Shown: piece by piece, positions 1-64,000 of the stretch
Layout of the letters: each line of letters begins with the position of its first letter
How positions within the stretch are numbered: the first letter of the stretch is position 1
From: Kosakonia radicincitans DSM 16656
Lineage (GTDB): Bacteria > Pseudomonadota > Gammaproteobacteria > Enterobacterales > Enterobacteriaceae
Direction: 5' to 3'
DNA length: 64,000 nt
NCBI RefSeq assembly: GCF_000280495.2
Contig: NZ_CP018016.1
Coordinates: 5,270,001-5,334,000 of the forward strand
The notes under the pieces: model-generated
What the model was told of the DNA's origin: nothing
What the model saw: the letters and a program-made list of their open reading frames with translations, nothing else
Database searches by the model: none
Program-made: the position numbers and the translations under genes

Positions 1-160
1 TCAGCAAAATGATGCTGCCAGTCTGAAGAATTTTTCGGGGGCTGAACGGAAGCCGGATACGTGGCTTAACCGCAGCAGCGGACTGCACCTCCGGCGCACT
101 GACCTGATGCTCAGGAGCTTCAGGGAGCAGTTCCTCGGGCGAGGCATGACTGAGTGACAT
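1..160 (-). CDS. Partial ICE membrane protein, N-terminal 53 residues
   Basis: An open frame starts at the ATG at 158-160 and runs off the left edge of the window without a stop. A ribosome binding site (AAGGAA) lies 7 nt upstream. The visible part is a hydrophilic, Pro/Glu-rich head followed by a basic stretch (KPRIRLPFSPRK) and the start of a hydrophobic segment (GSIILL), as in a cytoplasmic head before a first membrane helix. It lies downstream of rci on the same strand. In SPI-7-like elements conjugation genes follow the pil operon, so an ICE membrane protein (for example the TIGR03747 group) is plausible. That assignment is inference from position. Confidence 0.55.
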   Translation of the reverse strand, partial: MSLSHASPEELLPEAPEHQVSAPEVQSAAAVKPRIRLPFSPRKILQTGSIILL

Positions 161-278
161 ACAGGGATTCCTTATGGCTGCACAGCAGAACGGCCATAAG
201 GTGCTAAAACACGCCGTGAATGGCGATGATTAACTCATCAGCCATTTTTTAAAATTATTCCGGGGAGGGGATCACCGA

Positions 279-1439
279 TTAAGTTCCGTTATCAGTGCCT
301 GCTGCCTCTCCCCCTTTATGGAAGGGATTAATCAGTACGCGATGAGCTTCCCGGACGCCAATTTCACCTGGTGGCGGAAGCCTTTTACCGGCTCGCGCTG
401 CCAGAGCCTGAATTCGCAGAAGATGTGAAGCTGCATTTGCCAGGGCTTCATCACGATTTACTGCGGTAATAGCCGTGTGCTCCAGGTCACTGAACTGCAC
501 CCGGAACAGGCCGCCGGATTCTGAAACCTCTGCCGGATAGGGAACAAATAACGTTGCCAGCTTCTGTGCCTGACGGCGTCGGGCATCCAGTTTGCTGACC
601 AGCTGAGAGGCCCGAAGGTGTGTATACCGTTTCAGCATATTCATACTCTTATGGCCTGAGATCGCCGCCACCTCCATGACATTCAGCGTCCCGAGCTCGA
701 ACAAGCGGCTGACCGCTTCATGACGCAGATCGTGAAAATGGAGATCATGTATCTCCAGTTCAGCCAGAAGAACCCGCCATGCGCTTTTAAAACCATTTGA
801 GGTGTAATCAAAAACCGGCCCCGTCACCGGCCCCGCAAACTCTTTCAGGACCTGTCGTGCTTTCCATGACAAAGGCACATCACGGGCGGTGCCATTTTTC
901 GTGAGCGGCAGGTGAGCAATGCCCAGATGAAGATCCACATATTCCCAGCGCAGGGACAGAATTTCTCCCTGACGCATGGCTGTTTCCAGCGCCAGATGAA
1001 AAATGGCGAGAAGCTGCGGATTTTTCTGGCGGAGGGCGCGCGCAATCCGACGCTCTTCGGTGGAGGTCAGCCGGCGCGTACGCCCGGGGGACGCCGCAGG
1101 TTTACGAACGTGTTCGACGGGATTGTGTGAGCAGGTTCCCCATTCGATACGCGCAAGATTATACAGCGCCGAAAGTAAGGCCAGTTCAAGCCTGACCGTA
1201 TTGGGACTCACAGTACGTCCTGTACGGTCGCTCACCGTATTCAGCCTCATATCACGGTAATCAGCGATATCCACGGAGGTAATCTCATCCATGCACTTCA
1301 GTGACAGCGCTGAACGTTTGATAACGTTGATGCGGTAAAACTCCTGAAGATGACCACGTTTGTGGACAGAGACCGCACTGAAATATTTATCCAGTGCTTT
1401 TGCCAGTGGCATTTTTTTTATCCGATTCCTGACCGCCAT
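279..1439 (-). CDS. rci: Shufflon-specific tyrosine recombinase Rci
   Basis: This 386-aa site-specific tyrosine recombinase inverts DNA between sfx repeats to switch the C-terminus of the pilus adhesin PilV. The size is close to R64 Rci (384 aa). The catalytic block is visible: an Arg in [24 protein letters not shown] (H-x-x-R), a following His in [10 protein letters not shown] and the Tyr in LKRYTHL. A longer open frame to 1535 exists, but it reads through an sfx repeat. The ATG at 1437-1439, with AGGGGAA just upstream, starts the usual N-terminus (MAVRNRIKK). The gene begins 51 bp from the outermost sfx site and follows pilV, the standard arrangement. Confidence 0.95.
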
Positions 1440-1489
1440 GGTATTCCCCTGAAAAATCAGGAAAGATATCACACTGCTGTCAGACATCA

Positions 1490-1508
1490 CTGTCAATCCG
1501 GTGTGTGG
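1490..1508 (+). repeat. sfx site 1
   Basis: Exact 19-bp sfx copy in plus orientation, 51 bp before the rci start. It precedes silent tail A. Confidence 0.9.
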
Positions 1509-1766
1509 CAAAGCACCAGTCTTGGGGGATTCCAAATGGTACAGGGGAATAGCGCATGCGGAGCAAATACATTATCAACTGCTGTTTGCCCTAATGGGAT
1601 GCGAGTCATTTCTGGCGGTTGGACTTTAACCGGATGGTCTGGAAATGACGGTCATAACTCTCCCGACCAAAGTATCCCTGGTAGCGCCAATACATGGCGG
1701 ATAGTCACTGGAGGGGGGAATAATAATGGTCAATGTCTTGCAGCAGTAGCTTATTGCTCAAGGTAA
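1509..1766 (+). CDS. Silent PilV tail A (shufflon cassette)
   Basis: This open frame continues from the sfx-encoded CQSGVW for 85 residues to a stop at 1766. It has no start codon of its own and is expressed only when inversion joins it to pilV. The tail is rich in Gly, Asn and Trp with several Cys, for example [15 protein letters not shown] and [16 protein letters not shown], as expected of an adhesin tip domain. It shares no obvious sequence with tails B, C or D beyond the junction peptide. Confidence 0.8.
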
Positions 1767-1775
1767 ATTATCTTC

Positions 1776-1794
1776 CTGTCAATCCGGTGTGTGG
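1776..1794 (+). repeat. sfx site 2
   Basis: Exact 19-bp sfx copy in plus orientation, between the stop of tail A and tail B. Confidence 0.9.
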
Positions 1795-1974
1795 CAATCC
1801 AGTGGAGGATCAGGCCTCAGGGTCTGTGCAAACTACTGTGGAGGGAAATGGCCGCTGGAAGTTGGAAAAGTTAACCATGATGGAGACTGGTCATCCTGGA
1901 ACACCCTGGGAGAGGGGTGTGGCGGTGGATATTCCATGAATTGGTTAACCCCTGTTTTCTGCAGCATTAACTGA
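1795..1974 (+). CDS. Silent PilV tail B (shufflon cassette)
   Basis: This open frame continues from the second sfx copy for 59 residues. It contains paired Cys and Trp/Gly-rich stretches (VCANYCGGKWPLEV, GDWSSWNTLGEGCGGGY). The stop TGA directly abuts the next sfx copy. It has no start codon of its own and is expressed only after inversion between sites 2 and 4. Confidence 0.78.
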   Translation, partial: QSSGGSGLRVCANYCGGKWPLEVGKVNHDGDWSSWNTLGEGCGGGYSMNWLTPVFCSIN

Positions 1975-1993
1975 CTGTCAATCCGGTGTGTGG
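1975..1993 (+). repeat. sfx site 3
   Basis: Exact 19-bp sfx copy in plus orientation. With the inverted site 4 it bounds a 507-bp invertible segment that carries tails C and D tail to tail. Confidence 0.9.
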
Positions 1994-2197
1994 CGAAAAA
2001 GCACAGTTGCACTACAGCGAACCACATGGACAGTATCAGGAACGGGTGAGAATTATGGCGATGTGTGTCAGGCATATATTCAGTCATCCGGAATGATTAA
2101 TGATGGGTGGGTAGCTTCTGGTTCTGATGCGTGTACGGAGGATGGTGAATACTGCACTTACGATAACGTCCGTTGTTACGCCGTCCGTTTGCAGTGA
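1994..2197 (+). CDS. Silent PilV tail C (shufflon cassette)
   Basis: This open frame continues from the third sfx copy for 67 residues to a stop at 2197. The end is Cys-rich (GSDACTEDGEYCTYDNVRCYA). It is the partner of the expressed tail D in one double-tailed invertible segment, the classic R64 layout. The stop is followed at once by a truncated sfx sequence. Confidence 0.78.
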   Translation, partial: RKSTVALQRTTWTVSGTGENYGDVCQAYIQSSGMINDGWVASGSDACTEDGEYCTYDNVRCYAVRLQ

Positions 2198-2206
2198 CTG
2201 TCAATC
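2198..2206 (+). repeat. Truncated sfx relic
   Basis: CTGTCAATC, the first 9 of 19 sfx bases, follows the stop codon of tail C. This is the same TGA-CTGTCAATC arrangement seen between tail B and site 3. The remaining ten bases are missing, so this is probably the scar of a lost fifth site. Confidence 0.5.
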
Positions 2207-2249
2207 TTACACCGGCCATATTTTCCTACCACTTGAACCGGAGATGAAC

Positions 2250-3593
2250 CTAATCGCACGGAATTACATAGTTAGACTGGACAGGTGTATCTATGGCCAT
2301 CCAGGTATATGGTCGGCCAGTTTTAAATGGATCATGCTGAGGATTTTGGTCCGCGCAAATTCCAGTAAGTAGTCCCCCAACATACGAAAGGACAGTACAG
2401 CGCGTAATGCCTATAGCACCCGGAAATGTATTCGATAAACACATAGAATTTGACTGTTTGGTCCACACACCGGATTGACAGGAAAGTATTGCGCCAGACG
2501 CATCACGGCTTACAAGCCCGTTTGGTGAACACGTTGCGCCCGCTGTGTTCACCCCATCGAGCTGCAGAACCTCACCGGTGGACAGGCGACCATCTGCCCG
2601 TACGCTACCACCGCGAACCTGACCGGCGGTGTAAATATTCTTGTTATTAACAACCCGAACCCAGTCATTATCGGACATATAAAAACCACCGCCATGTGTT
2701 TCATCCAGCCAGCCTTTCCCGTCCCGCGTAATGAACCAGCCATTATTCGAACGGATATCGTTATTGGCTGTAATGGTATTGCCGGCAGTGACATTTGTCC
2801 CGGCTGCGACGTTCTGTCCCGTTACCGTGCCGTTTGCCGTCATATTGCCACCGGCGGTCACGTTGCCGCTGAACGTCCCCGTTACGGCATTGACGGTTCC
2901 GGTATTGTTGAGGTCGTTGCCGCCCATATCGATGCTGGTATGCATAGTGTTGAGATCGGGCTTACCGGTGACCGAAAAACGGTAAAGCCGGTCACTTTCA
3001 CCGCGAGCCACCCCCAGCTCATCCGTAGTCAGCAGTGTGGCAATATGCCCCTGCGTGCTGCTGACACCAAACTGTGCGAGAGGAACAGTCCAGCTCCCCA
3101 TTGCGCCGGTGGCTATACCTGACGTCCAGATGTAGCCCCCCATGCCGGCAGAGATATCCATTGATATCTGACGCAGCGCGAGAAACGGCAGCGCAGAGCC
3201 GTTCTGCGTGTAGACAATCGCCTGCAGCTGGTCGGTGTTGGTGGCATTGCGTATCACCGCAGCGGAATAAGCCTGACCGTCAATGGTGGTCTCACTGAAG
3301 CCCTGCTCCAGAAAACCGGTATTTTTCAGCATGGCGGGGGTCACAATGACCGGCGCGGTGGTGGTGGCACTGGCGAGCAGCGTATCGTAATAACGCCCGG
3401 TATAACTCTTTACGGCCTGCGTGAAGCGGGACACCTGCGCGGAGGTGTTCATCCAGGTCCGTCTCTGCATCCAGTCGCTGATAAGCGAATATCCCCATAC
3501 GCTGACCAGCAGCAGGATCACTAAAGCCGCACCTGTGCTGAGAATAGCCCAGCCACGATCGGTTGTTTTTGTTACGTTCACTGGTATCACCAT
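2250..3593 (-). CDS. pilV: Type IVB pilus minor pilin/adhesin PilV (tail D expressed)
   Basis: This 447-aa minor pilin sits at the tip of the thin pilus and selects the recipient cell during liquid mating. The N-terminus has a prepilin-like site (TTDRG before WAILSTG), then a long hydrophobic helix (LVILLLVSVWGYSLI). The middle is Gly/Asn/Thr-rich with a repeated NVTAGG/NVTAGN pattern, like a beta-helical stalk. The last 70 residues after the sfx-encoded CQSGVW are the variable tail, here with five Cys. The start ATG overlaps the end of pilU, so the two are translationally coupled. Confidence 0.93.
   Translation of the reverse strand: MVIPVNVTKTTDRGWAILSTGAALVILLLVSVWGYSLISDWMQRRTWMNTSAQVSRFTQAVKSYTGRYYDTLLASATTTAPVIVTPAMLKNTGFLEQGFSETTIDGQAYSAAVIRNATNTDQLQAIVYTQNGSALPFLALRQISMDISAGMGGYIWTSGIATGAMGSWTVPLAQFGVSSTQGHIATLLTTDELGVARGESDRLYRFSVTGKPDLNTMHTSIDMGGNDLNNTGTVNAVTGTFSGNVTAGGNMTANGTVTGQNVAAGTNVTAGNTITANNDIRSNNGWFITRDGKGWLDETHGGGFYMSDNDWVRVVNNKNIYTAGQVRGGSVRADGRLSTGEVLQLDGVNTAGATCSPNGLVSRDASGAILSCQSGVWTKQSNSMCLSNTFPGAIGITRCTVLSYVGGLLTGICADQNPQHDPFKTGRPYTWMAIDTPVQSNYVIPCD
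2463..2481 (-). repeat. sfx site 4 (inverted, inside pilV)
   Basis: Exact 19-bp sfx copy on the minus strand, inside the pilV reading frame. It marks the border between constant and variable parts of PilV and is the only inverted copy, so every productive inversion must use it. Confidence 0.9.
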
Positions 3594-4243
3594 GTAATAA
3601 GCGGCTGATAAAGTTTAAGCAGTGTCACTGACATCGCACCGGCACACAGCCAGGGGCCCATCGGCCCGCCCTCGCGGATGCGACGCACCGTTAACTGCCA
3701 CAGGACAAAAAACATCACACCGGTCAGCAGGGCATAAAGCCCGCTGGCTCCACCGAGCCATGCGGCAATGGCACCGGCCAGCCACACATCGCCAAGCCCC
3801 AGACACTCGCGCCCCTGAATCTTCGTTGAGCCATATCGCCAGCCGCCGAATATCAACATCGCGATGACCGCAGAAAGGAGATGTTCCGTAAACCCCGGGT
3901 GCAGAAGTGCGGCAGTAAGCCCCGCAGTCAGGCAGCTCACCGTCATTTCGCGGGGGAGCAGTCCCGTCAGCGCATCGGTCAGCGTCATTCTGAAAAGAAA
4001 CAGGCTGAGGAAAAAGGACAGAAGGCGGAGCATCGCCGGTGCAGGCGCCAGCAGCATGACACTGACAGCAGCGGCATACAGCCAGACTATCGCCGGACGC
4101 ACAGGAGAACTGCCCCCGTTCCGGTGCCCCGATATCACCAGGTTAATACGGACGAGGATTGCCATAACATTAAACAAACCGAGACTAAGGGGAAAAAGGA
4201 TGCCAAGCGTTGGCCACGGCATACTCAGCGTCAGCAGCGTCAC
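3587..4243 (-). CDS. pilU: Prepilin peptidase PilU
   Basis: This 218-aa integral inner-membrane aspartyl protease (GxGD family, A24) cleaves the leader of PilS and probably PilV. The first catalytic Asp is in TLTDALTGLLPRE and the second in the signature GLGDVWLAG. About six hydrophobic segments are visible. As in R64 PilU, there is no N-terminal Cys-rich methyltransferase domain, so it probably cleaves without N-methylation. It overlaps pilT by 4 nt and pilV by 7 nt. Confidence 0.92.
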   Translation of the reverse strand: MTLLTLSMPWPTLGILFPLSLGLFNVMAILVRINLVISGHRNGGSSPVRPAIVWLYAAAVSVMLLAPAPAMLRLLSFFLSLFLFRMTLTDALTGLLPREMTVSCLTAGLTAALLHPGFTEHLLSAVIAMLIFGGWRYGSTKIQGRECLGLGDVWLAGAIAAWLGGASGLYALLTGVMFFVLWQLTVRRIREGGPMGPWLCAGAMSVTLLKLYQPLITW

Positions 4244-4719
4244 AGTCTTACCCCCCGCTCTTTCAGTAAAAGGCGCCGGTAAATGGCATAAATCCGGTTG
4301 GCGTAGGATTCGCGCGTTTCATGGCGATCCTGACGAAACCCGGCGTTGTAAGAACCCAGACAGTTCCAGCTGATACCGCATACCTGAAAATGTTTCGCCA
4401 GAATCCAGGTGCCAATCTGCACATTGAGACAGGGACGGGTCAGCAGATCCTGCGGGCTGCGGATAACCCCCTGAGCCATCAGCGCCGGGATGTGCGAGGA
4501 GTTGACCTGCATCAGCCCGTAATCAGTGCTGAGCGCACGCCCGGTCTTTTTATCGCGATTAACATTCGTAATCCCCGGGCGCATACTGCTTTCGCCGGTG
4601 GCAATGGCTTGAATCAGCAGCGGATCGATGTGGTACTTTGCCCCGGCTGCGTCAAAGCAGAATGCCCCCGCGCGGGGGCTGAGCAGGATAAACAGCAGGA
4701 GGACTGTCAGGCGCAGCAT
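4240..4719 (-). CDS. pilT: Lytic transglycosylase PilT
   Basis: This 159-aa periplasmic peptidoglycan hydrolase is thought to open the wall for pilus assembly. It has an N-terminal signal peptide (LTVLLLFILLSPRAGA) and an SLT/goose-lysozyme-like domain with catalytic Glu in AIATGESSMRPG, then DYGLMQVNSSH and GSYNAGF. This is R64 PilT nomenclature; it is not the retraction ATPase called PilT in type IVA systems. Confidence 0.9.
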   Translation of the reverse strand: MLRLTVLLLFILLSPRAGAFCFDAAGAKYHIDPLLIQAIATGESSMRPGITNVNRDKKTGRALSTDYGLMQVNSSHIPALMAQGVIRSPQDLLTRPCLNVQIGTWILAKHFQVCGISWNCLGSYNAGFRQDRHETRESYANRIYAIYRRLLLKERGVRL

Positions 4720-4723
4720 GTCA

Positions 4724-5320
4724 TCAGCCGTTGTGCGTGAAGACCAGGGTGTTGTTACCCGTCATACCGGTGTCAGCGGTACAGGCTTTGCCGGCATCTT
4801 CGGCGCTGACCAGACCGTCGCTGTAATCGGTGCTGTTGATGCTGATGGCGCTGAACGCGCCACCGGAGCCGAGCTGGGTGGCAATGGAGATACAGTCGGC
4901 CTGCGGTACTTTCTGCGTGGTGACGGAGAAACCATTATTGAATCCATTTGATGCCACCGGTGCCATGACAACCTGTCCACCGTAGCTGTTCCACATCGTC
5001 CCCGTGCCGGAACTGGCCGTCCCCTGAATCGTCCAGCCAGCTTTTGGCGCACCTCCCTGCTGAATCAGCGTGCCGGTCATGGTGGTGCCGCTGGTAAAGT
5101 TATACCCGCCCTGGGTCTGCTTGAGCTGCTGGGCATTGGTCACAACGGTCTGGATATTTGAGGTTTCCACCGCAACAGACTTTTTGCCAGAGAGACCCCA
5201 GACAAGCGCCCCGACAATGCAGATGACGATAACCGTAAACAGGGCAATGCTGCCGTGCTCAAGGATACCCCAGCCCCGGTCTGGCTGGCGCTGGTGATAA
5301 TGTGATGTCTGAGATGACAT
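4724..5320 (-). CDS. pilS: Major type IVB prepilin PilS
   Basis: This 198-aa major subunit has a 16-residue leader ending QPDRG. Cleavage before WGILEHG places Glu at mature position 5, the residue that aligns pilin subunits. A 20-residue hydrophobic helix (SIALFTVIVICIVGALVWG) follows. Two Cys near the C-terminus (ADCISI and GKACTA) probably form the pilin disulfide loop. It lies between the platform gene pilR and pilT, as in R64 and SPI-7. Confidence 0.92.
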   Translation of the reverse strand: MSSQTSHYHQRQPDRGWGILEHGSIALFTVIVICIVGALVWGLSGKKSVAVETSNIQTVVTNAQQLKQTQGGYNFTSGTTMTGTLIQQGGAPKAGWTIQGTASSGTGTMWNSYGGQVVMAPVASNGFNNGFSVTTQKVPQADCISIATQLGSGGAFSAISINSTDYSDGLVSAEDAGKACTADTGMTGNNTLVFTHNG

Positions 5321-5329
5321 AGTCGTTCC

Positions 5330-6445
5330 TTAATGTATGTTGAAGGTGTTCATGTCCTGAATCTGCATCACCATCAGCAGGATGAGTAAGAAGAAACTCA
5401 TAATCAGAACGAGAGAAAAGAGTTTGGTGACATTCGCTTTACGGGCAACGCGTGTCAGCGCCTGTTCGAGCCAGCGGTCGGCATAGTTAGTGATGAGTGA
5501 CCCGGCGCTGTTACCCTTATCCAGCAGCGAGAGGTAGTTCACCGCCTCGCGGCTGGGGAAGTCGTAACCGCTCTGGCGCAGCGCCATGCCCAGCGAGTCC
5601 CCCTCGCTCATACACTCCATTGCCGCTTCGATACGCTCCTGCAGCCAGGGCGGAGCGAACTCGTTGAGGATCTGCAGCGCCTTAAGCTCCTGCACGCCGG
5701 CCCCCAGCAGGGCCCCGATATTCATCAGGAAAACCGCCCCCTGTAGATCCTGGTAAACCGACCAGGGCATCAGAAAATCGGCAACACGACGCAGCCGGCC
5801 TCGCCAGCGCGGCAGTGACCAGAACGCCAGAATGACGCCCCCGACTGTGGCACCTGCTGCGGTCACACCCCACCTGTCGGTCCACTGTGCCACCCCGTTC
5901 ATCAGCCCGAGTGCACCGGTCCAGCGTGCAGGGTCAGACATTTTGCTCAGGGTGGGCACCAGTGCCATGTTGTTGGCCAGCAGCAGCCCCGCGCTCAGCA
6001 GGGCCAGCGCTGACGGAAAGACCGAGGCAAAAACCACCTGACCAAGGATGCGCCGGCGGGCGACAATCAGCTTGTCAGCCTGCATCAGCGCACCGGGAAT
6101 ATTGCCTGTTTCCATACCGGCGCTGATAAGCGCCGCCTCTTCATAAGGTGCCCAGGCAGCCAGCACATCCTTCAGGGAGCGGCCCTCACGGTTGTCTTTC
6201 ACACCCTCAAGGCAGTCCTGCACCAGTTCATAATAGGGGTGCCAGCGCCGGCCAAAGTCGGTATGCACCTCACCAATCATGGTCAGCGCCTCTTCCAGTG
6301 CTTTGCGGTTTTCCAGCAGAAAGCGCAGGGTTTCGTAAAACGGCTGGCGATACTGTCCGGTAAACGTTGCCCTGACCAGGCGATACCGAAGCTTTTCCGC
6401 CAGCGACAAATCACGCTCAGGCGAAAAACGGGTCTTAACCGACAT
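5330..6445 (-). CDS. pilR: Inner-membrane platform protein PilR
   Basis: This 371-aa polytopic protein of the T2SS F/PilC family forms the membrane platform that couples ATPase PilQ to pilus growth. Two F-domain repeats are visible, the first with SAGMETGNIPGAL and the second with EGDSLGMALRQSG and DKGNSAGSL. Hydrophobic segments include one at the extreme C-terminus (LFSLVLIMSFFLLILLMVM). A longer frame extends to 6514, but the ATG at 6443-6445 with GAGGTG upstream fits better and overlaps the end of pilQ by 11 nt. Confidence 0.9.
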   Translation of the reverse strand: MSVKTRFSPERDLSLAEKLRYRLVRATFTGQYRQPFYETLRFLLENRKALEEALTMIGEVHTDFGRRWHPYYELVQDCLEGVKDNREGRSLKDVLAAWAPYEEAALISAGMETGNIPGALMQADKLIVARRRILGQVVFASVFPSALALLSAGLLLANNMALVPTLSKMSDPARWTGALGLMNGVAQWTDRWGVTAAGATVGGVILAFWSLPRWRGRLRRVADFLMPWSVYQDLQGAVFLMNIGALLGAGVQELKALQILNEFAPPWLQERIEAAMECMSEGDSLGMALRQSGYDFPSREAVNYLSLLDKGNSAGSLITNYADRWLEQALTRVARKANVTKLFSLVLIMSFFLLILLMVMQIQDMNTFNIH

Positions 6446-8009
6446 ATGGCACCTCACACTGCATGATGTCGTCTTCGTCCAGCGGACAGATAAGATCGCC
6501 TTCCAGCGGGTCAACGCGCCCCTCCGCGAGATAACGCAGCAGATGCATACGTCGGGTGATGCCCCCCTGGTTTACCCAGTACTGACGGGCAACGGCCGGG
6601 CCGTGAGACAACCAGATCTGCATCAGTCGGGCATCTGTGCGGACCACCTCGGCAATGGCCGTGCGACCGGTTACGCCGCGACTGACGATGCGACCGGTCA
6701 GCGGCACCGTTTTCTGGCAGTGAGAACAGCCCTCGTGATTACGGAAGAAGAGCTTGCCGGTGTCGCACACCCCCTCCACGGTGCAGTATTTTTCCAGGCG
6801 CGCGCGGGTTTCGCCGTCGAGTTCAGACGCTTTCACCTGCCAGGGAATCCGGCATTTTTCACACAACAGCGGCACCAGACGCTGGCCTATCAGGCCGGTG
6901 ACCAGTGACGCATCCGCCAGAAGGTGGCGGTCAACGCCGAAGTGCTCCATACGGCGCAGGGCGCCGATGGCGCTCTGGGTGTGCAGGGTGGAGAACAGCG
7001 CGTGGCCGGTTTCACTGGCGTAAATGGCGGCGATGAGGGAATACAGGTCACGCATTTCGCCGTTCAGGATGGCATCCGGATCGAGACGCAGCGCGGAGGC
7101 ATTGGCGTTACTCCAGGCGCGGCTGATGGCTTCCGGCGAGTTGTCAGCCGGCATGACGGGGGTCTGGATGGCGCCGGGAATACGTCCCTCCGGCGGGTTT
7201 TCCAGCGTCAGCAGGCGCTTTTTCCCCCCGGTCAGTTTCAGCCATATATCGCTGAACACACGCAGCGTGGCGCTTTTGCCGGAACCGGTAGGCCCGGTCA
7301 GCAGCACCATGCCTTCCGGCAGTCGAAGGATCTGCATAATAAGCTTTATCTGCTCCGGCAGAAAACCCAGCTGCGGCAGCCCGGGAATGCTATCGCCGTC
7401 ATCAGGAATGAGTCGCATGACCACAATAAGCCCGTCGGGCGTGGGGCGGTGTTCATAGCGGGCGCCATACAGACCGGCACGGCGGGCAAACTTCGCATCG
7501 ATGCGCCCTGACTGCTCGCGGCCGGCAAAAAATGACTGCTCGCGCACGTCGCACATGGAAAGATAGGAGGTGGAGGCCAGTGTCATCCCCTCCACATCTT
7601 TCACTTCATCCACCACTTCCAGCTCGCCGTGAATGCGCAACTGGACGATGCTGAGCTTACGGTCGGCGCTGATTTCAATATGGATATCAGACGCACTGAA
7701 CTCGTTTCCCAGTTTCATATAACTGATGACCTTATCCTGCGATACGCTGATATCGCGACTGTTCAGATCACTTTCACTGACGCTCCGGGACAGGGCCAGC
7801 CCCTGACGCTCTGCCACTTCGCGCCGGCGGTTCAGCTCGCTCAGCGTCACAAACTCGGTCTTTGCCGTCGGATACTCGCGGGTGACATCCATCACCCAGC
7901 GCTGTATGGCCGGTTCTTTTCGCCGGTTACCGTCGATAAGCAGCGTCACGCCGCCGGACGGATGCTGTTCGGCAAACACAAAATCCATAATGTCTTTATC
8001 GGGCGTCAT
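6435..8009 (-). CDS. pilQ: Pilus assembly ATPase PilQ
   Basis: This 524-aa cytoplasmic secretion ATPase (GspE/PilB class) powers pilus extension. Walker A is GPTGSGKS at about residue 245, and the Walker B region is LDPDAILNGEMRD. The His box is in FSTLHTQSAIGAL. A zinc-binding tetracysteine appears near the C-terminus (CEKC and, about 45 residues later, CSHC). The longer open frame upstream reads through pilP; the ATG at 8007-8009, 7 nt after the pilP stop, is the natural start. Confidence 0.92.
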   Translation of the reverse strand: MTPDKDIMDFVFAEQHPSGGVTLLIDGNRRKEPAIQRWVMDVTREYPTAKTEFVTLSELNRRREVAERQGLALSRSVSESDLNSRDISVSQDKVISYMKLGNEFSASDIHIEISADRKLSIVQLRIHGELEVVDEVKDVEGMTLASTSYLSMCDVREQSFFAGREQSGRIDAKFARRAGLYGARYEHRPTPDGLIVVMRLIPDDGDSIPGLPQLGFLPEQIKLIMQILRLPEGMVLLTGPTGSGKSATLRVFSDIWLKLTGGKKRLLTLENPPEGRIPGAIQTPVMPADNSPEAISRAWSNANASALRLDPDAILNGEMRDLYSLIAAIYASETGHALFSTLHTQSAIGALRRMEHFGVDRHLLADASLVTGLIGQRLVPLLCEKCRIPWQVKASELDGETRARLEKYCTVEGVCDTGKLFFRNHEGCSHCQKTVPLTGRIVSRGVTGRTAIAEVVRTDARLMQIWLSHGPAVARQYWVNQGGITRRMHLLRYLAEGRVDPLEGDLICPLDEDDIMQCEVPYVG

Positions 8010-8016
8010 CGTTGCC

Positions 8017-8514
8017 TCAGAAGGAAAGTTCAGAATTGTCACTGAGGCGCACGAGCGTGGACGTGACCTCCGTGACCCGTTTAGCAGTGCCGGGGATCTG
8101 GTCACCTTTCGCCACCTCGGTGACGCCCCCGTCCGGCAGCACAATGCGGGCGCGCAGCTGTGTGCCGCGACCGTAAATCTCCTGCAGGCGCACACTGCCG
8201 GCACGCTTCTCCGTGCCAGACGTCGCGGCCGTTTGTGACGGGACGGGTTGCGTCATGAGCGGGGCTGACGGTTGCAGGGATGTCGCCAGATAATTACGGT
8301 CGGTACTCTGCCCGGACTGGCTTTCGCGCAGCTGCTGTTCCAGACGGGCGGTCTGGACTTTCTGCTCCAGAATCAGGTTTCTGGCCTGTGCGGCTTCCAG
8401 TTCCCCGAGGGTGACGTTCGGTGGCAGCGCATCGGCGGTGGTGGCTGACAGCGCGGGCCCGCTGAGCAGAACGGACAGCAGCAGCCCCGTCCGGGCGGGA
8501 TTAATTCTGCGCAT
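8017..8514 (-). CDS. pilP: Pilus assembly protein PilP
   Basis: This 165-aa secreted or periplasmic protein begins with a signal sequence (TGLLLSVLLSGPALSATTADA). A coiled, Gln/Arg-rich stretch follows (ILEQKVQTARLEQQLRESQS). The C-terminal small beta domain has the PilP/GspC-like pattern VLPDGGVTEVAKGDQIPGT. By family it bridges the inner-membrane complex and the secretin PilN. It overlaps the end of pilO by 14 nt. Confidence 0.85.
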   Translation of the reverse strand: MRRINPARTGLLLSVLLSGPALSATTADALPPNVTLGELEAAQARNLILEQKVQTARLEQQLRESQSGQSTDRNYLATSLQPSAPLMTQPVPSQTAATSGTEKRAGSVRLQEIYGRGTQLRARIVLPDGGVTEVAKGDQIPGTAKRVTEVTSTLVRLSDNSELSF

Positions 8515-9781
8515 AAATGCTCCCCTTCATGGTGTATCCGAACTGCCCCTGCGGGCTCATGGTGATGGACACGCTGGTCAGGCGAAGCCCGGCGGCATCA
8601 AAATCCTGCAGCAGGCGCTCAGGCTGCAGACGCGAGCTGACGGAGAAGGTGAATTCCCGCCAGTCCTGGACGGGCGTGTTTTTTTCCTGACCCGGCGCGA
8701 CGGCAGGCGGCTTCACCTCCGTGAATTTCACGTCCAGGTTGCGGCGCTGCAGGTGAGAGATAAACCGCATCAGTTGCGCATCGGCACCCGGCAGCGCTTC
8801 ATCGGTGTACTCGCCTGCGAGGTATTTACGGAAGGGAATGAAAACATCACCATTTTTCCCGCCTTCCTGCAGGTTAAAAACGGCCGCATGCCCCAGCAGT
8901 TCACGGGCGCGGCGGGAGAAGTCTTCCACTGTTGAGCCGGGGGTGGCGACAAAGCGCAGCCGCAGTCCTTCCGGCACACACTCACCGTCGGTAAAACGCC
9001 AGCCGGCCACCGAGGCAAAAACTGGCTCCCGCGTCAGCCAGCAGTTGCTGAGCAGCACTGACACCGGAGGCTGTGAGGCCCACGGGTGCGGTGCACGGGC
9101 CGGGAGTGCTGGTTTATCGTGTTTCGGCGCCACACGGGAGCGAAACGCCTCCATCGCAGCATCCTGGTCTGCCTGCTGCTGCACGGTGTCGTGCCAGTAA
9201 ACGCCGGCAGCCGTCGCCAGGGTGAGCACAACAGCCGGCAGGATGAGCGACATCGGTGCCAGGCGTTTTCGCAGGCGGCAGCGCCTGAGCTGTGCACCAC
9301 TCAGCCTGTCCGTGAGCGTGGTGGCATCGCGGCCATCCTCAGCCGTGGCCGCACAGCGCAGGCCCGGCGCATCGGCATCGTTAAAGCGCAGAAAATTCTG
9401 TGCGGCTGACTCAATGAATGCCCGCGTGCCGGTCACGTCGCCCATCACGGAAAGCTGCCCCCCACTGGCTGCAAAGAACACCCACAGGTCTTCATCGCGG
9501 CTCAGACGGTAAATACCCCAGGCATTACCGCCTTCGGACAGCTGAAAAGCCACGGCAAGGGCATAAAGGCGGTGACGCACGCGTCCCGGGGAGACAACGC
9601 CCGCCATGGAAGCGCTGCCTCTGCCGGCCGTCACGCAGTGGGTGTCCGGCGAGGCCCTGCCCCGCAGACGAACCCTGAGTGCGCTGTGCTGCGGCGCCCA
9701 GTGAAGACCGGCCATCCAGTCGCGCCGGTGGTGCGTGAGACGAATACCGGTGCGGCGTGTTGTTTTTTTCTGTAATGACAT
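8501..9781 (-). CDS. pilO: Pilin accessory protein PilO
   Basis: This 426-aa inner-membrane assembly protein has a basic N-terminus and a cytoplasmic domain of about 190 residues. One membrane helix follows (MSLILPAVVLTLATAAGVYW), then a periplasmic region that ends in a ferredoxin-like fold (SVSSRLQPERLLQDFDAAG). It corresponds to R64 and SPI-7 PilO. It is placed between pilN and pilP with no gap to the pilN stop. Confidence 0.86.
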   Translation of the reverse strand: MSLQKKTTRRTGIRLTHHRRDWMAGLHWAPQHSALRVRLRGRASPDTHCVTAGRGSASMAGVVSPGRVRHRLYALAVAFQLSEGGNAWGIYRLSRDEDLWVFFAASGGQLSVMGDVTGTRAFIESAAQNFLRFNDADAPGLRCAATAEDGRDATTLTDRLSGAQLRRCRLRKRLAPMSLILPAVVLTLATAAGVYWHDTVQQQADQDAAMEAFRSRVAPKHDKPALPARAPHPWASQPPVSVLLSNCWLTREPVFASVAGWRFTDGECVPEGLRLRFVATPGSTVEDFSRRARELLGHAAVFNLQEGGKNGDVFIPFRKYLAGEYTDEALPGADAQLMRFISHLQRRNLDVKFTEVKPPAVAPGQEKNTPVQDWREFTFSVSSRLQPERLLQDFDAAGLRLTSVSITMSPQGQFGYTMKGSIYAQN

Positions 9782-9783
9782 CG

Positions 9784-11457
9784 TTACCTCAGCAGAACAG
9801 GGGTGATCATGATGACGAGCGTGGTACGGCCCCGCGAGCCGGTCTGACCGCCGCCCAGGATAAAGTTGCCCGGCGTAAAGGTGCCCTGCTTATCCGCCGA
9901 GACGTTCTGCTGTTCAGAACCGGTCAGGACCAGCGTCTGGCCCGAGCGCAGGTTGACCTTACGGGCGAGCCCTTCGGTAGAGGTGTCTGCGGTATCATTG
10001 CGGGTATTACCGTCCCGGCTGACAAAACTTTTGATATCCGGCGGGCTGGTATAACTGAAGGCAAACTGCAGCTGCACATCACCGTTTTCCTGAATGAAGG
10101 GCAGCATGGTCATGAACAGACCGGTGGTGACGTTGGTCGTGGTCATCGTTGACGTCACCCCCACGTTGGCGGTGGCCGTCGAGCTGGAGCTGGTCAGCAT
10201 CCCGGTGGATTTCGAGAGCTGATAGGCCACCGGCGTAAGGTTGGCGGTCGGGTCGGTCTGGTTCAGCGCCATGCTGACGTTGCCCTGCTCAGACAGGGCA
10301 TGAATGAGCAGGCTGGAGCCGGAGAATTTAGCGGCATTGCCGCTGGCCGTATCAAGAATGGAGATACCGGCGCTGGCGGCGGATGAGGAGGCGTTCGCCA
10401 TTGAGCCGGTCAGGCTGGCACCCACGTTCTGCAGCGATTTATAGACCAGTCCCCAGTCCAGTCCCATCTGCTCGTTACGCGTCTGGTTGACGCTGACAAT
10501 CTGGATATTAAGCTGGACCTGACGGCTCAGAACCTTGTTCTGGTATTCGATATAGCGACCGATACGATTCAGAACATCGGGTGTATCCGTTACGCTGAGC
10601 GTACCGGTGGCAGACGACAACCAGAAGCGGCCGGATTTTGGCGTCACCATCTGCTCAACCGTTTTTTTGATGTCATCGTACAGGTCGCTGTTCATGCCAT
10701 AGTCGGTCTTCTGGTTCGAGCTGATGTCGCCGGTTGTCCCCCCGGATGTACCGCCACCGCTGCCGAGCTGATTACCGGAGCCGGAGTTGATGGAGGCACT
10801 GCTGTTCACCTTCGTGTTGAGGATGACGAGCTGAAAGGTACGCGTATCCTGCTGGTAGAAATACACGCCGCTGCTGTCGCTGCGCCATGACAGTCCCAGA
10901 CCACTCGCTGCCATATCCAGCAGCCCGCGGATATCGCCCTGATATTTCAGGCCCCGGATAAGCGAAGGTGATGACTGAACGGAGACGGGCTGCGCAGACG
11001 TGGTGCCCATCTGTGACAAAGGTACGCGGCCATTATCATCCGGTGCCGGCAACTGACCGTTCATCTGCGACGTCACCACGCTGCCGGTGGAAATGCTGCT
11101 CAGTGCGGCAAAGGCATCCGGCGTGATGGAAACGCGGATGCCGCAGAGCGCGGTGATACGCTGCCCCAGCTCCGGCAGCGAAATCCCCTCCGGCCGGTTA
11201 ATCGTAATCTGGCAGGCGGGCAGGTTCTTCTCATCCGGCGTGGAGATGACCGGCGTGACCGGCTGCAGGTTCACCCAGGGTTTATCGGACCAGACAACGG
11301 TGGGCTGAGTCAGGGTCTGGCGACTCTGCAGTACGCGCTGAGCGGTATCGGCCTGCCCCGAGGCCTCCTTGTCCATTTTGCTGATTTCATTCAGCGAACA
11401 TGATGACAGCGCCAGCGCGGCGACCAGCGCTGTCAGGCAGAAAGGTAAACGCGGCAT
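9784..11457 (-). CDS. pilN: Outer-membrane secretin PilN
   Basis: This 557-aa lipoprotein secretin forms the outer-membrane pore for the pilus. The ATG at 11455-11457, behind AGGGAG, gives a lipoprotein signal (VAALALSSC). Periplasmic N-domains are followed by a Ser/Gly-rich linker around residues 235-260. The secretin core ends with the conserved block NLRSGQTLVLTGSEQQ and a beta-strand end (TTLVIMITPVLLR). The frame is open upstream to 11493 but without a better start. Confidence 0.91.
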   Translation of the reverse strand: MPRLPFCLTALVAALALSSCSLNEISKMDKEASGQADTAQRVLQSRQTLTQPTVVWSDKPWVNLQPVTPVISTPDEKNLPACQITINRPEGISLPELGQRITALCGIRVSITPDAFAALSSISTGSVVTSQMNGQLPAPDDNGRVPLSQMGTTSAQPVSVQSSPSLIRGLKYQGDIRGLLDMAASGLGLSWRSDSSGVYFYQQDTRTFQLVILNTKVNSSASINSGSGNQLGSGGGTSGGTTGDISSNQKTDYGMNSDLYDDIKKTVEQMVTPKSGRFWLSSATGTLSVTDTPDVLNRIGRYIEYQNKVLSRQVQLNIQIVSVNQTRNEQMGLDWGLVYKSLQNVGASLTGSMANASSSAASAGISILDTASGNAAKFSGSSLLIHALSEQGNVSMALNQTDPTANLTPVAYQLSKSTGMLTSSSSTATANVGVTSTMTTTNVTTGLFMTMLPFIQENGDVQLQFAFSYTSPPDIKSFVSRDGNTRNDTADTSTEGLARKVNLRSGQTLVLTGSEQQNVSADKQGTFTPGNFILGGGQTGSRGRTTLVIMITPVLLR

Positions 11458-11476
11458 CCGCAGCTCCCTGATGAGG

Positions 11477-11920
11477 TTAGTTGAGGTAAACAATGCTGCC
11501 CTCCGTCACGCCGGACGGCAGGGACAGGTTCATATCGGTGCCGTCCGCCATCCGCAGCCGCCCGCCGCTGACGGTCAGCGCCAGTGCCGAGGTCACGGAC
11601 TGCGTACGCAGTGCCGCATACACGCCATCAGTGGCGGGCACCCAGACCCAGAGGCGTCCCCCCTGAATCACGGTCTGAATACGGCTGTCAGGCGCGGGGA
11701 CGATGCCGGCCTGTGCAGGTGTCACCGTGCCGTCAGCGACCGTCCGGCCGTGGCGCCAGTTGTTCACCGCATCCGCGGTGCGCAGCATGTCGGTGGCAAG
11801 CTGGTCAGGCAGGGTCTGCTGCAGCGACAGCCGGACGTGTTCAGCGGAGTGACGCTGCGCATCGCCGGCCATCAGCGCAATGACCAGACAGAAAACAAAG
11901 ACGGGCAGCGCATAGCCCAT
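11477..11920 (-). CDS. pilM: Pilus assembly protein PilM
   Basis: This 147-aa protein has one N-terminal hydrophobic anchor (ALPVFVFCLVIALMAG) and a short periplasmic domain. It matches the size and position of R64/SPI-7 PilM. It is not the FtsA-like PilM of type IVA systems. It abuts the stop of pilL and precedes pilN. The role in thin-pilus assembly is known genetically, not biochemically. Confidence 0.82.
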   Translation of the reverse strand: MGYALPVFVFCLVIALMAGDAQRHSAEHVRLSLQQTLPDQLATDMLRTADAVNNWRHGRTVADGTVTPAQAGIVPAPDSRIQTVIQGGRLWVWVPATDGVYAALRTQSVTSALALTVSGGRLRMADGTDMNLSLPSGVTEGSIVYLN

Positions 11921-11921
11921 A

Positions 11922-13208
11922 TCAGTGCCCTCCGCCCGTCGGGGTATCGCTCACCGAAATCAGGCACTGAATGCGGTTAGCCTCGGCAAACAGCGGTTTT
12001 TCCGCTTTGCGGTAGAGGTCAAAGACCTGTACCAGGACGGATTCGAAGTTGCCGTGAAACACCAGAGGCGCATCAATACGGTAATCCAGTGATACCGGCC
12101 AGATGACCACCCAGTTTCCGCCATTGCTGCACGTCGCCTTTGATGCCCAGCCCGTCAGGGTCTCTTTCAGTGTGGAACCCGGTTCGGCGCGCCACGTCTG
12201 GCCAACTGGCTGAGGAGTGACCGGCGCCCCCGGTATAAATGAAGAAGCGGTCTGACCGGAGACGGGGGGAGCCGGCGGCAGTGAGGTGACGGGCCGGACG
12301 GGCACAGTCTGCCGGGCAGCGTTCACTGTAGCTGGCTGTACGGTAACCGGATGAACGGCTGTAACAGGGGTTTTCTGAGATGAGGCTGCTTTCGGTGCAA
12401 CTGCAGGTGGTGGCACCGGCGGGCGCCCGGCGGGCGACAGCGCAGCAGACTTCTGTGCTGCAGGTGTCTTCGCCACTGTCAGTACCGGTGACGGGACGGA
12501 CTGGTTCTGCGCCGTAAGTACCGGTTTTTGCACGGTGCCCGGGGTGCTGTTGATACTCGTATCACCGGTAAAGGGATTACGCGGCACAGCATTGACAGTG
12601 CCGGCGGCCCCGCCAGTCCGGGCTGGCTGTATGACCGGGGGGAGACTGACGGGTGCATGCTGTGACACCAGTGAGACCGGAGCCGGCAACGGTGCGGCGA
12701 AGCTGCGATACTGGTCCCGCAGTTCAAAGCAAATTTCACGGTTAACATCATCCACCTTCAGTCGCCAGGCCGGGCCGGCCACAATCTGCAGGGCTTCACT
12801 GAGCCGGACCGGACCGATATCACGCTGAACGGCCGGCAGTGGACGGCTAAGAAGTTCTGAAAATGCGGAGGTTGTGGCTGAGCACAGTGAATATCCGGAC
12901 TCCAGCAGCAGATAGCGAAAGCCCTCACCGACCGTTTTGACCAGTTGCGCCGGCATGGTGATATCGACAATCTGATTGAGTGGATCGCGCTGTGCATCGT
13001 CCGGGCGCGTGCTGACCAGCGTATAACGGTCATAGCGAACCACGTCGGGGGCCCGGTTGCGGTAAATATCATCGAAGCGGGTGGGCTGCTGATAGCGGCC
13101 GTTTGCAAAGGGCGCGGGATCAGAAACGGCGCTGCTGCAGCCCGCCTGTATAACTGAACAGGCGAGGAGGGCAGCGCCCGTTGCCACACGTCTGGAAGGT
13201 ACTGCCAT
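11922..13208 (-). CDS. pilL: Pilus lipoprotein PilL
   Basis: This 428-aa outer-membrane lipoprotein is the first gene of the pil operon. The signal ends at a lipobox (SVIQAGC). An N-terminal PilL-type domain (about residues 40-175) is followed by a long low-complexity Pro/Ala/Val/Thr linker (about 190-320). A C-terminal TcpQ-like domain (WRAEPGSTLKETLTGWASK, then the motif WVVIWPVSLDYRID) resembles the region that recruits secretins. The linker is rich in PVTxQP-like repeats. Confidence 0.85.
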   Translation of the reverse strand: MAVPSRRVATGAALLACSVIQAGCSSAVSDPAPFANGRYQQPTRFDDIYRNRAPDVVRYDRYTLVSTRPDDAQRDPLNQIVDITMPAQLVKTVGEGFRYLLLESGYSLCSATTSAFSELLSRPLPAVQRDIGPVRLSEALQIVAGPAWRLKVDDVNREICFELRDQYRSFAAPLPAPVSLVSQHAPVSLPPVIQPARTGGAAGTVNAVPRNPFTGDTSINSTPGTVQKPVLTAQNQSVPSPVLTVAKTPAAQKSAALSPAGRPPVPPPAVAPKAASSQKTPVTAVHPVTVQPATVNAARQTVPVRPVTSLPPAPPVSGQTASSFIPGAPVTPQPVGQTWRAEPGSTLKETLTGWASKATCSNGGNWVVIWPVSLDYRIDAPLVFHGNFESVLVQVFDLYRKAEKPLFAEANRIQCLISVSDTPTGGGH

Positions 13209-13364
13209 CAGGATTCACCCCAGGATTAGTCTTAATCAGGAGTGCTATTCTGGCGGGGATGAAAAAGCGGGCAATGCGAAACTCTTTCCGGAAACTGAAG
13301 AAAAACATTGCAGAGCCGGTCAGGCTTAATCAGCTGACCAAGCCCTTCACTTTAATCTGATAAG

Positions 13365-13388
13365 AAAAAACGCCGGAGAACCGGCGTT
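13365..13388 (-). terminator. Rho-independent terminator of the toxin-antitoxin operon
   Basis: On the minus strand an 8-bp perfect stem (AACGCCGG/CCGGCGTT, loop of 4) runs into a T tract. It lies 53 bp after the toxin stop and separates the toxin-antitoxin unit from pilL. Confidence 0.8.
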
Positions 13389-13440
13389 GAATGTGATTTC
13401 AGGTCCATGTGTTCTACAGATGAATACCTGCATGAGACCA

Positions 13441-13923
13441 TCATATTTTGTAGAAAAGCGTGTTAGCCGCAACTGGTGACTGCACAAAACCAAAGTATTC
13501 ATAGAACGCTTTAGCCCGCTCATCAATTGCATGCACCATGATAGCCTTGATGCCGACCTGATCCGCCAGATTCGATACGCGCATCACAGCATCATTCAGC
13601 AACCATTTCCCGAAGTTATTGCCCTGAGTGGATACATCGACTGCAAGGCGGCCCAGCAAAACAACCGGTACGGGATCGGGCATATTCTGTCGCAGACTAC
13701 GACTCAAGTCGACATGACTTACTGAGCCAGTCGCGAGGGAATAATAACCCACTACACGCGCAGTACCTTCAGGACAGATGACGAATGTACGGGAAGCATT
13801 AAGATGCTGATTCTTCAACGCACGCCGGCGAAGCCAGTCATCAAGTACCGCATTCCCGCAATCGAACGGATGAAGAACATGCTCCTCTGTCAGTAAAGCA
13901 GGCGCAGTGACATTTATTTCCAT
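13441..13923 (-). CDS. GNAT-family toxin (TacT/AtaT-like)
   Basis: This 160-aa acetyltransferase toxin probably acetylates aminoacyl-tRNA, as known for TacT/KacT/AtaT. The fold markers are the N-terminal FDCGNAVLDDWLRRRA, a tetrad typical of this toxin group, central LLGRLAVDVSTQG and C-terminal AFYEYFGF with the catalytic-type Tyr. The acetyl-CoA loop reads QGNNFGKWLL where Q-G-x-G-x-G is usual, so one Gly is Asn and activity may be altered. It overlaps the antitoxin gene by 10 nt. Confidence 0.88.
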   Translation of the reverse strand: MEINVTAPALLTEEHVLHPFDCGNAVLDDWLRRRALKNQHLNASRTFVICPEGTARVVGYYSLATGSVSHVDLSRSLRQNMPDPVPVVLLGRLAVDVSTQGNNFGKWLLNDAVMRVSNLADQVGIKAIMVHAIDERAKAFYEYFGFVQSPVAANTLFYKI

Positions 13924-14198
13924 TCAGGTTTTACATCCATCAGACGCTGACGACCTTCAACATTCTGCACAGGGGCTTCAAGCTGCCTGATGAACGCCTG
14001 GTAACGGGCATCATCAAGAACGAACACACGCTGGTCCAGAATGATGTTCTGGGCCTCATGCACAGCCCTTTCAATGATGAAATCAGTACGGTTTTTATTA
14101 ACCAGACTCGCAGCGTAATCAATCACCGCACGTTCTTCATCCGTGGCGCGGATATTGATTTGCTTGTCACGGACGGATTTACGGACTGGAGTTTGCAT
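13914..14198 (-). CDS. DUF1778 ribbon-helix-helix antitoxin (TacA-like)
   Basis: This 94-aa antitoxin has an N-terminal ribbon-helix-helix (KQINIRATDEERAVIDYAA) that binds DNA. The C-terminal tail (LDDARYQAFIRQLEAP) neutralises the GNAT toxin. The ATG at 14196-14198, with GGAAGA upstream, was preferred over the open frame extending to 14267, which reads through operator repeats. The pair is an autoregulated unit by family. Confidence 0.88.
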   Translation of the reverse strand: MQTPVRKSVRDKQINIRATDEERAVIDYAASLVNKNRTDFIIERAVHEAQNIILDQRVFVLDDARYQAFIRQLEAPVQNVEGRQRLMDVKPEWK

Positions 14199-14211
14199 AT
14201 TTCTTCCTCTT

Positions 14212-14266
14212 GGTAACAAATTGCTATACACACAGGATAGTCTGAATGGTAGCAAATTGCTATACA
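14212..14266. promoter_or_regulatory. Twin operator repeats of the toxin-antitoxin operon
   Basis: Two 19-bp copies differ at one base: GGTAACAAATTGCTATACA at 14212-14230 and GGTAGCAAATTGCTATACA at 14248-14266. Each centres on a near-palindrome TAGCAAATTGCTA. They lie directly upstream of the antitoxin start, start-to-start spacing 36 bp. This is the expected layout for cooperative ribbon-helix-helix repression. Confidence 0.7.
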
Positions 14267-14353
14267 TAGTTATTCAACTGAAGCTGAAAAAGAAAGCGCC
14301 AGACTGAACTGGCGCATGAGGGTATATAATTATATGAATCCGTTATGAAATTT

Positions 14354-14854
14354 TCAGAACGGTATATCATCGTCAAAATCCATCGGAGGTTCATTTTGCG
14401 GATTTTGTGGCGCTGACGGTGTCTGCTGCGGTTGCTGAGGCTGGCCCCAGCCGCCCTGCTGACCTGACTGCGCATTATTTCCACTGGTGTTGGTGCTGTT
14501 ATTACGGCCACCGCCCAGCATCTGCATCGTTCCGTTAACGCCCACACGGACTTCTGTCGTCCAGCGTTCGATACCATTGGTATCGGTCCACTTGCGGGTG
14601 CGCAACTGACCTTCGATATACACCTGTGAACCCTTTCTCAGGTATTCACCGGCCACTTCGGCCAGCTTGCCAAACAGCACGACACGATGCCATTCGGTAT
14701 TTTCACGGTTTTCACCGGTCTGTTTATCACGCCAGGTTTCCGACGTGGCCACAGAAAGCGTGGTCACGGCCGTACTGTCAGGCATGTAACGAACTTCAGG
14801 GTCCTGACCGAGATGACCGACCAGGATGACTTTGTTGACGCCGCGTGCGGACAT
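14354..14854 (-). CDS. ssb: Single-stranded DNA-binding protein
   Basis: This 166-aa SSB has an OB fold (about residues 1-110; [30 protein letters not shown]). A Gln/Asn/Gly/Pro linker follows, with the acidic tip MDFDDDIPF that docks partner enzymes. This is an ICE-encoded copy and it probably protects transferred or replicating element DNA. It sits in the replication module with DUF3577 and topB. Confidence 0.95.
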
Positions 14855-14929
14855 AATGATTTCCTCTTAAGAATGGTGTTGAGAGGAGCACACCCACCGG
14901 GGTGTGTTCCGGTGGTGTGTCCGTGACGC

Positions 14930-15421
14930 TTAGAACGAATTCGGATCGTACTCTTTCTGAGCCGATGAACCGGATTCCGGCGTCTGGGAAGCATTGGGTG
15001 CCTGATAAACGACGTCCTGACCTTTCTTGATAAACTCCACCTTAATCAGGCGGGCTTTCAGGGATGGGCGACTTTCACCGGCGTGATCACCCGTCTGCAG
15101 GGTAAACACATCGGCTTTCAGCCCGCTCAGCACAAAGCCAATCAGCACTTTTTCTTCTTCATCAACGGCTTTCTGACAGCGGTTGATGAGTTTGGTGGTC
15201 TCCGCACCCGCGATGGTGACATCGAAACGGGTATAAGACGCATTGTCTGTCGGACCGGTGAGGGCATTGATAACGGCGCAGGTGAATTCACCATTACCAC
15301 CCTGTACACGGCGTATCGAGCTGAGATACCCGATACCATTGACGTTGAGGTTGAAAAACTCTTTTTTCTGGGAGGCAGAAGCAGAGCCGGTTGAAGCAGG
15401 GGTAGTAGTAGTTGCAGTCAT
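14930..15421 (-). CDS. DUF3577 ICE protein
   Basis: This 163-aa protein is encoded directly upstream of ssb in SPI-7/PAPI-type elements. A Thr/Ser/Ala-rich head is followed by a compact domain (KKEFFNLNVNGIGYLSSIRRV; FDVTIAGAETTKLINRC; VLIGFVLSGLKAD). It has a single Cys. The biochemical role is unknown. Its fixed position next to ssb suggests a DNA-processing function. It ends 75 bp before ssb. Confidence 0.75.
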   Translation of the reverse strand: MTATTTTPASTGSASASQKKEFFNLNVNGIGYLSSIRRVQGGNGEFTCAVINALTGPTDNASYTRFDVTIAGAETTKLINRCQKAVDEEEKVLIGFVLSGLKADVFTLQTGDHAGESRPSLKARLIKVEFIKKGQDVVYQAPNASQTPESGSSAQKEYDPNSF

Positions 15422-16053
15422 GATGGTTTCTCCGGAGTAAAACTGAACGGGTTGCGGAGAAACATCTGTCCCGTACGGGAAGTGTTTCCCGCAGGGAGGT
15501 CAGCAAGGTTTGCCGACTGGCTGTAATGGTGAAATGGACCTTAACCTGGTTATCAGGTCCCTGTTTGCAAAGGTTAAACAGGTTTGAACCACCCGAAGGC
15601 GCCACTCTCAGGTTAATGTGGCATTGGCATGTGATTACCCGAAGGCGTTCCTCTCAAATCACCGGAACATTGGCAGTTGTCGGAACGACAACGATTAGCC
15701 TCTTTATCATTCATTCAGACGCCACGGATGTCAACGCCGCAGCGTTCAAAAAATCATCAGCACACAAAAATAAAAAAAGCGGTGCCGTGCGACACCGCCT
15801 TCTGAGGTCTGCACCATCGACCTGAGGTAAACCTGCTTATCGCAGTGGCTCCGCTGGCTGAAAGGGCCCGGCACAGGTTTCACGGAGTTTTTGTGCCTTA
15901 CCGTCTCCCGTTCAGGTGTGGACGGGGCCGGCCAGACTGTATTCCGGCAGCACATGCATTAGATGCTGACGAAACCCGCAGTCACGGGGTGCGGCTTCAG
16001 AGCCGGGGTCACAATAGCAGAGCCCACAACGCCCCGCAATCGGATACAGAGGA
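15422..16053. other. Intergenic region between topB and DUF3577
   Basis: No convincing gene. It holds the topB terminator (see next entry), a perfect hairpin GTTGTCG-gaa-CGACAAC at 15676-15692 and two copies of ACCCGAAGGCG about 50 bp apart (15589-15656). A promoter for the DUF3577-ssb transcript probably lies at 15430-15700. The short open frames here have atypical composition. Confidence 0.5.
15771..15799 (-). terminator. Rho-independent terminator after topB
   Basis: On the minus strand the stem GCGGTG/CACCGC (loop of 8) is followed by seven T residues. It lies about 255 bp after the topB stop. Confidence 0.7.
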
Positions 16054-18066
16054 TTAATTCTTCTTTGATTCAGGAGACTTAGCCCTGCGCGGTCGTTTCT
16101 TTCTGGTGCCCCCGATGTTGATGACACCTTTGCATTCCGGATAGTGCTGACAGCTCCAGAATTCCCCTTTCTCTCCCCTGCGCAGACGGGTTTTTCCCCC
16201 GCAGAGCGGGCAGGCGGGCGTGGGCGGAATCCGGATACGCACCTGCTGCTGTGTCCCCTGGCTGACCAGGTTACGCGTCCAGCCTGCCTGTCGCTGAAGG
16301 AAGTCATCAAGTGACATACGACCGGCGGCGACCTCATCCAGTGCCTGCTCCCAGAGTGCCGTCATGCCTGGTTCGGTCAGCTGCGGCGGCAGGGCATCAA
16401 TCACATCGGCGCCCAGTTCAGTCGCCATGATTTTACTGCCTTTACGCACTATAAAGTGACGGTTCAGCAGCTGCTCAACGATGCCGGCGCGGGTGGCTTC
16501 GGTGCCCAGTCCCGCATTGTCTTTCAGCACCTTACGCAGCGCGACGTCGGTGACAAATGCTGCCGCGTTCATCATGGCGCCAATCAGTGTGGCAAAGGTA
16601 TAGTGCGCCGGCGGACGGGTCATCAGTTGCACCACCTCAGCCCCCGTCACCGCGCAGCGGTCATTCTGCGCCAGCGGCGGCAGGGCAACGTCTGCTTCAT
16701 CGCCGTCATCAACTTCATTATCACCAGCGTTCTCAAACAGAACCTTCCAGCCCTTTATCACCTCCGTTCGCCCGGTGGCACGGAACAGCTGCCCGCCAAT
16801 GTCGAACTGCAGCCGTGTGAAATCGGACTCATGCAGGGGGAGGAACTGGGCCAGATAGTTACGGCGGATGAGCATATAGACGTTACGCTCGGTCTCCGTC
16901 AGCGCGGACAGCTGAAACGCATTGCGGGTGGGGATAATGCCGTGGTGTGCCGTAATTTTTTTGTCGTTCCAGATGCGCGAGACAAATGTTCTGTCGAGGC
17001 GAGCCAGCACCGGCGCACATTCCGGGTCGGTACGGCCGATGGCATCGAGCACACCGGAAATCTCCTCCCGCATGGATTCCGGCAGGTAACCGCAGTCGGT
17101 TCGGGGGTAGGTCGTGGCCTTGTGCTTTTCATACAGGCTCTGGGCAGTGTCAAGCACCTGCTGCGGGGACATATCCCACAGCCTGCCACAGGCCTGCTGC
17201 AGGGTGCCCTGCGAAAAAGCCAGCGGCGCGGCAGCTTTTTCCCGCTTTGTGTCGCTTTCTGTCACCACGGCGTGACCTGCCTGCCGGCAGAGCTGTGCCA
17301 CCTGCTGCGCGATGTTCTGGTGAACACAGCGCTTTTCCTCGTCGGTATACACCTTCGCCGGCACCCACTGCGCCGGAAAGGTGAGGCCACCGGCGGAAAT
17401 AAGCGCTTTAACCTGCCAGAACGGCTTCGGCACAAATGCTGCGATTTCCCGGTCCCGGCGGACAACCAGCGCCAGCGTTGGCGTCTGAACACGCCCCACG
17501 GAGACCACGCCATCAAAACCGGCCTCCGCTGCGCGCAGGGTATAAAGACGGGAGAGGTTCATACCTATCAGCCAGTCGGCCCGGGCACGACCCAGTCCGG
17601 CGTGATACATCCCGAGCGTGGCCTGACCGGGACGCAGGTCCTGAAGCGCCGCGCGGATACTGAGTTCATCCAGCGCAGACAGCCAGAGCCGCTGCACCGG
17701 ACCTTCCCAGCGGCAGTATTCCAGCAGCTCACGCGCAATGACCTCCCCCTCCCGATCTGCATCAGTGGCAATAACCACATCGTCAACCTGCCGCAACAGC
17801 CGTTCGATGACTTTGAACTGATCCTGCGTCTCTTTTTTGACCACAACCTGCCAGGGGGCAGGCAGGATCGGCAGTGCCGAAAGTGACCACGGTTTACCGA
17901 ATTGCTGACCGTACGCCTCGGGCGGTGCGGTTTCCAGCAGGTGCCCCACTGCCCAGGTGACGGTGACTCCGCTGCCGGTCAGAAAGCCGTCACCGCGCCG
18001 GGTGGCACCGAGAACCCCGGCCAGATCGCGTCCCTGCGAGGGTTTTTCACAGATATATAGCCGCAT
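16054..18066 (-). CDS. topB: DNA topoisomerase III
   Basis: This 670-aa type IA topoisomerase has an N-terminal Toprim (MRLYICEKPSQGRDLA; DADREGE acidic triad). The active Tyr is in TTYPRTDCGYLPE at about residue 320. A C-terminal zinc finger (CPLCGG and CQHYPEC) precedes a very basic tail. It probably decatenates or processes the element during transfer, as for SPI-7 TopB. It starts 17 bp after the upstream gene. Confidence 0.95.
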   Translation of the reverse strand: MRLYICEKPSQGRDLAGVLGATRRGDGFLTGSGVTVTWAVGHLLETAPPEAYGQQFGKPWSLSALPILPAPWQVVVKKETQDQFKVIERLLRQVDDVVIATDADREGEVIARELLEYCRWEGPVQRLWLSALDELSIRAALQDLRPGQATLGMYHAGLGRARADWLIGMNLSRLYTLRAAEAGFDGVVSVGRVQTPTLALVVRRDREIAAFVPKPFWQVKALISAGGLTFPAQWVPAKVYTDEEKRCVHQNIAQQVAQLCRQAGHAVVTESDTKREKAAAPLAFSQGTLQQACGRLWDMSPQQVLDTAQSLYEKHKATTYPRTDCGYLPESMREEISGVLDAIGRTDPECAPVLARLDRTFVSRIWNDKKITAHHGIIPTRNAFQLSALTETERNVYMLIRRNYLAQFLPLHESDFTRLQFDIGGQLFRATGRTEVIKGWKVLFENAGDNEVDDGDEADVALPPLAQNDRCAVTGAEVVQLMTRPPAHYTFATLIGAMMNAAAFVTDVALRKVLKDNAGLGTEATRAGIVEQLLNRHFIVRKGSKIMATELGADVIDALPPQLTEPGMTALWEQALDEVAAGRMSLDDFLQRQAGWTRNLVSQGTQQQVRIRIPPTPACPLCGGKTRLRRGEKGEFWSCQHYPECKGVINIGGTRKKRPRRAKSPESKKN

Positions 18067-18083
18067 GACCAGCCTCCGGCGAC

Positions 18084-18806
18084 TCAGACTGTCTGATAAC
18101 GCAGGCGCAGCAGGTTCACGCTCGCTTCATTAACTGGAGGGGAAAATGCTGAACGTTTTTCTCCGAGCAGCACGGCACGATCGGGCTCACCCGCCTCCTG
18201 ACAGGCTTTCTGCCAGACTTCATTATTCTCTGCTGCGTCCAGGCGTGTCGCATCCACCCTGCGGTAAGAAAGAACCGTCCCGTAAATCTGACGCAGAAGT
18301 CGCCCACCTTCACTGAGATAATTATCCCGTCCATTACGGGTAATCAGTCCGTAATGTGACGCCTGAAGAACCTTCTTGGCAAACTGGTCAAACCCGACCA
18401 GCAGAAACACACACCGGTATCCCAGAGGAGTACGCGTAAACACATGAATATCGAGTGGTTCGACCGAAGTAACTTCTGTCAGCGTAATACCTGTTGGAAG
18501 CATACTCATCTCTTCATCCAGTTGCTTAATAAGCCCGGTCATCGTCTCAGTTGCAGATCTCAGCTTTTCCTCCAGACGGTACATGGCTTCATCTGCCCAC
18601 GGATTATTATTCAGGGAGTCCTGGTTAATCAGTGTTGCACGCACGAAGAACTGAGGCATCCCGATGATGCCGTGTTTAACAGGAGTATTGTCTTCCTGTT
18701 TCTCCCGTTTGCGACCCAGCCACAAACCAATTGCATAATTGGTATGGAGCGCAATTGTCATTTCTGACTGAAGCGAGCCTGTCTTTGTTACCTGTTTATC
18801 TGCCAT
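18084..18806 (-). CDS. PFL_4669 family ICE protein (TIGR03761)
   Basis: This protein of about 240 aa is conserved in PAPI-1/SPI-7 type elements next to topB. Its function is unknown. No transmembrane segment is visible, and it is rich in mixed helices (WADEAMYRLEEKLRSATETM). The ATG at 18804-18806, with AGGTGA upstream, is preferred over the GTG at 18818. It is first in the topB transcript and follows the palindrome-bearing promoter region. Confidence 0.82.
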   Translation of the reverse strand: MADKQVTKTGSLQSEMTIALHTNYAIGLWLGRKREKQEDNTPVKHGIIGMPQFFVRATLINQDSLNNNPWADEAMYRLEEKLRSATETMTGLIKQLDEEMSMLPTGITLTEVTSVEPLDIHVFTRTPLGYRCVFLLVGFDQFAKKVLQASHYGLITRNGRDNYLSEGGRLLRQIYGTVLSYRRVDATRLDAAENNEVWQKACQEAGEPDRAVLLGEKRSAFSPPVNEASVNLLRLRYQTV

Positions 18807-18924
18807 CGTTGTCGTCACCTGTATTCAGTTAAGAAGAGCTCGCATAGTCCTGAATCACACGCATGACCAACAATGTGAAACTCATAATCAGCGACAGGAA
18901 ATTATCCTTTGTACGTTTTTTAAT

Positions 18925-18945
18925 CTTGTTGCCACTGGCAACAAG
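18925..18945. promoter_or_regulatory. Perfect 21-bp palindrome, copy 1
   Basis: CTTGTTGCCACTGGCAACAAG, 10-bp arms around one base. It lies about 120 bp upstream of the topB-operon start and is flanked by AT-rich DNA. It is a probable operator for an ICE regulator or partition protein. Confidence 0.65.
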
Positions 18946-19011
18946 GTCATTTTTTAATCAAAGCTAAGGACCACTTTTAGCATGCCTGTCATGAATCGCT
19001 CAAAAAACATA

Positions 19012-19032
19012 CTTGTTGCCAGTGGCAACAAG
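19012..19032. promoter_or_regulatory. Perfect 21-bp palindrome, copy 2
   Basis: The same 21-bp palindrome with the centre base changed from C to G. It lies 87 bp from copy 1, just after the stop of the STY4528-type gene. Together the two copies bracket the likely topB-operon promoter. Confidence 0.65.
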
Positions 19033-19052
19033 CTCAAATTTTAACCATTGAT

Positions 19053-20291
19053 TTATCTGCCAACATTCTGTCGTATGCTCTTGATCATCGCACTAACCTC
19101 ATCGCGGGAAGGCCGTCTGGCAGGCTGCACGGGGATGATCGCCGCCGGTACAGCACGCGTACCGGTTGTCGGTGGATTGTTGCTGCCGGAACCGGCAGGG
19201 GCAGGTGCTGCTGCTTCCGGCAGGTTCAGCTCACCGCTCCGGGCACGCCGCAGCATCGTGAACAGCCAGCCCACCGGGTTATTCAGCCTGCCAAGCCGCA
19301 GTTGCTCACGCAGCATGTCAGCCAGCATCTTTGCCACCGCCTCAGGCAGTGAGGCCATCTGTTTGGTCAGCATCTGCCGGTCATCGCTGTTCAGTCCGTT
19401 CACAAAATCGTCAGGCAGAAAATGTTCCCCGCCCGGTACGTACGTTTTTTTATTCACACTCTGTGTGAAAGAACGTACGTTACAGTCCGGATTCCGGACT
19501 CCGGTGTAAGTCGTTGATTTCAGACTGAGTCCTGATTCCGGACTCTGTGTTTTATCCACTGACGGGGTACTGAGTCCGTTTTCCGGACTCAGTGATTCCG
19601 GGATGTTTTTGGTGCTTTTTTGACTGAGTCCGGATTCCGGACTCCGGTTCACTGCCCGGCGATGACTGACCATCTGCCTGGGTGTGGACGGCGCGCTCAG
19701 GCGACTTTCGATAAGGGCCAGGCGACTGTGACGGTGACGCATTCCGGGGTCCTGAAGTATGTCATTCACCACGGCCAGCGCGGTCATGCGGACCGCTTTA
19801 TTACGGCTAAGGCAACTCTCTTCAACCAGCTTAAGCCAGCCCGGATCGAAGGTTTCGGCGTCACGGTAACCCAGCGGCTCGTCATGCTGCGCGTAAATGT
19901 TGCCCCGCACACGCCCGCGGTCATCGCGTACCCGTTTACACAGGCTTAGCCAGCCGGTCAGGCGCAGCATCAGCAGGACGCGGCTGACCGTATCCCTCGA
20001 TGCCTTCTCTGAATGCGCGGAGGCAAGCTGAACCTGCAGCTCATCGTAAGTCGGGAAGATGGCTCCCTCATTCTGCTGTGCGTAAAGTCTTATCATCACC
20101 CAGGCGGTTTTATCCAGCGGTGAAAGGCGTGTATCCAGAAACAGCCTGCGCGGGAACGCATCGTGCACGTTGCCCATGAACAGCAGCCCGCTGCGCTCCT
20201 GGCTGACATCGCCGGTATCGGTGCGCCGCTCAAGGTTCTGCTGCATTCTGGCGAGCGTGTGCGCCACAATGCTGTCGGCAGGAATGGTCAT
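19053..20291 (-). CDS. STY4528-type ICE replication protein
   Basis: This 412-aa protein belongs to the family annotated as STY4528 pathogenicity-island replication protein. The N-terminal half (about residues 45-150) looks like a winged-helix initiator (LSPLDKTAWVMIRLYAQQ; ASRDTVSRVLLMLRLTGW). The middle carries repeated SPESGLS units encoded by palindromic DNA. The C-terminal third is helical, ending in a Pro/Ala linker and a basic tail. The start has GAGGAGAG upstream. A direct role in replication is inferred from the family name and its parA/dnaB/parB neighbours. Confidence 0.78.
   Translation of the reverse strand: MTIPADSIVAHTLARMQQNLERRTDTGDVSQERSGLLFMGNVHDAFPRRLFLDTRLSPLDKTAWVMIRLYAQQNEGAIFPTYDELQVQLASAHSEKASRDTVSRVLLMLRLTGWLSLCKRVRDDRGRVRGNIYAQHDEPLGYRDAETFDPGWLKLVEESCLSRNKAVRMTALAVVNDILQDPGMRHRHSRLALIESRLSAPSTPRQMVSHRRAVNRSPESGLSQKSTKNIPESLSPENGLSTPSVDKTQSPESGLSLKSTTYTGVRNPDCNVRSFTQSVNKKTYVPGGEHFLPDDFVNGLNSDDRQMLTKQMASLPEAVAKMLADMLREQLRLGRLNNPVGWLFTMLRRARSGELNLPEAAAPAPAGSGSNNPPTTGTRAVPAAIIPVQPARRPSRDEVSAMIKSIRQNVGR
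19436..19644. repeat. Palindrome cluster inside the replication gene
   Basis: Four related palindromes of GAGTCCGGATTCCGGACTC type centre near 19494, 19536, 19581 and 19635. The copy at 19626-19644 is perfect over 19 bp, 19484-19500 is perfect over 17 bp, and the other two have one mismatch each. Beside them lies a nested inverted repeat: ACGTACGTT (19438-19446) with AACGTACGT (19472-19480), enclosing TTCACAC-tct-GTGTGAA (19453-19469). The cluster may be an in-gene replication origin. Confidence 0.55.
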
Positions 20292-20320
20292 TTTATGCTC
20301 TCCTCTTCAGCCTGAGACAG

Positions 20321-20349
20321 CACAGTGCCGGGGTAAACCCGGCACTGTG
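20321..20349. other. Intercistronic 12-bp hairpin
   Basis: CACAGTGCCGGG and its exact complement are separated by 5 nt, between the 76-aa ORF and the replication gene. No T tract follows on the minus strand, so it looks like an mRNA stability or translation element and not a terminator. Confidence 0.5.
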
Positions 20350-20369
20350 TGGTCGTCAGCGGCAGTCCG

Positions 20370-20600
20370 TTACCGGCGTATTTCACGGTTGTAGGTCTCA
20401 TGGTCCATCAGCCACCACTGCCGGCCGCCATCCTTGCTCAGGATGCGCCAGCACGGCCCCACATCTATCTTGAGGTAGCCGTTCATGGTCAGCCGGCGGA
20501 ACACCTTCTGTCCACCGCAGGCAGCGCGGAACAGCTGCTGCGCGCGGCGGCGTACTGCCGGTGACACCTGCTGCCGGGGGGAGAAATCACCCATCTCCAT
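20370..20600 (-). CDS. Small ICE protein, 76 aa
   Basis: Not assigned to a family. The ATG at 20598-20600 overlaps the upstream stop (TGATG) and has a perfect AAGGAGG, so translation is very likely. The protein is basic with a C-terminal WRILSKDGGRQWWLM stretch followed by a charged end. It lies between DUF2857 and the STY4528-type gene on the same transcript. It could be a small DNA-binding accessory protein, but nothing visible proves it. Confidence 0.68.
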   Translation of the reverse strand: MEMGDFSPRQQVSPAVRRRAQQLFRAACGGQKVFRRLTMNGYLKIDVGPCWRILSKDGGRQWWLMDHETYNREIRR

Positions 20601-21199
20601 CACGCCTCCTTACGCACAGGTATTTCAGCCCGGCGGCCTGCGGCATTCGCCTCCCGACACCACTGGCAGACCCGGCTCCATACGGCCGTCAGTGAAAGAC
20701 CCAGTTGCTCGGCCGCCAGCATCATCGCCTCCAGCGCCTGATGGGAGTCCGGTGATGACAACCCTGCCGCTTTCCACTCGGCCCAGAGCGCGGCGTCCTG
20801 TGGCTCTGTCAGGGCCTGGGTTCGGCCCTGCCGGGATTCAATGCCCATCAGACGGCGGCGGGCACTCACCTCCGAAGGAGACAGACCAAAATACCGGTCA
20901 ATCAGCTCCATCGAACCGCCGAGCTCCAGTGCGCGGTCAATCATCATGAAGCGCTTCTGCTCATTGCGGGCCTGATTCAGCATCAGCCAGAAGTTTTCAT
21001 GGTTCAGGGTGACATCGAGAACGGAAACATGTGACTGGCTGAGGTAATGCAGTTCATCAAGGCTCAGATGACTCAGCGCACGGATTTCCTCGACCGACAT
21101 ACCCAGTGACTCACAGCGGCGGATATTGCCGTTTTTGACGTCCATCAGCAGTGAGGACAGAATGGCCGTGGTGGCCTGAGAAAGATTATGCTGGCTCAC
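20600..21199 (-). CDS. DUF2857 ICE protein (STY4526-like)
   Basis: This 199-aa, mostly helical soluble protein belongs to a family confined to SPI-7/PAPI-like elements. It contains a helix-turn-helix-like stretch (LIDRYFGLSPSEVSARRRLMG), which suggests DNA binding and transcriptional control. DUF2857-type proteins have been reported as regulators in related ICEs, so a FlhC-like or regulatory role is possible. It is translationally coupled to the following 76-aa gene. Confidence 0.75.
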   Translation of the reverse strand: MSQHNLSQATTAILSSLLMDVKNGNIRRCESLGMSVEEIRALSHLSLDELHYLSQSHVSVLDVTLNHENFWLMLNQARNEQKRFMMIDRALELGGSMELIDRYFGLSPSEVSARRRLMGIESRQGRTQALTEPQDAALWAEWKAAGLSSPDSHQALEAMMLAAEQLGLSLTAVWSRVCQWCREANAAGRRAEIPVRKEA

Positions 21200-21283
21200 A
21201 GGCCACCTCCTGATATCGCCCGGTCAGCGATGAGCAGAACATCAAAAAGCCAGCCCAACAGGCAGGCACTCCATAAAAGAACG

Positions 21284-22027
21284 TCAGTCATGTGCATGCC
21301 CTCCCGCTGTTATCTGCCGGGAAGCCTGTGCGCCACTGAGACCATGATGGAGGTCGGTATCGCGACCTGCGAAAAAACCGGCCACCCGGGCCGTTCTGTC
21401 ACCCCGGCATTTGCCTGCAGACCGGACCGCCATATCTTCCAGCGGCTCGCCGGCATGACGCTGAGCCAGCCAGCGCTGCAGTACGGCGTTCTCTTCCCCG
21501 GAGGGTGAAAAGGACTGCAACACCTGCCAGACGCCGGATACCCAGCCCTCACGGAACTGGTCTGCCCGGCGACGGCGCGTGCGCAGAAGAATGCGCCGAT
21601 TACGGTATCCAGCCATGTGAACGTCTGTGGCAGCACGCAGCTGCCGCTGGAGAACGGTATAGATGTAGAGCGCCACCTCCGGTCGTTCGCTGAATCCATA
21701 AAAGTGCAGTGAACGGCGCACGCTGCTCACGCCCTGTGGACTGACATGAATATGCCAGCCAAACCAGCAACGGCAGCCCGTGGCCATACAGACCACGGTT
21801 GCCAGCGAGCTCAGCCAGGCCGGCACCTTTTCTGCATCACTGGTAAGGCTGAAACAGACTGACTCACTGACGTCACTGAGGGAAAGCATGTCCGGCGTCA
21901 GACCGTGACGTTGCATCAGACGCTGAGCCAGCGCAACCGCACGCGCGGCTTCATGCGGGTTGCTGTTGCGGGTGCCCAGCGCCATCAGGCGCCGGATACG
22001 GGCAGTGATTTTTGCGTTATCCGACAT
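21284..22027 (-). CDS. DUF2786 ICE protein
   Basis: This 247-aa protein begins with the DUF2786 signature (about residues 5-45; KITARIRRLMALGTRNSNPH then AARAVALAQRLM). The middle, with Cys and Trp residues (CMATGCRCWFGWHIH), resembles the DUF7168 domain often joined to it. The basic RRILLRTRRRRADQFREGW stretch is typical of the group. Function is unknown. The ATG at 22025-22027 overlaps the preceding gene by 11 nt and has AGGGGGA upstream. Confidence 0.78.
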   Translation of the reverse strand: MSDNAKITARIRRLMALGTRNSNPHEAARAVALAQRLMQRHGLTPDMLSLSDVSESVCFSLTSDAEKVPAWLSSLATVVCMATGCRCWFGWHIHVSPQGVSSVRRSLHFYGFSERPEVALYIYTVLQRQLRAATDVHMAGYRNRRILLRTRRRRADQFREGWVSGVWQVLQSFSPSGEENAVLQRWLAQRHAGEPLEDMAVRSAGKCRGDRTARVAGFFAGRDTDLHHGLSGAQASRQITAGGHAHD

Positions 22028-22274
22028 GGCGCATCCCCCTGCCACCGTCAGCCCGGTGACGGTTTTTCATCTCTTTAACCTCCTGACAACCGGCACAGAG
22101 CTCCACGCCCGGAACCGCAAGCTGACGGGCAACCGGAATAGCCGCACCGCAGCATTCGCAGAACGCTTTTGACGGTGTTGCAGAGTTTACCTTTGCCCGG
22201 ATGGCATCGATGCCGTGCTGGATGAACAGAGCTGTACTGGCCTGGGCCATTTCATCATTCAGATCATCAGACAT
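22017..22274 (-). CDS. TraR/DksA-type zinc finger protein
   Basis: This 85-aa protein ends in a C4 zinc finger (CECCG, then CAGCQ) typical of TraR/DksA proteins. Those bind the RNA polymerase secondary channel and mimic DksA plus ppGpp. The N-terminal helix (DDLNDEMAQASTALFIQHGI) fits the TraR coiled-coil tip with acidic residues. The start at 22274 has GGAGGGG upstream. It lies between parB and DUF2786 and probably retunes host transcription for the element. Confidence 0.85.
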   Translation of the reverse strand: MSDDLNDEMAQASTALFIQHGIDAIRAKVNSATPSKAFCECCGAAIPVARQLAVPGVELCAGCQEVKEMKNRHRADGGRGMRHVG

Positions 22275-23973
22275 TTTCCCCTCCTTTCGCAGCGAGTCGC
22301 TGCAGCTCACGCAGACGGCGGATAACGCGGATAAGGCGCATTGTTTTCACGACCGTGATATCGTCGAATACGGCCATGTCAGCCGGTGACTGAGAACCGA
22401 AGAAATTCAGGCAGAACATAAACATATTGAACTGCCTGTTGGGGAGCGAGCCGGACAGGCCCGCCAGGAAGAGGACAAATTCGCTGCCGGTTTCGGAGAC
22501 GGCAAAGCCTGCTGATTGAGGGTTTTTATCCTCCCGCACATTGTCCGCGCAGCCCATCGCCTCAGCAATCTCGAAGACAAGCCGGTAAGCCATATCCTGC
22601 AGGTGCTCAATATCATCCTGGAGGGCCGGGATGTGCCAGATATCACTGACGGGCTCAAGTCCGGTTGCGGCAAAGGCGACCGAACTGACGGACGCAGCCG
22701 GGGACGCATTCTCCTCGCCAAATGCTGACATCAGTGTGTCCGGGCTGAAATCAGGGAGAGAAATGCTGTCAGGGTCAGCCGTTTCGCCAGAAATGACCGG
22801 CCGTCCGCCAAACAGATCATTCTGTACTTCACGACGTGGTTCACTGCCGGCGGTCATCAGTGCGTTCACAGGCAATTCAGCATCTGCGGGCAGTTCCGGT
22901 GCTGGCTCCGGGCGTCCGGGTGTGGTCAGCGTGCCGCTGCGCAGTCCCGTGACCGGCGTTTCAGATGCAGTATCCGGAGGCAGGACAGTCACCTGCGGCT
23001 CCGGGGGTTCACGACCTGCCGCTTTTTCCTGTGGTGGCGTCAGTACGGGCAGCGGAGGCGGCTCACCAAACTGCTCACGGCGTTTCTGCTCGCGGGGGTC
23101 CAGTTCAATCATCCAGCGGTCATAGTTCAGGCTGGGATGTGGCAGCGCCTTAACCAGCTGACCGATAAACTCATCACGGAATGTCTCATATGCATAACTG
23201 TCAGGATCGTCAAACCCCTGGCAACTCGCCTCAAAGACCTGATCGAACGAACACTGCGGGGAGGACTCATGTGCGAACTGCGACCAGACCTTTCCTGCCT
23301 GGGAACGAATGCGCAGCAGTGACAGCACCTGCAGACGTGCCAGACCACTGTTGAGCAAGTTCGGGATGCAGGGCCAGAGATATTTTATGGTATCCTCCAT
23401 CCTACTGATGGTTGAATAGTCAATGGGATAGCCTTCAAGGTTTAAAAGATCGGATAGTTCTCGCAGAGTCACTGGACGTCCCATCAGCTCTTCCTGAATG
23501 GCTCTGGCACTGTGTACACCAAACGCTTTATCTATGTAACTCAGGTCTCCTCTGACTTCGTTTTCTGCCAGGTGCCCGACCAGACATTTCAACCGTCCTG
23601 GCCAGGGTTTAAAAATAGTGTGAACGCGATAGAAACGCTCATCACCAGTCTCCTGCCACAGTTCGCAGAGGATCTGATACCGGGTGTTACCCCCGTCGCT
23701 GAAAATGTAAACGTCTTCGCCGTCCGGATCGCGTGTCACTTTCGGTACCTGGACCAACCCACAGGCCCTGATGGAAGCCTTGATTTCATCGAAATGTGGG
23801 TTACGGCTCTTGCGGGGGTTGTCCGGATTAGGGCGCAGTTGGTCAAGAGTGAGGACCATTGCCATCTCGCTGACTGGCAGGGGGACTGCGGCGGGAACCG
23901 CATCACCCTGAGCCGGGGTTTTGCCGCGCTGCAGCATGGCCGCGCCAAGATTAAGATTACGGACGTTGCTCAT
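22267..23973 (-). CDS. ParB-family partition protein of the ICE
   Basis: This 568-aa protein has an N-terminal ParB/Srx domain (about residues 40-130; DQLRPNPDNPRKS and SDGGNTRYQIL in place of the usual GERR box). A helical DNA-binding region follows (VTLRELSDLLNLEGYPIDYS). A long Pro/Glu/Thr-rich linker leads to a C-terminal helical domain of about 140 residues. It is larger than chromosomal ParB, as is usual in PAPI/SPI-7 elements. It probably acts with the ParA-like ATPase two genes upstream, and its own gene overlaps the helicase gene by 4 nt. Confidence 0.87.
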   Translation of the reverse strand: MSNVRNLNLGAAMLQRGKTPAQGDAVPAAVPLPVSEMAMVLTLDQLRPNPDNPRKSRNPHFDEIKASIRACGLVQVPKVTRDPDGEDVYIFSDGGNTRYQILCELWQETGDERFYRVHTIFKPWPGRLKCLVGHLAENEVRGDLSYIDKAFGVHSARAIQEELMGRPVTLRELSDLLNLEGYPIDYSTISRMEDTIKYLWPCIPNLLNSGLARLQVLSLLRIRSQAGKVWSQFAHESSPQCSFDQVFEASCQGFDDPDSYAYETFRDEFIGQLVKALPHPSLNYDRWMIELDPREQKRREQFGEPPPLPVLTPPQEKAAGREPPEPQVTVLPPDTASETPVTGLRSGTLTTPGRPEPAPELPADAELPVNALMTAGSEPRREVQNDLFGGRPVISGETADPDSISLPDFSPDTLMSAFGEENASPAASVSSVAFAATGLEPVSDIWHIPALQDDIEHLQDMAYRLVFEIAEAMGCADNVREDKNPQSAGFAVSETGSEFVLFLAGLSGSLPNRQFNMFMFCLNFFGSQSPADMAVFDDITVVKTMRLIRVIRRLRELQRLAAKGGENV

Positions 23974-25337
23974 GCGCTCCTCCCCGGTCGGCCCGCGATG
24001 TCAGAAAAACGGGTAAAACAACCTTCATACTGCAGGCGGATCGTCCCCGTGGGTCCCTGGCGCTGTTTACTGATAATGATTTCAGCAATCCCTTTATCCT
24101 CGGTGTTTTCGTGATAGACCTCATCGCGATAAATAAAGACGATGACGTCAGCATCCTGTTCCAGCGCACCGGAATCACGTAAATCACCGTTATTGGGGCG
24201 TTTATCCTGTCGGCTCTCAAGCGATCGATTGAGCTGAGAAAGCGCCACTACCGGGCAGGCCATTTCTTTCGCTAATGCCTTAAGAGACCGGGAGATTTCA
24301 GCGATTTCCTGGGTACGGTTTTCCTGTTCAGGGGAGCGCATGAGCTGCAGGTAATCGAGGCCAATAATTGAAGGCGCACCATAACGGCGCGCATTACGAC
24401 GGGCACGAATACGCAGCATCTGAGGAGTCAGGCCACTGGTATCATCTATAACCAGGCGCGCATTAAAATCCTCAGTACAAATCTTGTATGCCTCAGACAC
24501 CCGGGCCCAGTCTTCATCATCCATCAGGCCGCTCTTCAGGCGCTGGAGTTCCAGACTGCTCAACGAGGACACCATGCGCATAAGAATCTGCTCTTCCGGC
24601 TGCTCCAGGCTGTAGAATTGTCCTCTGGAATCAGGCGCTTTCATCATGTGGTTAAGCAGCAGACTGATAAGAAATGCTGTTTTCCCCATTGATGGTCGGG
24701 CGGCGACCAACACCAGATCACCTGCCTGCAGCCCACTGGTCAGGTCATCAAACTCTTTAAACCCGGTCGCTGCGCCGGTAATACCATCCGGTGTATTGCA
24801 CCGACGTTCAAGTTCGGTCAGCAACCTGTCCATACCGTCAATAAGTGTGTGTGCCTGTTCCGGTTCTGCACGCTCTGCCAGGCGAGTGATTTTTTGTTCG
24901 GCCTCTTCCATTACCGCGGGGATATCAGCACCGGGCTTTTGCACGTTTTCGGTAATATCCGCACCAATACGGGCAAGTTGCCGGGCCTGGCTGTACTTCG
25001 ACACAATCTCGCAGTAGGCACGAATATTCGCAGCACTGGGGGTGTTTTTGGACAGTTCGGCGAGGTACGCAAAACCCCCCATCTGATCCAGGACATTAGT
25101 CCCCTGACTCTCAATGCTCTCTGCCAGAGTAATCAGGTCAATTGGCTTGCCTCTGCTGATAAGACGGGTCATTTCACGAAAAATCGTGCGGTGAACGTGG
25201 TAGTAGAAATCATCGATACTGACGAGCAACGCAACTTCGTCCCAGCATTCGTTATCCAGCATCAGACCGCCAAGAACAGACTGCTCTGCATCACGTGAAA
25301 AGAGAACAGTGGGATTCTGCTTTTGCTGAGACATCAT
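23970..25337 (-). CDS. DnaB-type replicative helicase
   Basis: This 455-aa helicase has a DnaB N-domain (about 10-110; DAEQSVLGGLMLDNECWDEV). A RecA-like motor has Walker A AARPSMGKTA, Walker B IIGLDYLQLM and a final DADVIVFIYRDEVY block. It would unwind the element if it replicates as a circle. In SPI-7/PAPI-1 a dnaB copy also sits between parA and parB. It overlaps parA by 4 nt (ATGA). Confidence 0.92.
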   Translation of the reverse strand: MMSQQKQNPTVLFSRDAEQSVLGGLMLDNECWDEVALLVSIDDFYYHVHRTIFREMTRLISRGKPIDLITLAESIESQGTNVLDQMGGFAYLAELSKNTPSAANIRAYCEIVSKYSQARQLARIGADITENVQKPGADIPAVMEEAEQKITRLAERAEPEQAHTLIDGMDRLLTELERRCNTPDGITGAATGFKEFDDLTSGLQAGDLVLVAARPSMGKTAFLISLLLNHMMKAPDSRGQFYSLEQPEEQILMRMVSSLSSLELQRLKSGLMDDEDWARVSEAYKICTEDFNARLVIDDTSGLTPQMLRIRARRNARRYGAPSIIGLDYLQLMRSPEQENRTQEIAEISRSLKALAKEMACPVVALSQLNRSLESRQDKRPNNGDLRDSGALEQDADVIVFIYRDEVYHENTEDKGIAEIIISKQRQGPTGTIRLQYEGCFTRFSDIAGRPGRSA

Positions 25338-26305
25338 TCCACCTCGCCAGCGTTAGCCAGCGCGTCAAACTTATCTTTCCATTCCGGGAAAAGCTCGCAC
25401 GCCAGCTGATACATTGAGGTAAATGCCGAATCGCTTTTTCGGCTGGTATTTTTTTCAAGGCGGTGAACAGGAATGCCTTTTACATGGCCCATGACATAAA
25501 TGGTCAGGTCATAGATACAGGTATTCAGCAAGTCGATATGGATTTTATCTGCATGGATGCTGTAGCGCTTTTCTTCAACGATCGTTTTAACCTGAGCAAG
25601 TGATTCAACAGACAGATTGTCGTAATCCATGCAGTTAATGAGTAATTTCGTGTCCGGAAGCTGAATGCCGAATGCACTGTATGGGAGGAGTTCTTCCATC
25701 AGAGCGACAGTACCGCGCATGAATTCGCGAACATCAGGAAGAATAGGTTTAGCGACACCGACCATAGTTCCCGTTGAGGCCAGAATAATCAGTTCTGACA
25801 TCACTGAACGGGAACCCTGTGAATCAACAATAATCACCCCATATTGGCTGAAAAGCGGATGCGAAAGCGCGTTACGTAGGCGCACCCGGCCATCAGCGGC
25901 ATTCAGCATTGCAGTGGGGAGAAAGTTGCGTGGATCGTTGGAAACAATGACGTCCAGGTTTTCAATCGATGTACGGGAGATGAGATTATCGGGGTCAGAG
26001 AGATCGGCCGTCTGCATCAACAGTTCGTACAGACCGCAAGGTGCTTCGTATTCCAGAGGGAAAATACTGCTGGCCGTTGGCTGAGCATGGTCACCGTCCA
26101 GCAGAAGTGTTTTTATACCCGCATCTGCCAGGAAGCCAGCCAGATTGGCTGACTGGGTAGACTTCCCTTCGCCGCCTTTTGTAGACACAACTGGGATAAT
26201 TTTGGGTTTTGCTACCAAAGATGGAGGTATGTTGCCAGTACGCGTTGACTTAGCTTCACCTGGTTCGGTAAAAGCTATTGATACAGCTTCCGTTTTTGAA
26301 TGCAT
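25334..26305 (-). CDS. ParA/Soj-type partition ATPase of the ICE
   Basis: This 323-aa ATPase has the deviant Walker A of ParA proteins (STKGGEGKSTQSANLAGFLA) at about residue 40, Walker A' LLLDGDHAQPT and Walker B GVIIVDSQGS. In PAPI-1 the Soj homologue is needed to keep the excised circle. It starts only 66 bp from the attachment site, so it is the outermost gene of this element end and probably the first gene of the maintenance operon. Confidence 0.92.
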   Translation of the reverse strand: MHSKTEAVSIAFTEPGEAKSTRTGNIPPSLVAKPKIIPVVSTKGGEGKSTQSANLAGFLADAGIKTLLLDGDHAQPTASSIFPLEYEAPCGLYELLMQTADLSDPDNLISRTSIENLDVIVSNDPRNFLPTAMLNAADGRVRLRNALSHPLFSQYGVIIVDSQGSRSVMSELIILASTGTMVGVAKPILPDVREFMRGTVALMEELLPYSAFGIQLPDTKLLINCMDYDNLSVESLAQVKTIVEEKRYSIHADKIHIDLLNTCIYDLTIYVMGHVKGIPVHRLEKNTSRKSDSAFTSMYQLACELFPEWKDKFDALANAGEVE

Positions 26306-26370
26306 TTGGTCACCTGAATTATGTTATTCAGATGAGAACGAATGCTTACTCCCTTGCTTTCCATAAACAC

Positions 26371-26420
26371 GGGGATTGAAAATCCCCGTGTCCTTGGTTC
26401 GATTCCGAGTCCGGGCACCA
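26371..26420 (+). other. ICE attachment site: 3' half of tRNA-Phe
   Basis: Fifty bases match the 3' part of enterobacterial tRNA-Phe: the anticodon arm with GAA, the T arm GGTTCGATTCC and the acceptor end through CACCA. The 5' half (GCCCGGATAGCTCAG) is absent and replaced by unrelated element DNA, so this is not a working tRNA. It is the copy displaced by ICE integration. The intact tRNA should stand at the other end of the element beside the integrase. Confidence 0.9.
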
Positions 26421-26430
26421 CTATTTAAAG

Positions 26431-26460
26431 AACCCAGCCTATGGCTGGGTTTTTGCTTTT
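26431..26460 (+). terminator. Original tRNA-Phe terminator
   Basis: AACCCAGCC-tat-GGCTGGGTT followed by a T-rich run. It sits 10 bp after CACCA, as expected behind pheU or pheV, and is now separated from its promoter by the element. Confidence 0.85.
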
Positions 26461-26905
26461 CTGCTTCCGGACTCTCCATCGAACTCCATTCGATTATTCG
26501 CCGCAAGCGGCTCACCCCTTCGGGGCCAGCGCGACAAGCTCGCTGTTCAACGCCTGACGGCGTTAGTCCAGGCCCGGGTGTAAGCGCACCCGTTTTAATT
26601 CCACGCACTTTTGCGACCCCGGCCATATTTGACCCTGGTCCAAAATCAGCATAATGCTAAATCAGAGATCTTCACCTTTATGACTCTGCCCGAAATCCTG
26701 CGCCATTCAGATACAGAATCACTTTGCAGTTTTTCCACCATCAATTCATATTCCTGACATAAAGCCTGATTCCCTTTATTACATTGCGATAATCATTCAT
26801 TTTCAATTTATCGCCTCACCATATATATCCCCTAACCTTAGGGGATAACGAGCTATTCTCAGCGCCATCGGACACCTAACACCAAATAAAAACTCCGACA
26901 ATAAA
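26461..26905. other. Intergenic region right of the att site
   Basis: No gene is supported. The part next to the terminator is GC-rich and becomes AT-rich after about 26,650. No repeats or tRNA features are visible. It marks the junction between the ICE and the type VI cargo island. Confidence 0.4.
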
Positions 26906-27444
26906 TCATTCACTTCCCTCAGTCCCGGAACCATCATCAATCATCGTCACGCGACCATTTTCATATTTGAAACGGGAACCATCATCAAAGGCAATCACAG
27001 AGTTTTTTTGCCCCCACGACACCCATCTTAAAGGGGCATCATAATTCGCAGGTGGGTAAAACTCGTTTGAGATCACAACCTCTTTACCTGAAAAATCAAA
27101 AAGCCTATAGGCTCTGTATCGATACAAATCTCCGTATTTAGGGTCAGTTTTTATATATTGCGGAGTATTGAGGAAATAAATATAATTCTGCTTACATTGT
27201 TATTTTTATCTAAAATGAAACTATCTCCATTAGACTCCCGACCAATCTGGCTACCATCCACAGTGAGTATATTATTTCCATTGAGTGTAACATGCGATTT
27301 TTTATCGTTCGATTCTTGACCCCAAATATACTCTAATTTCCCTAACGTTGTATTATCACAATTTGTCCTTTGAGTGCATTTTTCAAAAGCATATGATGAG
27401 GAGGATATCCATACCAGTCCTGCAATTATAGAACGTAAAACCAT
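26906..27444 (-). pseudogene. Probable T6SS immunity gene, frameshifted
   Basis: The first frame begins at 27444 with GGAGAC upstream and overlaps the effector stop. It encodes a signal-peptide-like N-terminus (RSIIAGLVWISSSSYAFEKC) and a Cys pair (CTQRTNC), then stops at 27151. The continuation, in another frame, is open from 27199 to 26906 and gives NTPQYIKTDPKYGDLYRYR through a beta-rich domain with WVSWGQKNSVIAF and DDGSRFKY. Restoring one base around 27175-27190 joins the two into a periplasmic protein of about 179 aa. Placement behind a muramidase effector suggests an immunity protein. That role is inference. Confidence 0.6.
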
Positions 27445-28613
27445 TACTTAGTGTCTCCTTTTATTTTTTCTATTACAACTTCTAAACCACCTGACGCCTG
27501 TTTTTTTGTGAACTCTATTTTCGGACAATAAAAATTTTGGAGATTGATATTGTTATTAATGTAATCTGATAACCACACCCTATGACCCTGAACATAACTC
27601 CCATAACCTTTAACTGATTTGGCAGCCTTTTTAGCCCCAACCTGCGCCACCAGTAATTTATGTGCATTTTCCTCTGTAATGGTTTTTCTGATAAACCGTT
27701 TTGCATCGCCAAGCCCCAGATGATGGGTCAGATAAAAGATCTTCGCCTTTTCTGCATCGTTCAGGCTTTCCACGTTGTAGCCTGCTGCCTGTAACTTAGC
27801 GAGGTTATATAGCCCGTAATCCACCGCCGCCATAATGATAAATTCCGGCTCAAAACGTAGATTAAGCCATGCCTGAAGCGCTTTTGTTGCATGAGGAGGA
27901 TAAGGCGTTACCCCCCTGAGTAATCGGTTATCGATAATCTGCTCTTTTGTCCACCATATATCAGGTGATATCTCAAACATCGGCAGGATGATTTGCTGGT
28001 GGGTTTTCGGGTGATATTCAATATTGTTCAGCGCATCCCGCTTTGGCTTATCTGCCAGTACGCCACGAACTCTTGCCTGCTCATTCAGATAAGTCCCTTC
28101 GCGAAAGGTTTCATCAAGCCACGTGGCATTTAAAAACTGCGTCATCCCTGCGGCGGAACTGGCGTAAACCACAACGCCTTCGGCTGATTCGCCCTGTTTC
28201 TCTTTTAACGCCTTTGCGGCTTTTGTTTTCTCCCGGCTTATTGCCACTGAATCTTTATTCCAGACACCTTTAATCTGAGCAGATTCAGCATTAATAACCG
28301 CGGCAATACTCTGCGGAATAATCCCGCTGCGTTCTGATGCGGCTATTATCTGATCCCAGTAACACAGATTTGCCCCTAACTGGAGATCATACCGGTTTGG
28401 ACAAGTATGATTGATCTGAATAACGGGATTGCCCTTGCTGTCCCGTCCACTGACCACCGTGTTGACAGGATGTTTATCAAGATCAATACGGCCTGCGCGG
28501 TCTTTAATGGGTTGAGTCACGCCCTTTACCCGTACTTTCGGGCTGGTCAGTCTGATATCACTTCCCTTCTGACGGTATAAATCTTGCCACCTCCTTAATA
28601 CCGTGTGCGCCAT
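27444..28613 (-). CDS. T6SS muramidase-type effector domain
   Basis: This 389-aa open frame has a lysozyme/SLT-like core: AAVINAESAQIKGVWN with a candidate catalytic Glu, and VVYASSAAGMTQFLNATW, the Gly-Met-x-Gln-Phe motif of such folds. A helical domain follows with DYGLYNLAKLQAAGYN. It would cut peptidoglycan in a rival periplasm. The nominal ATG at 28613 lies inside the LysM gene and has no ribosome site. The domain more likely continues the LysM protein after a 1-nt frameshift near 28561-28570. Confidence 0.68.
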   Translation of the reverse strand: MAHTVLRRWQDLYRQKGSDIRLTSPKVRVKGVTQPIKDRAGRIDLDKHPVNTVVSGRDSKGNPVIQINHTCPNRYDLQLGANLCYWDQIIAASERSGIIPQSIAAVINAESAQIKGVWNKDSVAISREKTKAAKALKEKQGESAEGVVVYASSAAGMTQFLNATWLDETFREGTYLNEQARVRGVLADKPKRDALNNIEYHPKTHQQIILPMFEISPDIWWTKEQIIDNRLLRGVTPYPPHATKALQAWLNLRFEPEFIIMAAVDYGLYNLAKLQAAGYNVESLNDAEKAKIFYLTHHLGLGDAKRFIRKTITEENAHKLLVAQVGAKKAAKSVKGYGSYVQGHRVWLSDYINNNINLQNFYCPKIEFTKKQASGGLEVVIEKIKGDTK

Positions 28614-29142
28614 TCACAAATACGCGGATCTCCTCCGCTTTCGCCATGACGTAATCCTGAATCCGGCCCAGTTCATCCGTCACCGATTCAAGCACATCGC
28701 CCGCCGCCGACTCGATTCTGACCTTAAACCTTTGCAGCGGTTTTTCTATCAGGTCCTCAAAGGCAAAGGAGAGCGTGCAGGAGGTATCAGCTTGTGCTGC
28801 CAGAGTGTCGATCTCCGTCTGACTCATGCGGTACTGACGAACGGGGAGTTTCAGCACCTGCCCCGGAAAAATAAGCGACGGATTACGGAGATGGTTCAGC
28901 TTCACCAGCTCTTTTACGGTGCAGCCATGCTCCTGCGCTATTTCACTGAGCGAATCACCAAACTGTACCTTCACCTCGGTTGCAGACGGGTTGAGCGATA
29001 CGGTGCTGTCCAGCGTCAGGGGTTTTTCGTGCGGGTCAACCACGCAGCGCCAGTCAGCTGACCAGCCCAGCAGGCCATCAAATTTACGGGGCGTCACATC
29101 CGCTTCCGGAAATATCGTTACGTAACGGTCTTCCCTGGCCAT
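28558..29142 (-). CDS. LysM-domain T6SS cargo adaptor, probably the N-part of the effector
   Basis: This 194-aa protein has one LysM domain (about residues 56-101; VQFGDSLSEIAQEHGCTVKE and NPSLIFPGQVLKLP). A transthyretin-like C-terminal domain follows (FEDLIEKPLQRFKVRIESA; DELGRIQDYVMAKAEEI). It starts directly at the vgrG stop. It ends FIPSEGK where the following frame resumes GSDIRLTSPKVRV, so one extra base near 28561-28570 seems to split a single protein of about 565 aa. Confidence 0.7.
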   Translation of the reverse strand: MAREDRYVTIFPEADVTPRKFDGLLGWSADWRCVVDPHEKPLTLDSTVSLNPSATEVKVQFGDSLSEIAQEHGCTVKELVKLNHLRNPSLIFPGQVLKLPVRQYRMSQTEIDTLAAQADTSCTLSFAFEDLIEKPLQRFKVRIESAAGDVLESVTDELGRIQDYVMAKAEEIRVFVNGAHGIKEVARFIPSEGK

Positions 29143-31494
29143 TATTCTTGCTCCTCCGGCATAAATTTAAATACAGGCGCACTCTCTGCCTCGCAGTCCT
29201 TCCCGCTGGTAACAGCAATAAACTGTTTGGGGGCGTTCCCCATCGCGGGCAAGTCAAGCGGCATGGCTACAGGGGCGCTAAACCCGGAGTGTTTAACCTT
29301 GCGGATATACGTCCCCGTTGTACCGTATTCAATTTTTCCTTCCTCTAACTTCAGGTAGCTGCCGCCGCCAATCAGCGTGATGCGCTTCTTACCCTGAAAG
29401 AGGATTTCACTCAGACTAGTTATTCTCACCGTTTGCTCTGCGCTCAGGTGCATGTTGCCGCCTTGTGCCTGGAACTGGACCGGACCTTCACTGGCAATGA
29501 CGCTGAGTGTTCCTGTACGGGCAAACAGACCGATTTTATCGCCTGCCAGCGCAGCCACATTACCCATCGCGCCGATACTGATATCACCGCCCGCATTCAT
29601 GGCGATATTTTCCGCTGCGGCAAGCTGCATATGTTCACCGCTGGTGAAAGCCAAACTTGCCGGACCATGGAAATGAATCGTTCCGTAAAGTGGCTTCAGT
29701 CGTTCATTAAACATCGCAATCTGGCTGGCAATATCCGCTTCCAGCGCCTGCGCCTGTGCCGCGGCTGCGGCCAGAGCCTGTAACTGATGCCGGCAGATTT
29801 CAATTTCCCGCAGAGCGGTTTCCATATCCAGCGCATCACCTGCCGCTTTGGCCTGGCCCTCTGCGGTGACGAACAGCCCTTTTGCCACCCGAATCACACC
29901 GTATTCATCGGTGCGCAATTCAAAGCCGGAGCCTCGCGGTTTGCCCTGTTCGTCAGTGATATGCCCCTGATTAAGCTGTGAAGTGCCATACGGGGTGGTC
30001 AGTGCAATATGCTCTTCACCGCGCAGGTCTTCCATCCGCAGTTCATTCCCGCCAGCGGTGCGCAGAATGTTCTGGCTGTGGTTATCACGGGTAACGATGT
30101 CAGCGTGTTCTGAATCATAGAAGGCAGACGCAATATAAGGGCGGTCCGGGTTGCCATTGAGGAACGCCACACCCACTTCCGTACCGTCTGTCAGAGGCAT
30201 ATGCCAGCCATACTTATCTCCGGCAAAAGGCTTCATCATACGCAGCCATGGATAAGCAAATCCCGGTTCACACTCTTCCAGATTGAAGTCCATCCGTACC
30301 CGGTAACGCCCGGTTTCATCCAGGTACGCGTAAGGATTGCTTTTGTCACGACTTTCCACCCGGCCCGGAATCGTACCGTGAATCCCGGGACGAGGAATTT
30401 CAGCAGGACGGAAACAGTATTCTTCCCGATATGGCATTCCCCACACCGACACATACAGGCGGGTGTCCCGAGAACCGCGATACGATGTAAAGGCGATAAT
30501 CACCCCCGTCTTTAAGGTCGTGCAGATTTGCACCAACAGGGTCAAACACCCTCCCCGGACTCAGCCAGTAAGCGTTGCTGAACAGGTGAAGGTAAGCGGA
30601 TTGATTCAGTTCGCGCTCATGGCGAATACGGGCATAAAAGGCTCCACTTTCAGTTTCAGGCTCCGGGTCGGAGTCATCTCCGGCGTTAAGATAAGGTTCC
30701 GTATAACGATAATGCTCGCCTGTCGTAACGGCTGGGGAACGCACAGAGACAGCAGCATCCATTGGATCCAGTGCCTTACGAGGATTGTAATCACGGGCCG
30801 AAACTTTCTCCGTCACCACGTTATGCCATGTGCGCACGCCCCAGCAGCAGTGTTCCGCACCATCATGCAGGCCAGAAGGTTCATGGTATGGCAGGGCACC
30901 GTTAAAGATATAGTGGAGCTGGCTGTCCCCGAAGACCGTAACATCAAGTTCTGTAACGTCATTTATTTCCTGACGGAACCAGATGCCCACGTCAGACAGA
31001 ATGCGCTGAATAAACTGCAGGTCGGTTTCACGCCACTGGGTTATCAGTTCACGAACCGGATAATGCCGGGAAAGCGTAAACGCAAAATCCGCCCCCTCCA
31101 GCCCGTGAGAACGCAACACCTGCGCCACCACTTCAGGTACAGAAAGGTGCTGATAGATAGCGCAGCGACGGGAGCGGGAGAGCAGAGCAAGGCGTGATTC
31201 CAGAGTAACGGCGTAATGTGACTGGTCAGCACTGGTGGAGAGCCATTCAAGACCGGTAATGATGCCATGCACCACTTTGCAGCCCCGCATATGGAAACTG
31301 GCGTATTTCAGCAATACGTCCTCTCCCTGAACAACCTGTGGCGTGGTGAATTCAATACGCCATGAAAAGGGTTGACTCAGTGCTTCTGTTCCCCTGAACC
31401 GTAAGACATCCGGTCTGACGGCGCTGTGATTGATATCCAGCGTGTAACGGGATAAGGAACCTTTCCCGGTGAATGCAGACTGATCCATCAGCAT
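29142..31494 (-). pseudogene. vgrG: VgrG spike protein, one frameshift
   Basis: Frame one (31494 to about 30503) encodes the gp27-like half: MLMDQSAFTGKGSLSRYTLD and the TQWRETDLQFIQRILSDVGI motif. Frame two (to 29142) encodes the gp5-like OB domain (GTIPGRVESRDKSNPYAYLD) and the repeat needle rich in Gly (NIAMNAGGDISIGAMGNV). Both overlap around the run of five G (30503-30507). Dropping one G gives a continuous LHDLKDGVIIAFTSYRGSRD and a VgrG of about 784 aa. No hcp, tss or clpV genes are in the window, so it is an orphan cargo locus. Confidence 0.82.
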
Positions 31495-31795
31495 GCTTTA
31501 TCCTTAATGAAGTAAATTTCCGGCGATAAACCCACCTTTCCATTAAGGTTATTGTTCTTTAATTAACCAGCCCACACAAGTAATCAGTTACTTACACACT
31601 TCAATAATAAGTAGCAGCGCCTTCTGTCATCAGACCGGCAATCAGAAATAATATTAACGAAACGCCAGACTTACCGAAGTCGGCATCAAGACTGCTCGTT
31701 GAGCAAGACCATCATTTTTGCTGCAAAAACAGCAGAATGAGCGGTTTCCATTAACGAAGGGGAATCCACTCAAAAGCTGAGACATTCCTGCGGGG
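31495..31795. other. Intergenic region between vgrG and the sugar kinase gene
   Basis: About 300 bp without a gene. It would carry the vgrG promoter and the terminator of the kinase operon. No clear hairpin with a T tract was found. Confidence 0.4.
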
Positions 31796-32608
31796 TTAAT
31801 AAGCTTCGCCTTCGCCGAAGGCGCCGTCCACCAGGCAAATTCTCGCTGCAAAATGCGCAGCAGCCTGCAGTGCAGCGGCGATATTACCGTGCTGACGTAA
31901 ATGGAGCAGAAACGCAGTGATAAATGCATCACCCGCACCTAATGTATCCACTGGTGTTACCGTTTCCGGCTCCTGCTGATACCAGTTTTTACCGTCGAAC
32001 AGGAGTGCGCCTTGCTCGCCACGCGTCGCGACCGCCAAACCGCTGCCTGCCCGCACCGCCTGCACCAGAAGTTCACGTGTTTCTACCAGCGACCATTCCG
32101 CACAGGAGAAAAATGCAGCGTCGAGCCAGCGGCATAATGGCAGCGCCTGCGCAATGACAAAGTCATCTGAGAAATCATATGAAAGCCATCCGGATAACGT
32201 CGCCAGCGCAGGTAGCTGCGCATCAATATAGCTGTAGCTGCTGGTGTGGATCAGCGAGAAATCATTAAGCCAGTCCATCTTTTGCAAAATGAAGTCCATC
32301 GATTCCGTCTGACGCACACCGCCGAGGTTCGAATCAAGAAACACCCGTTCCCCCTGCTCAATCGTCAGCCGCGCATAACCATTTTCCCCCGCAACCTGAC
32401 GGCAATGACGTGTATCGATGCCGAACTTTGCCAGCGTACGCATCACATGGTCGGCCGCCGCATCGTTACCAAAAATGCCCAGATAGGCAGCCGATGCATC
32501 CAGCATTGCCGCATACACGCTGAAATTGAGCGCGTTGCCTCCTGGGTACCGTACACGCCGGTGCTCATATTTATCGACAACATTGTCGCCTATACCAATG
32601 ACTTTCAT
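31796..32608 (-). CDS. PfkB-family kinase, fructoselysine-6-kinase-like
   Basis: This 270-aa ribokinase/PfkB kinase resembles FrlD/FraD, which phosphorylate the 6-position of a fructosyl-amino acid. The N-terminal PGGNALNFSVYAAML binds sugar and the C-terminal DTLGAGDAFITAFLLH carries the catalytic Asp. At 270 aa it is short for PfkB but normal for FrlD. It is last in the operon, 12 bp after the deglycase gene. Confidence 0.85.
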   Translation of the reverse strand: MKVIGIGDNVVDKYEHRRVRYPGGNALNFSVYAAMLDASAAYLGIFGNDAAADHVMRTLAKFGIDTRHCRQVAGENGYARLTIEQGERVFLDSNLGGVRQTESMDFILQKMDWLNDFSLIHTSSYSYIDAQLPALATLSGWLSYDFSDDFVIAQALPLCRWLDAAFFSCAEWSLVETRELLVQAVRAGSGLAVATRGEQGALLFDGKNWYQQEPETVTPVDTLGAGDAFITAFLLHLRQHGNIAAALQAAAHFAARICLVDGAFGEGEAY

Positions 32609-32620
32609 TGATCGCCGCCC

Positions 32621-33595
32621 TTAGTAATCCACCACGCCCATATAGCGGCGGGTTGAGAGCGGATGCTGGCGGATATCAGCCAGCGCCGCACGGTAGTCGC
32701 ACATGATGCTGTAAAACAGCACCGGGTTAAAGTAGTCCACCACGGATGCAGGCAGCGCATTCAGGCCCAACTCGCGGGCATCCACAACCTCTGTTTTGTC
32801 GTTATAACGATTCAGGAACGCCTGCGCACGCTGATCCAGAGCACGCGTGCGGCCTTCATTCATCAGGAGGATAAAGGGTACGTGATTATCGGTGACTTCA
32901 AATGGGCCATGAAAGAACTCTCCGCTGTGAATAGAGGCGGCATCGAGACGCTGCATTTCCATCAGTGAGCAGATGGCGAATCCATAGGCATGACCGTAGG
33001 AGGCGCCACTCGAAAGCACATAGAACAGGGACTCATGCTGATAGCGTTCTGCGAACGCAGCGCAACGGGTTGCAACCTTAGCGCGGGCCTGACGGATCAC
33101 CGTATCGATTTGCGCAAAACCATGCTGGAAAGCCTGCCATTCGGCAAAGCCTTCCACCTGATGCAGCATATCAACGCACAGGCTGAGGATCAGCGCCATC
33201 GGGTTTTCGGTGACAAGCGTATCATCACCCCATTTATATAACAGGTTATGGTCGGCCCATTGCAGCAGTTCCGCTTCCGCATTGTGCGTAAGCGTGATAG
33301 TGGCAGCACCACGTTTTTTTGCCAGTTGAGCCGCAGCCACAGACTCCGGTGTGTTGCCGCCATGCGAACAGACAATAACAAGTGACGAGGCACCTAACGC
33401 GCGCGGTGCGGCATGCACAAATTCATTGGCAGTCATCATCCATGAGCGCAGATTTTCACTCTGCTCATTGAGAAAATAATGAGCAGGATACATATCTACC
33501 AGCGAGCCACCGCAAGCGACCAGGAAAACCTGACGCAGCGGCTTATCCTGAAAATGGCTGCTCATCAGGGAGGTAATGATGGATTGGGTCTGCAT
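32621..33595 (-). CDS. SIS-domain Amadori-product deglycase (FrlB/FraB-like)
   Basis: This 324-aa SIS-domain enzyme most likely splits a 6-phospho-fructosyl-amino acid into glucose 6-phosphate and the free amino acid. The first SIS domain has VACGGSLVDMYPAHYF and CSHGGNTPESVAAA. The second has SSGASYGHAYGFAICSLMEM and the deglycase-type SGEFFHGPFEVTD, where the Glu and His are catalytic candidates. The ATG at 33593-33595 fits a GGTGA site, although a GTG start 12 nt upstream is possible. Confidence 0.85.
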   Translation of the reverse strand: MQTQSIITSLMSSHFQDKPLRQVFLVACGGSLVDMYPAHYFLNEQSENLRSWMMTANEFVHAAPRALGASSLVIVCSHGGNTPESVAAAQLAKKRGAATITLTHNAEAELLQWADHNLLYKWGDDTLVTENPMALILSLCVDMLHQVEGFAEWQAFQHGFAQIDTVIRQARAKVATRCAAFAERYQHESLFYVLSSGASYGHAYGFAICSLMEMQRLDAASIHSGEFFHGPFEVTDNHVPFILLMNEGRTRALDQRAQAFLNRYNDKTEVVDARELGLNALPASVVDYFNPVLFYSIMCDYRAALADIRQHPLSTRRYMGVVDY

Positions 33596-33599
33596 GGCG

Positions 33600-34385
33600 T
33601 TAATCACCGTAAATATTGAAATTGAAGTATTTTTTCGCTAAACGATCATAGGTTCCGTTGGCGCGAATCGCGGCGATCGCCTTGTTAAAACGGGCCTGCA
33701 AATCTTTATCATCCTGCCGTAACCCGATCCCGGTACCAGGCCCAAAGATCTCATCATCTTTGACCTGCGGCTGGATTAGCGTGAAGTTTTGGCCCTGTGG
33801 TTTGCTCAACAGCGCTTCAGTGATCACCACCGCATCATCGAGCGTGCCATCAAGGCGGCCATTAATCAGATCGGCATAGACCGATTCCGCATCCGGATAA
33901 GCAACCACCTCAACGCCCGCGTTGCGCCAGTATTTGTTGGCATAACTTTCAAAAACCGAACCCTGCTGGACGCCAATACGTTTACCTTTCAGCGATGCCG
34001 CCGTGGGGGTGAGCGAACTGCCTTTAGCGGTAACCAGGAATGCGGGAGTATTGAAGAGTTTGTCACTGAAAGAGATGGCTTTTTTACGCTCATCAGTGAT
34101 CGACAGAGAAGAAAGAATGGCATCAAATTTCTTTGCCTGGAGTGCCGGAATAAGCCCGTCGAAGCTGTTCTGTACCCAGGAGCATTGCACCTTCATTTCC
34201 GCGCAAATCGCATTACCAAGGTCGATATCGAAACCGATGAGCTGACCATTGGCATTTTTCGATTCAAACGGTGGGAAGGTCGGGTCGATACCAAAACGCA
34301 GTTGATCCGCAGCCACCGCCGTGTGTATGCAGCCTAACATTGCTATCGCTGAAGCAAGCCCGGCGATGGCTTTTTTAATTTTCAT
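33600..34385 (-). CDS. HisJ/ArgT-type amino-acid ABC binding protein
   Basis: This 261-aa periplasmic protein has a signal peptide (IKKAIAGLASAIAMLGCIHTAVAA). Its SBP family 3 fold shows FGIDPTFPPFESKNANGQLI, GFDIDLGNAICAEM and the SLSITDERKKAISFSD motif. The ATG at 34383-34385 was chosen over the longer frame because the signal peptide starts there. No permease or ATPase accompanies it in this operon. It may use the transporter encoded at 38452-40669 or one elsewhere. It probably binds a glycated amino acid. Confidence 0.88.
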   Translation of the reverse strand: MKIKKAIAGLASAIAMLGCIHTAVAADQLRFGIDPTFPPFESKNANGQLIGFDIDLGNAICAEMKVQCSWVQNSFDGLIPALQAKKFDAILSSLSITDERKKAISFSDKLFNTPAFLVTAKGSSLTPTAASLKGKRIGVQQGSVFESYANKYWRNAGVEVVAYPDAESVYADLINGRLDGTLDDAVVITEALLSKPQGQNFTLIQPQVKDDEIFGPGTGIGLRQDDKDLQARFNKAIAAIRANGTYDRLAKKYFNFNIYGD

Positions 34386-34417
34386 AGCTGTTCCCCAAAT
34401 ATTTAAAAATACCAAAA

Positions 34418-34508
34418 AACATACCACGAAGATTGATATACGCTCGATCTGGCGGATATAGCAACAATAATTCGCGAATAATGACCAAAAAAATTGCCGT
34501 GGTATGTT
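34418..34508. promoter_or_regulatory. Inverted 11-bp repeat in the divergent promoter region
   Basis: AACATACCACG at 34418-34428 and its exact complement CGTGGTATGTT at 34498-34508. Each lies near one of the divergent promoters between the binding-protein gene and the GntR gene. It is a plausible operator pair for that regulator. Confidence 0.5.
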
Positions 34509-34610
34509 ATGCTGAGTGTCACGCCATACCGATATCAATGATTTTTGTTTTGTATAATCAAATGATTGATTTCCTATTTTTTGCTTTCCATAACCGAAAC
34601 AAAATAGACC

Positions 34611-35375
34611 ATGAATAGCCCAGTAAAACAGACCAGAAGGCCGCGCAGGAGCTATCTCGACGCGCGCAAAAAATTACTCGGAATACTCAATTCACCCGAT
34701 TTCAACAGCGGCGACCAGATCCCCGCAGAGCGCGAGTTAAGCGAGCTGTTGGGGATCAGCCGTGTGACAGTGCGAAAAATCATCACCGAATTGATTGACG
34801 AAGGCGTGCTGGAAAGACGGGGTAATCAGGGAACCTGGTTGGTCGATACGGCGATTGAACGCCCTCTGCAACCTGCGCTGGGTATCAGTAAAATTCTTGA
34901 ATTGAATGGCGCAGTACCCAGCAGCCAGTTGATCTACTTTCATATTTCCGCAGCCAGCGCCCGCATTGCACGGTTGCTGCACATTGAAGAGGGCGATCCT
35001 TTAGTGATGATCAAACGCCTGCGCCTGGCTGATGGATACCCTTTCTGCCTTGAAACCAGTTATTTACCTCAAGCCCGTGTCGCAGATTTGAGCGCTGATA
35101 TGTTAGAAAAAGAAGGCTCTCTTTATCGCCTGCTGGCTGAGCGTTACGCTATTCATGATGTTTACGATGAAGGGACCATCCGGGCAGCGGCGATGAGCGA
35201 AGAGGAGCATCAACTGTTGCAGGCAAAGCCAGAGAGCCCGGCGCTGGTCTATCGTGGTGTGATATACGATAGCCAGCATCAGCCAATTGAATATCTGGTC
35301 TCGGTTAATCATCCGCAACGCGTCGCTTTCCGCATCAATGGTGGCCTGAAGGAAGTGGACGTGCTTTCACCGTGA
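34611..35375 (+). CDS. GntR/HutC-type regulator of the Amadori operon
   Basis: This 254-aa regulator has an N-terminal winged helix (DQIPAERELSELLGISRVTV; LIDEGVLERRGNQGTWL). The C-terminal UTRA domain (LELNGAVPSSQLIYF; LVMIKRLRLADGYPFCLETS) binds small effectors. It resembles FrlR, which controls fructoselysine genes. It is divergent from the kinase/deglycase operon with 225 bp between them. Confidence 0.87.
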   Translation: MNSPVKQTRRPRRSYLDARKKLLGILNSPDFNSGDQIPAERELSELLGISRVTVRKIITELIDEGVLERRGNQGTWLVDTAIERPLQPALGISKILELNGAVPSSQLIYFHISAASARIARLLHIEEGDPLVMIKRLRLADGYPFCLETSYLPQARVADLSADMLEKEGSLYRLLAERYAIHDVYDEGTIRAAAMSEEEHQLLQAKPESPALVYRGVIYDSQHQPIEYLVSVNHPQRVAFRINGGLKEVDVLSP

Positions 35376-35499
35376 CCGGGCTATTGCATGTTTTCGCCCC
35401 AACACTGCGAACGTAAGGCAGGGAAGTACAGCCGTCGTCATTAAGCGGAGCAGGTGATAAATGCCATCCCGGCTGTGCCGCCAATCCATATTCTGCCAC

Positions 35500-36309
35500 C
35501 TATTCAGAATGTGCCTCACCCAACTCACGGGTACGTTTCACTGCAGCCAGCACACTGCGTTGCAGACCTGCAGCGAAATCGCTGTTATTAAGTTCATATA
35601 ACCCATGAATCCCTACCCCTGCCGGGGAGTTGTTGATATCCAGAAGCTGCCGTGGATGTTTCTGGCTCAGGCGCAACATCTCTACCGCCCCCTGCAGATT
35701 TTCCAGCACTACCTCGCTTGCCTGCGCACGCGACAAGCCTGCCAGCACTCCTGCATCGGTCAGCGACTCGATAAAGTAATAAATGTAGTTCGGCCCGGCG
35801 ACGCCAAAACCGGTGAAAATATCGATTAGCCGTTCTGGCAGGTAGAGCACTTTGCCAAAGCCGGTCAGAAAAGGCTCCACCTGTTCAGGGGTCGCCTGCG
35901 CATTCAGTACCACGCCGCTGTAGCCAAAACCGGTGTCGGTAAGCGTATTAGGGATAACGCGGGCAATGGGTTTTCCCGCTCCCAACGCCGCTTCCAGTTT
36001 GAGCAGCGTCACCCCCGCAATCAGGGAAACCACCGTCGTTCCGGCAGAAAGATGAGGCTGAATACGCGCTGCCACACCCACTAAATCATCCTGCGGGCGG
36101 ATCCCCAGAACTACCAGCGATGCCTCACGCAGCACATGTTCACTCTGCCGTTCCTGAACCAGACCATAACGTTCAGTGAGCAGTGCAATACGGCCAGCAT
36201 CAATATCCTCAAGCGAAATCTCTTCTGCGCGCAGCTTTCCCGTTTCCAGCGAAGCGCGGATAATGGCTTCCGCCATTTGGCCGGCGCCAATAAAATGTAC
36301 ATTTGCCAT
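35500..36309 (-). CDS. Pyrroline-5-carboxylate reductase family protein
   Basis: This 269-aa NAD(P)-dependent imine reductase has an N-terminal Rossmann motif HFIGAGQMAEAI, a central VIPNTLTDTGFG (equivalent of the ProC VMPNTP block) and a C-terminal helical signature (SLTDAGVLAGLSRAQASEVV). It is not the housekeeping ProC. Its operon partners suggest a cyclic imine such as a thiazoline-carboxylate as substrate, which is inference. It is last in the operon, 13 bp after the VOC gene. Confidence 0.82.
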   Translation of the reverse strand: MANVHFIGAGQMAEAIIRASLETGKLRAEEISLEDIDAGRIALLTERYGLVQERQSEHVLREASLVVLGIRPQDDLVGVAARIQPHLSAGTTVVSLIAGVTLLKLEAALGAGKPIARVIPNTLTDTGFGYSGVVLNAQATPEQVEPFLTGFGKVLYLPERLIDIFTGFGVAGPNYIYYFIESLTDAGVLAGLSRAQASEVVLENLQGAVEMLRLSQKHPRQLLDINNSPAGVGIHGLYELNNSDFAAGLQRSVLAAVKRTRELGEAHSE

Positions 36310-36322
36310 GAGCGGCCACTCC

Positions 36323-37075
36323 TTATTGAAAACGATATTCACCGCGACCTACGCGAAAACGTTGGCCTTTCAGCGACGGGTCAGAGGCGCTAAAGACCAG
36401 TTCGACTAATCGATTGGCCTCCCCCTGCCGAAAGATAAAGCGCTGTAGTCCTGCAGCCAGACCTTCAGGCAGTTCATTAAAACCGAACAACGCGTGCCAG
36501 TGCTCGCGCACGGCCTGCGGGTCTTGCACGTCAAAAATAGCGCTCTGTAATGTCACCTCGCCTGCCGGATGCGGCCTGTCGAGCCCCTGAGCGCGTAGCC
36601 GCGTTAGCCGTGTGTTATCGTCTTCCCCCCATTGCAGAACAAAGGGATACGGCAAACCGTTAAAATCCCCACCGATGGTAAAAATGCGCCAGCTAATAAC
36701 GTTTCCTTGCGGGTCGTTGCGTTGACCGTTGACAATTGGCGAGACCTGTAACCCCTTACTGCGAAACTCTGCATGCGTCTGGTCAATATCATCTGTGCGT
36801 AACGCTATCCGGTGCAGCACCTGGTTTTCGGGCAAGAGCTTCGCCGCATCATGGGAGAGCAAAAAATCGGCCTGCGCCGAAGCCAGTTCAGCATGATCAT
36901 AAATGGCGAGAAATTCGATGTAGGTCAGTCCGAAATAGCTGAGCGCATTCCAGGTTCCCCAGCCAGGGTGACGTCCACCGGCAACTGCGTTGAGCCTCTG
37001 CCCGGCAAACGTTGCAATCGCCTCGTCCGGCTGGTTCACAAACTGAACGGCGTGGTCCCATTTTAAGGTTGTCAT
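36323..37075 (-). CDS. VOC-superfamily (glyoxalase-like) protein
   Basis: This 250-aa protein resembles the PF13468 glyoxalase-like group. An N-terminal half opens with WDHAVQFVNQP (candidate metal-binding His) and has GWGTWNALSYFGLTYIEFL. The second half holds ITLQ-type strands and RLVELVFSASDPS. The reaction is unknown; related enzymes open or isomerise small rings. It overlaps the stop of the upstream hydrolase gene. Confidence 0.78.
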   Translation of the reverse strand: MTTLKWDHAVQFVNQPDEAIATFAGQRLNAVAGGRHPGWGTWNALSYFGLTYIEFLAIYDHAELASAQADFLLSHDAAKLLPENQVLHRIALRTDDIDQTHAEFRSKGLQVSPIVNGQRNDPQGNVISWRIFTIGGDFNGLPYPFVLQWGEDDNTRLTRLRAQGLDRPHPAGEVTLQSAIFDVQDPQAVREHWHALFGFNELPEGLAAGLQRFIFRQGEANRLVELVFSASDPSLKGQRFRVGRGEYRFQ

Positions 37076-37596
37076 TAAGCCTCCTGAGACTGATAGAAAC
37101 GCAGGCGGCAGGCAGCATCACCCCGCGCCAGCGCCGTCTCAACCACTAGCTGCACGCCATCAAGCGCATCGGTTAACGCATGATCCCCCTCCATGCAGAT
37201 ATCACACAGCGTCTCAATCTGTCTGGCATCGCGTCCCTGCTGACGCCAGCAATTGACATAAGGGCAATAATGGAACAGTACAATAAACTCTGACGGACTG
37301 GCCGAAACGGTCTCCATTTCGTAAACCTTCGATTCCAGCCCACGGGTAAATACGGCGGCAAATTCCTGCAGGTCGTGACCATGACGCATCTTCGCGCGCA
37401 CGGAACGCCCGATATCACGGCCATAATGGCGGATAGCGTCACGCGCATAATCGTCAGACTGATTGCGTTGTCGGGACTCATCAAGCAAATAGCCAAGCGT
37501 GGCCGCGCGTTTTTCAGTGATAGCGCGCAGCGCCAGGGTAACCTCGTCGTCCAGGGTCGGCGCATTGTGCGCCGAAGCGGGCTGTTTTGTACTCAT
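37075..37596 (-). CDS. L-2-amino-thiazoline-4-carboxylate hydrolase-like protein
   Basis: This 173-aa protein fits the ATC-hydrolase family (PF14196). Markers are an N-terminal helical pair (DAIRHYGRDIGRSVRAKM) and, near the C-terminus, FHYCPYVNCW and TLCDICMEGDHALTDAL with clustered Cys/Asp/His. The known family reaction opens the thiazoline ring to N- or S-carbamoyl-cysteine on the way to cysteine. It sits between the binding protein and the VOC protein. Confidence 0.75.
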   Translation of the reverse strand: MSTKQPASAHNAPTLDDEVTLALRAITEKRAATLGYLLDESRQRNQSDDYARDAIRHYGRDIGRSVRAKMRHGHDLQEFAAVFTRGLESKVYEMETVSASPSEFIVLFHYCPYVNCWRQQGRDARQIETLCDICMEGDHALTDALDGVQLVVETALARGDAACRLRFYQSQEA

Positions 37597-37619
37597 CAGA
37601 CAGCACTCCCCTTGAACGA

Positions 37620-38465
37620 TTATTCCCAGTCGGTGTTCACTTTGACGTTTTCCGCGCCCGGCAGACCGTAAACATCTTCGTCATACCACTTGCGGGATAA
37701 CGCAGCGAGCGTGCCGTCCTTTTTGAGGGCTGCAAGCTCGTTGTCGATGGCTTTGATCAGTTTCGGGTCAGCATTCTTTTTGTATAAATAAACGTTAGGG
37801 AATAAACCGACAGACTCGGAGGCTTTCAGATTCAGATGGAGGGCTTTGTTTAACGCCAGTAATGCGCCAATCGGATAGATAGCCGCATCGTACTCTCCGG
37901 AAGCAACAGCTTTGAAAATGTCCGCCGCAGACTGCTCGCCGTTCGGTTGTAGATTAATTTGCTGGCCAGGATGTTTCTTGTTGTAGTTATCAATAACGGT
38001 GTAGCGCGCATCGGACGTATGAATCGGCACCAGCTTCTTCTTGCCGCTCGCCAGATCGCCCAGAGTATGAATATCGTTTTCATTGTTACGTACAATTAAA
38101 CGCAGGTCGCTGATCCCCGAGGGCTGACCGGAATACGCATATTGTGCCGCACGCTCTTTTGTCAGATAAAAATGATCGGCCGCCAGGGTATAAGCACCGG
38201 TGGACAGGCCGACGATCATCGCATCACGAGAGACCGCATTAAAATGGAATTTATAATTGGTGAGCTTCTGATCAATGATTTTTAATAACTCACCGTCGTA
38301 ACCGGTAATATTATTATTATCGTCTACAAAGCTAAACGGAAACCCGTTCGCATTCACCACCACTTCAACGGTTTCTGCATCAGGGCTTTTTTCAGCCGCT
38401 TGCACTACCGTCATATTCATTACCAACAGCAGCGAACCAACCAACAACAGCTTATTTTTGAACAT
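37620..38465 (-). CDS. Polar amino-acid ABC transporter binding protein
   Basis: This 281-aa SBP family 3 protein has a signal peptide (KLLLVGSLLLVMNMTVVQAA). Domain markers include VNANGFPFSFVDDNNN, ITGYDGELLKIIDQ and LAADHFYLTKERA. The longer frame to 38582 lies inside the permease gene; the ATG at 38463-38465 starts the signal peptide. With the two permeases and the ATPase it forms one importer. Confidence 0.87.
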   Translation of the reverse strand: MFKNKLLLVGSLLLVMNMTVVQAAEKSPDAETVEVVVNANGFPFSFVDDNNNITGYDGELLKIIDQKLTNYKFHFNAVSRDAMIVGLSTGAYTLAADHFYLTKERAAQYAYSGQPSGISDLRLIVRNNENDIHTLGDLASGKKKLVPIHTSDARYTVIDNYNKKHPGQQINLQPNGEQSAADIFKAVASGEYDAAIYPIGALLALNKALHLNLKASESVGLFPNVYLYKKNADPKLIKAIDNELAALKKDGTLAALSRKWYDEDVYGLPGAENVKVNTDWE

Positions 38466-39207
38466 ATTTCTTTCCCCAAAATGAGTGAGGTGGAACCACT
38501 TTTTGCGCATGGCTTTTCCACCGGTTACTGAGATACACCTCGATATGTCGCAATATCCGGGTAAGCACCAGACAGAGCGCAATATAAATAATCAGGACAA
38601 TGCAATAGGCCTCTACATAATGAAAACCACGCGCCGCCGCGATATTCGCTTTTGCCATCACATCGACCACGGTAATGGTATAAACCAGCGATGTATCCTT
38701 GATCAGGTCAATCAGGACGCTGGTGTAGTTGGGTAAAGCGGAAACCGCCGCTTGCGGAAAAATGATACGGCGAAACTGGGTAAAACCGGTCAGCCCTATC
38801 GACCATGCCGCTTCTCTTTGTCCTTTTTCTACGGCATTCCACGCGGAACGAAACGTCTCCGCGAAATAGGCGCTAAACACCACAGAAAAGGAGGCCACTG
38901 CCGCAACCAGAGGGGAGAGCTTGTAACTGAACGGCGTGTCCTGCGGCCCGCCCCAAAGCCCACTGGCAATCCACGGCCAGACATAAAAGACAAAATAGAG
39001 CATCACCAGCATGGGTACAGAGCGCCCGAAAGAGATAAACACCCTGACCAGATATTTCACGTAAGGTACATTGCGAATGTTCACCCAGGCCAGAACGCCG
39101 CCTAATAACGTCGAAAAAATTAACGATAAAAAGGTGATCAGCAACGTTATCGGTAGCGCGCTTAATATAAAGGTGAAATTATCCCGGATAAAATCGATGC
39201 TAAACAT
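38452..39207 (-). CDS. Amino-acid ABC permease 1
   Basis: This 251-aa HisM/HisQ-type permease has about five membrane helices. The EAA loop that contacts the ATPase is SAWNAVEKGQREAAWSIGLT. It overlaps the start of the binding-protein gene by 14 nt. Confidence 0.88.
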   Translation of the reverse strand: MFSIDFIRDNFTFILSALPITLLITFLSLIFSTLLGGVLAWVNIRNVPYVKYLVRVFISFGRSVPMLVMLYFVFYVWPWIASGLWGGPQDTPFSYKLSPLVAAVASFSVVFSAYFAETFRSAWNAVEKGQREAAWSIGLTGFTQFRRIIFPQAAVSALPNYTSVLIDLIKDTSLVYTITVVDVMAKANIAAARGFHYVEAYCIVLIIYIALCLVLTRILRHIEVYLSNRWKSHAQKVVPPHSFWGKKYVQK

Positions 39208-39216
39208 ATTCTTCTT

Positions 39217-39915
39217 TTACTCCAATAAATATTGATACTTTTTCTCAATACGGCTAGTGAGATAAAAGATAATAATGTTAAGCAACCAGTAAATAAGGAT
39301 AACGCTAATAAATGCCGCAACCTGCTTTGCCCCGTAACTGTTTTGCGAGATTTTCTGTGCCCGACCAAAGATATCGACAATGCCAATAATGTTAACCAAT
39401 GATGTCATTTTAACGAGATTGATTAAAAGATTACCGAAATTAGGTATGGCAATAATCAGTCCTTGCGGAAAAATGACGTGCAGGATCCCAATGTGCCAGG
39501 GAATATTCAGACTGCGTAGCGCTTCTTTCTGTCCAATATCCACAGCATTCCATGCTGATCGCATCATTTCTGCAAAATAAGGGCTAATGCCGACGGAAAT
39601 AGACAATATGGCAAAGGTGGTATCACTAATCAGCGTGGCGGGTAATTCCAGTGCCGAGAGAATCAGCTTTCCACCGAAGAAAAAAAGCAGGATTAACAGG
39701 GCCAGCGGCGCACCGCGCAGTACATCGGTGTACGCTTTTGCCAGCAACCTTAATAACAACGAGCGGCTAAACTGCAAAACGGCAGCCAGCAGGCCAAACG
39801 CCAGACCGAGCAACAGAGAGGCAAGCGTGATGCCCAGCGTAACCGACAGGTTTTCCAGTAATTTCGGTACAATGAACAGCAGATCATCAAGGCTTAATAA
39901 CGGTTGTGGATTCAT
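39217..39915 (-). CDS. Amino-acid ABC permease 2
   Basis: This 232-aa HisM/HisQ-type permease pairs with permease 1. Its EAA loop is SAWNAVDIGQKEALRSLNIP. About five hydrophobic helices are visible, the last near IYWLLNIIIFYLTS. The ATG at 39913-39915 gives the normal family length; the longer frame runs into the ATPase gene. Confidence 0.88.
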   Translation of the reverse strand: MNPQPLLSLDDLLFIVPKLLENLSVTLGITLASLLLGLAFGLLAAVLQFSRSLLLRLLAKAYTDVLRGAPLALLILLFFFGGKLILSALELPATLISDTTFAILSISVGISPYFAEMMRSAWNAVDIGQKEALRSLNIPWHIGILHVIFPQGLIIAIPNFGNLLINLVKMTSLVNIIGIVDIFGRAQKISQNSYGAKQVAAFISVILIYWLLNIIIFYLTSRIEKKYQYLLE

Positions 39916-39925
39916 GGTGTTAGCC

Positions 39926-40669
39926 TCAGGCGTGGAAACGTAATCGGGCAAGAAACGCCTGTGTCCGTTTGTGCAACGCCGCGCCAAAAATCTGCTCCGG
40001 CGGCCCCTGTTCAACGATCTCGCCGTTTTCCATAAAGACCACCCTGGAGGCCACCTGGCGGGCAAAATCCATTTCATGAGTGACGATGATCATCGTTTGC
40101 CCATTGGCGGCAATCTCCTGGATCAGCGACAGAACTTCGCCGACTTTCTCCGGATCCAGGGCCGATGTGGGCTCATCAAGTAACAGCACGGCCGGGTTAA
40201 TCGCCAGCGCACGGGCAATACCAATGCGCTGTTTCTGCCCGCCAGAAAGGCTGTTCGGATAATGGTCTTTTTTATGCAGCAGCCCGACCTGCTTTAGCAG
40301 CCCTTCGGCTATTGCCACAGCCTCCTGACGTGAGCGCTTTTGCGCATAAATCAGTCCTTCAGTGATATTTTGCAGAGCGGTGAGATTGTGAAAGAGATTC
40401 CAGGACTGAAAAACCATCGCCGTTTTCGAACGTATTTTTTCAATCTCTTTTTTTCCGGCTTTGGCGCAATCGACAACGGCATCGTCGATTTTTATTTGTC
40501 CGCTGTCGGCAGGCTCCAGAAAATTCAACGTGCGCAATAGTGTCGTTTTTCCCGAACCACTCGGGCCAATAATGCAGATAATCTCTCCTGCAGCAATAGA
40601 AAGGGAGACATCTTTTAATATTTTCTCGCCAGTGAAACTCTTACTGACTTTCTCAATCGTAATCATCAT
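39926..40669 (-). CDS. Amino-acid ABC transporter ATPase
   Basis: This 247-aa GlnQ/HisP-type ATPase has Walker A GPSGSGKTTL, signature LSGGQKQRIGIARAL, Walker B LLLDEPTSALDP and switch His in VTHEMDFAR. It is the first gene of the six- or seven-gene operon that continues to 35500. The start at 40669 is the first of two adjacent Met codons. Confidence 0.92.
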   Translation of the reverse strand: MMITIEKVSKSFTGEKILKDVSLSIAAGEIICIIGPSGSGKTTLLRTLNFLEPADSGQIKIDDAVVDCAKAGKKEIEKIRSKTAMVFQSWNLFHNLTALQNITEGLIYAQKRSRQEAVAIAEGLLKQVGLLHKKDHYPNSLSGGQKQRIGIARALAINPAVLLLDEPTSALDPEKVGEVLSLIQEIAANGQTMIIVTHEMDFARQVASRVVFMENGEIVEQGPPEQIFGAALHKRTQAFLARLRFHA

Positions 40670-40972
40670 TATATTTTCGCTACAAACGTGCTTCTGTTTG
40701 ATGAACAATGACGGCATTTATCTCTTAACAGGAACTATATTTCCGCCTGCTCTGCAAAGACAAACAACAAAAAAACATATCCAAAGTTAAAAAAAATATT
40801 TCCTTCGTTGTTTAATCACAGTCTGACGGCAATGGGCATCATTCCTGACCTGGAATTTATTTTTTCGGCCTACATGCTTCGATATTTCCACCTCTATTTA
40901 TAAATTATAAAGCACGCGAAAGTTAATGAATGTACGCAAAACTGTCAGCAGAATGTAACAGCCAGAGGGAAA
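40670..40972. other. Intergenic promoter region of the amino-acid ABC operon
   Basis: About 300 bp of AT-rich DNA with no gene. It should contain the ABC operon promoter. No sigma-54 motif or clear palindrome was found. Confidence 0.4.
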
Positions 40973-42016
40973 TTAGCTTACTGGCGGCGCAAGAGTGATC
41001 TCCGCCAACAAACGGAATAAACGACGATCGCTATCGAGCGGTAAGGCACATCCGGGAGCAAAAATGATCCGCCAGTCGCCACTCTCCTCGCGCAACTGCG
41101 TTAAGCGTTGTTCCAGACGCGCTTTCACCGCCTCCCAGTTACCACCACCAACATAAAAGTCCTGGTGCTGATCGATGCCGGCGATCAGCACTTTGTCGGT
41201 GCGGGCGCGGAGATCCGCGACGCGTGTACGCTGTTCGTCGGGCACACCGTGGGGCACGTTTTCCCAGTTGAACGCCTGCACCGGGTAATTCAGGTACGGC
41301 TCAAAAAGCAGATGGTGCTCGCCATGGATGTGCAGAATGTTGAACCAGGTTTTGTCTTTCACGTGATGTAACAGCGCTTCGTCATACGGACGGCAGAAAG
41401 AGTGAAATTCCTCTGCGCTCAGCAGATCGCTACGGGCAAACTGGGTGGCGAGAAAGATGCCATCAATACCCACATCCAGCAGCGCATCAAGGAAATTGAG
41501 GTTGGTTTGCAACACGGCGTCCAGCGCGTGACGCACGGCCTCCGGATACTGTCGCAAAAAGGACAGAATCGGCTCTGGCCGGGTTGACTGCGTTAACTCC
41601 TGCAGCCAGGTGAGCGGTGTAAAGAGCGTCGCGATGACCGGGACATTACCCCGATAGTGATCCACCAGCCCCCGAACGATGCCGATCTCTCTGGCCAAAA
41701 CGGAATTGTCTCTCTCCAGAACAGGAAGCGTGGCCAGCTCCTGGACACCAGTAATGGGGTAGCGGCGGAAAACGCCGGACCACTGAGTGGGATCGTCCGG
41801 GAACTGAATATCCGCGCCGTAGGCCTCGGCCAGATAGTGGCCGTTGGACATCACTTTGACGAAATCCCACTGGTTTTCATCCGTCAGACGGATGGTTTCC
41901 TGAATAAAAGCCTCGGGATCGCGATCGACGAGCGGCAGATGGAACCAACCAGCAATCGCGGGTCGGGCAAGCTGTTCCCCGGCAAGCAGGGCTTTGATAC
42001 GTGAGGTTGCGCTCAT
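40973..42016 (-). CDS. Uroporphyrinogen-decarboxylase-family protein
   Basis: This 347-aa TIM-barrel protein of the UroD/MtbA superfamily has family markers around WDFVKVMSNGHYLAEAYG, LFTPLTWLQEL and ILHIHGEHHLLF. The PSFC-type region is HSFCRPYDEALLHH. It is not HemE, which has a different N-terminal RxPVW block. Members include cobalamin- or zinc-linked methyltransferases. The ATG at 42014-42016 has GGAGCAAT upstream. Its neighbours suggest a role in sulfur metabolism, which is inference. Confidence 0.72.
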   Translation of the reverse strand: MSATSRIKALLAGEQLARPAIAGWFHLPLVDRDPEAFIQETIRLTDENQWDFVKVMSNGHYLAEAYGADIQFPDDPTQWSGVFRRYPITGVQELATLPVLERDNSVLAREIGIVRGLVDHYRGNVPVIATLFTPLTWLQELTQSTRPEPILSFLRQYPEAVRHALDAVLQTNLNFLDALLDVGIDGIFLATQFARSDLLSAEEFHSFCRPYDEALLHHVKDKTWFNILHIHGEHHLLFEPYLNYPVQAFNWENVPHGVPDEQRTRVADLRARTDKVLIAGIDQHQDFYVGGGNWEAVKARLEQRLTQLREESGDWRIIFAPGCALPLDSDRRLFRLLAEITLAPPVS

Positions 42017-42051
42017 AGTATTGCTCCAGTTTTGAGAAGGAGCTCTATTTT

Positions 42052-42116
42052 TTGCGCGCGTTTTGCCCACAGACAAATAATTAAAACGGCTTAGATTATG
42101 CGCAAAAAGCGCGCAA
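42052..42116. promoter_or_regulatory. Inverted GC-rich repeat upstream of the UroD-like gene
   Basis: TTGCGCGCGTTTTGC at 42052-42066 and, inverted, GCGCAAAAAGCGCGCAA at 42100-42116. They match over about 14 bases and lie just upstream of the start codon. It could be an operator. Confidence 0.4.
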
Positions 42117-42253
42117 GATAATCAAATGTTACTAGTGATATCAATATGTTATTTCAGCCCCCCACGAATGGCTGACTCGCCTGGACTTGCGCAATAGCCG
42201 TACCATTGGTGCCGCCAGTGACCAGCGCCACTGGCGGTGGCTGTACAGAAAAT

Positions 42254-43738
42254 TTAGCGTTCGCGCCAGGCATACGGCACGGCAGGCTGCCACTCATCGC
42301 CCAGCAGTTCAGGATCATCGTAATGGATAATGGCCTGATAATGGTGTTCGCGATCCTCATGATAAAGCTGCCCGGCAATGCTTTGTGCCAGAGTACGCGC
42401 GCCCTGGCTGATGCCTGGAATAAGGCCAACGACAAAACCATTGCTGAGCAGCGCCGGGTAGCTGAAGCAGTGTAAACGCGCCAGCGAAGACGGGGCACCA
42501 CTATGCTTCGCCTGAAACGCAAAATCGGCTCCGAGATAGGGATAACTCGCCAACTGCGCGTTCTGCTTATCCGCCGTTGGCTGCCAGGCATCGCCCCAGG
42601 TTTTGACCTGGTCCACCAGTGCATGAAATTCCGGGCGGGCGTGCCAGTCCAGGGCATAACCGGTGGCAAGGATCAGGTAATCCACCGGCACTTCACCCTG
42701 TGGAGTATGAATGACAATGCCCTCTCCCCGGGTTTCGATACGTTCAACCGGGGCGTTAAAATTGAACCAGGCATTGGGATGACGCGACACACGCAGCGTA
42801 CTGCCTTGCGGCGGCGGCGTCTGGACGGTGGCCATATGCTGGGCCAGCCGCCATTTCCACTCATCCGGCAGTTTAAAATAGCCCGCTTCAAGACCAGGGT
42901 TGCCAGCCCCTTTTGACAGATTCACCCGGGGGAAATCAGGACGACGGATCAGCAGTTCAACCCCCGCGGCTCCGGCTTCCAGCGCCGTGGCCGAAACGTC
43001 CATCGCCGTGGCGCTACCGCCAACGACTGCCACCCTGCGTCCGGCCAGGGTGGCAAAATCAACCGCTTCTTCCGAGTGCGCCCAAAATTGCTTCGGCACA
43101 TCGGCCACAAAATCCGGAATAGCAGGCCCGCCGAACGCATCCATACCGATGGCGAGGATCACTTTGCGCGCGTTCACCCGATGGGTCTCGCCGTGGTGCG
43201 AAAAGGTCAGTTCTACACGCTGCGGGTCCTGCAGATTCAGATCGGTCAGGATGTGATCGTTACGCACATCCAACGCCAGCACCTGGCGGTACCAGCGCAG
43301 ATACTGTGCCCATTGTAGACGGGGAATCTTGTCCAGCGCATCCCAGCCCTCAAGGCCAAATTGTGCTTCATACCAGGCACGAAAAGTCAGTGAAGGAATG
43401 TCCAGTGCAGGTCCGGTCAGGTGCTTAGGGGAGCGGAGTGTTTCCATACGCGCGGTAGTTGCCCAGGGGCCTTCATAATCTTTAGGCGCTTTGTCATACA
43501 GCACGGCGTCAATACCCTGCAGGCGCAGTGCGAATGCCGCCGCCAGACCTGCCATGCCTGCGCCAATGATCGCTACGTCCTGCCCCTGCTCGTCAGGTTG
43601 TTTCGGCAGCCATCGTTTAGCGGGCAGCGCCAGCCATTCCAGATCTTGTTTTACCCGGTCTTCCAGCGCGGAAAGCCCCCGATCTGCGGTTACTGATAAT
43701 TTTTCGGATGTTATGTGGGATATCGAAGAATGTGGCAT
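42254..43738 (-). CDS. Flavin-containing monooxygenase-like protein
   Basis: This 494-aa FAD/NADPH monooxygenase has an FAD fold (VAIIGAGMAGLAAAFALRLQ) and an NADPH fold (VAVVGGSATAMDVSATALEA). A central FMO/BVMO-like region is present (WSEF-like motifs replaced here by FRAWYEAQFGLEGWDAL), with ATG-type end motif YLILATGYALDWH. The substrate is unknown; S- or N-oxygenation fits the neighbourhood. It is divergent from the SsuA-like gene. Confidence 0.83.
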   Translation of the reverse strand: MPHSSISHITSEKLSVTADRGLSALEDRVKQDLEWLALPAKRWLPKQPDEQGQDVAIIGAGMAGLAAAFALRLQGIDAVLYDKAPKDYEGPWATTARMETLRSPKHLTGPALDIPSLTFRAWYEAQFGLEGWDALDKIPRLQWAQYLRWYRQVLALDVRNDHILTDLNLQDPQRVELTFSHHGETHRVNARKVILAIGMDAFGGPAIPDFVADVPKQFWAHSEEAVDFATLAGRRVAVVGGSATAMDVSATALEAGAAGVELLIRRPDFPRVNLSKGAGNPGLEAGYFKLPDEWKWRLAQHMATVQTPPPQGSTLRVSRHPNAWFNFNAPVERIETRGEGIVIHTPQGEVPVDYLILATGYALDWHARPEFHALVDQVKTWGDAWQPTADKQNAQLASYPYLGADFAFQAKHSGAPSSLARLHCFSYPALLSNGFVVGLIPGISQGARTLAQSIAGQLYHEDREHHYQAIIHYDDPELLGDEWQPAVPYAWRER

Positions 43739-44170
43739 CGTATTTCTCTTTGTGTGTCAAAGTATTCAGCCTTTTACTGAGTGGTAACACTTCGATTTCC
43801 GGCGGGCTACGATTTTATTTTGCTAGCCTATTGCATATTTTTTATATACGGCGCTGTACGCCAAATAATGAATGACGCAAAAACTTCGTTTGAATCGATA
43901 GTCGCGTCTCTTCTTTATGAATATCTTTCATTGAGTGAACGGAATACGTATTGCTGGGAATTTCTTACGGCGATAAAAACCTGCGCAATAAATCATTGGG
44001 TTTTAGCATGGAATATGGGCCTCTGATTGCCCCCCTCTGCTCTGCGATATTCTTTCCTTAACTTCATGCGCGACCATTGGCTATTTAGCTATATAAATTA
44101 AATTTTTGTTATTTATTGGTTATAAAAAGAATTTGTTAGCCTGTGGTAAATCGCTACAGGAGAATCGATT
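43739..44170. other. Intergenic region between the FMO and SsuA-like genes
   Basis: About 430 bp of AT-rich DNA with divergent promoters. A plus-strand frame of 81 codons at 43781-44026 lacks a good ribosome site and is not called. The SsuA-like gene has CAGGAGA 7 nt before its ATG. No sigma-54 element was found. Confidence 0.4.
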
Positions 44171-45112
44171 ATGTTCAAAGGCTCACGCCCTGCTTTACTT
44201 ATGCTATTTCTCGGTCTGTCCGCCTCCACTCTGGCAAAAGCGCCGGAAACAGTGAATATCGGTTATCAGAAAGCCAATATCTTCGCCCTGCTGAAATATC
44301 GCGGTAGCCTCGACGAATCATTTAAGAAACAGGGGATTGCCGTGCGGTGGGTGGAGTTTCCCGCCGGGCCGCAAATGCTGGAAGGATTAAATGTCGGCAG
44401 TATCGATCTGGCCGCCACCGGCGATGCACCGCCCGCATTCGCCCAGGCCGCAAAAGCCGATCTGGTATATCTGGCCCATTCTCCGGCTAACCCGAAAACG
44501 GAAGCGATTGTCGTGCCGGAGAATTCCGCAATTCGCAGCGTGGCTGACTTAAAAGGTAAGCGCGTAGGGCTTAACAAAGGCTCCGACGTTAACTATCTGC
44601 TGGTGGTGGCGCTGGAAAAAGCAGGGCTAAGCTATAAGGATATCACCCCGGTTTATCTTACTCCCGCCGACGCCCGCGCGGCTTTTCAGCAAGGAGCCAT
44701 TGACGCGTGGGTGATATGGGATCCCTACCTGGCGGAAGTCGAAACCAACGCCAAAGCACGTCAGGTAAGCAATGCCGAAGGGCTGGTTCCGCACTATACC
44801 TTCTATCTGGCAAGCCGCAAATTTGCTGAAAATTATCCGGATACGGCAAAACAGGTTGTCGATGAACTGGGTACCTTAAGCAACTGGGCCAATGGCCATC
44901 AGAATGAAGCGGCGGGGATCCTGTCCACCTCAACCGGCCTGGATAAAGCCATCTGGCAGAAAACCCTCGCCCGTCTGCCCTATGGCGCTGAACGGATGAC
45001 CCCGACGGTGTATAACGAACAACAGACGCTGGCAGATACCTTCACCCGTGTCGGTTTATTGCCGGTGAAAGTGGATGTTCGTAGCGCCACCTGGTCGCTG
45101 GATAAACCGTAA
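44171..45112 (+). CDS. Orphan SsuA-like aliphatic sulfonate binding protein
   Basis: This 313-aa periplasmic protein has a signal peptide (PALLMLFLGLSASTLAKA). SsuA/TauA markers follow: VNIGYQKANIFALLK, VEFPAGPQMLEGL, GDAPPAFAQAA, DLKGKRVGLNKGSDVN and DAWVIWDPY. No ssuB or ssuC gene is adjacent. It is clearly related by eye to the C-terminal sensor domain of the sigma-54 regulator at 54923. It ends 3 bp before a strong terminator. Confidence 0.88.
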   Translation: MFKGSRPALLMLFLGLSASTLAKAPETVNIGYQKANIFALLKYRGSLDESFKKQGIAVRWVEFPAGPQMLEGLNVGSIDLAATGDAPPAFAQAAKADLVYLAHSPANPKTEAIVVPENSAIRSVADLKGKRVGLNKGSDVNYLLVVALEKAGLSYKDITPVYLTPADARAAFQQGAIDAWVIWDPYLAEVETNAKARQVSNAEGLVPHYTFYLASRKFAENYPDTAKQVVDELGTLSNWANGHQNEAAGILSTSTGLDKAIWQKTLARLPYGAERMTPTVYNEQQTLADTFTRVGLLPVKVDVRSATWSLDKP

Positions 45113-45115
45113 CCT

Positions 45116-45146
45116 TACGGCGACGGGTCTCCCCGTCGCCGTATTT
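45116..45146. terminator. Bidirectional terminator
   Basis: A 12-bp perfect stem TACGGCGACGGG/CCCGTCGCCGTA with 4-nt loop lies between the convergent SsuA-like and SfnB-like genes. Downstream on the plus strand is TTTAT. Confidence 0.75.
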
Positions 45147-45147
45147 A

Positions 45148-46371
45148 TCAGCCCTGCGATTTCTCGCCGTCGCCAATCTGCCAGATAAAAGTTGGCGCTT
45201 CGCCATTAACCAACCAGTTACCGACATTTCGCGCCTTATAAATCACCGGATTATGCGATGCCACGGTGCGCGCGTTACGCCAGTGGCGATCAAGCGCCTT
45301 GCTCACCCGCGTATCCGACGCGCCGAGGGCATTGAACAGCTCAGTAGCCGCACGCGGGATCCAGTCGCTGGCAATCACCTGCGCCTGCGCCGCTTCGACT
45401 TCAGCCAGACGATTGCGCTGTTCAATGAGCGCCTCGTCGCCGCTGGCATGCACAAGGTAGGCCTGATGCAACGATTCTGCCGCCTGCAATACTGCCGCCC
45501 GCGTTGCCCAACTCCAGCTACTGATTTGTCCCACCACCTGGAGTACCTGAGCATCGTCGCGCGGTACGGCGGCATTGCCGTGGCTGTACATCCGGGTTCG
45601 CTTTTTCACGCCTGTGGCGACGTCACGCTCAACCGCCAGGCCGATTCCCGCCAGCGTCGCCAGCAGGATATGCTGATAAAACGCGGTCTGATAACGAAAG
45701 CGCTGTGCAAAGTCATAGACGTGATCCTGCTCCACCTGCGCCTGTTTGAAGCGGGTCGTGCCGCTGCCGGTCAGACGCTGACCGAAGCCGTCCCAGTCAT
45801 CCTCGCGTTCAACGCTAGGCTGGCTGGTACTGACCAGCGCAATCACATCCCCCTGGTTATCGCTGCGCCGGGCGAAGACATCTATCCAGTCGGCAAACAG
45901 CGTACCGGTGCTATAGAATTTCTCACCGTCCAGTTGCCAGCCGCCTCCGACGGGCGTTACGCGGGTGAATACCTCCCCCAGCTTGACCGCGCCGATTTCG
46001 GTCCAGCCGCTGCCCACCAGCTCGCCGTCGAGGAAGCGACGGAACCAGCGATCGCGCGCTGGCGAGTCGGGTTGATTGAGTCGGTCTTCAACGAAGGCGA
46101 AATGCGCCCGCAGCGCCTGTGGCAGGTTGGAGTCAGCCTGGGCCAGCTCAATAAGCAGCGCAATTAATTGCGGCAACGACGCGCCCCAGCCGCCCTTTTC
46201 CCGCGGAATACGCACCGTGCCGAATCCGGCCTCTTTCAGCCAGCGGATCTGCTCATCGGGCAGGATGCGGTTTTGTTCGCGCACCGCCGCTCCCTGCGCG
46301 ATACGGGCAAAAATCGGTCGGAAGGTCGCCGCAAGCTGTTCATAGTCGGTGCCGGTAGAGAGTAAAGTCAT
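45148..46371 (-). CDS. SfnB/DszC-like acyl-CoA-dehydrogenase-fold monooxygenase
   Basis: This 407-aa flavin-dependent oxygenase belongs to the group called SfnB sulfur-acquisition oxidoreductase, related to DszC. Markers are the N-terminal LKEAGFGTVRIPREKGGWGA, the central GGGWQLDGEKFYSTGTLFADWI and the C-terminal LGASDTRVSKALDRHWRNAR. The ATG at 46369-46371 has GAGGAA upstream and lies 10 bp after the MFS stop. The longer frame overlaps the MFS gene. It is last in the operon. Confidence 0.86.
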   Translation of the reverse strand: MTLLSTGTDYEQLAATFRPIFARIAQGAAVREQNRILPDEQIRWLKEAGFGTVRIPREKGGWGASLPQLIALLIELAQADSNLPQALRAHFAFVEDRLNQPDSPARDRWFRRFLDGELVGSGWTEIGAVKLGEVFTRVTPVGGGWQLDGEKFYSTGTLFADWIDVFARRSDNQGDVIALVSTSQPSVEREDDWDGFGQRLTGSGTTRFKQAQVEQDHVYDFAQRFRYQTAFYQHILLATLAGIGLAVERDVATGVKKRTRMYSHGNAAVPRDDAQVLQVVGQISSWSWATRAAVLQAAESLHQAYLVHASGDEALIEQRNRLAEVEAAQAQVIASDWIPRAATELFNALGASDTRVSKALDRHWRNARTVASHNPVIYKARNVGNWLVNGEAPTFIWQIGDGEKSQG

Positions 46372-46381
46372 TAGCTGTTCC

Positions 46382-47803
46382 TCAATGATGGCTGTCGTCA
46401 ATGTCATGTTGGGTAGGCTCATGGCGTACCGCGAGCAGGAAGAAAATCGGGATAATGGCGGCCAGCGATACGACCCAGAACATTTGCGTACCAAGCGATG
46501 CCTGCAGCAACGGCAGGACAAACAGCGCCAGCGCGCTGCCAATACCGGAAAGCGCGCGGCTGAAGCCGACCCCGGTGGCGCGAATAGCGGTTGGGTATGA
46601 AAGCGCCGGATAGATCATCAACTGCGCGCCGGGACCAAAGCCCTCGGCAAACAGCCACAGCCCCAGCATCGCAATCGCCAGTACTACGCCCAGCGCGGCC
46701 TGCGGCTGCCCCACCAGCGCAAGGATGATCAGGGCGATAAACTGCAGCGCGAACCCGGCAATCGCGACGTGCCGCGACGGGTATTTCCATGCCAGGTGCA
46801 TGCCCAGCAGCCCACCGGTAAAAGCGAACAGCGCATTGAGCCCCAGCGAGGCGGAGATGGTTTCGAACACGCCAGCGCCAAGGAATTGGGCGAGAATGGA
46901 CGGCAGGAAAAAGGCGATCGCCGTATACTCAAATGAGATACAAACGTTCATCACCCCGGCGACAATGGTGCGCTCGCGATACGGTTTTTCAAACAGCACG
47001 CGAAAGCTCACTTTGGGTGGCGGAGCAGGACGTTCGACCGGTGCTTCGTGAGCGTTGATCCCGTAAGAATCGCGCAGAATACGCACAGCCGAGGCCAGAT
47101 CGCCCTGGTTGGCCGCCCACAACGGCGATTCATTCATGAATTTGCTGCGCACGGCAATAATCAGCAGCGCCGGAACTGCGCCGAACAGCAGCGATGCGCG
47201 CCACAGCCAGTCCAGATGCTCTTTTGGCAACAGGAAATAGAGCCCAAAGATGATTAAAAAACAGACCGTCGAAGCGGCGTACCACATTGGGCACCAGGCT
47301 GCGAGCCGCGCGGCCTTATTGCCTTTCCCGGCAAAGCGGGAAAACTCGGCCAGATACGACATGGCGACCGGCAGATCGATCCCGACGCCAATCCCCATCA
47401 GAAACCGCGCGCCAATTAATACCCAGACGTTCGGCGCCAGCCCCGCCGCAATCGCCGAGACCACAAAAAATAGCATATCGGCCATAAACACCGAATAACG
47501 GCCATATTTATCCGTTAGCCAGCCGCCGATTAAATTACCGATAATCGTGCCGACCATTATTGACGAGGTGACAATGCCGGTTAAAAGCGGCGAGAGTTGA
47601 AATTCCCGCACCACATCATCAATACCGTAAGAGAGCGTGGTTAAATCATAAGCGTCGAGAAATACACCACCGAGCGCGAGGAATACAATCATCCGCGCAT
47701 ATTTACTTTGCTCCCTGCCAGAATTAATTAATCGCGCCACATCCCCGACGCTACTCACCGGTGCCGAAACGGCACCAGCATTATCAACAGACAGCGTGCT
47801 CAT
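46382..47803 (-). CDS. MFS transporter, sugar-porter/SHS-like
   Basis: This 473-aa protein has 12 predicted membrane helices. Family motifs are GGWLTDKYGRYSVFMAD between helices 2 and 3 and RFLMGIGVGIDLPVAMSYLAEF. It probably imports or exports an organic acid or sulfonate. It is separated from the MetQ-like gene by 174 bp that may hold an extra promoter. Confidence 0.85.
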   Translation of the reverse strand: MSTLSVDNAGAVSAPVSSVGDVARLINSGREQSKYARMIVFLALGGVFLDAYDLTTLSYGIDDVVREFQLSPLLTGIVTSSIMVGTIIGNLIGGWLTDKYGRYSVFMADMLFFVVSAIAAGLAPNVWVLIGARFLMGIGVGIDLPVAMSYLAEFSRFAGKGNKAARLAAWCPMWYAASTVCFLIIFGLYFLLPKEHLDWLWRASLLFGAVPALLIIAVRSKFMNESPLWAANQGDLASAVRILRDSYGINAHEAPVERPAPPPKVSFRVLFEKPYRERTIVAGVMNVCISFEYTAIAFFLPSILAQFLGAGVFETISASLGLNALFAFTGGLLGMHLAWKYPSRHVAIAGFALQFIALIILALVGQPQAALGVVLAIAMLGLWLFAEGFGPGAQLMIYPALSYPTAIRATGVGFSRALSGIGSALALFVLPLLQASLGTQMFWVVSLAAIIPIFFLLAVRHEPTQHDIDDSHH

Positions 47804-47977
47804 ATTATTTACCTTATATAGTTGTGCAGGTGACTCTGGTTATAAGCCGGGTTTTCGCATATTAAAAACAATAAATACGCATATAATTATCAATATATTC
47901 AATAAGTTAATTAACAATAACGCCAATAGCCGGGCGAGCGAACCTCGTCCGGTTATTACCGTTTCATCAATGATGTC

Positions 47978-48856
47978 TTAGTCTGCTGAGACCGGAACCA
48001 GTACGTCTTTGACCAGCGGATCGTCAGTGGTTTTTAACCACGTCTGAATACGCGGATCGGAAAAAGCCTGTTTTAATTTGACAATATTCTCCTGCGATAA
48101 ATACGGAGTCCCAATAACTAATTGCGAGGCAAATGTTTTAGGCGCGGGAGGAAATAATATGCCTTTTTCCCGCGGGACTTTTCCGGCATCAAATTGCGAG
48201 ACATAACCAATAGCGGCATCCACCGAATTCAGCGCTCGCGGCATGGTCAATAAATCCAGCTCTTTAAAATTGAACTGATGCGGGTTGCCGACAATATTTT
48301 TCAGTTTCGCCGTGCGCGGCTCAACCGCCGGATCGAGTGAGATTAACCCTATCCTTTGCAGCAACCACAATGCCTGCCCCTGGTTGGCGCCATCATCCGG
48401 CACGACGAGGGTCGCCCCGGCAGGCAAATCCTGCACCGATTTATAACGGTCGGAATAGATCCCAAAAGCCCACTGGAAAACCGGCACAGTCGTCGAAAGC
48501 GCAAAGCCGTTGGCGTCCACCACCTGCTTCAGCCACCACTGATGTTGATAGATAGTACCGGCATACTGTCCCTCCGCCACGGCTCTGTCCGCCTGTACCG
48601 GGTCCTGTACGCCCACCGCCTCCAGCTTCAGGCCATAATCAGGCGCAATATGCTGATTGATGTACTCAATAATTCGTTGCTCGCCCGCCATCGCCGGTTC
48701 GTAGTGAATTTTTAACGTCGTACCGAAAACGACCTGCGGTGCCTGCGTGTATCCGCGCCACCACCAGAATGCGACAGCCAGCGCCGCAATGACTGCCAGC
48801 GCCGCCAGCCATGGCCAACGGCGGGCCTTACGGAGTTCAAACTGTTCTGTTGTCAT
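47978..48856 (-). CDS. MetQ/NlpA-like binding protein with membrane anchor
   Basis: This 292-aa NlpA-family binding protein opens with a basic head and a hydrophobic helix (WPWLAALAVIAALAVAFWWW) with no lipobox Cys, so it is probably tethered by an uncleaved anchor. The domain shows HYEPAMAGEQRIIEYI, VPVFQWAFGIYSDRYK and VVPDDGANQGQALWLLQ. The substrate is probably an S-containing compound, although the family is best known for methionine. It overlaps the permease gene by 4 nt. Confidence 0.85.
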   Translation of the reverse strand: MTTEQFELRKARRWPWLAALAVIAALAVAFWWWRGYTQAPQVVFGTTLKIHYEPAMAGEQRIIEYINQHIAPDYGLKLEAVGVQDPVQADRAVAEGQYAGTIYQHQWWLKQVVDANGFALSTTVPVFQWAFGIYSDRYKSVQDLPAGATLVVPDDGANQGQALWLLQRIGLISLDPAVEPRTAKLKNIVGNPHQFNFKELDLLTMPRALNSVDAAIGYVSQFDAGKVPREKGILFPPAPKTFASQLVIGTPYLSQENIVKLKQAFSDPRIQTWLKTTDDPLVKDVLVPVSAD

Positions 48857-49551
48857 GAAGAAATCCCCTGCGTGTGGCGAAGCGTATTGACCAGACGGTC
48901 GCCAAAGAATTGAATGATCTGAATTGTGGCGATTAGCACGACAATGGTGGCGATCATGATGTGATTGTCGAAACGCTGATAGCCGTACACTACCGCCAGA
49001 TAGCCGATCCCACCCGCACCGATAGTGCCGGCAATCGCTGAATACTCGATCATCGACACCAGGTTAAGCGTGACCGCCGCCACCAGAGCAGGCAGCGCCT
49101 CGCTGAGTTGCGCGTGGCGGATTATTTGCCAGCGCGAACCGCCGCACACCAGCCCCACCGCGGTAACCTCCGCTGGGAGTTCGCCCAGAGCGTTTTCCAC
49201 CAGACGGCCAAAAAATGGCACGCCGGCGGCTATCATCGGCACCACGGCGGCAGGAATGCCAATAGTGGTGCCCGTAAGCCAGAACGTGAACGGGATAATC
49301 GCCGCCATTAACACCAGAAAGGGCAGAGAGCGCCCCATGTTGACGCCCCAGTTAAGCACCTGGTAAAGCGCAGAATGTGGAAATAATCCCCGCGGCGAGG
49401 CGTTGAATAACACCACGCCCACCACACCGCCAAGGGTCACCACAAACAGCATCACAATGGCAACCATCAGCCAAGTTTCACCATAAGCAGGCAACAGCAA
49501 GGTATGAATTTCATGCCACGGCGTATCCTGGCTTATCACTGTCGGTTTCAT
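48853..49551 (-). CDS. MetI-like ABC permease
   Basis: This 232-aa permease has five or six membrane helices and the MetI-type motif GRLVENALGELPAEVTAVGL. It overlaps the ATPase gene by 4 nt, so the three transport genes are translationally coupled. Confidence 0.88.
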   Translation of the reverse strand: MKPTVISQDTPWHEIHTLLLPAYGETWLMVAIVMLFVVTLGGVVGVVLFNASPRGLFPHSALYQVLNWGVNMGRSLPFLVLMAAIIPFTFWLTGTTIGIPAAVVPMIAAGVPFFGRLVENALGELPAEVTAVGLVCGGSRWQIIRHAQLSEALPALVAAVTLNLVSMIEYSAIAGTIGAGGIGYLAVVYGYQRFDNHIMIATIVVLIATIQIIQFFGDRLVNTLRHTQGISS

Positions 49552-50567
49552 ACCGCCTCCTGTAGCTCGGGGGCATGTGCAAGAATTTCCGCCGCAATGC
49601 CCAATTGTGCTAAAAGTGCGGTCATTCGATCCACCGACAGCCGTTCTCCCTGAAATCGGACGCCGACCTGTAAACGCCCCGCCAGTTGACCGTTGATCAC
49701 TTCTACATGGCCGCCGAGTAAATCTATCTGTAGCGCATACTGTTGGCTCAGACGGCTGATCCAGTCAGTCGCCACCGGCACATCCCAGCGATAGCTCAGA
49801 CGCAGCAGCAGATCGCTGTGAACGGCGACGGGCGACAGCGGCAATAGCTGCTGGCCAAGCAGAGAATCCGGACGGGCCAGCAGCTCTTTCACCTGCCCGT
49901 ACTGGACTATCGCGCCATCGCGGATTTCCGCCACCGCATCCGCCGCAGCGCGTACCGCATCCATTTCATGAGTAATCAGGACTATCGCCAGCCGGTACTC
50001 ATCACGTAGCTGTCGGAGCAAACCCAGTACCGTGGCGGTCGCCTGAGGATCCAGTCCAGACGTGGCCTCGTCCGCCAGCAGTACCGACGGACGTAATGCC
50101 AGCGCGCGAGCGATACCAATACGCTGACGCTGTCCGCCGGAAAGCTGAGACGGATAAGCCTCCGCTTTGTGACTGAGTCCTACGCTCTCCAGTAATTCAC
50201 CGACCCGCGCCTTAATGTCGCGTTCCACCACGCCCAGATACTCCAGCGGCACTGCGATGTTTTGCCACGCCGTTTTACGATTCAGCAGCGCCGAGGATTG
50301 AAAAACGGTGCCGATCGCGCGCCGTTCACGCCGCAGCGCCTCCCCCGACAGTAATGACAAGTCTTTGCCGTTAACCTTGATGCTGCCGCTATCGGGGCGC
50401 TCCAGCAGGCTGATGCAGCGCGCCAGCGTCGATTTCCCCGCACCGCTCGGTCCGACCACCGCGGTGATGGAGCTGGTGGGTACCCTGAGCGATAAACCCT
50501 TCAGCACCTCGCTGACGCGGCCATCCGCCGTGCGGTAGCGTTTATGCAGATTATCGATATCAATCAT
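49548..50567 (-). CDS. MetN-like ABC ATPase with NIL domain
   Basis: This 339-aa ATPase has Walker A GPSGAGKSTL, signature LSGGQRQRIGIARAL, Walker B LLADEATSGLDP and switch His in ITHEMDAV. A C-terminal NIL-type ligand-sensing domain covers about residues 260-335. It overlaps the monooxygenase gene by 4 nt. Confidence 0.9.
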   Translation of the reverse strand: MIDIDNLHKRYRTADGRVSEVLKGLSLRVPTSSITAVVGPSGAGKSTLARCISLLERPDSGSIKVNGKDLSLLSGEALRRERRAIGTVFQSSALLNRKTAWQNIAVPLEYLGVVERDIKARVGELLESVGLSHKAEAYPSQLSGGQRQRIGIARALALRPSVLLADEATSGLDPQATATVLGLLRQLRDEYRLAIVLITHEMDAVRAAADAVAEIRDGAIVQYGQVKELLARPDSLLGQQLLPLSPVAVHSDLLLRLSYRWDVPVATDWISRLSQQYALQIDLLGGHVEVINGQLAGRLQVGVRFQGERLSVDRMTALLAQLGIAAEILAHAPELQEAV

Positions 50568-51970
50568 GCCGCCGTCTCCTTCGCCCCGGCATCGTTTCGC
50601 ACGCCGCGACGGTATTCTGCCCCCGGATGCGGCGCGGTCAGACGTGGCCCGGCACCAAACAGTTTTTCGCGCAGCGTGCCTTCCCGGTAATCCTGCTTAA
50701 AGACGCCGCGTTTTTGCAGCTCTGGTATTAATAGCTCCACCACGTCGCGGAAGGTTTCATGCGTAACGGCATAGGCCAGATTGAAGCCATCAACATCGGT
50801 CTCCTCGACCCAGGATTGCAGTTCATCGGCCACCGTTTCCGCGCTGCCGACGAGCAGCGGGCCAAAGCCGCCGATGCCCACCCAGTCAGCCAGCGCTTCT
50901 ACCGTCCATTGACGCTCCGGATCGGCGGTGGAAAACGCCTCTACCGCCGACTGGATGGCGTTGGTATGCAGGTATTTCAGCACCTGGTCCGGCCGATACT
51001 GACCAAAGTCAATGCCGGTCCAGCCGGAGATCAGCGCCAGCGCGCCCTCATAGCTAACGTATGATTTGTATTCCTGCCATTTGGCCTGCGCCTCGCGATC
51101 GGTTTCGCCCACGATCACCGTTTGCAGATTGAAAATCAGGATGCTGCGCGGATCGCGCCCGGCTTCCGCGGCGCGGCGACGAATATCCGCGACCGTCTTC
51201 TTCAACAGGACTTTCGACGGCGCGGCAACAAAAACGCACTCGGCATGCGTGGCGGCAAACTGTTTTCCGCGGCTGGAAGCCCCCGCCTGATAGAGCACCG
51301 GCGTGCGTTGCGGCGACGGCTCGCACAGATGGATTCCCGGAACGGAGAAAAAATTGCCCTGATGGTTAATCGGATGGATTTTCTGCGGATCGCTAAAAAT
51401 TCCCCGTTCGCGATCGCGCAAAACTGCGCCGTCTTCCCAGCTACCTTCCAGCAACTTATACACAACGTCGAGGTATTCATCGGCGTAGTCGTAGCGCGCA
51501 TCATGGTCAGTCTGCGCCTGATGCCCAATATTGCGTGCGCCACTTTCCAGATACGAAGTAACAATATTCCAGCCCACCCGGCCTTTGGTCAGATGATCGA
51601 GCGTAGACAACCGACGGGCGAATGGATAGGGATGCTCAAATGACAGCGATGCGGTCAGACCAAAGCCAAGGTGTTCCGTCACCAGCGCCATCGGGGTTAT
51701 CAGCGCCAGCGGATCGTTTACCGGCACCTGCGTCGCCTGACGGATCGCCGCATCGCCATTCCCGTTTAATACATCGTAAACGCCAAGCACATCGGCAATA
51801 AACAAGCCGTCAAATTTGCCGCGCTCCAGAAGGCGCGCCAGATCGACCCAATATTCCAGATCTTTATACTGCCAGGAACGGTCGCGCGGATGGGCCCACA
51901 AGCCCGGCGACTGGTGACCGACACAGTTCATATCAAACGCGTTAAGGCGAATCTCTCGTTGCGATGGCAT
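50564..51970 (-). CDS. NtaA/SnaA/DszA-family FMN monooxygenase
   Basis: This 468-aa bacterial-luciferase-like monooxygenase needs FMNH2 from a separate reductase. Family markers are RLNAFDMNCVGHQSPGLW, FDGLFIADVLGVYD, DHLTKGRVGWNIVTSYLESG and YQAGASSRGKQFAATHAECV. The ATG at 51968-51970 is preceded by GGAGAG. Relatives cleave C-N or C-S bonds in chelators and sulfones. It is third in the operon. Confidence 0.88.
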   Translation of the reverse strand: MPSQREIRLNAFDMNCVGHQSPGLWAHPRDRSWQYKDLEYWVDLARLLERGKFDGLFIADVLGVYDVLNGNGDAAIRQATQVPVNDPLALITPMALVTEHLGFGLTASLSFEHPYPFARRLSTLDHLTKGRVGWNIVTSYLESGARNIGHQAQTDHDARYDYADEYLDVVYKLLEGSWEDGAVLRDRERGIFSDPQKIHPINHQGNFFSVPGIHLCEPSPQRTPVLYQAGASSRGKQFAATHAECVFVAAPSKVLLKKTVADIRRRAAEAGRDPRSILIFNLQTVIVGETDREAQAKWQEYKSYVSYEGALALISGWTGIDFGQYRPDQVLKYLHTNAIQSAVEAFSTADPERQWTVEALADWVGIGGFGPLLVGSAETVADELQSWVEETDVDGFNLAYAVTHETFRDVVELLIPELQKRGVFKQDYREGTLREKLFGAGPRLTAPHPGAEYRRGVRNDAGAKETAA

Positions 51971-52039
51971 AGCGCTCTCCACGGTGCGTCCAGATACTGG
52001 CGCACGCTTATTAATTAAAAGGATAAAAAGGGAATAAAA

Positions 52040-53437
52040 TCAGGACACGGGACATCGGGCGGGCAGGCTGAAACCCAGCGTCGCCAGCGTTTCTCCGGCA
52101 ATGGCGGCAGCATGATCGGCCACCTGCGGCAACCCCATCAGTTCACCGAAACGCCCCCTCGCCGCTGGACCGCAAACCAGGATTTTCGGCATCGACTGCC
52201 CTTCTCGTCCTATCGCGTGGGAACGGGCATCGACATCCAGCCCTAACCCCAGCGCATCCGCGCGAATCAGCCCACGCCGCGTCAATTCCTGTAACAATGG
52301 TTGGCTTTCAGTTAAGGCATTGTGCGCGGGTCCAGTGGTCAGGATCAGATGATCGACGGTCAGCGTACAGGGCTGCCCGCGCCGCGGACTCAGCGTCAGC
52401 GTGAGCGTTCCCGTGTCGCTATCCAGCGCCGTCAGTCTCGCGGCCAGCACCTTCAGACTACCGTCATTGCTACGTTGCGAAAGAACATCAGCCGCCTGCG
52501 GCGCGATCCGATAACGATGCACATCCCAGTAGCTGCGCAGATGACGCAGGAAGCGCTGGCGATCGGCGAAGGTTAAACCTTGCCAGATGGTCTGCCCCTG
52601 ATTGCGCACCGCATCCAGCACGACCTGCCAGGGCAACCCCTGTTCAGCCGCCCGGGAGATATCTTCCCGGATCCGCCGTAAACGCTGGCGCAGTGTTCCC
52701 TGCCGATAGTCGCCCGGCCACTCCTCGCTTTCTCCGCTAAGGTTGCTCCGCGAGAGCAACCCACGGCGGGAGAACGCCGTTACCGGTCCCCGATGTCCGA
52801 GCCGGGTCATTGCTGCGAGGGTATCCGCCATTGTCAGCCCGGTTCCCATCACTGCCACCCGCGCATTCGACGCAATCGCCGTCAGCACCTCAGGCCGCCA
52901 GGGATTGGCAATCAACGCGGGATGATCGCTAAAAGGAGCGACCAGCCGCGGCAGTGACGGCGGTGGATGGCTTATCGCCAGCACCAGCAGATCGGCCTCC
53001 AGAAGGCGGCCGGTATCGGTTGTCACGCCCCGTTCGTCAAAGGTCAGAGCCTGCTCGCGTAAATGCGTCAGCCGTCCACCGCTGTTTCGCGCCGCGTTGG
53101 CGAAACGCTGTGCAACATAGACCCCAAACTGCGCACGCTGCGGGTAAACCGTCCCCTCCTCGCGCAATGCCTGCGGATCGTCGGCGAAGGCTGCCTGCCT
53201 GCGGTACCAGCGGTCAAACGCGCCCTCTTCTTCATCAGCCAGCCGCATCCGCGCGGCGGGCACGTTTATACGGTGAGACGGTTCCGTTGTGGAATAAGCC
53301 ACCCCGGCGCCGGGGACGGCGCGGGGCTCCAGCAAAATGACCCGCACGCCTTCAGGTGCCAGGCGCAGTAATTCGATGGCCACGGCTGCGCCGCTAAAAC
53401 CGCCGCCGACAATGATCACCTGCGGCTCAGTGTTCAT
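52040..53437 (-). CDS. FAD/NAD(P)-binding oxidoreductase
   Basis: This 465-aa protein of the PF13454 group has VIIVGGGFSGAAVAIELLRL at the N-terminus and a second nucleotide fold (ARVAVMGTGLTMADTLAAMT). The C-terminal ILVCGPAARGRFGELMGLP is typical. It may supply electrons or oxidise an intermediate for the neighbouring monooxygenases. The ATG at 53435-53437 begins the FAD fold. Confidence 0.8.
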   Translation of the reverse strand: MNTEPQVIIVGGGFSGAAVAIELLRLAPEGVRVILLEPRAVPGAGVAYSTTEPSHRINVPAARMRLADEEEGAFDRWYRRQAAFADDPQALREEGTVYPQRAQFGVYVAQRFANAARNSGGRLTHLREQALTFDERGVTTDTGRLLEADLLVLAISHPPPSLPRLVAPFSDHPALIANPWRPEVLTAIASNARVAVMGTGLTMADTLAAMTRLGHRGPVTAFSRRGLLSRSNLSGESEEWPGDYRQGTLRQRLRRIREDISRAAEQGLPWQVVLDAVRNQGQTIWQGLTFADRQRFLRHLRSYWDVHRYRIAPQAADVLSQRSNDGSLKVLAARLTALDSDTGTLTLTLSPRRGQPCTLTVDHLILTTGPAHNALTESQPLLQELTRRGLIRADALGLGLDVDARSHAIGREGQSMPKILVCGPAARGRFGELMGLPQVADHAAAIAGETLATLGFSLPARCPVS

Positions 53438-53478
53438 CGCCTGATGCCTTAACGAAGACATAAAGCATAAATCCCCCT

Positions 53479-54651
53479 TCAGCTGGCGCTGACCTGTTTA
53501 ACCGGACGTTTATCGCCACCGATCGTTTCGCCAAACGGGCCGGTATTGACGCCGCGTACCTTAGACTGGGCAGAGTTACCCAGCGGCAGTAGCGGCATGA
53601 CCAAATCAGCGAAGCGGTGCGCCTCTTCCAGATGCGGATAACCGGAAAAAATAAAATTCGTAATGCCCAGCGTCTGATATTCACGGATGCGCTCCGCAAC
53701 CTGTTGCGGGTTGCCCACCAAGGCGGTTCCCGCACCACCGCGGACCAGGCCAACCCCCGCCCACAGGTTCGGCGCAATGCGCAGGTTGTCGCGGGAGCCT
53801 TTGTGCAGAGCGCTCATTCGCGCCTGGCCTGCGGAATCCATCCGGGCGAAAATCTTTTGCGCCTCGGCGATGACATCATCATCAAGATGAGAGATCAGGC
53901 GGTCAGCGGCAGCCCAGGCCTCCTCTTCCGTTTCGCGAACGATGACATGTAAACGGATACCGTATTGCAGAGTACGGCCGCGAGCCGCGGCGCGTTCGCG
54001 GACGATAGACAGCTTCTCAGCCACCAGCTCCGGCGGCTCGCCCCAGGTCAGATAGGTGTCGATTTGCCCGGCAGCAACGTCGATTGCCTCCGGGGAGGAT
54101 CCGCCAAAATAGAGCGGCGGGCCGTCCTCCTGCACCGGGGGGAACAACACTTCCGCCCCTTCAACATGAATATGCTCGCCCTGGTAGTCCACTTTTTCGC
54201 CCCGCAGCAGTTGCGTATAGACGTCGAGAAACTCTCTGGTCACCTGATAACGCTCGCTATGGCTCAGAAAGATACCGTCGCCTTTGTTTTCCACCGGATC
54301 GCCGCCAGTCACAACGTTAATTAGCAGTCGCCCTTCCGACAGGCGGTCCAGAGTTGCCGCCATACGCGCTGCCAGCGTCGGCGGTTGCAAACCGGGACGA
54401 ACCGCGACCAGATAGCGCAAACGGCGGGTCAACGGAACCAACGCCGAGGCAACCAGCCAGGAATCTTCACAGCTTTTTCCGGTTGGGATCAGCACGCCGT
54501 AATAGCCGAGGCTGTCCGCCGCCAGCGCTACCTGCTGCAGATAGGGTAGATCAACGGGACGTCCGCCCTCGGTGGTACCCAGATAACGCCCGTCGCCATG
54601 GGTCGGTAAGAACCAGAACACGTTGATATTATCGTCAGCTTTCTGCGTCAT
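53479..54651 (-). CDS. SsuD-like alkanesulfonate monooxygenase
   Basis: This 390-aa FMNH2-dependent monooxygenase is close to SsuD/MsuD. Markers are [54 protein letters not shown] and [20 protein letters not shown]. It would release sulfite from an alkanesulfonate. It is first in the operon. The ATG at 54649-54651 has AGGAAAT upstream and lies about 58 bp from the expected sigma-54 start of transcription. Confidence 0.9.
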
Positions 54652-54720
54652 TATCCATTTCCTATATAACCATATTCGGTATTTATCGAAGAGTTGTTTT
54701 AATTTTGTTATATGGGTGTT

Positions 54721-54736
54721 AGCGATAATCATGCCA
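54721..54736 (-). promoter_or_regulatory. Sigma-54 promoter of the sulfonate operon
   Basis: On the minus strand, TGGCATGATTATCGCT matches the TGGCACGNNNNTTGCW consensus at 10 of 12 informative positions, with the GG and GC doublets exactly spaced. It stands upstream of the SsuD-like gene and next to a divergent sigma-54 activator gene. The start of transcription would be near 54709. Confidence 0.75.
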
Positions 54737-54798
54737 AAAGCTATCCATTATTTAATTCATAGTAATCAATTAGTTAAATAAATCATCTTCCGCGAGAG

Positions 54799-54848
54799 CT
54801 GTTGCGAATGCGCCAGTTGATGCGCACAGCCTGTTGCATTGGCAACAG
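54799..54848. promoter_or_regulatory. Tandem palindromes, probable activator binding sites
   Basis: CTGTTGC-attg-GCAACAG at 54831-54848 is a perfect palindrome. CTGTTGC-gaat-GCGCCAG at 54799-54816 is a weaker copy (5 of 7 in the right arm). Start-to-start spacing is 32 bp, about three helical turns. They lie about 100 and 130 bp upstream of the predicted sigma-54 start, the normal place for an enhancer-binding activator. Confidence 0.7.
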
Positions 54849-54922
54849 CGGGGCGAGGCACCCCTCTGGTTTCTGCCGCCGGCTAACGATAAGTTCAACG
54901 TGTCATTAACCGGAGGTCCATC

Positions 54923-56866
54923 ATGCTGAATCCTGAATCCCCATCCGCCACGCCCGTACTGATCGACCCGGCGTCTAAAGCGTTTCAGAGCCTGCTGGAT
55001 AAACTGGCCCCGACCGAAGCCACCGTGTTAATTGTCGGCGAAACCGGTACGGGTAAAGAGGTGGTCGCCCGTTATTTGCATCACCATAGCGCGCGTCGTC
55101 ACCAGCCTTTTCTCGCCGTTAACTGCGGCGCACTGAGCGAAAGCCTGGCGGAAGCAGAGTTGTTCGGACATGAAAAAGGTGCCTTTACCGGAGCGCTGCA
55201 AGGTCATCCCGGCTGGTTTGAAGCGGCAGAAGGCGGCACCCTGCTACTCGATGAGATCGGTGAACTTAGCCTGCCCCTACAGGTTAAGCTGTTGCGCGTA
55301 TTGCAGGAGCGTGAAATCACCCGCGTCGGCTCGCGAAAAGCGACGAAAGTCAACGTGCGCGTGCTCGCGGCGACTCACGTCGATTTAGCGCAGGCTATCC
55401 GCGAGCGCCGTTTTCGTGAAGATCTCTACTACCGGCTCAATATCGCTATCGTGCCGCTTCCGCCCTTGCGCCAGCGACGGCAAGATATTCCGCTGCTGGC
55501 GAATCATTTCTTAACACTCTACGCACGCAGGTTAGGACGTCCGACCCGCCGTCTGGCGCCGGAAACTCTGGCGAAGCTGATGGACTATTCCTGGCCCGGC
55601 AACATCCGCGAACTGGAAAATACGCTGCACAATGCCGTTCTGCTGAGTAAAGAGGAGGAAATTACTCCCGCACAGCTCCGCCTGACCACGCTGAACGATG
55701 CCCCACAGCCCGCGACGGACAATGCTCTGGATGAGTTAATCCGACAACAGTTCGATCAGCCCGGCGAACCGCTATGGGAACGTTTCACCGGAGCGCTGAT
55801 TCGCGGCGCGATGGCGCGCTGCGACGATAATCAAAGTCAGGCGGCAGCGTTACTGGGGATTAGCCGCCATACATTACGCACCCAGTTGGCGAATCTCGGG
55901 GTGATTAAAAGCCGTCGTCGGGGAACAACCTCATCCCGACCGTCCTCCAGAGTCGTCTCTGCGGATCGTGAGTTACGGATTGGCTATCAGCGTTTCGGTA
56001 ATCTGGGGATATTAAAGGCGCGTCAGTGTCTGGAAACTGCCTTTGCCAGCCTCGGTGTAAGCGTGCTGTGGAGCGAATTCCCGGCCGGGCCGCAATTGCT
56101 ACACGCCCTCGCCTGCAATGAAATCGATTTCGGCACCACAGGCGAAGCACCACCGGTCTTCGCGCAGGCCAGTAACAATGAACTGGTGTATGTAGCATGG
56201 GAGCCACCGGCACCTCAAAGCGTCGCGATGGTGGTGCCGCAGCAAAGCGAGATCGCCTCTATTAGCGATTTACGCGGTAAGCGTATTGCGCTCAATAAGG
56301 GATCAAACGTCCACTGGTTATTATTGCAGATACTGGAAGAAGCCGGACTGGGGCTGCAAGACGTCAAAGTGGTTTACACGCCGCCAAAATACCCGCTCAC
56401 TGCCAGCGATTATCTGGCAGTAGATGCCTGGATGATGTGGGATCCGCTACTGAGCGAGGCCGAAGGAGCTGCGGAGTTGCGGGTTGTCGCCAGCGGTGAA
56501 GGTCGGGTGCATAACCACCAGTTTTATCTGTCACGTCGCGACTATGCCACGCGCAACGGCGACATCATGCATCGGTTGATGGAAGAGCTGGCGCAAACCG
56601 GACAGTTTATCGATCGCCACCGTGACGAGGCCGCCAGCATGCTCTCTGCGGAACTGGGCATTAACGTAGCGTCGCTCAAACGGGCGCTGGCCCGCCGCAG
56701 CCATCGCCCACGGCCGATGGATCTTAAGGTGATACGCGCCCAGCAGGCCATAGCCGACCGCTTTTACGCCCTCGGGCTCATCAGTAAAGCCGTTTTGGTG
56801 CGGGAAGCCGTCTGGTACGCACAGCCGATAAATGGCGGGACCAGCATACTGCTGAGTGTTGATTAA
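54923..56866 (+). CDS. Sigma-54 activator fused to an SsuA-like sensor domain
   Basis: This 647-aa protein has no N-terminal receiver or GAF domain. The AAA+ domain starts at once: Walker A GETGTGKE (39-46), sigma-54 contact loop GAFTGA (86-91), Walker [13 protein letters not shown] (about 104-115) and [12 protein letters not shown] Fis-type helix-turn-helix follows ([18 protein letters not shown], about 310). From about 350 to the end is a full substrate-binding fold ([52 protein letters not shown]) with no signal peptide. It probably senses a sulfonate in the cytoplasm and drives the divergent operon. Confidence 0.9.
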
Positions 56867-56965
56867 CTCCTGTGACAAAGTCTGTGGCTCATCGGTAACG
56901 ATGGGTGGAGCGCCTGCAACGGAAAGCTTTGAGGCTCGCTGGCGTATCCACTGTTCACACACTTC

Positions 56966-57808
56966 TCAATCGCGGCACGTTGGCAGCCTGGTCAGCAAAT
57001 CCGGCCACTGTGCAGCCCAGTCACTGCCGTGGCGCATGCCTGGAATCTGTATCACCTGCGCACAGCGCGTCCCTGTTGCCCGCTGGAAACGCTGCGCCAC
57101 CGACAGTGGCACCGTGCTGTCTTCGGTGCCGCTGAAATGGATCTGCGGCAACGCGGAAAGCTGCGGCGCGACATCTATCGCGCTGGCGGCATCCGGCATG
57201 GCCGAAACATGATGGATCTGATTCACCATCGCCACATCGAGGTTCCCGGCCACTGTTCGTAACGATCGTACGTCGTGCCGACGTGCCGCCAGTTGCGCCG
57301 CAATGGTTGCGCCGCCGGAGTAGCCAATCAGTTCCAGTTGCACACCCGGCATGCGTCTGACAAAGCGGCTCAGCGCTTCATCCATGGCGGCAATCACTTG
57401 CGGCGCGAAGCGTTTGTCCGTCCACCACTCCACGGTGCATTCTGCGGGTAACGGTGGGCCAATATACTGGCAGGGGCGCGCCAGATAGAGCACATCAGGC
57501 GAAGGATCCGCCGCAGCCAGCTGTAATCCGACCGGGTTGCGCGGCGTGGGATCGCTTGACGGCTGCGTCCGGCTTACCCAGGCAAAACCATCTCCTTCGA
57601 TATAGACACGCAACACCTTTGCTGACGGTGTCGTTTTACTGAAAGTCCGCAGCAAAAAGCGGCTTGTTTGCACATTTTCGCTGCTCATGCCTGCACGTTG
57701 CGCTAATGCGCTGGCAGAAATTCGCGCATCCCGATCGGCACATCCGCAGGCCAGAAAAACCAGCATTATCAGCATTCCGGGGCGCAAATTTTTACAGATA
57801 TTGATCAT
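56966..57808 (-). CDS. Predicted alpha/beta-hydrolase lipoprotein
   Basis: This 280-aa exported protein has a lipoprotein-like signal (MLIMLVFLACGC). The alpha/beta-hydrolase fold has nucleophile elbow LIGYSGGATIAAQ, a candidate Asp in SGTEDSTVPLS and a terminal His in IPGMRHGSDW. It resembles loosely the VirJ/AcvB-like hydrolases, but that link is weak. The substrate is unknown. It is convergent with the regulator gene. Confidence 0.72.
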   Translation of the reverse strand: MINICKNLRPGMLIMLVFLACGCADRDARISASALAQRAGMSSENVQTSRFLLRTFSKTTPSAKVLRVYIEGDGFAWVSRTQPSSDPTPRNPVGLQLAAADPSPDVLYLARPCQYIGPPLPAECTVEWWTDKRFAPQVIAAMDEALSRFVRRMPGVQLELIGYSGGATIAAQLAARRHDVRSLRTVAGNLDVAMVNQIHHVSAMPDAASAIDVAPQLSALPQIHFSGTEDSTVPLSVAQRFQRATGTRCAQVIQIPGMRHGSDWAAQWPDLLTRLPTCRD

Positions 57809-58115
57809 GCGTTTTTCACTTAATCAGCGTACGTCGGTTATACGGTGTGCAATCAGGCGGCAATGAAAATCGTTGAAACAAGTGCGACCAGCAGGCCTGG
57901 CGCCGTCGATTCTCGTAATACTATCGGCACAATCAAAACAGAGCTTCACTTCTGTGCCTGTTATGTCAGCATCGTCAGCCCTGATAAAGTATGTGTAAGA
58001 TACGATTGGTCGGGCGAGCGCTATCAGCGCAGACTTACAGCCCGTGCTGATAAATATATTCTGCACAATCCTAACCTGCCGCAGCGGCTCCCGTTTTTGC
58101 TTTGATGGTTTCTCT
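57809..58115. other. Intergenic region before the TPR gene
   Basis: About 300 bp with divergent promoters for the lipoprotein and TPR genes. Overlapping open frames on both strands lack ribosome sites. Nothing else is visible. Confidence 0.4.
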
Positions 58116-60071
58116 ATGACAACACAGATGACATTGCAGGAAGCGTTACGCCTTGCGTGGCAACACTGGAATGCGGGACAAGCGCCGCAGGCCGAACACT
58201 ACTGCCGCCAGATCCTCGCACAACACGCTGGCCAGCCGGATGCGCTGCATCTGCTCGGGCTTATCGCCCACGCCTGTGGTCATCTTGATCGCGCCATCGC
58301 CCATCTGCGTGAAGCCTGTTCAGCCCCGCAATTCTCCGCGCTCTACGCCAGCAATCTGGCGGAAATGTACCGGCAAAAGGGCGAGCGCGCCGAAGGTGAA
58401 CAGTGGGCGCGAAAAGCCATCAGTCTCGATCCCACGCTGGTGAACGGCTGGAACAACCTCGGCATTTTATTGCAGGAGCAAGAAAAACTGGTTGAGAGCG
58501 TGCTGTGCCTGGAAAAAGTCGTGGCGCTGACGCCGGGCGCTGCGCAGGCACACGGGAACCTGGCCAACACCTTGCGTCGTCTCGGCCGCGTTGATGATGC
58601 GCTGGCCCATTATCAACGCGCGCTGACGCTCGCGCCGGATGAGCCGTCAATCCATAACAACGTTGCCGGGCTGCTGCTTGATAGCGGAAATACGGAACAG
58701 GCGTTGGCCCACTGCCAGCGCGCGTTACAACAGGAGTCCCGGCTGGTCGGCGGCTGGATGACGCTGGTCAGCATTTACCTTGCGCGTGGCGATCTTACGG
58801 CCGCAGAGCAGGCGCTGGTACGTTTGCAGGGGCTGGCACCGCAGCACCCGGCAACACAGCAAAAACAGGCGCAGTTACGGCAGTTGCAGGGCCGTAATCG
58901 CCAGGCCGCCCCGACCGACTTCAGCGGCATACTGCAACAGGTTCAGCCGCTACTTGATGAAGGTCACTATCTTGCCGCCGAAACGCTGCTGCGCCCGTTT
59001 GTCAGCAGCGGTAATGGGCCACTGGCCATCTGGCAACGGCTGGCGCTGGCGTTGCGGGCGCAAGGCCAGCTGGAAGAGACGCTGGCGATCCAGAAAATGC
59101 TGGTTGATCATCTGCCCGGCGATGCGGTAGCGCGTTTTGATCTGGCCGAAACCCTGCTGCTGACCGGCGATCTGCCAAACGGCTGGCGTGAATACCGCCA
59201 CCGCTATCAGATGCCGCATACCCGTGACATGTCGCGGCGGGTGCAGCAAGCGCCGCGCTGGCAAGGCCAGCCGCTGCCCGGCAAAACGCTACTGATTTTC
59301 GATGAACAAGGGTTCGGCGATACGCTGCAATTCATCCGCTTTGTGCAACAGGCAAAACGCCAGAGCCTGGCGCGCATTGTACTGGATGTACATCCGCAGT
59401 TGCTGGCGCTGATACGCCGCGCCTTTCCCGATGAGCAGATGCTCGGCCGCGGCGAACTGCCCCCGGCATTTGACGCCTATTGCGAACTGATGGATCTGCC
59501 TGGCTTGTTAAATATTCAACTGGCGGATTTACCGGCCGCGACGGGTTATCTGCATGCCGATCCACAACGGCTGGCGCACTGGCAGGCGCGTCTTGCCGGG
59601 TTACCGCGCCCGTGGGTGGCGCTGGTATGGGCCGGTCGCCCGACGCACGTCAATGACTGCCGCCGCTCGCTGTCACTGGCGCAATTTGCGCCGTTCGCCC
59701 GTACGGATGCCACTTTTCTGTTGATCCAGAAAGGCGACGCCAGCCAGCAAACACCGCCGGAAGGGATGCGTACAGAAGCGCTCAGCGCCGAAATTGAGGA
59801 TTTCGATGACACGGCGGCCATTCTGTCGCTGGCGGATCTTCTGATCTCCGTGGACTCCTCGCCGGTACATCTGGCCGGTGCGTTGCAGCGCCCCTGCTGG
59901 ACGCTGCTGCCATTTATTCCGGACTGGCGCTGGCTGATGCAACGGGACGACTCACCGTGGTATCCCGGCATGCGGCTGTTCCGCCAGCCCGCCATTGACG
60001 ACTGGGCAACCACGCTGGAGAACACCGCCAGCGCCTTGCAGGCCTGGATAGAAACGCCTAGCGAAGGATGA
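58116..60071 (+). CDS. TPR protein with glycosyltransferase-like C-terminus
   Basis: This 651-aa soluble protein carries about seven tetratricopeptide repeats in residues 1-370 (WNNLGILLQEQEKLVESVLC; AHGNLANTLRRLGRVDDALA; IHNNVAGLLLDSGNTEQALA). The C-terminal domain of about 270 residues (LLIFDEQGFGDTLQFIRFVQ; VALVWAGRPTHVNDCRRSLS; LISVDSSPVHLAGALQRPCW) resembles the GT9/OGT-like fold. The motif VDSSPVHLAGAL matches the nucleotide-sugar end of that fold. It may modify a protein or scaffold a complex. The ATG at 58116 was chosen because the open frame upstream is unlike the family. Confidence 0.75.
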   Translation: MTTQMTLQEALRLAWQHWNAGQAPQAEHYCRQILAQHAGQPDALHLLGLIAHACGHLDRAIAHLREACSAPQFSALYASNLAEMYRQKGERAEGEQWARKAISLDPTLVNGWNNLGILLQEQEKLVESVLCLEKVVALTPGAAQAHGNLANTLRRLGRVDDALAHYQRALTLAPDEPSIHNNVAGLLLDSGNTEQALAHCQRALQQESRLVGGWMTLVSIYLARGDLTAAEQALVRLQGLAPQHPATQQKQAQLRQLQGRNRQAAPTDFSGILQQVQPLLDEGHYLAAETLLRPFVSSGNGPLAIWQRLALALRAQGQLEETLAIQKMLVDHLPGDAVARFDLAETLLLTGDLPNGWREYRHRYQMPHTRDMSRRVQQAPRWQGQPLPGKTLLIFDEQGFGDTLQFIRFVQQAKRQSLARIVLDVHPQLLALIRRAFPDEQMLGRGELPPAFDAYCELMDLPGLLNIQLADLPAATGYLHADPQRLAHWQARLAGLPRPWVALVWAGRPTHVNDCRRSLSLAQFAPFARTDATFLLIQKGDASQQTPPEGMRTEALSAEIEDFDDTAAILSLADLLISVDSSPVHLAGALQRPCWTLLPFIPDWRWLMQRDDSPWYPGMRLFRQPAIDDWATTLENTASALQAWIETPSEG

Positions 60072-60136
60072 GTCTTATTGTTTTCTAACGGTTTTCCGAC
60101 GATAGTGACCTTTTTACCGAAACGGACATTTCGCTG

Positions 60137-60745
60137 ATGAAGCCTGTGAATCGCACTGCGCTGAACACGGCAGCGTTTCTGCTGCTGTTGATCCTTCTCT
60201 ATACCGGTCTCTCTGCCAAAGATCGTACCACCTGGCTGATGGAAGTGATTCCCGTGCTGATCGTGGTGCCGCTGCTGCTCGCCACCTGGCGGCGCTATCC
60301 GCTCACTTCGCTGCTCTATGTGCTGATTTTCTTCCACGCCATCATCCTGATGGTGGGTGGTATGTACACCTACGCCAAAGTGCCCATTGGTTTTGATGTG
60401 CAGCACTTATTCGGCCTGAGCCGCAACCCGTACGATAAGCTCGGCCACTTCTTTCAGGGGCTGGTGCCTGCGCTTGCGGCGCGGGAGATCCTGCTGCGCG
60501 GGCAGTACGTGCGCGGCGGCAAAATGCTCGACTTTATTGTCTGCTGCATCGCGCTGGCCATCAGCGCCACCTATGAACTGATCGAGTGGTGGGCGGCGCT
60601 GGCGATGGGCCAGGGCGCCGATGAGTTTCTCGGAACGCAGGGCGATCCCTGGGATACGCAGTCAGATATGTTCTGCGCCCTGCTCGGTTCGCTGACTAGC
60701 GTGTTACTGCTGGGGCGCTGGCATACACACTTGCTTAAAAAGTAA
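60137..60745 (+). CDS. yjdF: DUF2238 inner-membrane protein YjdF
   Basis: This 202-aa protein has about six membrane helices. The family motif is in GGMYTYAKVPIGFD and a conserved YDKLGHFFQGL, with IEWWAALAMGQGADEFLGTQ near the end. It matches enterobacterial YjdF (DUF2238). Its function is unknown. It is followed by the NicO-type transporter gene on the same strand. Confidence 0.88.
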   Translation: MKPVNRTALNTAAFLLLLILLYTGLSAKDRTTWLMEVIPVLIVVPLLLATWRRYPLTSLLYVLIFFHAIILMVGGMYTYAKVPIGFDVQHLFGLSRNPYDKLGHFFQGLVPALAAREILLRGQYVRGGKMLDFIVCCIALAISATYELIEWWAALAMGQGADEFLGTQGDPWDTQSDMFCALLGSLTSVLLLGRWHTHLLKK

Positions 60746-60819
60746 AACGTGCGGTGAGGGTGGAGGCGGATATCTTCGCCGCCTATACTGCGGAAATCAT
60801 CCCCAATCCCCTGAATTCT

Positions 60820-61773
60820 ATGACCACGCAAATTCTGACCCGCGACTGGCGATGGCCGGTCGCATTCGCCGTGCTGGCGGTAGCGGTAGCGGCTTTGTTC
60901 ACGCTACACACCCACTGGGCGGCATTTCTGCAATGGTGTCTGGCGACGCAAATCACCCTGCACCGTTACCTGGTCATGTATCTGCTTCAGCTCAATAACC
61001 ACCAATATAGCGGCGGAGTATGGCTGCTGGTCGGCGCATTTTTTTACGGCGTACTGCATGCTGTTGGGCCAGGCCACGGCAAATTTATCGTGACAACCTA
61101 CCTCAGCACGAATAACGAAAGCCAGACCGCCGCGCGCGTCATCCCGGTGCTGGGCAGCCTGATGCAGGGCGTCAGCGCCATTCTGTTTGTCTTCGTGCTG
61201 GCGGTCGGGTTTAACCTCGCCTCCGGCGATCTCAGTGAAAGCCGCTGGTACGTGGAGAAAGTCAGCGCCGTAATGATTGGCGGCTTCGGCGCGTATGTGG
61301 CGTGGAATGCCGCGAAAAGCCTGCGGCCACGCACACTGAAATTCAATGCGTTTTCACCGCTACATCAACATGATGCCGATTGCGGCTGCGGCCATCATGG
61401 CGTCGGCGCCAGCACGCAGGGCGACTGGAAAACCCGCCTCGGCGTGATCCTCGCCATTGGCGCGAGGCCGTGCAGCGGGGCAATCATGATTTTACTGTTC
61501 TCGAACGCGCTCGGCATTGTGAGCTGGGGGATTGCGGCAGTGATGACCATGGCGATTGGCACCGCGCTGTCAATCCTCGGTCTGTCGCTGGCCGTGCGCT
61601 ATGCGCGCAACCGGACAGCCACCTTTTTTGGCGATGACGCAAGTCAGATGCGCTGGCTGGTACCCGTGCTAAAAATTGCCAGTGGCGTGGCGCTGATGCT
61701 GTTTGCCGTGGTGCTGTTCCTGACGGTGATCCCGGTCAGCGCGAACGGCGATTTTATTGCGGCGGGTTGTTAA
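60820..61773 (+). CDS. NicO-family nickel/cobalt transporter
   Basis: This 317-aa membrane protein has about six helices. The NicO/RcnA signature is LHAVGPGHGKFIVTTYL. A His/Cys metal loop (HQHDADCGCGHHG) and the late motif IGARPCSGAIMILLF are also present. It probably exports or imports Ni/Co. The ATG at 60820 starts the first helix; an upstream open frame to 60754 has no support. It ends just before the strong terminator. Confidence 0.87.
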   Translation: MTTQILTRDWRWPVAFAVLAVAVAALFTLHTHWAAFLQWCLATQITLHRYLVMYLLQLNNHQYSGGVWLLVGAFFYGVLHAVGPGHGKFIVTTYLSTNNESQTAARVIPVLGSLMQGVSAILFVFVLAVGFNLASGDLSESRWYVEKVSAVMIGGFGAYVAWNAAKSLRPRTLKFNAFSPLHQHDADCGCGHHGVGASTQGDWKTRLGVILAIGARPCSGAIMILLFSNALGIVSWGIAAVMTMAIGTALSILGLSLAVRYARNRTATFFGDDASQMRWLVPVLKIASGVALMLFAVVLFLTVIPVSANGDFIAAGC

Positions 61774-61792
61774 GCGGCGCCTTTATGCTGCT

Positions 61793-61820
61793 AAAAAAAG
61801 ACCCTTACGGGTCTTTTTTT
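61793..61820. terminator. Bidirectional terminator between nicO-type gene and proP
   Basis: Stem GACCC-ttac-GGGTC flanked by an A7 run and a T7 run, so it works for both convergent genes. Confidence 0.9.
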
Positions 61821-61831
61821 AGCAGTAATGC

Positions 61832-63334
61832 TTACTCGTTGATGCGCGGATGTTGATCCACCAGACGCGTGCGCTTCGCCTGCAACTCGGCGATCTCCGC
61901 GTCGATATCTTCGATTTTCTGTTCGATATTGTCGTGATGCTCGCGCAGGATCTCTTTCGCTTCCTGAATATCCGATGCGGCGGGCGTCGCGCCTTTCAGC
62001 GGGCGGTTCGCGGTCTCTTTCATCGTCAGGCCGGTAATCAGGCCAATCACCGCCACAATCATCAGGTAGTAAGCGGGCATTAACAGATTCTCTGAGCTTT
62101 CTACCAGCCAGGCCGTCAGGGTCGGCGTCAGACCGGCTATCAGAATCGAGATGTTAAAGGCGCTCGCCAGCGCACTGTAGCGAATATGCGTCGGGAACAT
62201 GGCGGGCAGCGTAGAGGCCATCACGCCGGTAAAGCAGTTGAGGATCACCGCCAGCATCAGCAGGCCCGCGAAAATCAAGCCAATCACATTGCTGTTAATC
62301 AGAATAAAACACGGAACGGCGAGAGCAAACAGCGCCACGCTGCCCAGCAGCACGAACGGGCGGCGGCCAAAGCGGTCACTCAGCAGCCCCATCACCGGCT
62401 GGACAAACAGCATACCAATCATGATCGCGATGATGATCAACACGCCGTGATCTTCCGAGTAGTGCAGGTTATGCGACAGGTAGCTCGGCATATAGGTCAG
62501 CAGCATGTAGTAGGTGACGTTGGTGGAAATCACCAGGCCAATACAGGTCAACAGCGCGCGCCAGTGTTTGGTGGCGATCTCTTTAAACGAGACTTTCGGC
62601 CCCTCTTGCAACCCCTGACGATCGCCCTGCTCCAGCTTATCGACATGCTGCTGGAACGCCGGGGTCTCTTCCAGCGCGTGGCGCAAATAGAGGCCAATAA
62701 GGCCGAGCGGCAGCGCCAGGAAGAACGGAACACGCCAGCCCCAGTCCAGGAAGTTCTCCTCGCCCACCACGGTGGAGAGCAGCACGACCACGCCCGCGCC
62801 AAGCACAAAACCGGCAATCGAACCAAAGTCCAGCCAGCTTCCCATAAAACCGCGCTTACGGTCCGGGGAGTACTCCGCAACAAAGATCGACGCGCCGGTA
62901 TACTCGCCGCCGACGGAGAAACCCTGCGCCATCTTACACAGCAGCAGCAGAATCGGCGCCCAGATGCCTATCGTGGCGTAGGAGGGGATCAGCCCGATAC
63001 AGAACGTACTGATCGACATGATGACAATGGTGATAGCGAGGATTTTCTGTCGCCCGTACTTATCGCCCAACATACCGAAGAACAGACCGCCCAGCGGGCG
63101 AATCAAGAAAGGAACGGAGAATGTCCCGAGCGCAGCAATCATCTGTACGCTGGGGTTTGCATCGGGGAAGAACACCTTACCAAGGGCGTAGGCGACAAAG
63201 CCGTAGACGCCGAAATCAAACCACTCCATCGCATTACCGAGTGAAGCGGCGGTAATCGCTTTGCGCAATTTCGCATCGTCAATGATGGTCACATCGCGCA
63301 ATGTAATGGGTTTAACTTTTTTCCTTTTTAACAT
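61832..63334 (-). CDS. proP: Osmoprotectant/proton symporter ProP
   Basis: This 500-aa MFS symporter takes up proline, glycine betaine and ectoine at high osmolality. It is close to E. coli ProP throughout (N-terminus MLKRKKVKPITLRDVTIID, then SLGNAMEWFDFGVYGFVAYA; FGMLGDKYGRQKIL). The C-terminal tail IEQKIEDIDAEIAELQAKR is the coiled coil that sets the activation threshold. The long upstream region (see next entry) fits its known complex regulation by CRP, Fis and RpoS. Confidence 0.96.
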   Translation of the reverse strand: MLKRKKVKPITLRDVTIIDDAKLRKAITAASLGNAMEWFDFGVYGFVAYALGKVFFPDANPSVQMIAALGTFSVPFLIRPLGGLFFGMLGDKYGRQKILAITIVIMSISTFCIGLIPSYATIGIWAPILLLLCKMAQGFSVGGEYTGASIFVAEYSPDRKRGFMGSWLDFGSIAGFVLGAGVVVLLSTVVGEENFLDWGWRVPFFLALPLGLIGLYLRHALEETPAFQQHVDKLEQGDRQGLQEGPKVSFKEIATKHWRALLTCIGLVISTNVTYYMLLTYMPSYLSHNLHYSEDHGVLIIIAIMIGMLFVQPVMGLLSDRFGRRPFVLLGSVALFALAVPCFILINSNVIGLIFAGLLMLAVILNCFTGVMASTLPAMFPTHIRYSALASAFNISILIAGLTPTLTAWLVESSENLLMPAYYLMIVAVIGLITGLTMKETANRPLKGATPAASDIQEAKEILREHHDNIEQKIEDIDAEIAELQAKRTRLVDQHPRINE

Positions 63335-63993
63335 GCATGTTTTCCTCTTTAGCTTGCGCCCTGAACCGCCCGACGCTTATCCCTGCCGGGCGTTTTTACA
63401 GCTTTTCAGCCTTCCTGTTCAAGCGTAGCAGGTTTACTTACACTGGCGGTTTTCCGCCGTACAACCGAACCTGTTGACGCCTGCTGGGCAGTGAATGACT
63501 TATTTACCCTAACAGGGTTTAAAAATGTGATCAAATTCACACAGTTTTACCCAGCGATATTCAGCCCCTCCTTTTCATCCCCTGCACACCCTTTTTCCAC
63601 AGCACAACGCGGCTTATATCCACGCTAAATACCCATGTTTTATCACGGTCGTGATTATTACTTTGCTAGTGTCCTAGTCGCTATATTTCGTCACAACCTA
63701 ATTACATCTCTAATAACAGAAATAACACCAACAAATCTTTACACAGAATATGTGATCGGAATAACTAAAACATTGTTTTATTCTTATTGAATCAATATTC
63801 CATAGAAAGCATGATACGCCCATAAAAAGCGGCGCTAAGAAATGTCTTGCAAGGATTGTCAGTCAATTCCAGGGCGTTCCGTGAAAGTCGATAGTGAATA
63901 TTTAACGAGCGACAGTATTTAACCACCTGAATCGAAAGGTATTAATTTTTAGCTTTCCTCGTTCATGATAATGACGAGCAGTGAGGATTCTCT
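63335..63993. other. proP upstream region
   Basis: About 660 bp, mostly AT-rich, without a gene. It must hold the proP promoters; individual boxes could not be assigned with confidence. Confidence 0.4.
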
Positions 63994-64000
63994 ATGAAAA
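63994..64000 (+). CDS. Possible start of the next gene (partial)
   Basis: ATGAAAA at the right edge, preceded by GTGAGGATTCTCT, which is a reasonable ribosome site. Only the first two codons are visible, so the product is unknown. Confidence 0.35.

Follow-up and report, generated by a model that had tools for sequence, protein, structure and literature searches.

An SsuA-like domain behind the helix-turn-helix of an SfnR-like sigma-54 activator, divergent from its probable target, an alkanesulfonate-monooxygenase operon

Results and Discussion

Architecture of the fusion regulator

The window, that is, the whole 64,000-nucleotide stretch of DNA analyzed here, contains an intact gene whose product joins a sigma-54 activator to a complete SsuA-like binding-protein domain (Table 1). 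This protein is likely a one-component sigma-54 activator of organosulfur scavenging, in which the SsuA domain would sense a sulfonate-type anion and gate the AAA+ ring. The domain order read by the first-pass annotation, namely, an AAA+ domain with GAFTGA, a Fis-type helix-turn-helix (HTH) and an SsuA-like fold, was recovered by the domain search, and the order is conserved. The GAF[T/S]GA loop was present in all 31 translated fusion copies. No signal-like hydrophobic stretch was seen ahead of the fused SsuA domain in the fusion sequence, and the absence of an export signal agrees with the earlier reading that the SsuA fold has no signal peptide. The fused domain scored above the cut-off of TIGR01728 and below that of PRK11553, and SsuA was its nearest fold in the fold comparison. 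In the structure model, the way in which the SsuA domain contacts the AAA+ ring was not resolved.

In four comparisons of fusions, dN/dS was 0.03–0.06 for the AAA+ part and 0.05–0.10 for the SsuA part, with high synonymous change. Both halves are under purifying selection, and the linker evolved faster than the two domains that flank it.

An assembly join, a frameshift or the read-through of two genes could imitate such a protein, and annotation pipelines do call it either a regulator or an ABC binding protein. However, a single open frame was found in 31 of 31 translated copies, both halves were present in 33 of the 35 matching family genomes, and the fusion also occurs in Alphaproteobacteria. 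An assembly join was ruled out because of these 33 genomes, the break feared between the HTH and the binding domain is absent, and an artefact of any of these kinds has a negligible probability. The names given to the same protein in the plasmid collection vary between 'sigma-54-dependent Fis family transcriptional regulator' and 'aliphatic sulfonate ABC transporter substrate-binding protein'; thus, some records name it as a transporter component.

Table 1. Features of the fusion gene, the divergent region and the neighboring genes (positions in the window)
Feature	Position	Strand	Basis or remark
Fusion regulator gene	54923..56866	+	intact, 647 aa; ORF and domain search
AAA+ sigma-54 interaction domain and lid, residues 17-264	54971..55714	+	Walker A, GAFTGA, Walker B
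Fis-type HTH_8, residues 292-319	55796..55879	+	domain search
Variable linker, residues 328-348	55904..55966	+	sequence comparison of fusions
SsuA-fold domain, cytoplasmic, residues 349-632	55967..56818	+	domain search, fold comparison, pocket residues
Distal palindrome TGTTGCATTGGCAACA, perfect	54832..54847		aligned divergent regions
Promoter-proximal palindrome, degenerate in the window	54800..54815		aligned divergent regions
Sigma-54 promoter TGGCATGATTATCGCT of the divergent operon	54721..54736	-	aligned divergent regions
Alkanesulfonate monooxygenase, SsuD/MsuD-like, first gene of the probable target operon	53479..54651	-	domain search
FAD/NAD-dependent oxidoreductase-like gene of the operon	52040..53461	-	
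NtaA/DmoA-family FMN monooxygenase	50564..51982	-	domain search
MetNI/MetQ-like ABC importer, three genes	47978..50567	-	
MFS transporter	46382..47803	-	domain search
SfnB-like sulfur acquisition oxidoreductase	45148..46542	-	244.8 bits, under the SfnB cut-off of 430.9
Stand-alone SsuA-like binding protein, signal peptide present	44171..45112	+	domain search, tree

Distribution of the fusion

The family sample comprised 295 genomes from the window's family, its own genome included, with a match threshold of E <= 1e-100. The fusion query matched 35 of them, and 33 matches covered both halves; the remaining two were a genome with the AAA+-HTH half only (G109) and one with a broken gene (G293). 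The fusion was found in none of the three other sampled genomes of the genus, and its distribution is therefore patchy. In the family, phylum, order, class and alphaproteobacterial class searches with the full-length query, the best 3–4 candidates per genome were scored. Outside the family, no fusion was found in the phylum sample of 398 genomes, where the three fusions seen belonged to family members, in the order sample of 295 genomes or among the 368 further genomes that make up the class sample, and the alphaproteobacterial class sample yielded one in 385 genomes (G955). The fusion is rare outside the family in these samples. A megablast search of complete E. coli genomes with the gene gave zero matches, which speaks against close copies only.

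Species-representative contigs were scanned by HTH-to-SBP alignment. The scan confirmed 180 stretches, the best 80 of which were kept, and the matches in these 80 loci ran from query residue 1–4 through residue 331 of 331. Among these best 80 of 180 loci were Klebsiella, Raoultella, Pluralibacter, Pseudocitrobacter, Kluyvera, Pantoea, Erwinia, Serratia, Rouxiella, Hafnia, Lonsdalea, Brenneria and other genera. The plasmid collection held 72 records with the fusion, 65 of them from Pantoea, and one-piece matches in Azospirillum sp. B510 (48%) and Methylocystis iwaonis (45%). A record labelled as plasmid p1 of Pseudomonas sp. T1-3-2 (elsewhere Pseudomonas silvicola; L125) carries an enteric-type cluster with the fusion gene in several pieces.

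Origin of the two halves

Separate trees were built for each half from 16 enteric fusions, three alphaproteobacterial fusions and chosen comparison rows. In the AAA+-half tree, the 19 fusions formed one group with only moderate support (87/85), nearest to nine stand-alone SfnR-like activators (89/93), and these 28 rows together were set apart from other activators (100/98). In the SsuA-half tree, the same 19 fusions clustered (99/92), the Methylocystis row on a long branch, separately from 36 stand-alone SsuA rows. The activator lineage is named after SfnR, which serves the use of sulfones and sulfonates; this name was assigned from context and not from a curated SfnR model. Because the Azospirillum, Methylocystis and G955 fusions join the enteric ones in both trees, one old fusion is likely. 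The simplest reading of the trees is a single fusion event between an SfnR-like activator and an SsuA-like protein, then inherited, and the fusion was probably also transferred horizontally after its origin.

Accordingly, the view of the first-pass annotation that an activator and an SsuA-like protein were fused into the regulator was borne out, with three revisions. The annotation had regarded the binding protein encoded at 44171 as the closest relative of the fused domain within the window; this protein sits in its own 14-row clade (100/100), apart from the fused domains, and is excluded as their donor. The regulator was not born locally, since the Azospirillum and Methylocystis fusions indicate an old event. 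Lastly, the annotation had described a transport binding protein moved to the C-terminus of an activator type whose sensory domains are normally N-terminal. The SfnR-like activators nearest to the activator half have no N-terminal sensor, so that no sensor was moved and one was added. The fusion thus suggests a route by which a sensor-less SfnR system acquired an input.

Divergent operon, promoter and palindromes

The gene divergent from the fusion encodes a monooxygenase with 67% identity over 348 residues to the SsuD of its own genome and 70% identity to the monooxygenase of an msuE-linked Pseudomonas-type locus (L205). Its start was re-set to 54651 because the promoter falls within the longer listed ORF. 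Among the best 80 of 180 loci, 78 had a divergent monooxygenase gene with at least 75% identity, partial matches included; the exceptions were L061, where the gene is gone, and L062, which reaches a contig end. Within the fetched stretches of these best 80 loci, the FAD/NAD oxidoreductase was found in 73, the NtaA/DmoA-type monooxygenase in 71, the MFS transporter in 55, the SfnB-like gene in 43 and the MetNI-like genes in 38–39.

The divergent regions of these 80 loci and the window (81 in total) were compared, and 75 were aligned for the promoter count. Six regions were left out because an anchor motif was missing (L061, L062, L099, L111, L112 and L117); the sigma-54 promoter is nevertheless present in L061. 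All 75 aligned regions carried a sigma-54 promoter of the shape TGGCA[CT] with GC ten bases past the GG, placed 117–122 bases upstream of the monooxygenase anchor motif, whereas the strict pattern occurred in none of 150 antisense or reversed controls. All 75 also carried two TGTTGC-N4-GCAACA-like palindromes, with the majority sequences tGtTGCAaatGCagCA and TGtTGCAttTGCAaCA, which lie 32 bp apart in 65 regions and 31 bp apart in 10. The nearer palindrome begins 77–81 bp ahead of the -24 element.

In the window alone, the strict sigma-54 pattern matched once, where 1.15 matches were expected, and the palindrome pattern, allowing up to two mismatches, matched six times, where 4.13 were expected. 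As these matches do not beat chance, the case for the promoter and the palindromes rests on their conserved place. Since the divergent promoter is conserved, the alkanesulfonate-monooxygenase operon is the probable target of the fusion regulator; the promoter and its upstream sites are linked to the regulator by position and conservation only.

In its own genome, the combined palindrome-plus-promoter pattern matched this operon alone, the backward control pattern gave one match and a looser half-site pattern gave two more. A wider regulon in this genome was considered and rejected, since the combined pattern is confined to this operon and no sigma-54 site is suitably spaced from the sole other exact palindrome (L126). 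The leader at 54652-54720 on the minus strand (TATAAC ... GTTAT-ATAGGAAA) is well conserved, more than a plain ribosome-binding site would be.

Alphaproteobacterial fusions and SfnR-type loci

The genes beside the Azospirillum, Methylocystis and G955 fusions include sfnG, ssuD, an FMN reductase and acyl-CoA-dehydrogenase/SfnB-type genes, those of G955 by ORF reading. A palindrome matrix trained on the enteric sites was applied to these three loci, with 300 shuffles each, and the best palindrome at each locus scored above all 300. At all three, a palindrome pair 31–33 bp apart lies upstream of a TGGCAC sigma-54 site that precedes the FMN reductase/sfnG operon; the second palindrome of the pair is weaker, with scores of 10.0 in Azospirillum and 7.0 in G955. 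In the latter two, a second palindrome-promoter unit immediately follows the fusion gene and precedes the amidohydrolase-ssuD genes. In Methylocystis, the second palindrome (L145, 15419), before ssuD, has only a weak sigma-54-like site, TGGCCC-N7-TTGC, and the matrix scan found no palindrome directly ahead of the fusion gene.

Because the SfnR-type locus L205 carries TGTTGC-N4-GCAACA palindromes with sigma-54 sites before msuE and sfnG, the DNA specificity of the fusion may have been inherited from the SfnR lineage. No clear palindrome-promoter unit was found at SfnR-type L206 or at SfnR-like L202 and L203.

Genomes that lack one component

The co-occurrence of the fusion and the monooxygenase was determined in 21 of the 260 family genomes without a fusion match, in G868 from the order sample and in six of the 35 genomes with a match. 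A monooxygenase with at least 80% identity was present in six of the six fusion-bearing genomes, compared with one of the 22 fusion-less genomes; 18 of these 22 had a 61–66% homologue only, and three had none at that threshold. The one exception, G011, kept the operon. In the 16 kb examined there, neither the strict promoter pattern nor a palindrome above a score of 8.1 was found, and an ORF upstream of the operon was read as an SsuE-like reductase.

G109 retained the promoter, the palindromes and the FAD/NAD and NtaA-type genes. Its regulator (L209) has 352 residues with GAYTGA for GAFTGA and ends just after the HTH, without the SsuA domain, and no monooxygenase match was found in this genome at E <= 1e-20. 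This points to a link between the SsuA domain and the compounds that the monooxygenase processes. A joint loss of sensor and monooxygenase, suggested by G109, was not upheld as a rule, since L061, from a Pantoea MAG, lacks the monooxygenase gene and keeps the whole fusion, the promoter and the palindromes. G011, G109 and L061 are single cases each. In G293, the fusion gene is broken and neither a close monooxygenase nor the sites are present, as decay of the entire unit would predict.

Binding pocket and candidate ligand

In X. citri SsuA, the residues that bind the sulfonate group or point toward the alkane chain have been identified (in the sections available of PMC3839906). The corresponding positions in the fusion are Q356, G389, G407, N462 (at Ser141) and W506, and all were invariant in the 19 fusions compared. 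Thus, the sulfonate-coordinating Q, G, G and W are the same, and Ser141 is replaced by Asn. This replacement was dismissed as a fusion-specific change, as 23 of 38 stand-alone SsuA rows share the Asn.

Since the SsuA pocket is retained and the divergent monooxygenase is MsuD/SsuD-like, an intracellular sulfonate appears to be the likeliest ligand. The substrates of MsuD and SsuD are C1 to longer alkanesulfonates (PMC8234197, in part). The ligand need not be the substrate of the monooxygenase, because L061 keeps the fusion and the sites without that gene. Beside the pocket residue W506, residues 504-505 are Met-Met in the enteric fusions (Met-Leu in 1 of 16), Ala/Gly-Ile in the alphaproteobacterial fusions and Ala/Val-Ile in most SsuA rows; the pocket of the enteric fusions may be smaller.

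The pocket also bears on other roles for the domain. As a co-repressor sensor, it would shut off an otherwise active SfnR-like activator in response to a signal that sulfur is plentiful, such as sulfate or sulfite. This would fit the stand-alone SfnR-like kin, which have no sensor, and the anion-coordinating set of the fused pocket is common to oxyanion binders. However, this is an SsuA-type pocket that includes the conserved W506, whose counterpart in X. citri SsuA faces the alkane chain, and the fold is nearest to SsuA. A small anion is still compatible with both, and we consider a co-repressor unlikely.

The domain could also act without a small ligand, in oligomerisation or by binding a partner, such as an importer subunit, that reports transport activity. 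A remodelled helix segment, in which one column is Leu in 19 of 19 fusions versus Arg in 42 of 52 other rows, would suit such a role, as would the enteric copy in G109 that manages without the domain. Nevertheless, the invariance of the pocket residues in 19 of 19 fusions and the purifying selection on the SsuA domain argue against it, and this role seems quite improbable. The desulfinase DszB and Thi5 share the SsuA-type fold, which makes an enzyme conceivable; an enzymatic role is nonetheless highly improbable.

Proposed mechanism and comparison with known systems

In the sulfonate-sensing model, the fusion regulator would bind the pair of TGTTGC-N4-GCAACA-like palindromes, whose spacing is close to three turns of the helix, and its AAA+ ring would remodel sigma-54 RNA polymerase at the divergent promoter, thereby activating the alkanesulfonate-monooxygenase operon. 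Remaining in the cytoplasm, the C-terminal SsuA domain would take up an imported sulfonate-type anion, a substrate or intermediate of the operon enzymes. Most likely, the empty domain would restrain the AAA+ ring and closure on the ligand would free it, much as nitrate frees the CmpC ATPases from their C-terminal binding-protein-like domain. It is slightly favored that a cytoplasmic ABC-type domain, placed past the DNA-binding domain, closes on imported sulfonate and thereby exerts allosteric control over the AAA+ hexamer; a single protein would then be the receptor for a sulfonate inside the cell and the activator of the genes for its breakdown. The architecture, its conservation, the probable target promoter with its sites and the retained anion pocket are read from sequence; site binding, activation, the ligand, the direction of the response and the route of allostery are what we infer.

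SfnR is the sigma-54 activator of dimethyl-sulfone use in Pseudomonas (PMC8234197 and PMC13352529, in part). Like SfnR, the fusion has an AAA+ domain and an HTH, no N-terminal sensor and msu/sfn/ssu-type genes nearby; unlike SfnR, it has an extra complete SsuA domain and forms its own clade. The AAA+-HTH half showed about 50–55% identity to SfnR-like proteins, which, as seen in L038-L044, end shortly after the HTH at 366–372 aa. SfnR itself presumably also ends there, without a sensory domain. Compared with periplasmic alkanesulfonate-binding SsuA (3ksx, 2x26), the fused domain lacks a signal peptide, stands behind an HTH and falls in a separate clade.

The proposed sensing resembles that of cyanobacterial CmpC, in which a binding-protein-like domain at the C-terminus keeps the ATPase domains inhibited as long as nitrate is not bound (excerpts of PMC13249358), and of NrtC, with a similar C-terminal regulatory domain (excerpts of PMC6603209); in each, a C-terminal binding-protein-like domain of a cytoplasmic ATPase would sense an internal anion. 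In Azotobacter, VnfZ, a binding-protein homologue without a signal peptide, modulates vnf gene activation with VnfA3 (PMC9542535, in part). There, too, a binding-protein homologue modulates a sigma-54 activator, but the two are separate proteins acting in trans, and the binding-protein family and the signal, vanadium, are different.

According to the accessible part of a review (PMC7057263), sigma-54 activators are regulated via N-terminal domains or have none. Four architecture classes, Ia, Ib, Ic and II, are distinguished in the available sections of PMC3162934, and in none of them does a signal domain follow the HTH. The fusion shares with class Ic the AAA+ domain, the C-terminal HTH and the lack of an N-terminal signal domain, and differs from all four by its putative signal domain behind the HTH; this comparison covers the classes and not the about 136 domain compositions of sigma-54 activators that Pfam listed (PMC3162934). 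The first-pass annotation knew of no characterized member with this order, and no description of an AAA+-HTH-SsuA fusion was recognized in the open-licence literature, subscription papers being outside its scope. The available portions of PMC5382811 (Acinetobacter regulome) and PMC12316311 contain nothing on the fusion regulator.

If true, sensing by a conserved binding-protein domain at the C-terminus would add a new mode of gating for a sigma-54 AAA+ ring, and it raises the question of how the signal gets across the DNA-binding domain or around it. The analysis assigns a probable regulator, a sigma-54 promoter and candidate operators to a sulfur-scavenging operon that occurs in genera from Klebsiella and Serratia to Pantoea and Erwinia. 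Moreover, the fusion is a natural model for making biosensors from transport binding proteins.

Other sulfur-related genes in the window

The 44171-type SsuA-like gene was located directly behind the fusion gene in 16 of the best 80 of 180 loci. In all 14 rows of the clade of the 44171-45112 protein, Asp is found at SsuA Ser141 and Asn at His143, unlike in most SsuA rows; the ligand may therefore differ from plain alkanesulfonates. Divergent from this gene, MtaA/CmuA/uroporphyrinogen-decarboxylase-like and flavin monooxygenase-like proteins are encoded at 40973-43738, possibly a further organosulfur or methyl-transfer pathway.
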